Source: Bacteroidota bacterium
GTDB lineage: Bacteria > Bacteroidota > Bacteroidia > AKYH767-A > OLB10
DNA length: 38,342 nt
NCBI GenBank assembly: GCA_963169675.1
Contig: CAUJFJ010000238.1
Span: forward strand, 1 to 38,342
Direction: 5' to 3'
Under the pieces are notes generated by a model. That model saw nothing but the letters and a program-made list of their open reading frames with translations, had not been told where the DNA came from and did not search any database. Every line of letters starts with the position of its first letter. Position 1 is the stretch's first letter. Shown here piece after piece: positions 1-38,342 of the stretch. Position numbers and translations under genes: made by a program.

Positions 1-221
1 GTGCTACAATAAAAAAGTAATTCACCATCGTTGTTTGATATTGAGCCACACGATCCTCGAGTAACAAGTGATGATGCAAATGTGATTGGTGTATTAATTA
101 AATTAAAGTCAATTCCAGCACTATCGCCAAAACACCAAATAGCTTTACGTTTTTGAGCATTTACCCCGCAAGCGATGATGCTAAAGGCAATAATTAAAAA
201 AAGAGGTCGAATTAACTTCAT
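1..221 (-). CDS. secreted protein, N-terminal fragment (3' end outside window)
   Basis: Reading the minus strand from the ATG at 221 gives 73 codons that stay open to the window edge, so the C-terminal part is missing. The product begins with a basic residue pair and a hydrophobic stretch ending VNAQ, a normal signal peptide. It is followed by KAIWCFGDSAGIDF. That motif resembles the W-x-FG-x-x-AG-x-DF opening of large Bacteroidota surface proteins that often end in PKD and gliding-motility C-terminal domains. The homology and the predicted extracellular location are inference from this short motif. No promoter box is obvious upstream. Confidence 0.75.
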   Translation of the reverse strand, partial: MKLIRPLFLIIAFSIIACGVNAQKRKAIWCFGDSAGIDFNLINTPITFASSLVTRGSCGSISNNDGELLFYCS

Positions 222-558
222 CAGGCTAAAATACGAAAAAGGATGCAGATTTAAGGTTTTTTTGCTTCTAGCTTTTTTCATGCCATTATTCAATACTAAC
301 TTCTTGTTAATCAATATTCGATAATAACATATTGAGGCTTAAAAGAGATTTTCCTTAGCAATTATATTTATAGGTAAAAATATAATTCTTAAAAATTAAA
401 AGTGAAAAACACTGAACTCTTAATATATAACTAATACCGTTATTAATTTTTAAATTTTGTGTTTATCAATTTTAATTCCGCAAAAACATGTTTTAAGAAC
501 AGCTCCAATTGCTGAGCAGAAACATTTAAATTAAGAATCACCAAATCACCAAATCAAG

Positions 559-599
559 TGCAGTCACATCTTTCTACTCAGGAACAAAAAATCAGCACC
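559..599. repeat. dispersed ~40-bp repeat, copy a
   Basis: Starts TGCAGTCACATCT and ends ACAAAAAATCAGCAC. The same start and end blocks recur at 744-783, 31549-31589 and 31686-31725, with a partial copy at 31621-31637. Confidence 0.7.
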
Positions 600-657
600 T
601 TTCGACAAGCTCAAGGCGACGCCCATTCGACTACGCTCAGGGCAACGCATAAGCATT

Positions 658-677
658 CCCACATCGTGACTTGTGGG
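658..677. repeat. hairpin repeat, CCCAC/GTGGG variant
   Basis: CCCAC (658-662), a 10-base loop atcgtgactt, and GTGGG (673-677), followed by GACC. Copies at 31726-31747 and 28771-28801 have CCCCGC/GCGGGG arms, so one base pair differs on both sides. No T-run follows, so it is not an ordinary terminator. Confidence 0.65.
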
Positions 678-743
678 GACCACATCTTTTTAATCAGGAA
701 CACCCATTATCAAACCACCAAACCACCAAACCACCAAATCAAG

Positions 744-783
744 TGCAGTTACATTTTTATTTCTCAGAAACAAAAATCAGCAC
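744..783. repeat. dispersed ~40-bp repeat, copy b
   Basis: More diverged copy: TGCAGTTACATTTTT at the start and CAAAAATCAGCAC at the end. It lies directly after the AACCACCA tandem block. Confidence 0.6.
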
Positions 784-835
784 ATAAGCACATCAAAGCA
801 TTAGCACCCATTCGACTGCGCTCAAGGCAAGCATT

Positions 836-868
836 AAAAAAGGCTGCTCTAACGAGACAGCCTTTTTG
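836..868 (-). terminator. rho-independent terminator of the redoxin gene
   Basis: AAAGGCTG (839-846) pairs with CAGCCTTT (858-865), and TCT/AGA extends the stem around an AACG loop. A-rich sequence at 836-841 becomes the T-run on the minus strand, downstream of the gene ending at 902. Confidence 0.75.
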
Positions 869-901
869 CAAGCTTTTGAATACAGTTATTGCTGTATGAA
901 A

Positions 902-1702
902 TTACATTTTTACAAGGCGTGATTTTACTGAGGCGCCTTCTGATATTACTTCTACCAGATATACTCCGGCGGGAAGTTCAGCAATATCAAATGCTGTTGC
1001 TTTGCCAAAATTCTTATTTGAAGTATTCAAATCCATCCATAATTTTCCGGCAACATCAAAAATACGAACCGACTCTAATTCGGTATCTGCAGAAACAGAA
1101 ACTTTTCCTGTTGCAGGATTTGGGAAAATGCTAAAACCGCTGATTGCATTTTGCTCTCCAATACCAACTGTAGAACAAGGTACCGGACTCAATCCATGTG
1201 TTCCAAAGAATGTTGCGAATGTTGTTGCATTTGCAATAGGCCACATATCGGTCTCGACAATATTTTTGTTTGGTGCAATTAAAATATAAGTTGGGAATGC
1301 TCCGATTCCGTATGCAGTTACAACTGCATTTCCACCACCATCAATACCACTGACTGAAGGATATCCCGGTGAACCGCCAAGTACGCTATTTTCATAAGCA
1401 ATTACTTCAGCATCGGTGTCACCAACATCCATTGCTATGAAGAAGATGTCTTCAGTGTTACAACCAAAGTTCTCATAGGTATCACGGTAATAAGGTGAAG
1501 TTGCAATGCAGGGTGGACAAGTTGTAAAGAAGAAATCCATACACACATACTGACCTGCATTGAGGATATCAAAGAGATTATGTACATCACCATTCACATC
1601 GGTAACGGTAAAATCGACAGCCTGTGTGAGTGTAGTTTGTGCCGAAACCTTCCCCGTAAGGAAGAACCCGACTGTAAGCATTAATAGTAGAAGTTTTTTC
1701 AT
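902..1702 (-). CDS. secreted thioredoxin-fold protein with T9SS type A sorting domain
   Basis: Predicted to be an exported thiol redoxin delivered by the type IX system. I chose the ATG at 1702: it gives MKKLLLLML, a typical signal peptide ending VSAQ near residue 22. A longer reading adds ten unlikely residues. A thioredoxin-like domain follows, with CPPC at about residues 62-65 in FFTTCPPC and a cis-Pro-like FPTY later. The last 85 residues, starting near FSIFPNPATGKVSV and ending LVEVISEG..KSRLVKM, are a type A sorting domain. The CPPC active site differs from the common CGPC, so redox behaviour may differ. It is monocistronic, with a terminator at 836-868 and candidate promoter boxes at 1804-1811 and, less exact, 1721-1728. 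Confidence 0.88.
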   Translation of the reverse strand: MKKLLLLMLTVGFFLTGKVSAQTTLTQAVDFTVTDVNGDVHNLFDILNAGQYVCMDFFFTTCPPCIATSPYYRDTYENFGCNTEDIFFIAMDVGDTDAEVIAYENSVLGGSPGYPSVSGIDGGGNAVVTAYGIGAFPTYILIAPNKNIVETDMWPIANATTFATFFGTHGLSPVPCSTVGIGEQNAISGFSIFPNPATGKVSVSADTELESVRIFDVAGKLWMDLNTSNKNFGKATAFDIAELPAGVYLVEVISEGASVKSRLVKM

Positions 1703-1803
1703 TTGTTTAGGTTTATCCCGTAAAGGTAGCAATTATTATAAAAGTTCGTTCTGAAAATTTCAGAAAAAATGGAATGGCTAACTAATTGTATTTTAGCACA
1801 TAA

Positions 1804-1811
1804 CAAAGGTA
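1804..1811 (-). promoter_or_regulatory. -7 box TACCTTTG, redoxin gene
   Basis: Exact TAnnTTTG on the minus strand, about 100 bases upstream of the ATG at 1702. A 7/8 match (TACCTTTA) lies closer at 1721-1728, so the start of transcription is uncertain. Confidence 0.5.
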
Positions 1812-1957
1812 GCTTTCTTAAAAGTCAGAAATTCCTGTTTCGGTTTATGAAAAAAATCTATTTCAAAATGAAATAATTATGTACCTGAATTTCAGGCTAA
1901 TAAATTAATTCCGAGAATGAATTACAGGTGGATAACGGGGAAAGGACTTGGATTCAC

Positions 1958-1965
1958 TATCTTTG
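1958..1965 (+). promoter_or_regulatory. -7 box TATCTTTG of the SRP RNA
   Basis: Exact TAnnTTTG. The RNA's first paired base (G1970) falls five bases after the box, so this site calibrates where transcription begins at other boxes in the window. Confidence 0.75.
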
Positions 1966-1969
1966 CACC

Positions 1970-2073
1970 GGGTAAGTCTTATACGACCAGCTCCTGTGAA
2001 CCTCCCCAGGTCCGGAAGGAAGCAAGGATAAACGGTTGTAGCGGTGCGATGTAAGTAGCTTACCCACTTTTTT
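1970..2073 (+). ncRNA. ffs: signal recognition particle RNA, small bacterial (4.5S) type
   Basis: Scaffold RNA that binds Ffh and guides ribosomes making membrane and secreted proteins to FtsY at the membrane. The diagnostic apical sequence CAGGTCCGGAAGGAAGCA, with the GGAA tetraloop and the Ffh-binding symmetric loop, lies at about 2007-2024. The ends pair: GGGTAAG (1970-1976) with CTTACCC (2059-2065). They give a single hairpin of about 96 nucleotides, as in the short SRP RNAs lacking an Alu domain. A run of eight T residues follows and probably terminates transcription. The -7 box at 1958-1965 sets the 5' end. The neighbouring YciO/Sua5 gene converges on it and ends at 2099. Confidence 0.93.
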
Positions 2074-2098
2074 TCTTTAGCTTTTTGAATTTCAGCCA

Positions 2099-2713
2099 CT
2101 AAGGAATCTGACCCAATCCTTCTCTTATTACTACAGGTGCATCGCCGGTGCAATCAATTACTGTTGAGGCCGTATTTTGTCCATACCCTCCATCAATTAC
2201 CAGGTCAACCTGATTACCAAAGCGCTCTTCTATGTCTGCGGGATCAGTGAGGTATTCAGCAATGGTATCCAAATCATCCCGTAAGGAAGCCGAAACAATG
2301 GGATTACCCAATTCAGCAACCAGTGTTCTGATGATCTTATTATCGGGAACCCTGATTCCAATGGTTTTGCGGTTATTTCGGAAAAGAGCAGGAACCATAT
2401 TACTGGCAGGCAAAATGTAGGTAAACGGGCCGGGCAATGTTGCTTTTAACAATTTAAAAACTTCCCTGTCGAATGGTCGTGTATACTCAGAAATATGCGC
2501 AAGATCATTCAGCAAAAAAGAGAAATTTGCTTTTTGAGGTTTCACTCCCCGAATGCGGCACAATTTCTCGAATGCTTTCTGATTGGTAACATCGCAACCA
2601 ATTCCATAAATGGTATCGGTAGGAAAAATTATGACTCCACCTTTACGAAGTACATCCACAACCTGTGCAATGTGGCGGCTATTGGGATTGTCGGGGTGAA
2701 TTTCAAGTAACAT
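2099..2713 (-). CDS. YciO/YrdC/Sua5-family protein (L-threonylcarbamoyladenylate synthase-like)
   Basis: The family makes threonylcarbamoyl-AMP from threonine, bicarbonate and ATP for t6A37 modification of ANN-decoding tRNAs. The 204 residues cover one YrdC domain: GGVIIFPTDTIYGIGCD near residue 25, a KxxxFSFLLNDL block, KTIGIRVPDN and NPIVSASL in the middle, and TVIDCTGDAPVVIREG at the end. The opening IHPDNP and overall layout look closest to the E. coli YciO branch, whose role is less certain than that of TsaC. The call is therefore to family, with TsaC activity likely but not proven. The -7 box at 2718-2725 sits so close that the message may start at the ATG itself. It converges on the SRP RNA. 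Confidence 0.88.
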   Translation of the reverse strand: MLLEIHPDNPNSRHIAQVVDVLRKGGVIIFPTDTIYGIGCDVTNQKAFEKLCRIRGVKPQKANFSFLLNDLAHISEYTRPFDREVFKLLKATLPGPFTYILPASNMVPALFRNNRKTIGIRVPDNKIIRTLVAELGNPIVSASLRDDLDTIAEYLTDPADIEERFGNQVDLVIDGGYGQNTASTVIDCTGDAPVVIREGLGQIP

Positions 2714-2717
2714 AATG

Positions 2718-2725
2718 CAAATTTA
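2718..2725 (-). promoter_or_regulatory. -7 box TAAATTTG, YciO/Sua5 gene
   Basis: Exact TAnnTTTG whose last base is only four bases before the ATG. Using the five-base offset seen at the SRP RNA, transcription would begin at the A of ATG (2713), giving a leaderless mRNA. Confidence 0.55.
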
Positions 2726-2761
2726 AGCTATATCGGGATGCTTTGTTCCGAATCTCAATAA

Positions 2762-3994
2762 TTAATACAGCTGTCTGACTTTGATCGTATGCTTCACCTT
2801 TTTCAATTCTGAAAGTGCTTTTGATGAGGTGCGTTTATCGACATCTACAACCACATAACCAATATCGGTGTTCGTCTTTAGATACTGTCCAAGAATATTG
2901 ACTTTTAACTTCGATAGAATACCATTTATTTCAGAGAGAACGCCCGGCACATTCTTGTGAATATGAAGCAACCGGTGGGCGTTTTGCTGCACGGGCAGAC
3001 TTAAAGCTGGCACCGACAAGGAACCGGTACTGGAGCCTGTCTCGAGAAACGAGATTAATTTTCCTGCTACATCCAATCCAATATTCTCCTGTGCTTCCAT
3101 TGTAGAACCGCCAATATGCGGAGTCAGAATTACATTGGTCATTCCCTGCAATTCACATGCAAATGGATCTGTATTTCCTTTAGGTTCATTTTCGAAGACA
3201 TCAATTCCTGCCCCGGAAATATGACCTTTTTCAATCATTTTTTTCAGAGCTTTAAGATCTACCACATCTCCGCGACTCAGGTTGATCAGGATTGAACCCT
3301 TCTTCATTTTTTTGAGTCTTGTTAAATCCATGAGCTTACGTGTTTGCTCACCTCCAGGCACATGAAGTGTTACAATATCAGAAGCACGCAGTAATTGATC
3401 GAGGGAATTTGATTTGACTGCATTTCCAAGACTAAGTTTTGGTTCCACATCATAAAAAATAACTTTCATACCAATGCTTTCGGCCAAAACAGAAACCTGC
3501 GAGCCAATATGTCCATAACCTACAATTCCCAGCACCTTACCACGTACTTCGTTGCAACCAGTACTGCTTTTATCCCATACGCCTGTATGTGCAGCAGCAT
3601 TTTTTTCAGGAATGCGACGTGCGAGGTTAATGCAATGTCCAATCACCATTTCAGCTACTGAACGCGTGTTACTGTAGGGCGAATTAAAAACTGCAACACC
3701 TTGTGATGTTGCCTCATCCATTGCTATTTGATTGGTTCCAATGCAAAATGCACCTGCTGCCAGCAACTTCTCCGCCTTACTTAAAACAGTTGCAGATAGC
3801 TGCGTTTTGGAACGGATGCCGATAAGATGCACGTTTTTAATTTTTGCAATTAACTCTTCTTCCGGCAACGACCCTTTTAAAACTTCAATAGAAGTATATC
3901 CATGGTTCCGAAATAATTTGAGAGCCTGTGGATGTACGCCTTCCAGCAGGAGAATGTTAATTTTATCTTTGGGATAAGATGTTCCGGATTCCAT
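2762..3994 (-). CDS. serA: D-3-phosphoglycerate dehydrogenase
   Basis: Catalyses the first step of serine synthesis: NAD-dependent oxidation of 3-phosphoglycerate to 3-phosphohydroxypyruvate in the cytosol. It has 410 residues, the same length as E. coli SerA, and aligns with it by eye throughout. Visible features are the NAD-binding GYGHIG (159-164) and the catalytic R241, E270 and H293 (in TPHIGGST). A C-terminal ACT domain follows from about 340. H346, N348 and N366 match the serine-binding residues of the E. coli enzyme, so feedback inhibition by serine is likely. Trp140 in GVWDK is also kept. It is transcribed alone, divergently from the T9SS gene at 4175, from a -7 box at 4024-4031. Confidence 0.96.
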   Translation of the reverse strand: MESGTSYPKDKINILLLEGVHPQALKLFRNHGYTSIEVLKGSLPEEELIAKIKNVHLIGIRSKTQLSATVLSKAEKLLAAGAFCIGTNQIAMDEATSQGVAVFNSPYSNTRSVAEMVIGHCINLARRIPEKNAAAHTGVWDKSSTGCNEVRGKVLGIVGYGHIGSQVSVLAESIGMKVIFYDVEPKLSLGNAVKSNSLDQLLRASDIVTLHVPGGEQTRKLMDLTRLKKMKKGSILINLSRGDVVDLKALKKMIEKGHISGAGIDVFENEPKGNTDPFACELQGMTNVILTPHIGGSTMEAQENIGLDVAGKLISFLETGSSTGSLSVPALSLPVQQNAHRLLHIHKNVPGVLSEINGILSKLKVNILGQYLKTNTDIGYVVVDVDKRTSSKALSELKKVKHTIKVRQLY

Positions 3995-4023
3995 AAAATG
4001 GCTTTAATGAATGATTTCGATGG

Positions 4024-4031
4024 CAAAATTA
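4024..4031 (-). promoter_or_regulatory. -7 box TAATTTTG, serA
   Basis: Exact TAnnTTTG on the minus strand, giving a leader of about 25 bases before the ATG at 3994. Confidence 0.65.
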
Positions 4032-4082
4032 ACCATTCAATTCCGTTTAAAAACAAGTACCGGCCAGATTTTATAAACAAGA

Positions 4083-4123
4083 CATTAACGTTTCATTAAC
4101 GCACGTTAACGGGTCATTAACCG
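4083..4123. promoter_or_regulatory. four helically phased TTAAC direct repeats, probable operator
   Basis: TTAACG at 4085-4090, 4096-4101 and 4106-4111, and TTAACC at 4117-4122, three of them preceded by CA. Spacing is 11, 10 and 11 bases, so all lie on one face of the helix. The block sits immediately upstream of a TTTG (4124-4127) and the -7 box at 4144. Such spacing is typical of activator or response-regulator sites bound by side-by-side dimers; the regulator is not known. Confidence 0.7.
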
Positions 4124-4143
4124 TTTGGAGCACCTCAGCCGGA

Positions 4144-4151
4144 TACTTTTG
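4144..4151 (+). promoter_or_regulatory. -7 box TACTTTTG of the T9SS cargo gene
   Basis: Exact TAnnTTTG with a TTTG at 4124-4127 at about -33. Transcription would start near 4156, which excludes the GTG at 4154 and supports the ATG at 4175. Confidence 0.7.
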
Positions 4152-4174
4152 TAGTGAAATTAAAACTTAACGAT

Positions 4175-5182
4175 ATGAAAACAATAAAAATCGCCGTCCT
4201 CACCCTGATGCTTTATGGCACAGGAACAGCTGTATTGGCTCAGGATCAGAAAAAATTTAAAGTTATGATCAGTAAGGAAATTAATGGGGAATCTGTTCTC
4301 ATTGATACGACCTTCAATTCTAAAACCGATATGCAGAACTATTTAAAATCGGTGAACACTGACATTAACATCACTGATGACATGGTTATGATTAAAGATG
4401 AATTTAAGGATCTTGAAAACCTTCAGGAAATAAATGTGGAAGTTGGTGATGTGGATTTCCGTAAAATAGAGATGGGCCAGCTGGAAGAAGAACTTAAAAA
4501 ATTGAATATTGATCTGGAAGAACTTAAATCTAACTCCAAAGTTTTGGAATTAGATCATGAAAACATGGAAGAAGTTATAGAAACTGATGGATCGGGAGAA
4601 GTTAAAAAAGGAACTGTCCGAATGTTTATTAATGATGATCAAACAGGAGATGATTCCGAAAAGAAACTTAAAACTAAAACTGTAATTGTTTCGTGTGATC
4701 CGGAAATGAAAATGAAACCGGGGGCATCAAAAACTTTTATTTGGAAAGACAGTACAGGTACAGCACATAAAGAAATTCGCATTGTTCGCACAGATAAAGA
4801 TGCAGCCGATAAAGGTGAAACCAAAACCATCAAAATCGAATCAGAAGCAGTCCCACCTCCACCACCACCTGTGAAAAAAGAAAACGAAAATCAATCGTTA
4901 TTAAAAGCAGAAGATTACAAACTGGATGCAACGGAGTTTAAAATTTATCCGAATCCTTCACAAGGAAAAATAAATGTATCCTTTAAAATTAATCAGCCGG
5001 GAGTAATCAATTTGAAAATTCTGGATTCATATGGAAGAGTTGTCATAGAGGATGAAATAACACCGACTGAAGGCTATTTTCAGAAAGAATATACAATTGA
5101 AGGTAAAGCAAAAGCTACTTATTTGCTGCAGTTAAAACAAGGCGACAAATGGCGTCATGAAAAAATAATTGTTGGCGCGTAA
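4175..5182 (+). CDS. secreted acidic protein with T9SS type A sorting domain
   Basis: Function unknown. The ATG at 4175 begins MKTIKIAVLTLMLYG, a signal peptide ending VLAQ. The mature protein (about 310 residues) has a charged, Asp/Glu-rich middle with predicted helices and DTTFNSKTDMQNYL, and a proline run PPPPPP. It ends in a type A sorting domain from FKIYPNPSQGKINVSF to HEKIIVG, which marks it for type IX secretion and surface attachment or release. I recognise no enzymatic motif. Four phased TTAAC repeats lie just upstream of its promoter, so expression may respond to a specific signal such as envelope stress; that is inference. A strong terminator follows. Confidence 0.85.
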   Translation: MKTIKIAVLTLMLYGTGTAVLAQDQKKFKVMISKEINGESVLIDTTFNSKTDMQNYLKSVNTDINITDDMVMIKDEFKDLENLQEINVEVGDVDFRKIEMGQLEEELKKLNIDLEELKSNSKVLELDHENMEEVIETDGSGEVKKGTVRMFINDDQTGDDSEKKLKTKTVIVSCDPEMKMKPGASKTFIWKDSTGTAHKEIRIVRTDKDAADKGETKTIKIESEAVPPPPPPVKKENENQSLLKAEDYKLDATEFKIYPNPSQGKINVSFKINQPGVINLKILDSYGRVVIEDEITPTEGYFQKEYTIEGKAKATYLLQLKQGDKWRHEKIIVGA

Positions 5183-5196
5183 ACAATCTTTAAAAT

Positions 5197-5242
5197 AATA
5201 AAGAGCTCCGAATCATGATGTTTCCGGAGCTCTTTATTTTTA
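5197..5242. terminator. bidirectional terminator between convergent genes
   Basis: AAAGAGCTCCG (5200-5210) pairs perfectly with CGGAGCTCTTT (5225-5235), extended by A/T pairs, with T-rich tails on both strands. It serves the T9SS gene ending at 5182 and the methyltransferase gene ending at 5253. Confidence 0.9.
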
Positions 5243-5252
5243 GTGGCAAATT

Positions 5253-6128
5253 TTATTTAACCGCTTCCATATAGAGTGAAATTTGCGGTAGTGTCTTGTC
5301 AAAAAAATGGGTATTTCTCAAAACCGGAAAAGCTGACTGAGAAAAACCGGAACGATAAATTGTTTTAAATCCTGCGTCTGTCAACATCCTGCGAAGTTTC
5401 TTTTCATTGAACCAGTTCATATGTCGGAAAGGATACTTGCGTTGCTGCTCCACCGAACATAAAGAAGTGCAGTAATTCATAGCATCCTCAAACGATTTTT
5501 CCTGAAATAATTTATGGACTGCAGCATCATCGAGTCTGATAGCATTACCTTCTGCAGCAATGACAGATGCAGCTGCAGCAAAATCTTCCAAAAATATTTG
5601 CGTAAGTGAAGCATCCTGCAAAGGCTTCGTAATGCATTGCTGTTCCAGATTTTTATTCATCTCATCCCATTCTATCCAGAAAAAATAACTGCGATCATTA
5701 TTTTTCCAGGCACGATAGGCATTGTCGGCATCGGGAGTAACCAAACGAATAGCACCACCTGGCTTAAGCATACGGTATGATTCGTTCAGCATATTTTGTA
5801 AAGATGCATCATCGATATGCTCAATGGTATGACTGGAATAAATGAGTTCAGCAGAATCGGTTGCTACAGGTATAGGTTGATGCAGGAACAAATCGTATAA
5901 AATTCCGGTTACACCACCATCATTTCCGGGTTGAAAATGTTCGTCAGTGATATCGATGTTTGTCCAGCATGGATGCACGAATTTACCGGCTCCGATATTG
6001 TAAAAATTTCTTTTACGGATACTGGCAGCATCAAAATACTTTTCATAGTTGGCAGCATCATTCGTATCACCAACTTTTCTGATTTCATACCCTAATTTCC
6101 GGCAGGCATCAAGTATTTGTTTTTTCAT
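5253..6128 (-). CDS. class I SAM-dependent methyltransferase
   Basis: A small-molecule or glycan methyltransferase of unknown substrate. The SAM-binding start reads NIGAGKFVHPCWTNIDI near residue 45 (motif I with its acidic end). IYSSHTIEHIDD and MLKPGGAIRLVTPDADN follow, as in the Methyltransf_11 group. The C-terminal third contains WFNEKKLRRMLTDAGF, the usual end of these domains. No signal peptide or membrane segment is seen, so it is cytosolic. It lies 31 bases downstream of the GNAT gene on the same strand with no promoter between, so the two are probably cotranscribed. Confidence 0.85.
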   Translation of the reverse strand: MKKQILDACRKLGYEIRKVGDTNDAANYEKYFDAASIRKRNFYNIGAGKFVHPCWTNIDITDEHFQPGNDGGVTGILYDLFLHQPIPVATDSAELIYSSHTIEHIDDASLQNMLNESYRMLKPGGAIRLVTPDADNAYRAWKNNDRSYFFWIEWDEMNKNLEQQCITKPLQDASLTQIFLEDFAAAASVIAAEGNAIRLDDAAVHKLFQEKSFEDAMNYCTSLCSVEQQRKYPFRHMNWFNEKKLRRMLTDAGFKTIYRSGFSQSAFPVLRNTHFFDKTLPQISLYMEAVK

Positions 6129-6159
6129 AGTATCCGTTACGTTAACCGCATGTGCCGGG

Positions 6160-6696
6160 TTACAATATTGCTGACCCGTTCTGATTCAAATCCAACGACA
6201 TCACAAAATCGTCATTCACATCCTTACCAATGATAAATTGCTTGGTTCCTATTACGGTGAAACCCCATTTTTTATAGAATGAAATCGCCCGCTCATTTTG
6301 TTGCCAAACCCCCAGCCACATGGCATCATAATTATGGGATTTTGCAATCCGGATACATGCTTCCATGAGTGCTTTACCTACCTTTTTGCCCACAAACTCC
6401 TGCAGCGCATAGATCCGTTCCAGTTGAATGGCAGATTTTCCGGCTAACTTCTCAGGAACATCCGATTGTTTCAGCTTGGCATATCCAACAGGTAAATCCT
6501 TCCAATAAGCAACCAAATAGGTAACCGCGGGATCTTCCAATTGCTTTTTGATGGTTTCCGGATTAAATGCCAGATCGAGATAAGCCTGCATATCGTCGGG
6601 ATCATTATGCTCCGAAAATGCTTCGTAAAATGCTTTCCTTCCTAATTCCGCCAGCATTTCAAAATGTGCCGGCCCCACTTCTTTAATTGTGATCAT
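6160..6696 (-). CDS. GNAT-family N-acetyltransferase
   Basis: Transfers acetyl from acetyl-CoA to an amine, substrate unknown. The 178 residues form a single GNAT fold. The acetyl-CoA-binding segment is visible as LERIYALQEFVGKKVGKALM near residues 90-110, and the family's C-terminal NERAISFYKKWGFTVIG follows. The opening MITIKEV is typical. It is the first gene of a probable two-gene unit with the methyltransferase downstream. The only exact -7 box upstream lies at 6856-6863, implying a leader of about 155 bases. Confidence 0.88.
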   Translation of the reverse strand: MITIKEVGPAHFEMLAELGRKAFYEAFSEHNDPDDMQAYLDLAFNPETIKKQLEDPAVTYLVAYWKDLPVGYAKLKQSDVPEKLAGKSAIQLERIYALQEFVGKKVGKALMEACIRIAKSHNYDAMWLGVWQQNERAISFYKKWGFTVIGTKQFIIGKDVNDDFVMSLDLNQNGSAIL

Positions 6697-6855
6697 ACTG
6701 GTAAGTGATTCTATTCCTTCTAAATTGAGCTATTCTTTAAAATCTCTATACTATTAACTTTCAATTACTTATTCGAATAAACGACTATTTTCACACCCTT
6801 AGGGACAATAATCCTTAACTTTGAGGCAGTATTCAACCTCATTGGGTTCTTTTGG

Positions 6856-6863
6856 CAAATATA
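6856..6863 (-). promoter_or_regulatory. possible -7 box TATATTTG for the GNAT gene
   Basis: Exact TAnnTTTG and the only one in the correct direction upstream of 6696, but about 160 bases away. Confidence 0.4.
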
Positions 6864-7007
6864 AAGTTTAATTAATCTACCTACTTTGTAATAGTGTCAA
6901 AATCAGGTCAATTGTCGTTTTTTACCGGCAATTAGTTGAAATATTATTCAACAAGGATGATGTCGAAAACTTTTATCTAATTTCAGGGGTAGCCTGATTA
7001 AGGTCGT

Positions 7008-7015
7008 TATTTTTG
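7008..7015 (+). promoter_or_regulatory. -7 box TATTTTTG, recJ
   Basis: Exact TAnnTTTG giving a leader of about 32 bases before the ATG at 7052. Confidence 0.6.
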
Positions 7016-7051
7016 TAAAAAGCACCCCGGCTTATTTTAGAACAGCAATTC

Positions 7052-8758
7052 ATGGAAAAAAAATGGGTTATTAAGCCCCGAGGAGAGAAGGAAGAAATTG
7101 AAGCGTTGGCAAAACAGCTCAACATTCATCCTATTCTGGTAAATCTGCTGGTACAGCGGGGGCATTCCACCTATGAAAAGGCGAAGGAATTTTTCAGACC
7201 TGAATTAAAAATGCTTCATGATCCTTATCTGATGAAGGATATGGAAAAAGCCATTGCCCGGATTGACAAGGCAATTGCCGGCAAAGAAAAAATCATGGTG
7301 TTCGGTGATTATGATGTGGATGGCACCACCGCTGTTGCATTGGTATATACCTTTCTGAAAAAGAGATATCCATTGGTCGATTTTTACATTCCCGATCGCT
7401 ATAAAGAAGGGTACGGAATTTCTAACCGGGGAATTGAGTGGGCCGATGAGCAGGGAATTTCATTGATCATTGCACTCGATTGCGGAATAAAATCTATTGA
7501 TAAAATAGAGTATGCCAAAACCTTTGGTATCGATTTTATAATTTGCGATCATCACCGGCCCGGAGCCGAATTACCCGATGCAGTTGCTGTGCTTGATCCG
7601 AAGCGAAACGATTGTGAATATCCGTTTAAAGAACTCTCTGGTTGTGGCGTAGGTTTTAAACTTATTCAGGCTTATGTGATGGCACATAAACTAGAGTTTT
7701 CAGAACTGGAAGAATATCTCGATCTGGTTGCTATAAGTATTGCGGCTGATATTGTACCGATTGTAGGTGAAAACAGAATTCTTACTTACTATGGTTTGAA
7801 GCGTCTCAACAGCAAACCCCGTCCCGGTATTAAAGCCATTCTCGATATCAGCGGCAACAGCCGTGAACTCACTGTGAATGATGTGGTATTTACCATTGCT
7901 CCAAGAATTAATGCTGCGGGACGAATTGAAAGCGGCAATGAGGCAGTGGAATTATTGATTTCTGAAAAGCCGGATGAAGCTATGTCGCATGGTGAAGAAA
8001 TAAATAAGAAAAATACCACCCGGAAAAATCTCAATGAAACGATCACACGGGAGGCGATGACTTTGATTGAACAGGACACACATTTTAAAAATCGAAAATC
8101 TACTGTTCTCTACAATCCGAAATGGCACAAAGGTGTAATTGGAATTGTAGCATCTAAACTTACCGATGAATTTTATCGCCCAACCATCATACTAACTAAA
8201 TCGAATGGCGTTGCTGCAGGTTCGGCACGTTCGGTAAAAGACTTTGATATTTACAATGCCATTGAATCGTGCAGCGATTTACTGGATCAGTTTGGTGGTC
8301 ACATGTATGCTGCCGGTCTGACTATGAAGGAAGAAAATATTGAAGCCTTCAAAGACCGTTTTGAAGAAATCGTATGTGCTACCATTGAAGATCGAATGCT
8401 GATTCGTGAAATTGAAATTGATGATGTTATTTCTTTGGGAGACATCAATGCTTCTTTCTTTAATATCCTGAAACAATTTGCTCCCTTCGGGCCCGGTAAC
8501 ATGTCGCCCGTTTTTATGTCACAGGAAGTTTATGACCGTGGTGATGTAAGAGTAGTTGGAAATAATCACTTAAAATTATCGCTGATTCAAAAAGATCAGT
8601 CGCGTAAGGTAGTCGACAGCATTGCATTTCAGCTGGGCAAGCACTTCGACAGAATTTGTGGTAATGAATCTTTTCATGTTTGCTATCACATCGAAGAAAA
8701 TACGTTTAATGGGAGAACCAATCTGCAATTGAATGTGAAAGATATTGCTTTCGATTAA
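7052..8758 (+). CDS. recJ: single-stranded-DNA-specific 5'-3' exonuclease RecJ
   Basis: Degrades single-stranded DNA 5' to 3' in recombination and mismatch repair. Its 568 residues are normal for RecJ. The DHH phosphoesterase core shows FGDYDVDG (84-91), LDCGI (142-146) and CDHH (165-168), which supply the metal-binding aspartates and histidines. The DHHA1 domain shows GSARSVKDFDIY and the GGH motif near 415-417. A C-terminal OB-fold follows with FAPFGPGNMSPVF. The ATG at 7052 follows the promoter at 7008. The stop overlaps that of the convergent gene at 8755 by four bases, and no terminator hairpin is seen between them. Confidence 0.96.
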   Translation: MEKKWVIKPRGEKEEIEALAKQLNIHPILVNLLVQRGHSTYEKAKEFFRPELKMLHDPYLMKDMEKAIARIDKAIAGKEKIMVFGDYDVDGTTAVALVYTFLKKRYPLVDFYIPDRYKEGYGISNRGIEWADEQGISLIIALDCGIKSIDKIEYAKTFGIDFIICDHHRPGAELPDAVAVLDPKRNDCEYPFKELSGCGVGFKLIQAYVMAHKLEFSELEEYLDLVAISIAADIVPIVGENRILTYYGLKRLNSKPRPGIKAILDISGNSRELTVNDVVFTIAPRINAAGRIESGNEAVELLISEKPDEAMSHGEEINKKNTTRKNLNETITREAMTLIEQDTHFKNRKSTVLYNPKWHKGVIGIVASKLTDEFYRPTIILTKSNGVAAGSARSVKDFDIYNAIESCSDLLDQFGGHMYAAGLTMKEENIEAFKDRFEEIVCATIEDRMLIREIEIDDVISLGDINASFFNILKQFAPFGPGNMSPVFMSQEVYDRGDVRVVGNNHLKLSLIQKDQSRKVVDSIAFQLGKHFDRICGNESFHVCYHIEENTFNGRTNLQLNVKDIAFD

Positions 8759-9633
8759 TTCCGGGAATCCAATCTTATCCGGTAAATAATTCCGGCTTTA
8801 AACAACAGACTATTTTCCTTTTTAGTCAATGTATTTCCTTCGTTTCTGATTTTAGTTTCACGCAAAAGTGTATGACCTGCTTCCAACATCCCGACAAGGT
8901 GTTTGGTAAAATAATAATCGGCAAAAATGCCAACATGATTGTCGAGGATTTTTACATAGCCTTCACCTTCTGCTAACCGATAAGAATTAGTGATGCTTTT
9001 ATAAGCTACTCCCATGTAAAACGAATTGCTGAAACGATGTTCAAACCGTGCGCTGTTTGGAAACGTTCCAGAGACTAAATTACGGTCGTTGATGCGCCAC
9101 TCAATTCCTGCCAAAGGCACCCAGTAATCACTGAAAAATTCCTTATTAAAATAACATCCGGCCTTGAGCCGCATGTTGCTGCTTACTCTGAAATTCGCCA
9201 ATATTGCACCACCGAATTGAAGCAAATTTTCATCAGATGTTAATTGTTCCCCATTCAATCTGCTCACGATGGTTGCAGTGAACACCACACTTGTATCTTT
9301 CGATTGTATCAGCCAGGTTATCGGAACACCAACACCTTGAAGTGTTAGTGAAAATTTTTCAGCATCGTAATTTAATTCCCGGTTTTCATAGTAACCTCCG
9401 GCAACAATTTTTTGATTGGCACTGATTTTTAATGGCAAAGAAAACGCTGCGGTGCCATACCATTCGACAGGATAATCTCTTCCATTCGATGGAGCGTGCC
9501 ACCCCGAAACAGAAGCAGCATCGAACCAAAATTGTCCCTTAGCATGCATAGAAATACAAAACATAAACAGGCCGAAAAGCCACACTTTCATAAAGCTGGC
9601 AGCAATATTCCTGTTTGCATTACTTTTTTTCAT
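8755..9633 (-). CDS. predicted outer-membrane beta-barrel protein (DUF6268-like)
   Basis: Function unknown. The protein begins with a signal peptide. Either MKKSNANRNIA (9633) or the internal MKVWLFGLFMF (9591) could be the true start; both end the signal at AKGQ. The rest is rich in alternating aromatic and polar residues typical of outer-membrane strands. Segments such as YFNKEFFSDYWVPLAGIEW and FYMGVAYKSITNSYRL resemble what I recall of the Bacteroidota DUF6268 family, an assignment made from memory. The last residues are not a classic terminal aromatic. It converges on recJ and is divergent from the gene at 9663, only 29 bases away. Confidence 0.65.
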   Translation of the reverse strand: MKKSNANRNIAASFMKVWLFGLFMFCISMHAKGQFWFDAASVSGWHAPSNGRDYPVEWYGTAAFSLPLKISANQKIVAGGYYENRELNYDAEKFSLTLQGVGVPITWLIQSKDTSVVFTATIVSRLNGEQLTSDENLLQFGGAILANFRVSSNMRLKAGCYFNKEFFSDYWVPLAGIEWRINDRNLVSGTFPNSARFEHRFSNSFYMGVAYKSITNSYRLAEGEGYVKILDNHVGIFADYYFTKHLVGMLEAGHTLLRETKIRNEGNTLTKKENSLLFKAGIIYRIRLDSRN

Positions 9634-9662
9634 AATTTAGTCAGGTCAAAATACAAATAATA

Positions 9663-10331
9663 ATGAAAACACTACGAACCACCCTATTTAGTTTAATTTG
9701 TTTCTTATCGGTATTCACGGTAAATGCCCAGGATTTCAGTTTTGATATGGAAATGACCGGAGCCAAGATGAAGGAACCCATGTTAATGAAATTGTATTCT
9801 TCAGGCACAAAAATGGTGATTAAACCACAAATTGCAGGTGCTGGCGGCATGTCGGTGTTAGTCGATGAAGCAACAAAAAAGCAATATCTGATGATGGACA
9901 ATGCTGGACAGAAAATGGCTATGGTTATGAATTATACCGATCAGATGAACAAGGCCACAGAAACTGCATCCGATACTAAAATAACTGTGACCAAAGAAAC
10001 AAAAACCATTGATGGCTATAAATGCAAGAAAATAATTGCGGAAAGTGCTGAAAGTAAATCAGATATATGGCTTACAGAAGACCTTGGGATGAATTATGCC
10101 GATTTATATAAAATGATGTCGGCTTCCGGAAACGGACCTCAGGGCAAGAAAAACCAATTGCCTGCAATGAAGGATGTTAAAGGGTTTCCAATAGAAATGA
10201 ACGTAACTGATAAAGCTAAACAGGAAACAATAAATATCCGCATCAAAAATATCAGCAAGACCAAAATCAGTCCATCCATGTTCAGTCTGGAAGGTTACCA
10301 AATGATGGATATGGGCACTCCAAAAAAGTGA
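9663..10331 (+). CDS. secreted DUF4412-like protein
   Basis: Unknown function, predicted periplasmic or outer-membrane-associated. The signal peptide MKTLRTTLFSLICFLS ends at VNAQ near residue 22. The mature part fits the DUF4412 type: FDMEMTGAKM near the start, a central TKETKTIDGYKCKKI block followed by DIWLTEDLG, and a C-terminal PIEMNV segment. It is unusually rich in methionine and lysine. There is no lipobox. It stands alone, divergent from the 8755-9633 gene; no exact promoter box was found in the short gap between them. The next gene has its own promoter at 10403. Confidence 0.75.
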   Translation: MKTLRTTLFSLICFLSVFTVNAQDFSFDMEMTGAKMKEPMLMKLYSSGTKMVIKPQIAGAGGMSVLVDEATKKQYLMMDNAGQKMAMVMNYTDQMNKATETASDTKITVTKETKTIDGYKCKKIIAESAESKSDIWLTEDLGMNYADLYKMMSASGNGPQGKKNQLPAMKDVKGFPIEMNVTDKAKQETINIRIKNISKTKISPSMFSLEGYQMMDMGTPKK

Positions 10332-10402
10332 TAATCAGCAACATATAACACTAATTCGACTGTTTAAATATTAATTTCCGGCTCAGATGTGGCTCTTTCT
10401 GC

Positions 10403-10410
10403 TATCTTTG
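10403..10410 (+). promoter_or_regulatory. -7 box TATCTTTG of the CNNM/CBS gene
   Basis: Exact TAnnTTTG. The surrounding TATCTTTGCACCG is identical to the SRP RNA promoter at 1958-1970, giving a leader of about 14 bases before the ATG at 10429. Confidence 0.7.
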
Positions 10411-10428
10411 CACCGTAATTAACTCTAA

Positions 10429-11742
10429 ATGGCACTCGATCTCTTTATTACTTTTCTTTTACTCTTTTTAAATGGCTTCTTTGTAGCGGCAGAATTTGCA
10501 ATTGTCAAGGTCAGGGCCGCACAAGTTGATCTGAAAGCCAGTACCGGAAGCAGGGTTGGCAGCGTTGCAAAACACATTGTTGATCACCTCGACGCTTATC
10601 TTTCTGCAAACCAGTTAGGAATTACCATGACCAGTCTGGCCCTTGGTTGGTTTGGTGAAGAAGTTTTTTCTGAAATTATCATTCACCTGTTTGCATTCTT
10701 CGGATTAAATCTTGATCCTGCTTCTGCACATCGTGCAGCATTTCCGGCAGCATTCGGTTTGTTAACGGTATTACACATTGTACTTGGTGAATTAGCTCCT
10801 AAAACAATTGCCATTCGCTATCCATTGCGTACAACCATGGCAATTTCATTACCATTACGTTTGTTCTACCTCATCTTCGCGCCACTTATCTGGTTACTAA
10901 ATAACATGGCGAACCTTTTATTGAGAATGATTGGCATTAAACCCACAATAGGTCATGAAATTCATACGGAAGAAGAGTTACGTTTAATTCTTACTGAAAG
11001 TGAAGAAGGTGGAGCCATTAAACAATCGGAGCATGAATTAATTCAGAATGTATTTGAATTTGATGATCGTGTGGTTCGACAAATTCTTGTTCCCCGCACA
11101 AAAATTTCGGCAATCGATATTGATGCAACCAACGATGAAATTTTGAATCTTGTTATTGATGAGCAATTTTCAAGATTCCCTGTTTATAAAGATAACCTGG
11201 ATAATATCATCGGAATTATTCATACCCGTGATTTACTGAAACTGCTTCGTAATAATAACTTCAGTGGTATCACTGCCATTATTCGCCCTGCTTATTTTGT
11301 TCCTTTGACAAAACGTATCAATGAATTACTGCGCGAATTGCAAACGCAGCACATTCAAATGGCAATCATCACCAATGAATTTGGGGGCACCGCAGGGATT
11401 GTTACTATGGAAGATATCATTGAAGAATTGGTTGGTGAAATTCAGGATGAGTACGATGAAGAAAAGCCATCGGTAGAAAAGAAAAACGAACAGGAATTCG
11501 TTGTGAATGCACAAACTTCTATTGGTGATGTAAACGATTTACTTCCTATTGCACTTCCTGAAGGGCCCGAATACGATACCATTTCCGGATTAATGAACTA
11601 CATTTTCGGTCGTATCCCAGCAGTAAATGAAAAACGCATTTTTGGCGGATATGAATTTACAATCCTGAAACGTTTCAAGCATAGTGTTGAAACCGTCCAC
11701 ATGAAAGTGGTGGAAGAAACGCCTGAAGAAACGGAAGATTAA
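10429..11742 (+). CDS. CNNM/DUF21 and CBS domain membrane protein (HlyC/CorC family)
   Basis: Integral inner-membrane protein of the hemolysin C/CorC group; relatives are implicated in magnesium or cobalt efflux. The N-terminal 190 residues form the CNNM domain, with hydrophobic helices near 3-25, 90-120 and 135-160 and the signature NGFFVAAEFAIVKVR. A cytosolic CBS pair follows at about 215-335 (VPRTKISAIDI, FPVYKDNLDNIIGIIHTRDL). Then comes the C-terminal CorC_HlyC transporter-associated domain (residues 350-430, TSIGDVNDLLPIALPEG). The name hemolysin is historical. The DUF1569-like gene begins 28 bases downstream and is probably cotranscribed. It is not obviously the gliding protein GldE, which has a similar layout. 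Confidence 0.9.
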   Translation: MALDLFITFLLLFLNGFFVAAEFAIVKVRAAQVDLKASTGSRVGSVAKHIVDHLDAYLSANQLGITMTSLALGWFGEEVFSEIIIHLFAFFGLNLDPASAHRAAFPAAFGLLTVLHIVLGELAPKTIAIRYPLRTTMAISLPLRLFYLIFAPLIWLLNNMANLLLRMIGIKPTIGHEIHTEEELRLILTESEEGGAIKQSEHELIQNVFEFDDRVVRQILVPRTKISAIDIDATNDEILNLVIDEQFSRFPVYKDNLDNIIGIIHTRDLLKLLRNNNFSGITAIIRPAYFVPLTKRINELLRELQTQHIQMAIITNEFGGTAGIVTMEDIIEELVGEIQDEYDEEKPSVEKKNEQEFVVNAQTSIGDVNDLLPIALPEGPEYDTISGLMNYIFGRIPAVNEKRIFGGYEFTILKRFKHSVETVHMKVVEETPEETED

Positions 11743-11770
11743 TCTTAGCAACTCCAGACAAAATTTCGCC

Positions 11771-12217
11771 ATGCAACATCAGGATCTTTGTCGACCCGAA
11801 ATAAAAGCATCACTAATTGCACGATTTAATAAACTGCATCCCGACTCCAAAGGATTGTGGGGAAAGATGAATGTCTCTCAAATGATGGCACATTGTCAGG
11901 CTCAGCTTCGGGTAGCTTTAGGCGATGAAAAAGTGAAGCAATCACTGATTGGAATGTTGTTTGGAAAACTGGCCAAGAAGAAAGTTCTGGAAGCAAAACC
12001 ATTCAGTAAAAACCTGCCAACTGCACCTTCTTTTATCATTAGAAATAATCCGGAATTTGAGGATGCCAAGAATAAACTGATCGGATTAATAACACGTTTT
12101 AATGCTGATGCCTTAACGGCCGAACCACATCCTTTTTTCGGAAAAATGACAGTTGAAGAGTGGTCAGCAGGTACCTGGAAACATCTCGATCACCACTTGA
12201 AGCAATTCGGAGTCTGA
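11771..12217 (+). CDS. DUF1569/DinB-like small protein
   Basis: 148 residues, function unknown. The sequence WGKMNVSQMMAHCQAQLRVALG near residue 32 and the later HPFFGKMTVEEWSAGTWKHLDHHLKQFG fit DUF1569, a four-helix relative of the DinB/YfiT metal-binding fold. The histidines in MMAHCQ and in KHLDHH are candidate metal ligands. No signal peptide, so it is cytosolic. It follows the CNNM/CBS gene by 28 bases with no promoter between, suggesting one transcript. Its stop lies three bases from the stop of convergent mfd. Confidence 0.8.
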   Translation: MQHQDLCRPEIKASLIARFNKLHPDSKGLWGKMNVSQMMAHCQAQLRVALGDEKVKQSLIGMLFGKLAKKKVLEAKPFSKNLPTAPSFIIRNNPEFEDAKNKLIGLITRFNADALTAEPHPFFGKMTVEEWSAGTWKHLDHHLKQFGV

Positions 12218-12220
12218 TTT

Positions 12221-15200
12221 TCAGGAAGCAGTTTCCTTTACATGCACAACTTGTTGAATCAGTTCTGCAAAAATTTTATTTGCCTGCGCTACTGTACGAA
12301 TTCCAGAAAACGAAATCGAAAGTTTATTATTTTTCTCACTCATTTTAATCCGTTGCGGATTTTTCTGAATGTATCCGATAAGTTCACTGAAAACGGAGGA
12401 ACGATAAAACGAAGATTCCGGATTGGAGACAAAATAACCTTTTAAAATTCCACCTTTAAGAATGATTTTTTCGAATCCAAGCTCCTTGGCTTTCCATCGC
12501 AATTGAATTGCACTCATCAATTCATTTACTTCTTCAGGAACAGGCCCAAAACGATCTTTCAGATTTTTAAGATATGTTGCCAGCTGCGTTTCATTCTCAA
12601 GATCATCGATCTCTTTATAAATATTGAGCCGTTCTGTAATATTAGTAATGTAATCGGACGGAATCAGAATTTCAAGATCGGTATCAATTTGACAGTCGTG
12701 AACAAATACTGACTTTTCTTCACCTTTAAATATATCTTTAAAATCGGTGTCCTTCAACTCCTGAATTGCTTCATCTAAAATCTTATGAAACATTTCGTAA
12801 CCAATTTCCGAAATAAAACCACTTTGTTCACCGCCGAGCATGTTTCCGGCACCACGAATATCAAGATCACGCATGGCTACATTGAATCCGCTTCCCAGAT
12901 CCGAAAATTCTTCAATAGCTTTCAACCGCTGTTTTGCTTCCGGAGTGAGTACACTTAACGGAGGAGCTAACAAATAACAAAATGCCTTTTTATTCGAGCG
13001 CCCTACCCTGCCACGCATCTGATGCAAATCGCTTAATCCAAAATGATGTGCCTGATTAATGATTATGGTATTGGCATTTGAAATATCTATTCCCGATTCA
13101 ATGATGGTTGTTGCAACCAGTACATCCGTTTCACCTTCAATAAAATTGAGGAGTACATTTTCGAGTTGTTCGCCTTCCATCTGACCATGCCCTACTCCTA
13201 TTTTTACATCGGGACAAAGCTTTCGGATCAATGCAGAAATATCATGAATATCCTGTACGCGATTATGAATAAAAAACACCTGTCCACCACGCGCAACTTC
13301 AAACTGAATGGCTTCTTTTATTAATTTCTCACTAAAGGTATGTACTTCGGTTGTCACCGGATAACGATTTGGAGGTGGAGTATTTATAACCGATAAATCA
13401 CGGGCCCCCATCAATGAAAATTGTAATGTTCTTGGAATTGGTGTGGCTGTTAAGGTGAGTGTATCCACATTTACCCGAAGCGCTTTCAGTTTTTCTTTTG
13501 CGGCAACTCCAAATTTTTGTTCTTCATCAATAATTAACAAACCAAGGTCATGAAATTTTATGTCTTTGCTGAGAATACGATGCGTACCAATGACAATATC
13601 GACCTTACCGGATTTCAACTTGTCAATCGTTACCGATTGCTGCGCTGCAGATTTAAAACGATTCAGATAATCGATGGTAACAGGAAAATCTTTTAATCGT
13701 TCAGAAAATGTTTTATAATGTTGCAAGGCAAGAATGGTGGTTGGTACAAGCACGGCTACTTGTTTGCTATCGTTTACCGCTTTGAATGCGGCACGAATGG
13801 CAACTTCAGTTTTACCAAATCCTACATCACCACAAATCAGGCGATCCATTGGATATGGCTTTTCCATGTCCTTCTTCAGATCGTTGGTTGATTTAATCTG
13901 ATCCGGCGTATCTTCATAAATGAATGATGCTTCCAGTTCTGTTTGCAGATAATTATCAGGTTGAAAAGCAAATCCTTTTTGCGACCGGCGTTGTGCATAT
14001 AAAGAAATGAGATCTTTGGCAATATCCTTAACCCGCTTTTTGGTTTTTTGCTTCAGATTTGCCCAGGTGGCTGTACCAAGTTTATTGAGTTTAGGTTGCG
14101 CACCATCTTTTCCGGTAAAACGGGCTATGCGATGTAAGGAGTGAATACTTACATATAGAATATCATTGTCTTTGTAAACAAGTCTGATAGCTTCCTGCGT
14201 TTTTCCATTCACATCCACTTTTTCCAAGCCTGCAAATTTTCCAACACCATGATCAATATGTGTGATAAAATCGCCGGGTTTCAGACTGTATATTTCTTTG
14301 AGCGAAAGTGCTTCGTTTTTACTATAATTCTTTCTTAAACGAAACCTGTGGTACCGGTCGAAAATCTGGTGATCGGTATAGCATGCCATTTTCAAATCAT
14401 CATCAATAAAACCCTGATGTAATGAAAGCAACATTGGTGTAAAACTAATTTCCTTTCCGGGAAGCCTTGCCGGGATTTTTATGTCGTTAAAAAAGGCATA
14501 AATACGTTCAATCTGTTTGGCAGAATCAGCAAATATCAGATTCTGATAACCTGCAGATGCATTTTCAAGAAAGGTTGTTCCTACCAGTTCAAAATTTTTA
14601 TTGAAAGATGGCTGCGGTCGTGATCGGAATGTTAAGGTGTTGGGAGCATTGAACTCAAATTTTGATCCTGATTCAATAATTCTGAAATTCTGAATCAATT
14701 CACGCATGCGATCGGCGCTGTCGAATACCTCATCCGGTTTCCCCGGTATAATAGTGTCATCAGAATCATCATCGTTTACCAATGCGCTGCTGCTGCTTTC
14801 GTTCATTCGCTTCAAACCCGATTGCATCATCTCAAAGGAGTGTTCAGCATCAACACACCAGATAATTGTTTCGGCAGGAATAAATTCTAAAAACGACTGA
14901 TGTTCCTGACTAATTAATTTCGACTGCACATTCGGGATAATGGTGATGTGATTCATGTTCTTCTCCGATAACTGAGTGGAGGGATCAAAAACACGAATCG
15001 ACTCTATAATATCCCCATTGAATTCCATACGATAAGGCAGTTCATTGGCAAAAGAGAATACATCTACAATTCCACCTCGTACCGCAAACTGTCCGGCTTC
15101 AATTACAAAATCACTTCTTTCAAATTGATTCTCATTTAAGAATTCAATAATGAAGTCGACTGATAATTTTTCACCAACCCTTGCTTCCACCGTATTCGAC

Positions 15201-15619
15201 ACCAATGCTTTTTTGGTTACCACCTTTTCCTGAAATGCTTCGGCATAGGTTACAACCGGAAGTGGTTTCAGGTTTTTGCTAAGATGCGTTAATACTTCTG
15301 CGCGAAGCAGTACATTGTTATTATCGAGATATGGGAATGTGTATGGTTTTTTAAGTGATGATGGAAAAAATAATGCCGATCGTTCACCTAAAATATTTTC
15401 AAGGTCATTTAAAAAGTAGGCTGCTTCTTCACGATCGGGAAGTACAAAAACAATTCTGCCTGGAAAAGCTTCATAAAAAGCTGCGGCATATAAGGCATCT
15501 TGAGAACCCGACATCCCCTTAAGGGCAATAACGGGTCGCCCCGATTGCTGCAAAAGAGCATTCAGGTTGCGAAGATGATCGCTTCCTTTTATAATATTAA
15601 ACAGATAACTGAAATCCAC
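12221..15619 (-). CDS. mfd: transcription-repair coupling factor
   Basis: ATP-driven DNA translocase that pushes stalled RNA polymerase off damaged DNA and recruits UvrA. Its 1132 residues match the family. In order they show UvrB-like N-terminal modules (residues 1-330), the RNA-polymerase-interacting domain near 470-540 (PGDFITHIDHGVGKFAGLE) and the helicase motor. The motor has Walker A GDVGFGKTE near 596, DEEQKFGV near 698, TATPIPRTLQ after it, and QMRGRVGRS in the second RecA-like lobe. A C-terminal TRCF domain ends the protein. The start codon is GTG; no ATG is available in frame after the upstream stop. The -7 box at 15677-15684 gives a leader of about 53 bases. It converges on the gene ending at 12217 with no visible terminator. 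Confidence 0.96.
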   Translation of the reverse strand: MDFSYLFNIIKGSDHLRNLNALLQQSGRPVIALKGMSGSQDALYAAAFYEAFPGRIVFVLPDREEAAYFLNDLENILGERSALFFPSSLKKPYTFPYLDNNNVLLRAEVLTHLSKNLKPLPVVTYAEAFQEKVVTKKALVSNTVEARVGEKLSVDFIIEFLNENQFERSDFVIEAGQFAVRGGIVDVFSFANELPYRMEFNGDIIESIRVFDPSTQLSEKNMNHITIIPNVQSKLISQEHQSFLEFIPAETIIWCVDAEHSFEMMQSGLKRMNESSSSALVNDDDSDDTIIPGKPDEVFDSADRMRELIQNFRIIESGSKFEFNAPNTLTFRSRPQPSFNKNFELVGTTFLENASAGYQNLIFADSAKQIERIYAFFNDIKIPARLPGKEISFTPMLLSLHQGFIDDDLKMACYTDHQIFDRYHRFRLRKNYSKNEALSLKEIYSLKPGDFITHIDHGVGKFAGLEKVDVNGKTQEAIRLVYKDNDILYVSIHSLHRIARFTGKDGAQPKLNKLGTATWANLKQKTKKRVKDIAKDLISLYAQRRSQKGFAFQPDNYLQTELEASFIYEDTPDQIKSTNDLKKDMEKPYPMDRLICGDVGFGKTEVAIRAAFKAVNDSKQVAVLVPTTILALQHYKTFSERLKDFPVTIDYLNRFKSAAQQSVTIDKLKSGKVDIVIGTHRILSKDIKFHDLGLLIIDEEQKFGVAAKEKLKALRVNVDTLTLTATPIPRTLQFSLMGARDLSVINTPPPNRYPVTTEVHTFSEKLIKEAIQFEVARGGQVFFIHNRVQDIHDISALIRKLCPDVKIGVGHGQMEGEQLENVLLNFIEGETDVLVATTIIESGIDISNANTIIINQAHHFGLSDLHQMRGRVGRSNKKAFCYLLAPPLSVLTPEAKQRLKAIEEFSDLGSGFNVAMRDLDIRGAGNMLGGEQSGFISEIGYEMFHKILDEAIQELKDTDFKDIFKGEEKSVFVHDCQIDTDLEILIPSDYITNITERLNIYKEIDDLENETQLATYLKNLKDRFGPVPEEVNELMSAIQLRWKAKELGFEKIILKGGILKGYFVSNPESSFYRSSVFSELIGYIQKNPQRIKMSEKNNKLSISFSGIRTVAQANKIFAELIQQVVHVKETAS

Positions 15620-15676
15620 CGGAGTCCAACTGAAATAAGGATAAGGCCGGAAAACATTCCCGACCTTTTACAACGG

Positions 15677-15684
15677 CAAAGATA
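15677..15684 (-). promoter_or_regulatory. -7 box TATCTTTG, mfd
   Basis: Exact TAnnTTTG on the minus strand, between fbp and mfd, showing that mfd has its own promoter. Confidence 0.65.
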
Positions 15685-15700
15685 GTTGAAATAAAACGGT

Positions 15701-16726
15701 TTATTTATGAGAAAAACGTGATATATATTCTTCTACCTGCGCAACCATTTCTGTTGATCCTATGAACAACGGTGTGCGTTGGTGTAAAGAGGAAGGCTGT
15801 AATTCCAAAATTCGGGTTGATCCGTCAGATGCTTTTCCTCCTGCCTGTTCAATAATCCAGGCTAATGGATTACATTCATATAACAAACGCAATTTTCCTT
15901 TCGGAGATTTCGCTGTTGCAGGATACATGTAAATCCCACCCTTTAATAAGTTACGGTGAAAATCTGCTACCAACGAACCGATGTATCGCGAAGAATAAGG
16001 ACGTTTTGTTGCAGCATCCTCAGTCTGACAATACTTAAGATATTGTTTCACTCCCTCCGGGAAATGCACATAATTCCCTTCATTAATGGAATATATTTTT
16101 CCGGTTGAAGGAATTCGCATGTCGGGGTGCGATAAGCAAAATTCACCAATTGAAGGATCCAGTGTAAAGCCATTCACACCTTTGCCGGTGGTGTAAACCA
16201 ACATGGTTGAAGATCCAAAAATGATATATCCTGCAGCAACCTGCTCCGTACCTTTTTGAAGAAAATCACTTTCCTGAATGGCACCGGTTAATGTTGTTCT
16301 GCGGTAGATGGAAAAGATTGTTCCTATGGAAACATTCACATCTATATTGGATGACCCGTCAAGCGGATCAATACAAACTACATACTTGGCATTTTTAGCA
16401 ACTTCTGTGGAAATCGGAACCATTTCTTCATTTTCTTCAGAAGCAACAGCGCAACACTCTCCTCCGGAACTCAGTGCTGAAATAAATTGTTCATTTGCGA
16501 AAACATCTAATTTTTTTTGCTCTTCACCCTGAACATTCGATGAGCCCATGTCTCCCAGAATATCAGCAAGACCTGCTTTGTTAACCTCGCGATTAACAAT
16601 TTTAGCTGCTATACCGATATCGCGCAGCAACCGCGATAATTCGCCTTTTGCATATGGAAAATCGGACTGGCGTTCAATAATAAACTGACCTAAAGTGACT
16701 ACTTTTCTTTTGTAGATAGAATTCAT
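15701..16726 (-). CDS. fbp: class I fructose-1,6-bisphosphatase
   Basis: Hydrolyses fructose-1,6-bisphosphate to fructose-6-phosphate, the key gluconeogenic step. The 341 residues match the class I family. Metal-binding residues are visible in [17 protein letters not shown] (59-74), ASEENEE (95-101) and [12 protein letters not shown] (118-129). The substrate-binding end includes [24 protein letters not shown] and the family's final AGGKASDG block. The ATG at 16726 gives the normal N-terminus. Only a 7/8 promoter match (GATATTTG, 16750-16757) precedes it. It lies upstream of mfd on the same strand, but mfd has its own promoter. Confidence 0.96.
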
Positions 16727-16804
16727 GGTTTTATTTAAAATTTCTTTGGCAAATATCGGAAATAAATGAAGGGCTGTAAAGTACTATCTTTAATGGAATC
16801 TAAA

Positions 16805-17326
16805 CTATTCTGTTTCACCACTATATGCAGGGGTAACAGGTTGAATCACTTTGTAAAAATCGAGTCCGGTAGCTTTATGACACGAATTACATTGGGTGGT
16901 AAGAGCCGAATAATGTTCCACAAAGGAATCTTTATTTTTTGATTTCACAGCTTGTTCCATCAGGGCAATTGTAGATTGTAACTTGCTTATTTCCAGGTCA
17001 ATTGTACTATCAGCATATTTGTCAGTTCCAAAGTTTGCTGACAGGTCGGTGAGCGTCTCTCTAACTTTTTCTAGTTCATATCCAGCTAATTTCCAATCGT
17101 TTGTGATACCTGGTTGCCACATCCTGCCATGGTGAACCTGCAATCTGTTCATCAACACCGACAAACGGGGCTTTATTTTAGTTTCCAATTGTTGAATTCT
17201 GGTCTCTAATGAATCGATCGTTGTTTGCCTCACAGCCGATTTTTCATTGCAGGAGCAGTTCTGTTTGCAGGATAGCTGTGTGATGCTGAGGCAAATCAAG
17301 CCCAGGATTGCGAAAGTTGGTTTCAT
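16805..17326 (-). CDS. c-type cytochrome, probable lipoprotein, single CXXCH
   Basis: 173 residues from the ATG at 17326; the longer reading would run into the divergent gene. The N-terminus is a lipoprotein-like signal peptide ending QLSC with Cys20, although Gln at -3 is atypical. A short coiled-coil-like segment follows (about 34-55), then helices with HHGRMW (65-70). A single haem-binding CNSCH lies at 146-150 near the C-terminus. A haem site at the end of a helical protein recalls cytochrome c' and b562 layouts, with Met69 or a histidine as a possible second ligand; that is inference. The partner in electron transfer is unknown. It is divergent from the glycosyltransferase gene. Confidence 0.75.
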   Translation of the reverse strand: MKPTFAILGLICLSITQLSCKQNCSCNEKSAVRQTTIDSLETRIQQLETKIKPRLSVLMNRLQVHHGRMWQPGITNDWKLAGYELEKVRETLTDLSANFGTDKYADSTIDLEISKLQSTIALMEQAVKSKNKDSFVEHYSALTTQCNSCHKATGLDFYKVIQPVTPAYSGETE

Positions 17327-17378
17327 AACTATTGAAATATCAGGTACAATAATAATGAAAATGCGTGCTACTCTTTCA

Positions 17379-17386
17379 TAAATTTG
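17379..17386 (+). promoter_or_regulatory. -7 box TAAATTTG of the glycosyltransferase unit
   Basis: Exact TAnnTTTG. It lies inside the longest open frame, so the GTG at 17365 would be upstream of the transcript start (about 17391). This favours translation from the TTG at 17422. Confidence 0.6.
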
Positions 17387-17421
17387 CGTTTCCTTTATCC
17401 GGCCCGTTAAACTACACCCAT

Positions 17422-18558
17422 TTGTCTGTAAAACCACTCATTATAGTTTCCGTTACCAGTGACTTGAGTACCGATCAAAGGGTTCACCGTACCTGTTTGG
17501 TTTTGGCAGAACAAGGTTTCGAGGTGTTGCTAACGGGTAGACAACTTCCTTCCAGCATTGCAGTAGCTGAAAGAAGTTACCGCACCAACCGGTTTAAACT
17601 TTGGTTTACGACTGGTCCTTTGTTTTATGCAACATTCAACATAAGATTATTCTTCTATTTAATTTTTTCAAAGGCCAAATATCTTTTTGCCAACGACCTC
17701 GATGCTTTACCTGCAAATTATCTGGCATCCCGCTTAAAGCGGATTCCTTTAATTTATGATAGTCATGAATATTATACTGGAGTTCCGGAACTTGAAAACC
17801 GGCCATTTGTAAAAGCATGCTGGAAATGGTTCGAAAGAATGATATTCCCGGGTTTAAAAACCATCATCACGGTCAATGATTCTATTGCGTCCTTATATGA
17901 AAAAGAATATGGGAAGCGACCTTTGGTAATTCGGAATGTTCCTTTGAAAGGAGGTTTTCAGCCAACAACCAACAAAACGGAATTGCGCAAAAAACTGCAA
18001 TTACCGGAATCAGGTAAGCTGATAATTTTGCAGGGTGCCGGAATCAACATTCAGCGGGGCGCTGAAGAAGCCGTGCTGGCAATGCAATTTCTGGAAAATA
18101 CTACATTATTAATCGTTGGTGGCGGTGATGTTTTGCCAGTGCTGAAGGACCTTGTTAAAGAATACCGGCTGGAAAATAAAATCATTTTCAAACCACGACT
18201 TCCCTATACCGAATTAATGCAACATACACGTGCAGCGGATCTGGGATTGACCCTTGACAAAGACACCAACATCAATTACCGATTCAGTTTACCCAATAAA
18301 ATATTTGACTATATTCATGCTGGCATCCCTGTTCTGGCGTCGCGATTGCCCGAAGTGGAGCGAATTATAGCAGGTTATGGCGTTGGGGATTTCATCGAAC
18401 GCCATGATCCGAAGCATATTGCAGAAAAAATGGAAAGTATGCTTCAGAATGAATCAGCACTTGCAGGATGGCGAAAAAATCTTGAAATTGCATCGCGTGA
18501 ATTAAACTGGGATGAGGAAAAAAAGAAGTTTCCAAAAATTATAAATGAGCAATACTGA
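17422..18558 (+). CDS. glycosyltransferase, GT-B fold (GT4-like)
   Basis: Transfers a sugar from a nucleotide donor to a cell-surface glycan; donor and acceptor are unknown. The reading frame opens at a GTG at 17365, but the promoter box at 17379-17386 lies after it. I therefore place the start at the TTG at 17422, giving MSVKPLIIVSVTSDLS, the expected first strand of the fold (378 residues). The N-terminal lobe has DQRVHRTCLVLAEQGFEV and YDSHEYYTG; the C-terminal lobe has GAGINIQRGAEEA and NKIFDYIHAGIPVLAS, the GT4 donor-site segment. The next gene overlaps its 3' end by 14 bases, so the two are cotranscribed. Confidence 0.82.
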   Translation: MSVKPLIIVSVTSDLSTDQRVHRTCLVLAEQGFEVLLTGRQLPSSIAVAERSYRTNRFKLWFTTGPLFYATFNIRLFFYLIFSKAKYLFANDLDALPANYLASRLKRIPLIYDSHEYYTGVPELENRPFVKACWKWFERMIFPGLKTIITVNDSIASLYEKEYGKRPLVIRNVPLKGGFQPTTNKTELRKKLQLPESGKLIILQGAGINIQRGAEEAVLAMQFLENTTLLIVGGGDVLPVLKDLVKEYRLENKIIFKPRLPYTELMQHTRAADLGLTLDKDTNINYRFSLPNKIFDYIHAGIPVLASRLPEVERIIAGYGVGDFIERHDPKHIAEKMESMLQNESALAGWRKNLEIASRELNWDEEKKKFPKIINEQY

Positions 18559-19699
18559 AAAACATCTTCATATCATCAGTTTTGATGTCCCCTTTCCTGC
18601 CAATTATGGCGGTGTGATTGATGTATATTTTAAAGTAAAATCGCTTCATGCAAAAGGAATCAAAGTTCACCTGCATTGTTTCCATTATGGTCGCGAGCAA
18701 TCGTCGATGCTTAACAGGTATTGCGCTTCCGTAGATTACTATCCACGAAATGTTGCCAAATCGCAGTTGTTTCTGAAGCAACCTTATATTGTTATTTCCC
18801 GAAACTCCGATCAGCTGTTGACTAACCTGCTAAAAGATGACTACCCGATTTTGTTTGAAGGTTTACATACTTGTAATATCATTACAGAAGAAAAGCTGAA
18901 AGACCGGATAAAAATTGTTCGCACTCATAATGTTGAACACGATTATTATCAGAATCTGGCAAAAGTTGAAAGCAATATTTTTAAACGTTACTATTTTTAT
19001 AATGAATCCAGCAAACTGGAAACATTTGAGCAAGTTTTGCAGCATGCGCAGATCATAGCTGCCATCTCGAGAAATGATACCGCACATTTTGATAAAAAAT
19101 ATGGGAATGCCTTTTACATTCCTGCTTTTCATAATAATGAACAGGTAAATATTATGCCCGGCAAAGGTCACTTTGCATTCTACCATGGCAATTTGGCTAT
19201 TGGTGAGAATAATGAAGCAGCTTTATATCTGGTAAATGAAGTTTTTAATCAGAGTAAAATTCCGCTTATCATTGCCGGTTCGCGACCAACCGGAGACTTG
19301 CGCAATGCTGTTGCGAAAAAAAATCATATCACACTTATTGCTGATCTTACCACCAAACAAATTCATCAGCTCATTCATGATGCACATATAAATATTCTGC
19401 CAACTTTTCAACCAACAGGCATCAAACTCAAATTGCTTTCTGCGTTGTACAATGGTCGTTTTGCACTGGTAAATCCTATGATGGTAGAGAATACCGGTTT
19501 AGAAAATTTATGTGATATAGCTGAAACTCCTGCTGCCATGCGCATCAGAACTCAGGAATTAATGGAAATAGATTTCAAGACAGCAGACATCAAAACCAGA
19601 GAAAAAATATTGCACGAGAACTTTTCCAATTCCGTGAATGCACAAAAATTAATTGACCTTATTTTCAGTACCGGAAAAGGACTTTTCCCTCAATTCTGA
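18545..19699 (+). CDS. glycosyltransferase-like protein (GT-B), partner of the upstream gene
   Basis: Probably a glycosyltransferase of the same pathway as the gene it overlaps. Its 384 residues open with HIISFDVPFPANYGGVIDVY, the N-terminal loop of GT4-type enzymes. They continue with VRTHNVEHDYYQNLA and end with a C-terminal lobe that includes IAGSRPTG, HINILPTFQPTGIKLKLLSAL and NGRFALVNP, positioned like a donor-binding site. The usual E-x7-E pair is not clear, so activity is less certain than for the first gene. Its ATG lies within the end of the upstream gene. Its stop overlaps that of convergent ftsE by 10 bases. Confidence 0.75.
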   Translation: MSNTEKHLHIISFDVPFPANYGGVIDVYFKVKSLHAKGIKVHLHCFHYGREQSSMLNRYCASVDYYPRNVAKSQLFLKQPYIVISRNSDQLLTNLLKDDYPILFEGLHTCNIITEEKLKDRIKIVRTHNVEHDYYQNLAKVESNIFKRYYFYNESSKLETFEQVLQHAQIIAAISRNDTAHFDKKYGNAFYIPAFHNNEQVNIMPGKGHFAFYHGNLAIGENNEAALYLVNEVFNQSKIPLIIAGSRPTGDLRNAVAKKNHITLIADLTTKQIHQLIHDAHINILPTFQPTGIKLKLLSALYNGRFALVNPMMVENTGLENLCDIAETPAAMRIRTQELMEIDFKTADIKTREKILHENFSNSVNAQKLIDLIFSTGKGLFPQF

Positions 19700-20370
19700 G
19701 TGTGATCGAATACTTTACCCTGATCAAATTTGACAATCCGGGCCGGGAATTTTTCGATTAATGAATAATTATGGGTTGCCATCACCACAGCTCTGCCACT
19801 TCTGCTGATTTCAAAAAAGAGATTCATGATTTCGTTGGATGTCTCGGGATCAAGATTTCCGCTGGGTTCATCGGCGAGAATCACATCAGGATCATTCAGC
19901 AATGCCCTTGCAATTGCCAGACGTTGTTGTTCACCACCCGATAACTCATGTGGCATTTTAAATCCTTTGGTCCCTAAAGCAACTTTATTTAAAACTTCAT
20001 TAATCCGGTCGCTTATTTTATTCTTGTCCTTCCAACCGGTTGCTTTCAGCACGAATTCGAGGTTCTCGCGGGCAGAGCGATCGGTCAGCAACTGAAAATC
20101 CTGGAACACAATCCCCAGTTTTCGTCGCAAAAATGGAATTTCCTTAGTTTTTATTTTGCGAAGATTATACCCGGCAACGGCTCCTTCACCCTGAGTAAGC
20201 TTAATATCGCCATAAAGCACTTTCAGCAGGCTGCTTTTCCCGCTTCCGGTTTTCCCGATCAGGTAAACAAACTCTCCTTTGTGGATATCCAGATTTACAT
20301 TGTTCAGAATCAGATTCTTTTTCTGAAATATACTGGCATTCTCCAGCTTTATGATATTTGATGTGTCCAT
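19690..20370 (-). CDS. ftsE: ABC transporter ATP-binding protein, FtsE-type
   Basis: FtsE binds the membrane protein FtsX; in other bacteria the pair activates peptidoglycan hydrolases at division. The 226 residues carry Walker A GKTGSGKSS (39-47), the Q-loop in GIVFQDFQLL (86-95), signature LSGGEQQR (143-150), Walker B VILADEP (163-169) and the switch histidine H200. The size, FVYLIGKTGSGKSSLLK and the QLLTDRSARENL segment favour FtsE over a LolD-type subunit, although LolD remains possible. No ftsX lies in the window. A small conserved-looking gene precedes it by eight bases and likely shares its transcript. Confidence 0.85.
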   Translation of the reverse strand: MDTSNIIKLENASIFQKKNLILNNVNLDIHKGEFVYLIGKTGSGKSSLLKVLYGDIKLTQGEGAVAGYNLRKIKTKEIPFLRRKLGIVFQDFQLLTDRSARENLEFVLKATGWKDKNKISDRINEVLNKVALGTKGFKMPHELSGGEQQRLAIARALLNDPDVILADEPSGNLDPETSNEIMNLFFEISRSGRAVVMATHNYSLIEKFPARIVKFDQGKVFDHTQN

Positions 20371-20378
20371 AGTTCTGA

Positions 20379-20582
20379 TCAGACTTCGAGTTTCATTACT
20401 TTGCCAAATGGAATTTCACTGATAATTTTAATGACTTCAGCTTCCTTGTCACCCAAACCACATTTTACCAATGCTTTTTCGGGGCGATCGACTCTAAAAT
20501 AGGCCAAAAGCGTGAATTTGTCGTCACGCAACTGAACGTAATCGGGAATTTTCGCTTTGCCTTTGATCTTGAGGATATACAT
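20379..20582 (-). CDS. 67-residue protein of unknown function upstream of ftsE
   Basis: Starting at the ATG at 20582 gives MYILKIKGKAKIPDYVQLRD, 67 residues; a longer reading adds six (20600). The box at 20615-20622 leaves a leader of about 26 bases for the shorter start and about 8 for the longer, so I prefer the shorter. The protein is basic, without signal peptide or membrane segment. Codon use and the eight-base gap to ftsE say it is real and cotranscribed. I do not recognise a family; a cytosolic accessory of FtsE is only a guess from position. Confidence 0.75.
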   Translation of the reverse strand: MYILKIKGKAKIPDYVQLRDDKFTLLAYFRVDRPEKALVKCGLGDKEAEVIKIISEIPFGKVMKLEV

Positions 20583-20614
20583 AGTCGCAATTATGAGCAC
20601 AAAATTACTAAATG

Positions 20615-20622
20615 CAAAGGTA
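20615..20622 (-). promoter_or_regulatory. -7 box TACCTTTG of the small gene and ftsE
   Basis: Exact TAnnTTTG on the minus strand, a few bases downstream of the terminator of the lipoprotein gene. Confidence 0.65.
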
Positions 20623-20624
20623 CC

Positions 20625-20659
20625 AAAAAAAGCCCCCGGAATAAGTTATGCCGGGGGCT
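20625..20659 (-). terminator. terminator of the lipoprotein gene
   Basis: AGCCCCCGG (20631-20639) pairs with CCGGGGGCT (20651-20659). The A-run at 20625-20631 is the T-run on the minus strand. Confidence 0.9.
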
Positions 20660-20674
20660 GTGTTGAAATGTGGT

Positions 20675-21517
20675 TTACCGAAGCTCGATGGTGTGGGTAT
20701 TTGAACCGATGGTTACCTGTGCCAATCGGTCACAGTTTCCATTCAGATAACCATAATTGATCACCCGGGTTTGACGGTTGGCTGGTGTAAATGATATTAC
20801 TCCTTCTTTGATCCATTTACAATCGAGTGCAATTAAAAGGGGCGTGTCAATATTTGCACTAAAAGTGGTTCCTGAAAATCCGGTGCCTGAGGCTTGTCCG
20901 GTAATCCGGTAAACATCATCTGACCAGATGGAGGTTGACGCTCCTTCGATCCATTCCCGCTCTCGTGCCGATGACCAGCTTAAAACCTGTCCCGTTGTAG
21001 CAGTAATTGATCCGGAAACAGCGATTGAAAACCAGGTATTGCCACTGCTATTGGTGCCTTCATTGGTAACAGTTTTGGTTCCGCCAACCTGATAATCGTT
21101 CACAAAATAATTGTTAAAACTAATGGTATGAACCGATCCGCTATCGCGATAAGCTCCTTGATAAGTGACAATAATCTGTCCCATGCGGTAGCGACCATCC
21201 AGACACAGGCAATTCGTTGTACCAAAATCGATGGTAATTACCCTTGGTGATGAAATGGAATCGTGGGTAACTGTAGCACAAGGACTCATCATAATTGTTT
21301 CGTCATTAGTGCCTTTGAAAGTCGTTAAAGTGCCGCCATCGGCTGCCTGATCTGCCATAGTAGAAACATCATCATAAGTTGCTTCGGCAAACGAATTGTC
21401 GATAGCAGTACTGGTATCACTGTCAGGTTCATCCTTTTCCTTGCGACAACCGGCTAAAACCGATAACCCTAACAGAGATAACACAATTAAACTTTTCATT
21501 GGATTGAACATTTTCAT
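20675..21517 (-). CDS. lipoprotein of unknown function
   Basis: 280 residues with a signal peptide (MKMFNPMKSLIVLSL) and a clear lipobox LAGC with Cys near residue 23, followed by a charged linker RKEKDEPDSDTST. The start may instead be the second Met at 21499, leaving the lipobox unchanged. The rest is rich in Ser, Thr, Gly and beta-strand-like segments with repeated ITxTTGQVLSW and SGTTFSANIDTPL motifs. It contains no catalytic motif that I recognise. It is probably anchored in the outer membrane facing the periplasm or surface. A strong terminator follows. It is divergent from the TPR gene; the 180-base gap holds an inverted repeat at 21651-21680. Confidence 0.8.
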   Translation of the reverse strand: MKMFNPMKSLIVLSLLGLSVLAGCRKEKDEPDSDTSTAIDNSFAEATYDDVSTMADQAADGGTLTTFKGTNDETIMMSPCATVTHDSISSPRVITIDFGTTNCLCLDGRYRMGQIIVTYQGAYRDSGSVHTISFNNYFVNDYQVGGTKTVTNEGTNSSGNTWFSIAVSGSITATTGQVLSWSSAREREWIEGASTSIWSDDVYRITGQASGTGFSGTTFSANIDTPLLIALDCKWIKEGVISFTPANRQTRVINYGYLNGNCDRLAQVTIGSNTHTIELR

Positions 21518-21650
21518 AGCTTAAGAATTTATTGGGATTTTGGTGTCAGACCTTCCGGGAAGCAAAAGGTTTAATCGTCGGGTAATAATGGTGTTTTTGA
21601 GAAATTATTGTGTGGAGTTTTCAATAGTTTGTTGTTCATAATTTCCCCGT

Positions 21651-21680
21651 ATGGGATAATATAAACAAATAGTATCCCGT
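21651..21680. promoter_or_regulatory. inverted repeat upstream of the TPR gene
   Basis: ATGGGATA (21651-21658) and TATCCCGT (21673-21680), 7 of 8 bases complementary with a 14-base spacer. It sits about 10-40 bases upstream of the -7 box at 21691, where a regulator could act. No factor is known. Confidence 0.35.
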
Positions 21681-21690
21681 TTGTAAGAAG

Positions 21691-21698
21691 TAATTTTG
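21691..21698 (+). promoter_or_regulatory. -7 box TAATTTTG of the TPR and outer-membrane genes
   Basis: Exact TAnnTTTG. Transcription would start near 21703, which rules out the upstream in-frame start at 21696 and supports the ATG at 21729. Confidence 0.7.
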
Positions 21699-21728
21699 CA
21701 GATACTACCACCACCTCCCCATAAAACT

Positions 21729-24700
21729 ATGATAAACAAATTGTTGAGTAAAGTAATTTTAATTTTTGCCATCACCGTTTTTATGATCCCGGCAGTACGT
21801 GCACAGCAGCCGGAAACACATCATGACCCGGCAAAAAAATACAGACTGGCCTATGAACTTTTCGTGAAAGAAAAATACAGTGCTTCACGCGAAATGTTCC
21901 ATGAATTTTTAAATGAGTCGGGAACTGCAGTAAATGACAGAATAAATGCTGAGTACTACATGGCACTGGGCGGTGCCGAATTGTATCATCCGGATGCCGA
22001 AAATGAACTGGTACGTTTTACACAAAAATATCCTGAGAGTTTAAAAGCCCGCACAGCCTATTTTCATGCAGGTAAGATTCTGTATAAGCAGAAAAAATAC
22101 AAGATGGCTGTCAATTATTTTGAAAAAACCGATATCAGCTATTTGACGAATGATGAAGTTTCAGAATATTATTTCAAATCGGGCTATAGTTATTTCACAA
22201 CCGGCGATCTGACAAAAGCAAGCAAAAGCTTTCATGAGATCCTGAATGTAGAATCCAAATACAAGACTGCTGCAAATTATTATTATGCACATGTTGCTTA
22301 CCAGAATAACAATCTGGCAACAGCATTAACAGCCTTCGAAAAATTAAAAGATTCAGATAGCTTTGGTCCCGTAGTCCCTTATTACATCATCCAGATTTAC
22401 TACGAACAGGAAAATTATGATGAGCTCATTCGCTATGCCAAAACTTTGGAAGGAAGAACCGATCTAAAAAACTATGCGGAAATAAAACGCTATGTGGCGG
22501 AGTCCTATTACAAAAAGGGTCAGTATGAAAAGGCATTGGAGATGTTCGAAGAATTCGAAAAGAACTATCCCCGCCTGAGTCGTGATGATCAGTACCAGTT
22601 AGGATATTGCAATTATAAATTAGGAAAGTACGAAAAAGCGATTGGCTATTTTGAAAAAGTAGTGAATGTCAAAGACAAACTACAGCAGGTGGCATATTAT
22701 AATCTCGGAGATTGCTTCTTAAAGACCAAAAACAAGCAAAGTGCTCGCAACGCGTTTCAATTTGCTTCGAAAGCCGACTACGATAAAACTATTCAGGAAG
22801 AGTCATTATTCAATTATGCAAAACTTTCACTGGAGCTTTCGTTCCAATCTGTAGCAGTGAATGCTTTGAATGATTTCACAAGACTGTATCCTACCTCTAA
22901 ATATACCGATGAGGTGAATGAGCTTATGGCACAACTTTATATTACTACCAAGAATTATAAAGATGCGTTGGTGGCTTTGGATAAGATAAAAGCCAAGTCT
23001 GAAAAAGCAAAGGCAGCTTACCAGAAAGTAGCTTACTTCAGGGCAATCGAATTTTTCAACGACCGTGATTACGAAAAATCTATTTCTCTCTTCAACAAAG
23101 CCATAACTACTGAAGTCGATCAGAAAATAAGGGCACAGGCGATGTACTGGAAAGCGGAAGCTATTTATCACCAGAAGCAGTACGAAGCAGCTATTAAACA
23201 ATACCGGATTTTTATTTTCAATCCGTCTTCTATCAATACACCCATGTACAATACTGCAAATTACAATATGGGATATTGTTATTTCAATCTGGAAAATTAT
23301 CCGGAAGCAAATACCTGGTTCAGGAAATATCTGAAAACGAAAGCAGAGACTGATCCCGCAAAATACAATGATGCCTTAATCAGGATCGGAGATGGGTTCT
23401 TTGTTTTGAAAGATTACGACAATGCATTGTCGTATTACAATGATGCAGTAGCGGCAGGTGCAAAGGCGTCAGATTACTGTTTGTTTCAGAATGGTATTAT
23501 TATGGGTATCAAAGGCGATATGAAAGGCAAGGCCAATACCATGAACCAACTGGCTGTCAAATATCCGAAATCGGTATTTATAGATGATGCTCAGTACGAA
23601 AAAGGAAATGCATTGCTTTCACAGGAAGATTACAAAGCTGCCGAAGATATATTCAAGAAAATAATTCGTGATCAGCCCCAAAGTGAATATGCGAAAAAAT
23701 CACTTTTAAAAATCGCACTAATTCAGTTCAACCTCAAGCAGGATGATCAGGCTCTTTCAACCTACAAAGATGTGGTAAAAAAATATCCATCTACATCGGA
23801 AGCCATGGAGGCCCTTACAGGTATCAAAAATATTTATGTTGGAAATGGTAATCCACAGGGATATTTTGATTACATAAAAACAGTTTCTACGGTGAATGTA
23901 AGCACCGGTGCTCAGGATTCTATCACTTATGAAGCTGCTGAGCAACTTTATCTGAAGGGAGATCATAAAAATGCTTCCCGCAATTTTGAAGAGTATCTGA
24001 AGAAATTCCCAAATGGGTATTTCGAACTCAATGCTACATTCTACAAAGCGGAATCAGATTACCGCAACAAGGAATATGCAAAGGCATTGGCAGGATATGT
24101 TCACGTGACTTCTAAACCACGAAATCTGTTTACTGAAAAATCACTTTTGAAATCGGGTACCATTTACCTGAATGATAACAAGTATGATGAGGCGATTGCA
24201 GATTTCAACAGACTGGAAGAAGTAGCAGATTTCCGTGATAATATCATCGAAGCACAGAGTGGAAAAATGAGAGCGTACTTCAAAAAAGGCGACTTCGACA
24301 ATACCATTACCAATGCCAGAAAATTACTTTCGGGTGATAAAGTTTCTAATGAGCTAGTCAATGAAGCACACTTGTTACATGGCCGTGCATCACTTGCATT
24401 AAATGACTTGCAGGCAGCAACTACAGAATTTACGGCAATTTCAAAAATTAACAGTGCCAATGGTGCGGAAGCGAAATATAGTCTGGCTCTCATACAATAC
24501 AAACTGGGTAACTTTAAGGAATCTCAGAAAAAATGTTTCGACGTAATCAATTTGTCGCCATCGTATGAGTTTTGGATCGGAAAATCATTCCTGTTGCTGG
24601 GTGATAATTATGTTGGTCTGAAAGATTTGTTCCAGGCTAAGCATACTTTCAGATCGGTACTCGAGAACTACGAAAAAAATGTTACTGATCCGGAAGATAT

Positions 24701-24827
24701 CAGACTCCAGGCGAAAGAAAAACTGGATGCTATTGAAAAAGGAGAGAATGAAAAATTACAGAAAGAAATAGAAGAAAAGGAAAAACAGTATTTCGGTTCC
24801 GACCGTGACAGTACCGATTCAGAATAA
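21729..24827 (+). CDS. large secreted tetratricopeptide-repeat protein
   Basis: 1032 residues from the ATG at 21729, chosen because it gives the signal peptide MINKLLSKVILIFAITVF ending VRAQ and lies after the promoter. Nearly the whole mature protein is TPR or TPR-like helical pairs. Recurrent cores include YFKSGYSYFTTGDLTKA, YYKKGQYEKALEMFEEF, YNLGDCFLKTKNKQSA and YNMGYCYFNLENYPEA. The last 50 residues form a charged coiled coil (EKLQKEIEEKEKQYFG). TPR arrays bind other proteins, so this is probably a periplasmic scaffold. The beta-barrel gene starts 25 bases downstream on the same transcript, which suggests they act together. The exact role is unknown. Confidence 0.88.
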   Translation: MINKLLSKVILIFAITVFMIPAVRAQQPETHHDPAKKYRLAYELFVKEKYSASREMFHEFLNESGTAVNDRINAEYYMALGGAELYHPDAENELVRFTQKYPESLKARTAYFHAGKILYKQKKYKMAVNYFEKTDISYLTNDEVSEYYFKSGYSYFTTGDLTKASKSFHEILNVESKYKTAANYYYAHVAYQNNNLATALTAFEKLKDSDSFGPVVPYYIIQIYYEQENYDELIRYAKTLEGRTDLKNYAEIKRYVAESYYKKGQYEKALEMFEEFEKNYPRLSRDDQYQLGYCNYKLGKYEKAIGYFEKVVNVKDKLQQVAYYNLGDCFLKTKNKQSARNAFQFASKADYDKTIQEESLFNYAKLSLELSFQSVAVNALNDFTRLYPTSKYTDEVNELMAQLYITTKNYKDALVALDKIKAKSEKAKAAYQKVAYFRAIEFFNDRDYEKSISLFNKAITTEVDQKIRAQAMYWKAEAIYHQKQYEAAIKQYRIFIFNPSSINTPMYNTANYNMGYCYFNLENYPEANTWFRKYLKTKAETDPAKYNDALIRIGDGFFVLKDYDNALSYYNDAVAAGAKASDYCLFQNGIIMGIKGDMKGKANTMNQLAVKYPKSVFIDDAQYEKGNALLSQEDYKAAEDIFKKIIRDQPQSEYAKKSLLKIALIQFNLKQDDQALSTYKDVVKKYPSTSEAMEALTGIKNIYVGNGNPQGYFDYIKTVSTVNVSTGAQDSITYEAAEQLYLKGDHKNASRNFEEYLKKFPNGYFELNATFYKAESDYRNKEYAKALAGYVHVTSKPRNLFTEKSLLKSGTIYLNDNKYDEAIADFNRLEEVADFRDNIIEAQSGKMRAYFKKGDFDNTITNARKLLSGDKVSNELVNEAHLLHGRASLALNDLQAATTEFTAISKINSANGAEAKYSLALIQYKLGNFKESQKKCFDVINLSPSYEFWIGKSFLLLGDNYVGLKDLFQAKHTFRSVLENYEKNVTDPEDIRLQAKEKLDAIEKGENEKLQKEIEEKEKQYFGSDRDSTDSE

Positions 24828-24852
24828 TTCCGAAACACTGAAAAAAAGAACT

Positions 24853-26499
24853 ATGAAAGCAAAATCAAAAATAATTGCAATAGCACTGACAGCATTTGGA
24901 TTCACCCATTCTTATGCGCAACAAGGCAATCTGGGTGATGAGCAGATTAATGTGGTAAAGCCTTATCAGCCTACCTTATCGGATGCATTTAAAATCAGCG
25001 ATACACCCGGGCGAGATACGGCCGTTGCTTATACACCTGACCTGAGCTATGATATTAAACAGGTTCAATATCCAACAGTATATACCATTTCTCCGATCAA
25101 GCCTGTAAAAATCAAAGATGAGAACATCAAAAAATTATATCGCGGCTTTGTAAAAGGTGGTTATGGAACAAAAAACACTCCTTACATTGAATTGTTTTAT
25201 AACAGTCTGCGTTCAAAAACTTTCGATGCTGGGGTGCACCTGAGTCACATCTCGTCATCCGGAAAAATTAAAAATTATGGTTATCCGGGGATGAGTGAGT
25301 CGGGTATAAAATTATTTGGCACCAGGTTTTTCGACAACACTTTACTGCGAGGCGAATTGGGTTATAATCGTTCGGCTTACCATTGGTATGGTTATAATAG
25401 TCCGCCCGATATTTTTTCAAAATCATCTACCAAACATACATTTGATGATGTATTTGGCGACTTTTCATTCCGAAGCAATCACCGTGATGCCGATCGTTTT
25501 AGTTATGAGGCCGGCATAGGATTTCATTCGTTTTCCGACAATAAAAACAATGAAGAAAATCGTTTGAGATTTCATGCTACTGCAGGAAAAAAATTCAATG
25601 ACATGGTTGTCAATGCAACCATTGAATTTGATGCCATGAAATTCGACACCGATTTTTTTGATGCTTCCAATCATTCTATCTTCAGAATTAATCCGCGTAT
25701 TGTACAAACATTCGACCGGTTAAAATTGACTGCCGGAGCCAATGTTGCCATCGAAATAAATGAACTTACCAACTATCATCTTTATCCACATGCCCGCATC
25801 GATTACACACTGGTATCGGAAATGATGAGCGTTTACGGGCAGTTAACAGGAGATTTAGAACGGAATACTTTCAGAAATTTCTCCAAGGAAAATCCTTTTC
25901 TGCAAGGCTACTTCCCTTTAAGAAACACCAATAACAAACTGAATCTTTCTGCGGGAATAAACATTAAACTCGACAGACAACTGGCATTTATCGGGAGCAT
26001 AGGTATCAAACGACTCACCGATGATGCATTCTACAGAAACCTGGATGGTATTTCTACTTTGGTTGTTTACGATGTGGTGTACGATAACAATACCCAGAGT
26101 AATATCCATGCCGAGGTAGTTTATGATCAGGGAGAAAAAACCGGAATCAGTCTGGCCGTTGATTATTTCGGAAATAAACCATCCCGCGAAGATGAAGCCT
26201 TGTTTCGTCCCGCTTTCAAACTCGGACTATCGGGCTTTTATATGATCGGAGAAAAAATTATGGTGAGCTCGCAATGGGGTTATGTTTCATCCAGAAACGC
26301 CATTAATTATGCAAATTCAGGCGATTACACCACGTTAAAAGCTTTTGTCGACGGAAACCTTCATATCGATTACAGATATTCAAAAGTGATGTCGGTATTC
26401 GTAAATCTGAATAATGTTACCGCCTCCAAATATTCACGCTGGTATAATTATCCTTCTTACCGCTTTTCCGCTTTAGCGGGATTAACTTATTCGTTTTGA
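24853..26499 (+). CDS. outer-membrane beta-barrel protein paired with the TPR protein
   Basis: 548 residues from the ATG at 24853 (MKAKSKIIAIALTAFGF, signal ending SYAQ). After the signal comes a conserved-looking extension, NVVKPYQPTLSDAFKISDTP. A long series of amphipathic strands with many aromatic residues follows, ending LAGLTYSF, a terminal Phe as used by outer-membrane barrels. No TonB-dependent plug domain is visible, although Bacteroidota relatives with the VVKPYxPTxSDA motif are, as I recall, often labelled TonB-dependent receptors. A porin-like or assembly role together with the TPR protein is inference. A terminator lies at 26536-26577. Confidence 0.82.
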   Translation: MKAKSKIIAIALTAFGFTHSYAQQGNLGDEQINVVKPYQPTLSDAFKISDTPGRDTAVAYTPDLSYDIKQVQYPTVYTISPIKPVKIKDENIKKLYRGFVKGGYGTKNTPYIELFYNSLRSKTFDAGVHLSHISSSGKIKNYGYPGMSESGIKLFGTRFFDNTLLRGELGYNRSAYHWYGYNSPPDIFSKSSTKHTFDDVFGDFSFRSNHRDADRFSYEAGIGFHSFSDNKNNEENRLRFHATAGKKFNDMVVNATIEFDAMKFDTDFFDASNHSIFRINPRIVQTFDRLKLTAGANVAIEINELTNYHLYPHARIDYTLVSEMMSVYGQLTGDLERNTFRNFSKENPFLQGYFPLRNTNNKLNLSAGINIKLDRQLAFIGSIGIKRLTDDAFYRNLDGISTLVVYDVVYDNNTQSNIHAEVVYDQGEKTGISLAVDYFGNKPSREDEALFRPAFKLGLSGFYMIGEKIMVSSQWGYVSSRNAINYANSGDYTTLKAFVDGNLHIDYRYSKVMSVFVNLNNVTASKYSRWYNYPSYRFSALAGLTYSF

Positions 26500-26535
26500 T
26501 AGTTAGCTGACTTCCAAAGCATTAGACTCTTTACT

Positions 26536-26577
26536 GAACCCTGTTGGTGCAATATTCATCAACAGGGTTCGTTTTTA
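26536..26577 (+). terminator. terminator of the TPR and outer-membrane unit
   Basis: GAACCCTGTTG (26536-26546) pairs perfectly with CAACAGGGTTC (26560-26570), followed by GTTTTTA. Confidence 0.9.
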
Positions 26578-26667
26578 TTCACAATCACCCACTTTTTTGT
26601 TGATAAATTATTGAGGGGAAAGCCTGAAATCAGTGGTTTTTGCTGCCTTTCGTAAGCCAAAAAAGGC

Positions 26668-26675
26668 TATCTTTG
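26668..26675 (+). promoter_or_regulatory. -7 box TATCTTTG, gyrB
   Basis: Exact TAnnTTTG within GGCTATCTTTGCA, nearly the same as the SRP RNA and CNNM promoters. A TTTTTG at 26637-26642 is slightly far for a -33 element. The leader is about 30 bases. Confidence 0.7.
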
Positions 26676-26703
26676 CATATAATTGAATTAATGAGTTAAC
26701 TAA

Positions 26704-28723
<2,020 letters not shown>

Positions 28724-28770
28724 AGATGATAGATTATAGATTATAAATGATAGATGGGTTGCTGCTAAAA

Positions 28771-28801
28771 CCCCGCATCAAAGCTAAAGCTTCTTGCGGG
28801 G
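28771..28801. repeat. hairpin repeat, CCCCGC/GCGGGG variant
   Basis: CCCCGC (28771-28776) and GCGGGG (28796-28801) followed by GACC. The family is shared with 31726-31747 and 658-677; the loop here is longer and carries AAGCT repeats. Confidence 0.65.
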
Positions 28802-29022
28802 ACCTGGGTTAAGTGCACGAATAATATATTTCTGCTCAGAAGGAAATTTCGATATTATGATAAATGATAAATGATCGATGGGTTGCTGCTAAAAAGATAT
28901 GCAAAGGATTAAGAATTAAAGATTAAGGATTTTAATTATCTATGTATCACCGAATTGTTTCAAGAATCTAAAATATTATTCATAAAAATGAGGGTGTTTT
29001 TATGAATAACTAAAAAATTTTA

Positions 29023-29030
29023 TACCTTTA
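29023..29030 (+). promoter_or_regulatory. possible -7 box TACCTTTA of the kelch gene
   Basis: Seven of eight bases match TAnnTTTG; it would give a 58-base leader. Confidence 0.35.
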
Positions 29031-29092
29031 AAATTATAAATTCTGGCAATTCTTCTTTTAAACATATCTCTTACAAAGACACCCATTTGAAA

Positions 29093-30361
29093 ATGAAAAA
29101 TATAATTATATTGTCTGTAGGAATTTGTTACTTACTTTTCTTTCAGAATAATTCCAATGCTCAAGTCTTTTCATGGCAGCAAAAGGCTGACTATGGTGGT
29201 GGTGAGACTTATGATCCATTTTGGTTTACAATAAATGGCAAAGCCTATGTAGGAGCGGGTATTTCTCTTGGTGGTTCACCCCAGACAGTAATTTACAAAC
29301 AAGACTTTTGGGAATTTGATCCTTCCGCCAATGTGTGGACTCAAAAGGCAAATTTCCTTGGATCCGGTCGTTATGGTGCAAGAGGATTTGCTATTAACGG
29401 ATTTGGATATGCCGGGACCGGATGGACTCCTGCAGCTACATCTTCATTCTATAAATATGATCCATCATTAAATATGTGGTCACCAATTACTTCTTTTTTA
29501 GGTTCAGCCCGGTATACAGCAACAAGTTTTGAATTAGCAGGAAAAGGATATATAGGATTAGGATACGCACCATGCAAAAATGATTTTTGGTCTTATGATC
29601 CAATTACCGATTCATGGGCTCAGGTTGCCAGTTTTCCGGGTAATTCCAGGCAAGGAGCCTCGGTATTCACTATCGGATTGAAGGCTTATGTTGGTTTAGG
29701 TGCATGTACCGGTTCCTTATTCAACGATTTCGCAAGTTATGATCCAATAAATAATACATGGCTACCTATTGCATCTTTCCCCGGTGGAGCAAGAAATGGT
29801 GCTTATTCTTTTTCAATTGATCATTATGGTTTCGTTGGTTTAGGATTTGATTACGCAAGCACAGGGAATCCATTCGATTTCTTTTCTGACTTTTGGATGT
29901 ATGACGAAGTTGCTGATTCATGGTCTTTGATTCCTGTAAATTTCCCGGGCAAAGCCCGGGTACAGGGAATGTATTTTACTTTAAACAATAAAGGTTATCT
30001 GGGATTAGGATCTGATACTATTTTCTATACTCATTACTTGACAGATGTTTGGGAATTTAATTTTACACCATCTTCTATAAATGAGTTAAACCACACTCCG
30101 TTTTATGCCAGTTCAGTATTCCCTAATCCAGCATCAGAATTTATTACACTGCAATTAAATGGAAAACAAAATTTACTTGCTAAAGATGTAATTGAAATTC
30201 AAAATACCGCAGGAAGAATCGTCTACCATCATGAATTACTTTCACCATCTGAAAAAACTATACTAGATGTTTCAAATTTTTCCAACGGAATCCATGTTTT
30301 AACTGTCAAAAGAAATAATACCATCGTGGCGCTAAATAAATTTGTGGTTTCTACGAATTAA
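29093..30361 (+). CDS. secreted kelch-type beta-propeller with T9SS type A sorting domain
   Basis: 422 residues from the ATG at 29093 (MKNIIILSVGICYLLFFQ, signal ending SNAQ). Six related repeats follow, each about 50 residues. They share F-x-I-x-G-x-x-Y-x-G-x-G and a D-F-W-x-Y-D-P-x-x-x-x-W block, for example KAYVGLGACTG and FASYDPINNTWLPIA. This is the kelch propeller pattern of ligand-binding or galactose-oxidase-like proteins, without visible catalytic residues. The end, SSVFPNPASEFITLQL to LNKFVVSTN, is a type A sorting domain. Binding of a surface glycan or protein is inference. It is isolated between repeat-rich regions, has AT-rich codons and is flanked by short direct repeats, so it may be a mobile or recently acquired gene. 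Confidence 0.87.
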   Translation: MKNIIILSVGICYLLFFQNNSNAQVFSWQQKADYGGGETYDPFWFTINGKAYVGAGISLGGSPQTVIYKQDFWEFDPSANVWTQKANFLGSGRYGARGFAINGFGYAGTGWTPAATSSFYKYDPSLNMWSPITSFLGSARYTATSFELAGKGYIGLGYAPCKNDFWSYDPITDSWAQVASFPGNSRQGASVFTIGLKAYVGLGACTGSLFNDFASYDPINNTWLPIASFPGGARNGAYSFSIDHYGFVGLGFDYASTGNPFDFFSDFWMYDEVADSWSLIPVNFPGKARVQGMYFTLNNKGYLGLGSDTIFYTHYLTDVWEFNFTPSSINELNHTPFYASSVFPNPASEFITLQLNGKQNLLAKDVIEIQNTAGRIVYHHELLSPSEKTILDVSNFSNGIHVLTVKRNNTIVALNKFVVSTN

Positions 30362-30481
30362 GGATGATTAACCCGTTGGTCTCTGCTCAGAAGGAAATTC
30401 GTTTCTATGATAGATTATAAATGATAGATGATAGATTGAATTATGGTCAGAAAACAAATTTATTTTCAATCTCAAATGTCA

Positions 30482-30632
30482 TTATTCAATTCTCACTTCT
30501 TGTTAATCAATATTCAATATTAGAAACATCAAGACGGGCTGCATTATAGATCAGCGGCAGAAACACTAATTTGTGTTCTATAGCAGCTTCAAAATATTGA
30601 ATAACAAATATTGAATATTACAAATTGAATAG
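30482..30632. repeat. 151-bp element with inverted ends, copy 1
   Basis: Begins TTATTCAATT and ends AATTGAATAG (one base off the perfect inverted end). Inside, AATATTCAATATT pairs with AATATTGAATATT near the other end, so the unit can fold into a long hairpin. The core is TATAGATCAGCGGCAGAAAC. Confidence 0.8.
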
Positions 30633-30644
30633 GGAAATGTATCA

Positions 30645-30795
30645 TTATTCAATTCTCACTTCTTGTTTCTCAATATGCAATAAAAGAAGCTTGAAGGAGG
30701 GCAGAATTATAGTTCAGTGGTACGAACACTAATTTGTGTACTATAGCAGCTTCAAAATATTGAATAACAAATATTGAATATTACAAATTGAATAA
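30645..30795. repeat. 151-bp element with inverted ends, copy 2
   Basis: Perfect 10-bp inverted ends TTATTCAATT/AATTGAATAA, the same length as copy 1. It contains GAAGCT...AGCTTC and the tRNA D-arm-like core TAGTTCAGTGGTACGAACA. A 12-base spacer separates it from copy 1. Confidence 0.8.
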
Positions 30796-30814
30796 GGAAA
30801 TCGGGAGCAAAATA

Positions 30815-30965
30815 TTATTCAATTCTCACTTCTTGTTACTCAATATGCAATAAAAGAAGCTTGAAGGAGGGCAGAATTATAGTTCAGTGGCACGAGCACT
30901 AATTTGTGTACTATAGCAGTTTCTAAATATTGAATAACAAATATTGAATATTGCAAATTGAATAA
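30815..30965. repeat. 151-bp element with inverted ends, copy 3
   Basis: Perfect 10-bp inverted ends and about 95 percent identity to copy 2 by eye. The D-arm-like core reads TAGTTCAGTGGCACGAGCA; the change in its 3' side keeps pairing with GTTC (one G-T pair). Confidence 0.8.
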
Positions 30966-30983
30966 GGAAGTCGGGAGCAAATA

Positions 30984-31050
30984 TTATTCAATTCTCACTT
31001 CTTATTAATCAATATGCAATAAAAGCATTTTAAGAACGAGAAACCATTAC
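30984..31050. repeat. truncated element, left part only (copy 4)
   Basis: Starts TTATTCAATTCTCACTTCTT like the full units but diverges after about 45 bases into TTTAAGAACGAGAAACCA. Copy 6 (31379) has a similar tail, TTTGAGAACTAGGAACCA, so this is a second subtype rather than a random break. Confidence 0.65.
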
Positions 31051-31088
31051 CGTTCGCATCCATCGTTTCCATTTCCTCCTCACCCCGG

Positions 31089-31140
31089 CCCTCTCCAGCA
31101 TAGGCATCCTCCTCCGTAGAACATTTAGGGCTGGAGAGGG
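31089..31140. repeat. inverted repeat CCCTCTCCAGC/GCTGGAGAGGG
   Basis: Eleven complementary bases at 31089-31099 and 31130-31140 with a 30-base loop, GC-rich inside AT-rich DNA. There is no T-run. This looks like a separate dispersed palindrome inserted between element copies. Confidence 0.7.
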
Positions 31141-31215
31141 TGAAACGCGGATTAAAAATTGAGGATTAAGAACTAAGAATTTTTTGTCAGAAGCCCCATA
31201 GTATGCCATTAATCA

Positions 31216-31359
31216 TTATTCAATTCTTGTTAGTCAATCTGCAATAAAAGTATCACGAAGTCAGGCAGAATTATGATTCAGCAGCAGCAGTATTAAAATG
31301 TATACTATAGCAGTTTCAAAATATTGAATATCAAATATTGAATATTACAAAATGAATAA
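31216..31359. repeat. diverged element (copy 5, 144 bp)
   Basis: TTATTCAATT at the left and AAATGAATAA at the right. The central hairpin bases changed to AGTAT/ATACT, still complementary although they differ from those of copies 1-3. Confidence 0.65.
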
Positions 31360-31378
31360 GAAAATAGGAAGTAAAGTA

Positions 31379-31450
31379 TTATTCAATTCTCACTTCTTGA
31401 TTGCCAATTTTCAATAAAAACAATTTGAGAACTAGGAACCACCAACATTA
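31379..31450. repeat. truncated element, left part only (copy 6)
   Basis: TTATTCAATTCTCACTTCTT followed by the same tail type as copy 4 (GAGAACTAGGAACCA). Confidence 0.6.
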
Positions 31451-31548
31451 GCAACAGTAAAATAAATCATAATTGAAGAACGACATTTCATTCAGCCAAA
31501 AAAACCAACTTACAACCTTCAACTTACAACTTTTAACTTTTAACTAGT

Positions 31549-31589
31549 TGCAGACAATCATTTTTTACTCAGGACCAAAAAATCAGCAC
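31549..31589. repeat. dispersed ~40-bp repeat, copy c
   Basis: TTGCAGACAATCATTTTTT at the start and CAAAAAATCAGCAC at the end. It runs directly into the ATCAGCAN tandem block. Confidence 0.6.
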
Positions 31590-31613
31590 ATCAGCATATC
31601 AGCAAATTAGCAC
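31582..31613. repeat. 8-bp tandem repeat ATCAGCAN, four copies
   Basis: ATCAGCAC, ATCAGCAT, ATCAGCAA and ATTAGCAC in a row. Related 8-base tandems (AATCACCA, AACCACCA) occur at 536-551 and 713-736. Confidence 0.75.
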
Positions 31614-31649
31614 ATTAAAGTGCAGTCACATCTTTTTGCCCACACACCC

Positions 31650-31677
31650 CACTTGTCACTTGCCACTTGTCACTTGA
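31650..31677. repeat. 7-bp tandem repeat CACTTGN, four copies
   Basis: CACTTGT, CACTTGC, CACTTGT and CACTTGA in a row, followed by CACTA. A 28-base microsatellite in non-coding DNA. Confidence 0.8.
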
Positions 31678-31685
31678 CACTAATA

Positions 31686-31725
31686 TGCAGTCACACATCT
31701 GATACTGAGAACAAAAAATCAGCAC
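31686..31725. repeat. dispersed ~40-bp repeat, copy d
   Basis: TGCAGTCACACATCTGATAC at the start and ACAAAAAATCAGCAC at the end, followed at once by the hairpin repeat. Copy a at the other end of the window is followed within 60 bases by the same hairpin type. Confidence 0.7.
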
Positions 31726-31747
31726 CCCCGCATCGTGCCTTGCGGGG
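31726..31747. repeat. hairpin repeat, CCCCGC/GCGGGG variant
   Basis: CCCCGC, loop ATCGTGCCTT, GCGGGG, then GACC. The loop differs from the 658-677 copy by one base. Confidence 0.7.
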
Positions 31748-31832
31748 ACCGCCTTCGGCTGAGCTCAAGGCAGCAAACCAGCACCCTTCGGCTCTGCTCA
31801 GGGCAAGCATAAGCAAATCAGCACATTTAATT

Positions 31833-34800
31833 TCATCGCAGTAACGTAATTCGATCAAATTTATTGATCACATTTCCTGAATTATCTATGATAGTGACTT
31901 TGTAGACATACACGCCTTGAGGAACCGGATCGCCGGTGGCAATATCATTTCCATCCCATGCTACATCCTGGTTTTTGGCACGGTGGACTAATTTTCCCCA
32001 TCGGTCATAAATTGAAATTTCATAAGAGCTGAAGCCCACACCATAAATTTGAAATACATCATTCACACCACTGGCATCGGGAGTAAATGCATTTGGAATA
32101 AATATTTGCATTTCTTCGCCTACATGAATTGCTTCAGCAATTGAATCGCGACAACCTTCTAAATTACTTACTCTGAGCTGTACAACATATTGTCCTGTAT
32201 CGCTATAGATGTAGCTGGTATTTTGCTCGCGTGATTCACCCTGGTGATCACCAAATGTCCAGTACCATATATCGGCTCCTGTACTTCTATCGGTAAAAAA
32301 TACTTCGGGATGATTTAATGTTGGTGCTGGCGGATCACTGATAAACCGTGCAATTGGTTTTTGGAAAACTTTTACAGCTGCCGGGAAGTTCAATTCTGAT
32401 GAGCATCCACCGGCTCCTGCATAGGCTACTGTGAGAGAAACGTTATAAGTTCCGCTTTGTAAATAAGTATGACTTACATTTGGCAATTGTGATACATATC
32501 CGTCACCAAATTCCCAGGTATAAACAAATCCTGAAGGAGTACCGGAAGGAATTGCAAAGTTTGTCACCAAAGGTTCACAACCCGATTGCTGCGGAATATT
32601 GAAACTCAAAGTCGGTGCTTCTACTGCTGTTATGGCAACAGCTGCGCTAACAGGTGGTGTATTGCAACCATCTGCCAACTGAATGGTTAACGATGTATTC
32701 CCTGAAATTAAAATCTGATTTTGTGAACCTGTCAATCCATTACTCCACGTGTAGGTGTAATTTCCATCACCACCACTTGCAAGCAATTGTACCGTAGCAT
32801 TCGAATTTTTACAAACCGAATCGGGATAAACTGCCGATAATGCTAAAGGTGATCTTACAGTAATGATTACAGGACTGGATGCTACCGAACAACCATTCGC
32901 ATCGCTGACAGTTACCTGATAGGATGCATTGGCAGAAGGACTAACCATAATTTGCGCAACAGCAGCTCCATTGCTCCAGTTATAGCTATATGGTTGTGTT
33001 CCTCCTGTTACAGCACTTGTTACAACAGTATTTCCTCCATAACAAATTGTTACAGGAGCTGAAAGCTGAACTGCAATTGCTGATGGTTGATTAATTGTTA
33101 CCTGATCAAATGCCTGACATCCCGATGCATCGGTAACAGTTACATTGTAAGTTCCCGCTGGAAGATTATTTGCAGATGTTCCTGTTGAAACACCATTTTG
33201 CCAGACCCATGTATAAGGCGTAACACCACCTACAGCACCAAAAGATGCAGCTCCATTGGAACCTCCAAAGCAAGTAACATCAGTTGAGTTGATCAGAGAA
33301 ATTACCGGAGCATTTGATGCCTGAACATTGTATGTTACAGAATCAATACATCCATTAGCATCAGTAACGGTCAGTGCATATATGCCGGGAATAAGTCCGG
33401 TTAATGATGCTGATACAGCACCTGTATTCCAGTTGTAATTGTATGGAGTTGTACCTCCCGATATATTTGTCGTAACTGCACCATCACTGTTACCACATGT
33501 TGTGGCTGTGACAGTTCCCTGAATATTTACTGCTGTTGCAGGTTGTGTTATTGTTACTGAAACAGATGCTGAACATCCATTCTGATCGGTAACAGTTGCT
33601 GTGTAATTTCCCGCTGCAACATTATTTATAGATGGTAATGTGGATGAGGAGTTTGTCCATGACCACACATTTCCACCTGCGCCTCCCGATGTTGAAACTG
33701 TAGCTGCTCCGGTACTTAATCCGAAGCATTGTATGTTGGTGCTATTTACCAATGTAGCATTGAATGCTGATGGTTCTGTAATAGTATCGGTCAATACTTT
33801 TGAACAACCTGCAGCATCCGTTATAGTAACTGTATAAATGCCGGCACCAATATTTGAAATGTTTGCAGTTGTTTGTCCCGATGACCATAATATAGTATAT
33901 GGAGTCTGGCCACCTGAAATTGAAACTCCTGTTGAACCTGAATTTTGTCCGTAGCAGGCAACATTGCTGTGATTCTGCAATGATGCAGTAACAGGTGATG
34001 AAGGTGCAACGGTAGCATTTTGAACATTGCTGCAACCATTGGCATCGGTAATGGTTACCGAATAACTTCCGGATGCAAGCCAAGTCGCTGATGATCCGGT
34101 TGCAACCGGTGGATTCCAGCTATAAGAATAGGGTGCAACACCACCACTTGCATTAATTGTAACAGATCCATTATTAATTCCACATGAAGTGGGAACTATA
34201 GTTTTTGATACTGATAATCCGGTAGGTGGTTCAGTAATTACAACTGTTGCTGTTAAGGTACATCCGGGCGATACGGTTACTGCAACCGAATAACTTCCTG
34301 CTGGAAGATTATTTGCAGTTGCACCGGTTCCACCTGAAGGCGACCACAGATAAGAAAACGGTCCCGTTGCATTCGTAACACTTACAGTTGCGGAACCATC
34401 ATTACCACCAAAGCAGGAAACGCCGGAGAAAGTATTGATTGCAACCGAAGGCCCTGCCGCAGAAGGAACATTCAGAAAATAATTTAACACACATTGATTG
34501 GCATCTGTAATGGTAACCATGTAACCACCTGCTGCAAGATTGTTTGCAGTTGCAGCATTACCACCTGATGGCCACCAGCTATAAGTATAAGGAGCCTGTC
34601 CGTTGGATGGAGTTACAGTTGCTGATCCATTCGATGCGCATCCATTTGCAGGTGTAGTTACAACACTTGCAGATAAACCGGTGAGTGGTTGATTGATAGT
34701 TACTGTTGATTGTGCGGAGCAACCTAAGGGACTTGTTACAGTAACGGTATAATTACCCGCTGTGAGAAACTGGGCAGTGGGACCGCTTCCGCCTGAAGGC

Positions 34801-35801
34801 GCCCATTGATATAAAAACGGACCTGCAGTGCCTGTGATATTCGCTGTTGCTGAACCGTTGTTACCACCAAAGCAAGTAACATCATTTTTGGTGAAAGAAA
34901 TATTTACACCTGAAATAGGAATTGGAAATGCCTGCGGAACAGATGCATTATTATTACATAAATCGGTTACGGCACTAACCATTGATAAAGTATAAGTTCC
35001 GGCAGTTTGAATTGCCGGACTAAAATTAACAATGAAATCGCGCGAATAAGTTGCATTCAAACTACAAGAGGTTCCTGTAATTGAAGTGATGGTATAAGGA
35101 CCACCGGGACCAGTGAGCGTAAAATCTGATGTAGAAACGGAATTACATTTTACTCTTTCAGAAAAGGAAAGATTCATGGTGGTAGCGCCGCAATTCATGG
35201 CCGTAATACTCGACATGGTCGGTGTGGTATTATCCGTTACTACCGCTGTTGATCCGGAAAGATCGATGGTATAACCACCTTGATTGATGGATGAAAATCC
35301 GCTTACATTAATAAGGTATGTCTGGCCGGCTGTTGCAGGAATAACAGCACCATTTTGTGCACCAGGCAATCCGTTTGGTCCGGTAGTTCCGGGAGTATTA
35401 CTATAATTACATGCTACTTCAAGAGCGGGGTTTGTAAATATTTCAGAACAAACTGCAGAAGTTAAATTATAAACTGCCCAATCATAATTGTGGGTAGCAA
35501 CGTTTGGAACAATTGAAAATGCAAGATTACCGGAAGTTGATGTAGTGATAATGTACCACATATCGTTTCGTTCACCGGTAAGTAAGCAGGAAGTAGCGGG
35601 GTTTATTTCATTGGGAATATTTCCGGTTCCGGTAACCAGATTGGCATTGGCGTATGAACTAAGGCAAATAGGCATTGCACCCAGGCAATCCTGATAATTA
35701 GGAACCTGAGCACTGGCAAAATAAGGCAACGAAATCGTGCCTAGAAGAGCTACAAGTGTGCGACCGGAGCACCTTTTTAACCAATTTGTCATTTTTTTCA
35801 T
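31833..35801 (-). CDS. large SprB-repeat/PKD surface protein with T9SS type B (gliding-type) C-terminal domain
   Basis: 1322-residue predicted adhesin. The signal peptide ends FASAQ near residue 32. An N-terminal domain (about 33-190) follows, then an Ig-like segment with GPGGPYTITSITGTSC. At least eight SprB-type repeats (about 300-960) come next, each with C-F/Y-G-x-x-x-G-x-A, P-Y-x-Y-x-W and a YxVTVTDAxGC ending. Two more diverged ones follow, then two PKD domains (YTWEFGDGYVSQL; YWTFGDHQGES). The last 90 residues, FIPNAFTPDASGVNDVFQI to FDRITLLR, are the gliding-motility-associated type B sorting domain. SprB itself is the moving adhesin of gliding flavobacteria; this protein shares its repeats but is far shorter, so a gliding role is inference. 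No promoter box found. Confidence 0.93.
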   Translation of the reverse strand: MKKMTNWLKRCSGRTLVALLGTISLPYFASAQVPNYQDCLGAMPICLSSYANANLVTGTGNIPNEINPATSCLLTGERNDMWYIITTSTSGNLAFSIVPNVATHNYDWAVYNLTSAVCSEIFTNPALEVACNYSNTPGTTGPNGLPGAQNGAVIPATAGQTYLINVSGFSSINQGGYTIDLSGSTAVVTDNTTPTMSSITAMNCGATTMNLSFSERVKCNSVSTSDFTLTGPGGPYTITSITGTSCSLNATYSRDFIVNFSPAIQTAGTYTLSMVSAVTDLCNNNASVPQAFPIPISGVNISFTKNDVTCFGGNNGSATANITGTAGPFLYQWAPSGGSGPTAQFLTAGNYTVTVTSPLGCSAQSTVTINQPLTGLSASVVTTPANGCASNGSATVTPSNGQAPYTYSWWPSGGNAATANNLAAGGYMVTITDANQCVLNYFLNVPSAAGPSVAINTFSGVSCFGGNDGSATVSVTNATGPFSYLWSPSGGTGATANNLPAGSYSVAVTVSPGCTLTATVVITEPPTGLSVSKTIVPTSCGINNGSVTINASGGVAPYSYSWNPPVATGSSATWLASGSYSVTITDANGCSNVQNATVAPSSPVTASLQNHSNVACYGQNSGSTGVSISGGQTPYTILWSSGQTTANISNIGAGIYTVTITDAAGCSKVLTDTITEPSAFNATLVNSTNIQCFGLSTGAATVSTSGGAGGNVWSWTNSSSTLPSINNVAAGNYTATVTDQNGCSASVSVTITQPATAVNIQGTVTATTCGNSDGAVTTNISGGTTPYNYNWNTGAVSASLTGLIPGIYALTVTDANGCIDSVTYNVQASNAPVISLINSTDVTCFGGSNGAASFGAVGGVTPYTWVWQNGVSTGTSANNLPAGTYNVTVTDASGCQAFDQVTINQPSAIAVQLSAPVTICYGGNTVVTSAVTGGTQPYSYNWSNGAAVAQIMVSPSANASYQVTVSDANGCSVASSPVIITVRSPLALSAVYPDSVCKNSNATVQLLASGGDGNYTYTWSNGLTGSQNQILISGNTSLTIQLADGCNTPPVSAAVAITAVEAPTLSFNIPQQSGCEPLVTNFAIPSGTPSGFVYTWEFGDGYVSQLPNVSHTYLQSGTYNVSLTVAYAGAGGCSSELNFPAAVKVFQKPIARFISDPPAPTLNHPEVFFTDRSTGADIWYWTFGDHQGESREQNTSYIYSDTGQYVVQLRVSNLEGCRDSIAEAIHVGEEMQIFIPNAFTPDASGVNDVFQIYGVGFSSYEISIYDRWGKLVHRAKNQDVAWDGNDIATGDPVPQGVYVYKVTIIDNSGNVINKFDRITLLR

Positions 35802-35855
35802 CTTTTTAGCATTGGGAAGTGACTAATATCCCCATGTTGTATTTAAAAATTGTTA

Positions 35856-35863
35856 TAATTTTG
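35856..35863 (+). promoter_or_regulatory. -7 box TAATTTTG, mdh
   Basis: Exact TAnnTTTG, giving a leader of about 54 bases before the ATG at 35922. Confidence 0.6.
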
Positions 35864-35921
35864 ACCCCGGTTAAATACCGGAACTTAAACTTTAATTAAT
35901 CTGTAAACCCCCCATTTGCTC

Positions 35922-36863
35922 ATGAAAGTTACTGTTGTAGGCGCAGGAAACGTAGGTGCAACCTGTGCTAATGTTATAGCTCACAAGGAGTTATGTAATG
36001 AAGTTGTATTGCTCGATATTAAAGAAGGCACTGCTGAAGGCAAGGCTCTCGACATCTGGCAGACTTCACCGATAAACTTATACGATACCCGGGTAAAAGG
36101 TTGCACGAACGACTATGCAGCTACTGCCGGATCAGATGTGGTGGTTATCACATCCGGTTTGCCAAGAAAACCAGGTATGAGTCGCGATGACCTTATCGCT
36201 ACCAATGCCGGTATTGTTAGATCGGTGACTGAAAACATTATGAAATATTCGCCAAATGCGATTATCATAGTGGTTTCCAACCCTTTAGATGTAATGACTT
36301 ACTGTGCATTCCTGACTGCCGGAGTTGATTCCAGCAAAGTTTTCGGGATGGCAGGAATTCTGGATACAGCGCGTTACCGTGCCTTTTTGGCAGAAGCGCT
36401 CGATACCTCACCAAAAGATATTCAGGCAGTATTGATGGGTGGTCATGGTGATACCATGGTTCCATTACCACGCTATACTACTGTTGCCGGAATTCCGGTT
36501 ACTGAATTAATTGCTGCCGATAAGTTGGAAGCAATTGTTGATCGTACGAAAAAAGGTGGTGGTGAATTAGTGAACCTGATGGGAACCTCAGCCTGGTATG
36601 CTCCGGGTGCTGCAGCTGCTCAAATGGTAGAAGCTATTTTGCGTGATCAAAAAAGAATTTTCCCTTGCTGTGCCTGGTTACAGGGTGAATATGGATTGAA
36701 AGATATCTATTTAGGTGTTCCTGTTAAATTAGGAAAGAATGGTATCGAAGAAATTATCGAACTTAAACTGAATGCAGATGAGAAAGATCTTCTCAGCAAA
36801 TCAGCCATTGCAGTTAAAGAAGTTATGGATGTACTTGATAACATGCAGGCACCTGCAAAATAA
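35922..36863 (+). CDS. mdh: malate dehydrogenase, LDH-like type
   Basis: NAD-dependent interconversion of malate and oxaloacetate in the citric acid cycle. The ATG at 35922 ([12 protein letters not shown]) gives 313 residues; the TTG at 35916 would add only two. Visible are the NAD-binding GAGNVG (7-12), Asp32 which selects NAD over NADP, Arg82 and Arg88 in [10 protein letters not shown] (substrate binding; Arg82 marks malate rather than lactate specificity), Asn120, Arg151 and the catalytic His175 in [10 protein letters not shown]. It has its own promoter and a strong terminator, so it is a single-gene unit. Confidence 0.96.
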
Positions 36864-36882
36864 TCAGGAACTGAATTATTTG

Positions 36883-36914
36883 AAAGGCATTCCAGTTCGG
36901 GATGCCTTTTTTTA
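36883..36914 (+). terminator. mdh terminator
   Basis: AAAGGCATTCC (36883-36893) pairs with GGGATGCCTTT (36899-36909; one G-T pair), followed by a T-run. Confidence 0.9.
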
Positions 36915-36920
36915 TCTTTA
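36913..36920 (+). promoter_or_regulatory. possible -7 box TATCTTTA of the protease gene
   Basis: Seven of eight bases match and it overlaps the T-run of the mdh terminator. It would give a 19-base leader. Confidence 0.4.
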
Positions 36921-36943
36921 TGCATTCTCTAAATTAAAAATTT

Positions 36944-37381
36944 ATGGCCCGTAAGAAAAAATATACCATCAAATTAAAAATTCTTCGAATTGATAAGCAA
37001 GGTGCGCAACTGGCCGTTACCGGAAAAATCAAAAGAAAGAGTGTTAATCTGATTTTGGATACAGGTGCTTCACAAACCGTTTTCGATATTAATAGAATTT
37101 CCGCTTTTATCGGACATGGTGAATTTGAAAAAGTAGAATCTCTTTCTTCCGGATTAGGAACTTCGACTATGGAGAGTCACCTGGTATATGTACCGGGATT
37201 TAAAATCGGGGATCTTGAAATCGCCAATGAAAAAATGGTGTTACTCGATCTGTCTCATGTAAATCAATCGTATGAAATACTAAAACTCAAACCGGTTGAT
37301 GGTGTGATTGGTGGCGACTTACTTAAGCGCTATGAAGCGATTATTGATTACAGCAAGAAAACTTTGGTGCTGAAAGGGTGA
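36944..37381 (+). CDS. retropepsin-like aspartic protease
   Basis: 145 residues forming one half of a pepsin-like fold, the size of retroviral proteases, so it should act as a dimer. The catalytic motif is LILDTGASQTVFD with Asp39-Thr40-Gly41. VDGVIGGDLLKRYEAIIDYSKKTL is the usual end of this family (clan AA). No signal peptide or membrane segment is seen, and the basic MARKKKY start suggests a cytosolic protein. Its substrate is unknown. It follows mdh by 80 bases across a terminator, so it probably has its own promoter. It is unlikely to come from a retroelement because no reverse transcriptase lies near. Confidence 0.88.
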   Translation: MARKKKYTIKLKILRIDKQGAQLAVTGKIKRKSVNLILDTGASQTVFDINRISAFIGHGEFEKVESLSSGLGTSTMESHLVYVPGFKIGDLEIANEKMVLLDLSHVNQSYEILKLKPVDGVIGGDLLKRYEAIIDYSKKTLVLKG

Positions 37382-37416
37382 TGATTTATTGACTTTACAT
37401 CTACTCCATTCAACAA

Positions 37417-38342
37417 TCAATTCTTCACCATCACTGAATAAGGATCAACTGACAATTCCATTTTAAAGTCATCGTCGAGTTCAAGTGTATTCAGATTGAT
37501 AAGAGTCATATAACCATTTCTTCCTCCGCATGAAGAAGTGTGGTGAGGTGCCGGCCCGCCACTTGTAGGCGTATTACGGTTTGCTACGAATACTACACCT
37601 TCAACTTCATCAACAGCCAAACCATGAGGCTGGTAACCTACATTAATTGTTTTTACAGCTGTTAGTGTATTCATATCAATAACTGTGACAGCATTTCCAA
37701 CTTCACAGGAAACAAACATCAGGTTATAAGAAGGGGCCAGCGACATTTCCAATGGAAACGATCCGGTTGGAATGGCAGTAATGAAAGAATCATCGGATGT
37801 ATTAAACACCCTCACTTCGTCTCTTCCCTGACAGGTAACAAAATATTTAGAGCCATCTGGACTGTAAGCTGCTTCATGAGGATCGGCTGCATTACCGCCG
37901 GTATTATTAATTGTTATTTCTTCATATTCAGGGAACATAGGATCAGTAACATCCCATTTAAAAATTTTGTTGCCTTGTTGTCCGGTAACCAAAAGCGTAT
38001 TGCCATCGCTGCTGATTGTGCTTCCATGTGGTGATTGAAAGAAACCGGGATCGCTATACATTTTTTCCAGCGTCATGGTTTGGGTATTCACATAGGCAAT
38101 TCTTCCCGTTTGAGAAAAATCAACTACCCAGGCTTTAGTTCCGTCGGGGGAAACAACAAAAGTATTCCACGCACCTTGAGTAATCACAGCTTCGCCAACA
38201 AATGTATCATCGGAAGTTCTGTATTTCTGAAGTACATTTCCATTAATAAATGCCACATACCAAAACTGACCATCGGGAGAAATCCGGACCATGTGAGGAG
38301 ATTCAATTGCAGCACTATTTCCCACATTAATATAACGCATGA
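37417..38342 (-). CDS. YVTN/YncE-like beta-propeller protein, 5' end outside window
   Basis: At least 307 residues. The frame is open to the window edge and the first visible residues RYINVGNSAAIESPHMVRIS begin inside a propeller blade, so I treat it as truncated at its start. Repeated units of about 45 residues carry H-x-x-x-x-S-P-D-G-x-x-x-x-V, for example SPHMVRISPDGQFWYV, DPHEAAYSPDGSKYFV and VGYQPHGLAVDEVEGVVFV. This is the YVTN/cytochrome-cd1-like seven-bladed pattern. An unusual His- and Cys-containing loop, GPAPHHTSSCGGRNGYM, near the end could bind a metal. Function is unknown; a secreted or periplasmic place is likely but the signal region is not visible. Confidence 0.82.
   Translation of the reverse strand, partial: MRYINVGNSAAIESPHMVRISPDGQFWYVAFINGNVLQKYRTSDDTFVGEAVITQGAWNTFVVSPDGTKAWVVDFSQTGRIAYVNTQTMTLEKMYSDPGFFQSPHGSTISSDGNTLLVTGQQGNKIFKWDVTDPMFPEYEEITINNTGGNAADPHEAAYSPDGSKYFVTCQGRDEVRVFNTSDDSFITAIPTGSFPLEMSLAPSYNLMFVSCEVGNAVTVIDMNTLTAVKTINVGYQPHGLAVDEVEGVVFVANRNTPTSGGPAPHHTSSCGGRNGYMTLINLNTLELDDDFKMELSVDPYSVMVKN

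Follow-up and report, generated by a model that had tools for sequence, protein, structure and literature searches.

What is the function of four closely spaced copies of the pentamer TTAAC that precede a gene for a secreted protein in a Bacteroidota bacterium? The copies lie in a 38,342-nucleotide stretch of DNA (referred to here as the window), upstream of a plus-strand gene at 4175 to 5182. This putative target gene codes for an acidic protein of 335 amino acids, with NGxxxxIDTTF near the N terminus and a T9SS type A sorting domain. A preliminary description of the DNA had labeled the product a T9SS cargo, and profile searches bore this out: the C-terminal Por_Secre_tail domain scored 39 bits with PF18962 (cut-off, 27) and 36 bits with TIGR04183 (cut-off, 23). 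The window codes for another T9SS cargo at 902 to 1702 (minus strand), a thioredoxin-like (AhpC/TSA) protein that carries a sorting domain, and no array was present in front of that gene.

Direct reading and a regular-expression search placed the TTAAC starts at 4085, 4096, 4106, and 4117, as originally described. Specifically, unit 1 (4085 to 4089), unit 2 (4096 to 4100), unit 3 (4106 to 4110), and unit 4 (4117 to 4121) are all on the plus strand and are spaced by 11, 10, and 11 bp; the array was also aligned with 31 other sites. When all 5-mers in the 38-kb window were considered, TTAAC alone had four copies at this phasing. The preliminary description had proposed a genome scan for three or more phased units. 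In the whole 3.87-Mb genome, the three-unit pattern matched a single site, which was the window array (two overlapping matches), and the reversed-control pattern yielded no matches. A chance repeat in AT-rich intergenic DNA might be considered, since AT-rich upstream regions contain many TTAA words. However, based on the TTAAC frequency in loci of the same genome, a four-unit phased array was expected about 0.0002 times per genome, and about 0.002 times per genome on the assumption of a threefold higher TTAAC density between genes. These expectations, and the recurrence of the array with the same spacing in dozens of genomes that include distant relatives, leave chance with essentially no probability, in line with the doubt that had been expressed at the outset.

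Of 120 relatives scanned, 59 had the array pattern, most often at a single locus in each genome, and the frequency of the pattern was far above that of the reversed control. The shared element, TTAAC-N5/6-TTAAC-N5-TTAAC-N6-TTAAC-N22-TAnnTTTG, occurred in many families of the class Bacteroidia, and its geometry was conserved at the array loci of relatives while the flanking sequence varied. Homologues of the 4175 gene product were also encoded downstream of arrays in relatives. The preliminary description had held that orthologues lacking the array would speak against a regulatory site; instead, arrays were located upstream of homologues that were 97%, 29%, and 26% identical.

A total of 80 array neighborhoods were inspected. 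The first 40 were biased toward overlapping (four-unit) matches and toward those that had a homologue of the window gene nearby. Most of the second 40 were picked with R1, a sequence-only profile that includes the -7 box discussed below. Kinase genes were used in neither selection. Two protein clusters were represented at about 31 of the first 40 loci: a histidine kinase of about 550 amino acids and an OmpR-type regulator of about 231 amino acids. The other flank of the array carried a divergent, fast-evolving gene for a secreted protein, with NG...(I/V)DTTF in its N-terminal part and often a T9SS sorting domain at its C terminus. This layout recurred in the second 40 neighborhoods, including those in genomes with multiple paralogous pairs of kinase and regulator, most of which had their own array (L263 to L265 in genome G315 and L266 to L267 in genome G324). 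Such genomes are suited to testing the insulation of paralogous operators. In 41 of the 49 four-unit arrays inspected, the start of a divergent kinase gene was less than 400 bp away, and the regulator gene then followed.

In the window, the divergent neighbor is a serA-like dehydrogenase gene (2762 to 3994, minus strand; 2-Hacid_dh and ACT domains), an arrangement that was confined to this genus. It had been suggested that the array could also affect serA, and this idea did not hold up. The array was present at only 1 of 80 serA loci (the 99%-identical locus L062) and was absent from the other 79, and the candidate serA -7 box (TAATTTTG, 4024 to 4031, minus strand) lies 53 bp from unit 1, whereas the conserved distance is 26 to 28 bp. 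Because the serA loci were free of arrays save the near-identical one, serA was rejected as an array partner, and by this comparison it is a bystander outside the conserved module.

The conserved arrays are flanked by two promoters. On the cargo side of the window array, the -7 box TACTTTTG (TAnnTTTG; 4144 to 4151, plus strand) is exactly 22 bp past unit 4. The promoter box of Flavobacterium psychrophilum lies at -12 to -5 (PMC9723704), and transcription of the 4175 gene is predicted to start at about 4156. To describe the position of the box, we used 33 arrays that were picked by TTAAC-type units alone; loci chosen with R1 were excluded, as that profile includes the box. An exact TAnnTTTG was found on the cargo side at offset 22 in 25 of the 33 arrays, and the other offsets in the range of 10 to 44 yielded none. 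On the kinase side, an exact TAnnTTTG was found on the opposite strand, 26 to 28 bp from unit 1, again in 25 of 33. At L146, L152, L155, and other kinase-linked arrays, the kinase genes (minus side) began about 5 to 10 nucleotides past TAnnTTTG, which probably leaves the kinase mRNAs with little or no leader.

The preliminary description had read a TTTG at 4124 to 4127 as a -33-like element. This TTTG and the -7 box are just 16 bp apart, and an alignment of 32 sites showed no corresponding motif at that position; indeed, no -33 motif of any kind was conserved in the alignment. Because of this, unit 4, at about -39 to -35, appears to occupy the place where the -33 contacts would fall, and the TTTG at 4124 is probably incidental.

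Taken together, the data make it very likely that the array is an operator at which an RprY-like response regulator of the OmpR/PhoB family binds in tandem and activates the gene for the secreted T9SS protein. The units are head-to-tail direct repeats with a 10- to 11-bp period, as in OmpR/PhoB operators. A site for a tandem-binding activator of this type had been suggested previously, and the suggestion gained support from the finding that, across the class, the array adjoins the genes for such a regulator and a kinase and has a rigid geometry with respect to the cargo promoter. Phosphorylated regulator would bind head to tail to the four units on one face of the helix, and the bound regulator, at about -71 to -35, would stand in for the missing -33 element and activate sigma-A transcription from the TAnnTTTG at 4144, leading to production of the secreted protein. 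The OmpR family member PhoP of Mycobacterium tuberculosis binds as a tandem dimer to direct repeats with an 11-bp period, and three to four motifs are bound more tightly than two (PMC4832192). We infer binding, activation over repression, dependence on phosphorylation, and the regulator that acts here. Activation at the cargo promoter is suggested by the constant spacing of 22 bp between unit 4 and the -7 box in a promoter that lacks a -33 element, and autoregulation by units 1 and 2, which adjoin the kinase promoter and are kept there after the cargo gene is gone. In the most common layout, the same array faces the divergent kinase-regulator operon and would mediate this autoregulation. In the lineage of the window, where the cargo gene lies beside serA, control would be exerted in trans.

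As for the identity of the regulator, RprY (NF051850) was the top NCBIfam match for all array-linked regulators tested. The equivalog cut-off of 370 bits was not reached by the regulators encoded on contigs C245 (284 bits) and C186 (246 bits) of the window genome or by those of ten array-linked relatives (300 to 349 bits). We used the promoter of nqrA, the best known of the reported RprY targets, as a positive control, and it was negative: no TTAAC array was found there in four genomes that have an RprY over the cut-off. By these measures, the array-linked regulator is RprY-like rather than RprY, because its scores are below the cut-off and nqrA lacks the array. The RprY papers that we searched reported no DNA motif for RprY, TTAAC included, and a search of the literature for a connection between TTAAC and response regulators of Bacteroidetes gave nothing relevant.

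In the window genome, the cargo gene and the kinase-regulator pair are on different contigs, with the pair on C245, and the same separation was observed in genomes G001, G004, and G010. In these four genomes, the cargo gene had four units and the kinase promoter had two (L190, L260, and L259) or three (L258). The 16-mer that spans units 1 and 2 of the window array, TTAACGTTTCATTAAC (4085 to 4100), is identical at G000:C245:7761-7776, before the RprX-like kinase gene. On the kinase side, a TAnnTTTG box, TATTTTTG, follows at a distance of about 28 bp, and there is no cargo gene at this locus. Retention of units at both separated loci is what would be predicted of a trans-acting regulator that binds both. 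The C245 regulator is up to 61% identical to array-linked regulators, falls within their clade (tree of 68 rows; support, 98/95), and has their recognition helix, YFxxRSMDVFxxxLRKY. This helix is near-constant in array-linked regulators, and two further OmpR-type regulators encoded by the genome have a different one. Because the contigs differ, the C245 pair was matched to the cargo gene by homology, and it probably controls the window cargo gene in trans.

The second pair, on C186, is also RprX/RprY-like and has a degenerate four-unit operator of the TAAC type at G000:C186:10943-11011 (L191). The layout of this operator is that of the window array, with TATATTTG at +22 and TAAATTTG on the kinase side, and it was the second-best match to the model in the genome (E value, 0.04). 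The divergent gene there codes for a probable lipoprotein of 378 amino acids that looks propeller-like by eye. Both the C245 and C186 regulators had PF00072 (receiver) and PF00486 (Trans_reg_C) domains over the cut-offs; the C245 kinase could be aligned over its full length to array-linked kinases and the C186 kinase only in the catalytic part. Since the C186 locus has an operator of this design, degenerate but with both boxes in place, cross-regulation between the two systems is possible.

It follows that the window array might be bound mainly by the C186 regulator, or by both regulators. The C186 operator, its rank in the model search, and a similar recognition helix point in this direction, but the C186 regulator belongs to a separate clade (support, 100/99) that was found in few relatives, many genomes with strong arrays lack the C186 type, and it is the C245 kinase promoter that holds the identical 16-mer of units 1 and 2. 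On balance, we consider a main or shared role of C186 unlikely. A different concern is the sign of the regulation. If the array were a repressor site, the regulator would block RNA polymerase and the cargo would be expressed when the regulator is inactive; RprY of Porphyromonas gingivalis, which binds its own promoter, is reported to repress stress genes (PMC6032018, PMC5706477), and the array is near the kinase promoter. Against this, the cargo promoter has no conserved -33 element, and the array stops shortly before the -33 region, with a constant 22 bp separating it from the -7 box. This is the layout of an activator that takes over the -33 contacts, and repressor sites have no need of such fixed spacing, so repression seems quite improbable. 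The minus strand of the units (AACGTTAAT, reverse complement) resembles the LytTR box. This resemblance is what favors a LytTR-type regulator, and we judged such a regulator highly improbable and ruled it out on the linked genes, as the linked regulators are of the Response_reg plus Trans_reg_C type across the class. The preferred reading thus remains activation by an RprY-like regulator, probably that of C245.

The preliminary description had also raised a new regulon. In the window genome, a broad regulon was not seen, as no second strong site was found. A scan of this genome for units 3 and 4 plus the box with two mismatches gave 9 matches versus 17 for the control, so we kept only the window site and C186. 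In the absence of further strong sites, the regulon may be limited to the 4175 gene and those of the two-component systems. Three TTAAC units with 10- to 11-bp spacing were found before moxR (AAA ATPase) operons in two relatives from different families (L176:9442 and L177:9574), but the moxR locus of the window genome (L339) lacked an array, and moxR was rejected as a regulon member there. Array-like sites were also located upstream of genes for large exported or outer-membrane proteins of about 815 to 835 amino acids (L268:4956, L274:4974, and L275:3965), which are possible regulon members. These weaker arrays, though few in number, would fit a role in the envelope.

Systems of the RprXY type occur widely in Bacteroidota, and the papers searched gave no binding motif for them. 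The array provides an exact operator and promoter geometry that is open to test, and it would tie the system to a T9SS-exported protein. The operator stays with its gene when the gene and the regulator part, and the array would make it possible to recognize regulons in the sequences of Bacteroidota from the gut, the mouth, and the environment.

The PhoP boxes of Bacillus subtilis read TTAACA. The operators described here share tandem binding to direct repeats of about 11 bp with those of M. tuberculosis PhoP (PMC4832192), and they differ from PhoP/PhoB operators in their linked genes, among which no phosphate gene was observed, and in the Bacteroidota -7 promoter. The closest likeness by profile is to RprX/RprY of Bacteroides fragilis and P. 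gingivalis, which is also a kinase-regulator operon and whose regulator binds its own promoter in P. gingivalis (PMC5706477). In three of the four genomes with an RprY over the cut-off, the rprX promoter had clustered GTTAA words (L319:3857-3923, L320:3603-3692, and L321, reverse complement, 3955-4021), some of which were phased at 10 and 21 bp. In contrast, neither the gene for a secreted cargo nor its promoter is present at these rprX loci, a difference that adds to the array-free nqrA and the sub-threshold scores of array-linked regulators.

In Escherichia coli, the small exported protein CpxP is encoded divergently from the response regulator and kinase genes cpxRA, with the operator between them. 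The genome layout described here is alike, with an exported protein divergent from regulator and kinase genes and an operator between; in contrast to CpxP, the product is larger, acidic, and often a T9SS cargo. Because of the resemblance to cpxP-cpxRA, the layout suggests that the cargo may feed back on the kinase, a possibility on which the N-terminal motif common to the cargo proteins also bears. We tentatively propose, as an idea that is more likely wrong than right, a class-wide circuit in which a single four-unit operator, read in both directions, lets an RprXY-like envelope-sensing system drive both its own genes and that of a T9SS-exported protein, and the long periplasmic domain of the kinase reads the conserved NG...DTTF segment of the cargo. 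If so, the cell would sense T9SS function, with periplasmic build-up of cargo signaling an export block, and the circuit would be a CpxP-like device for type IX secretion.
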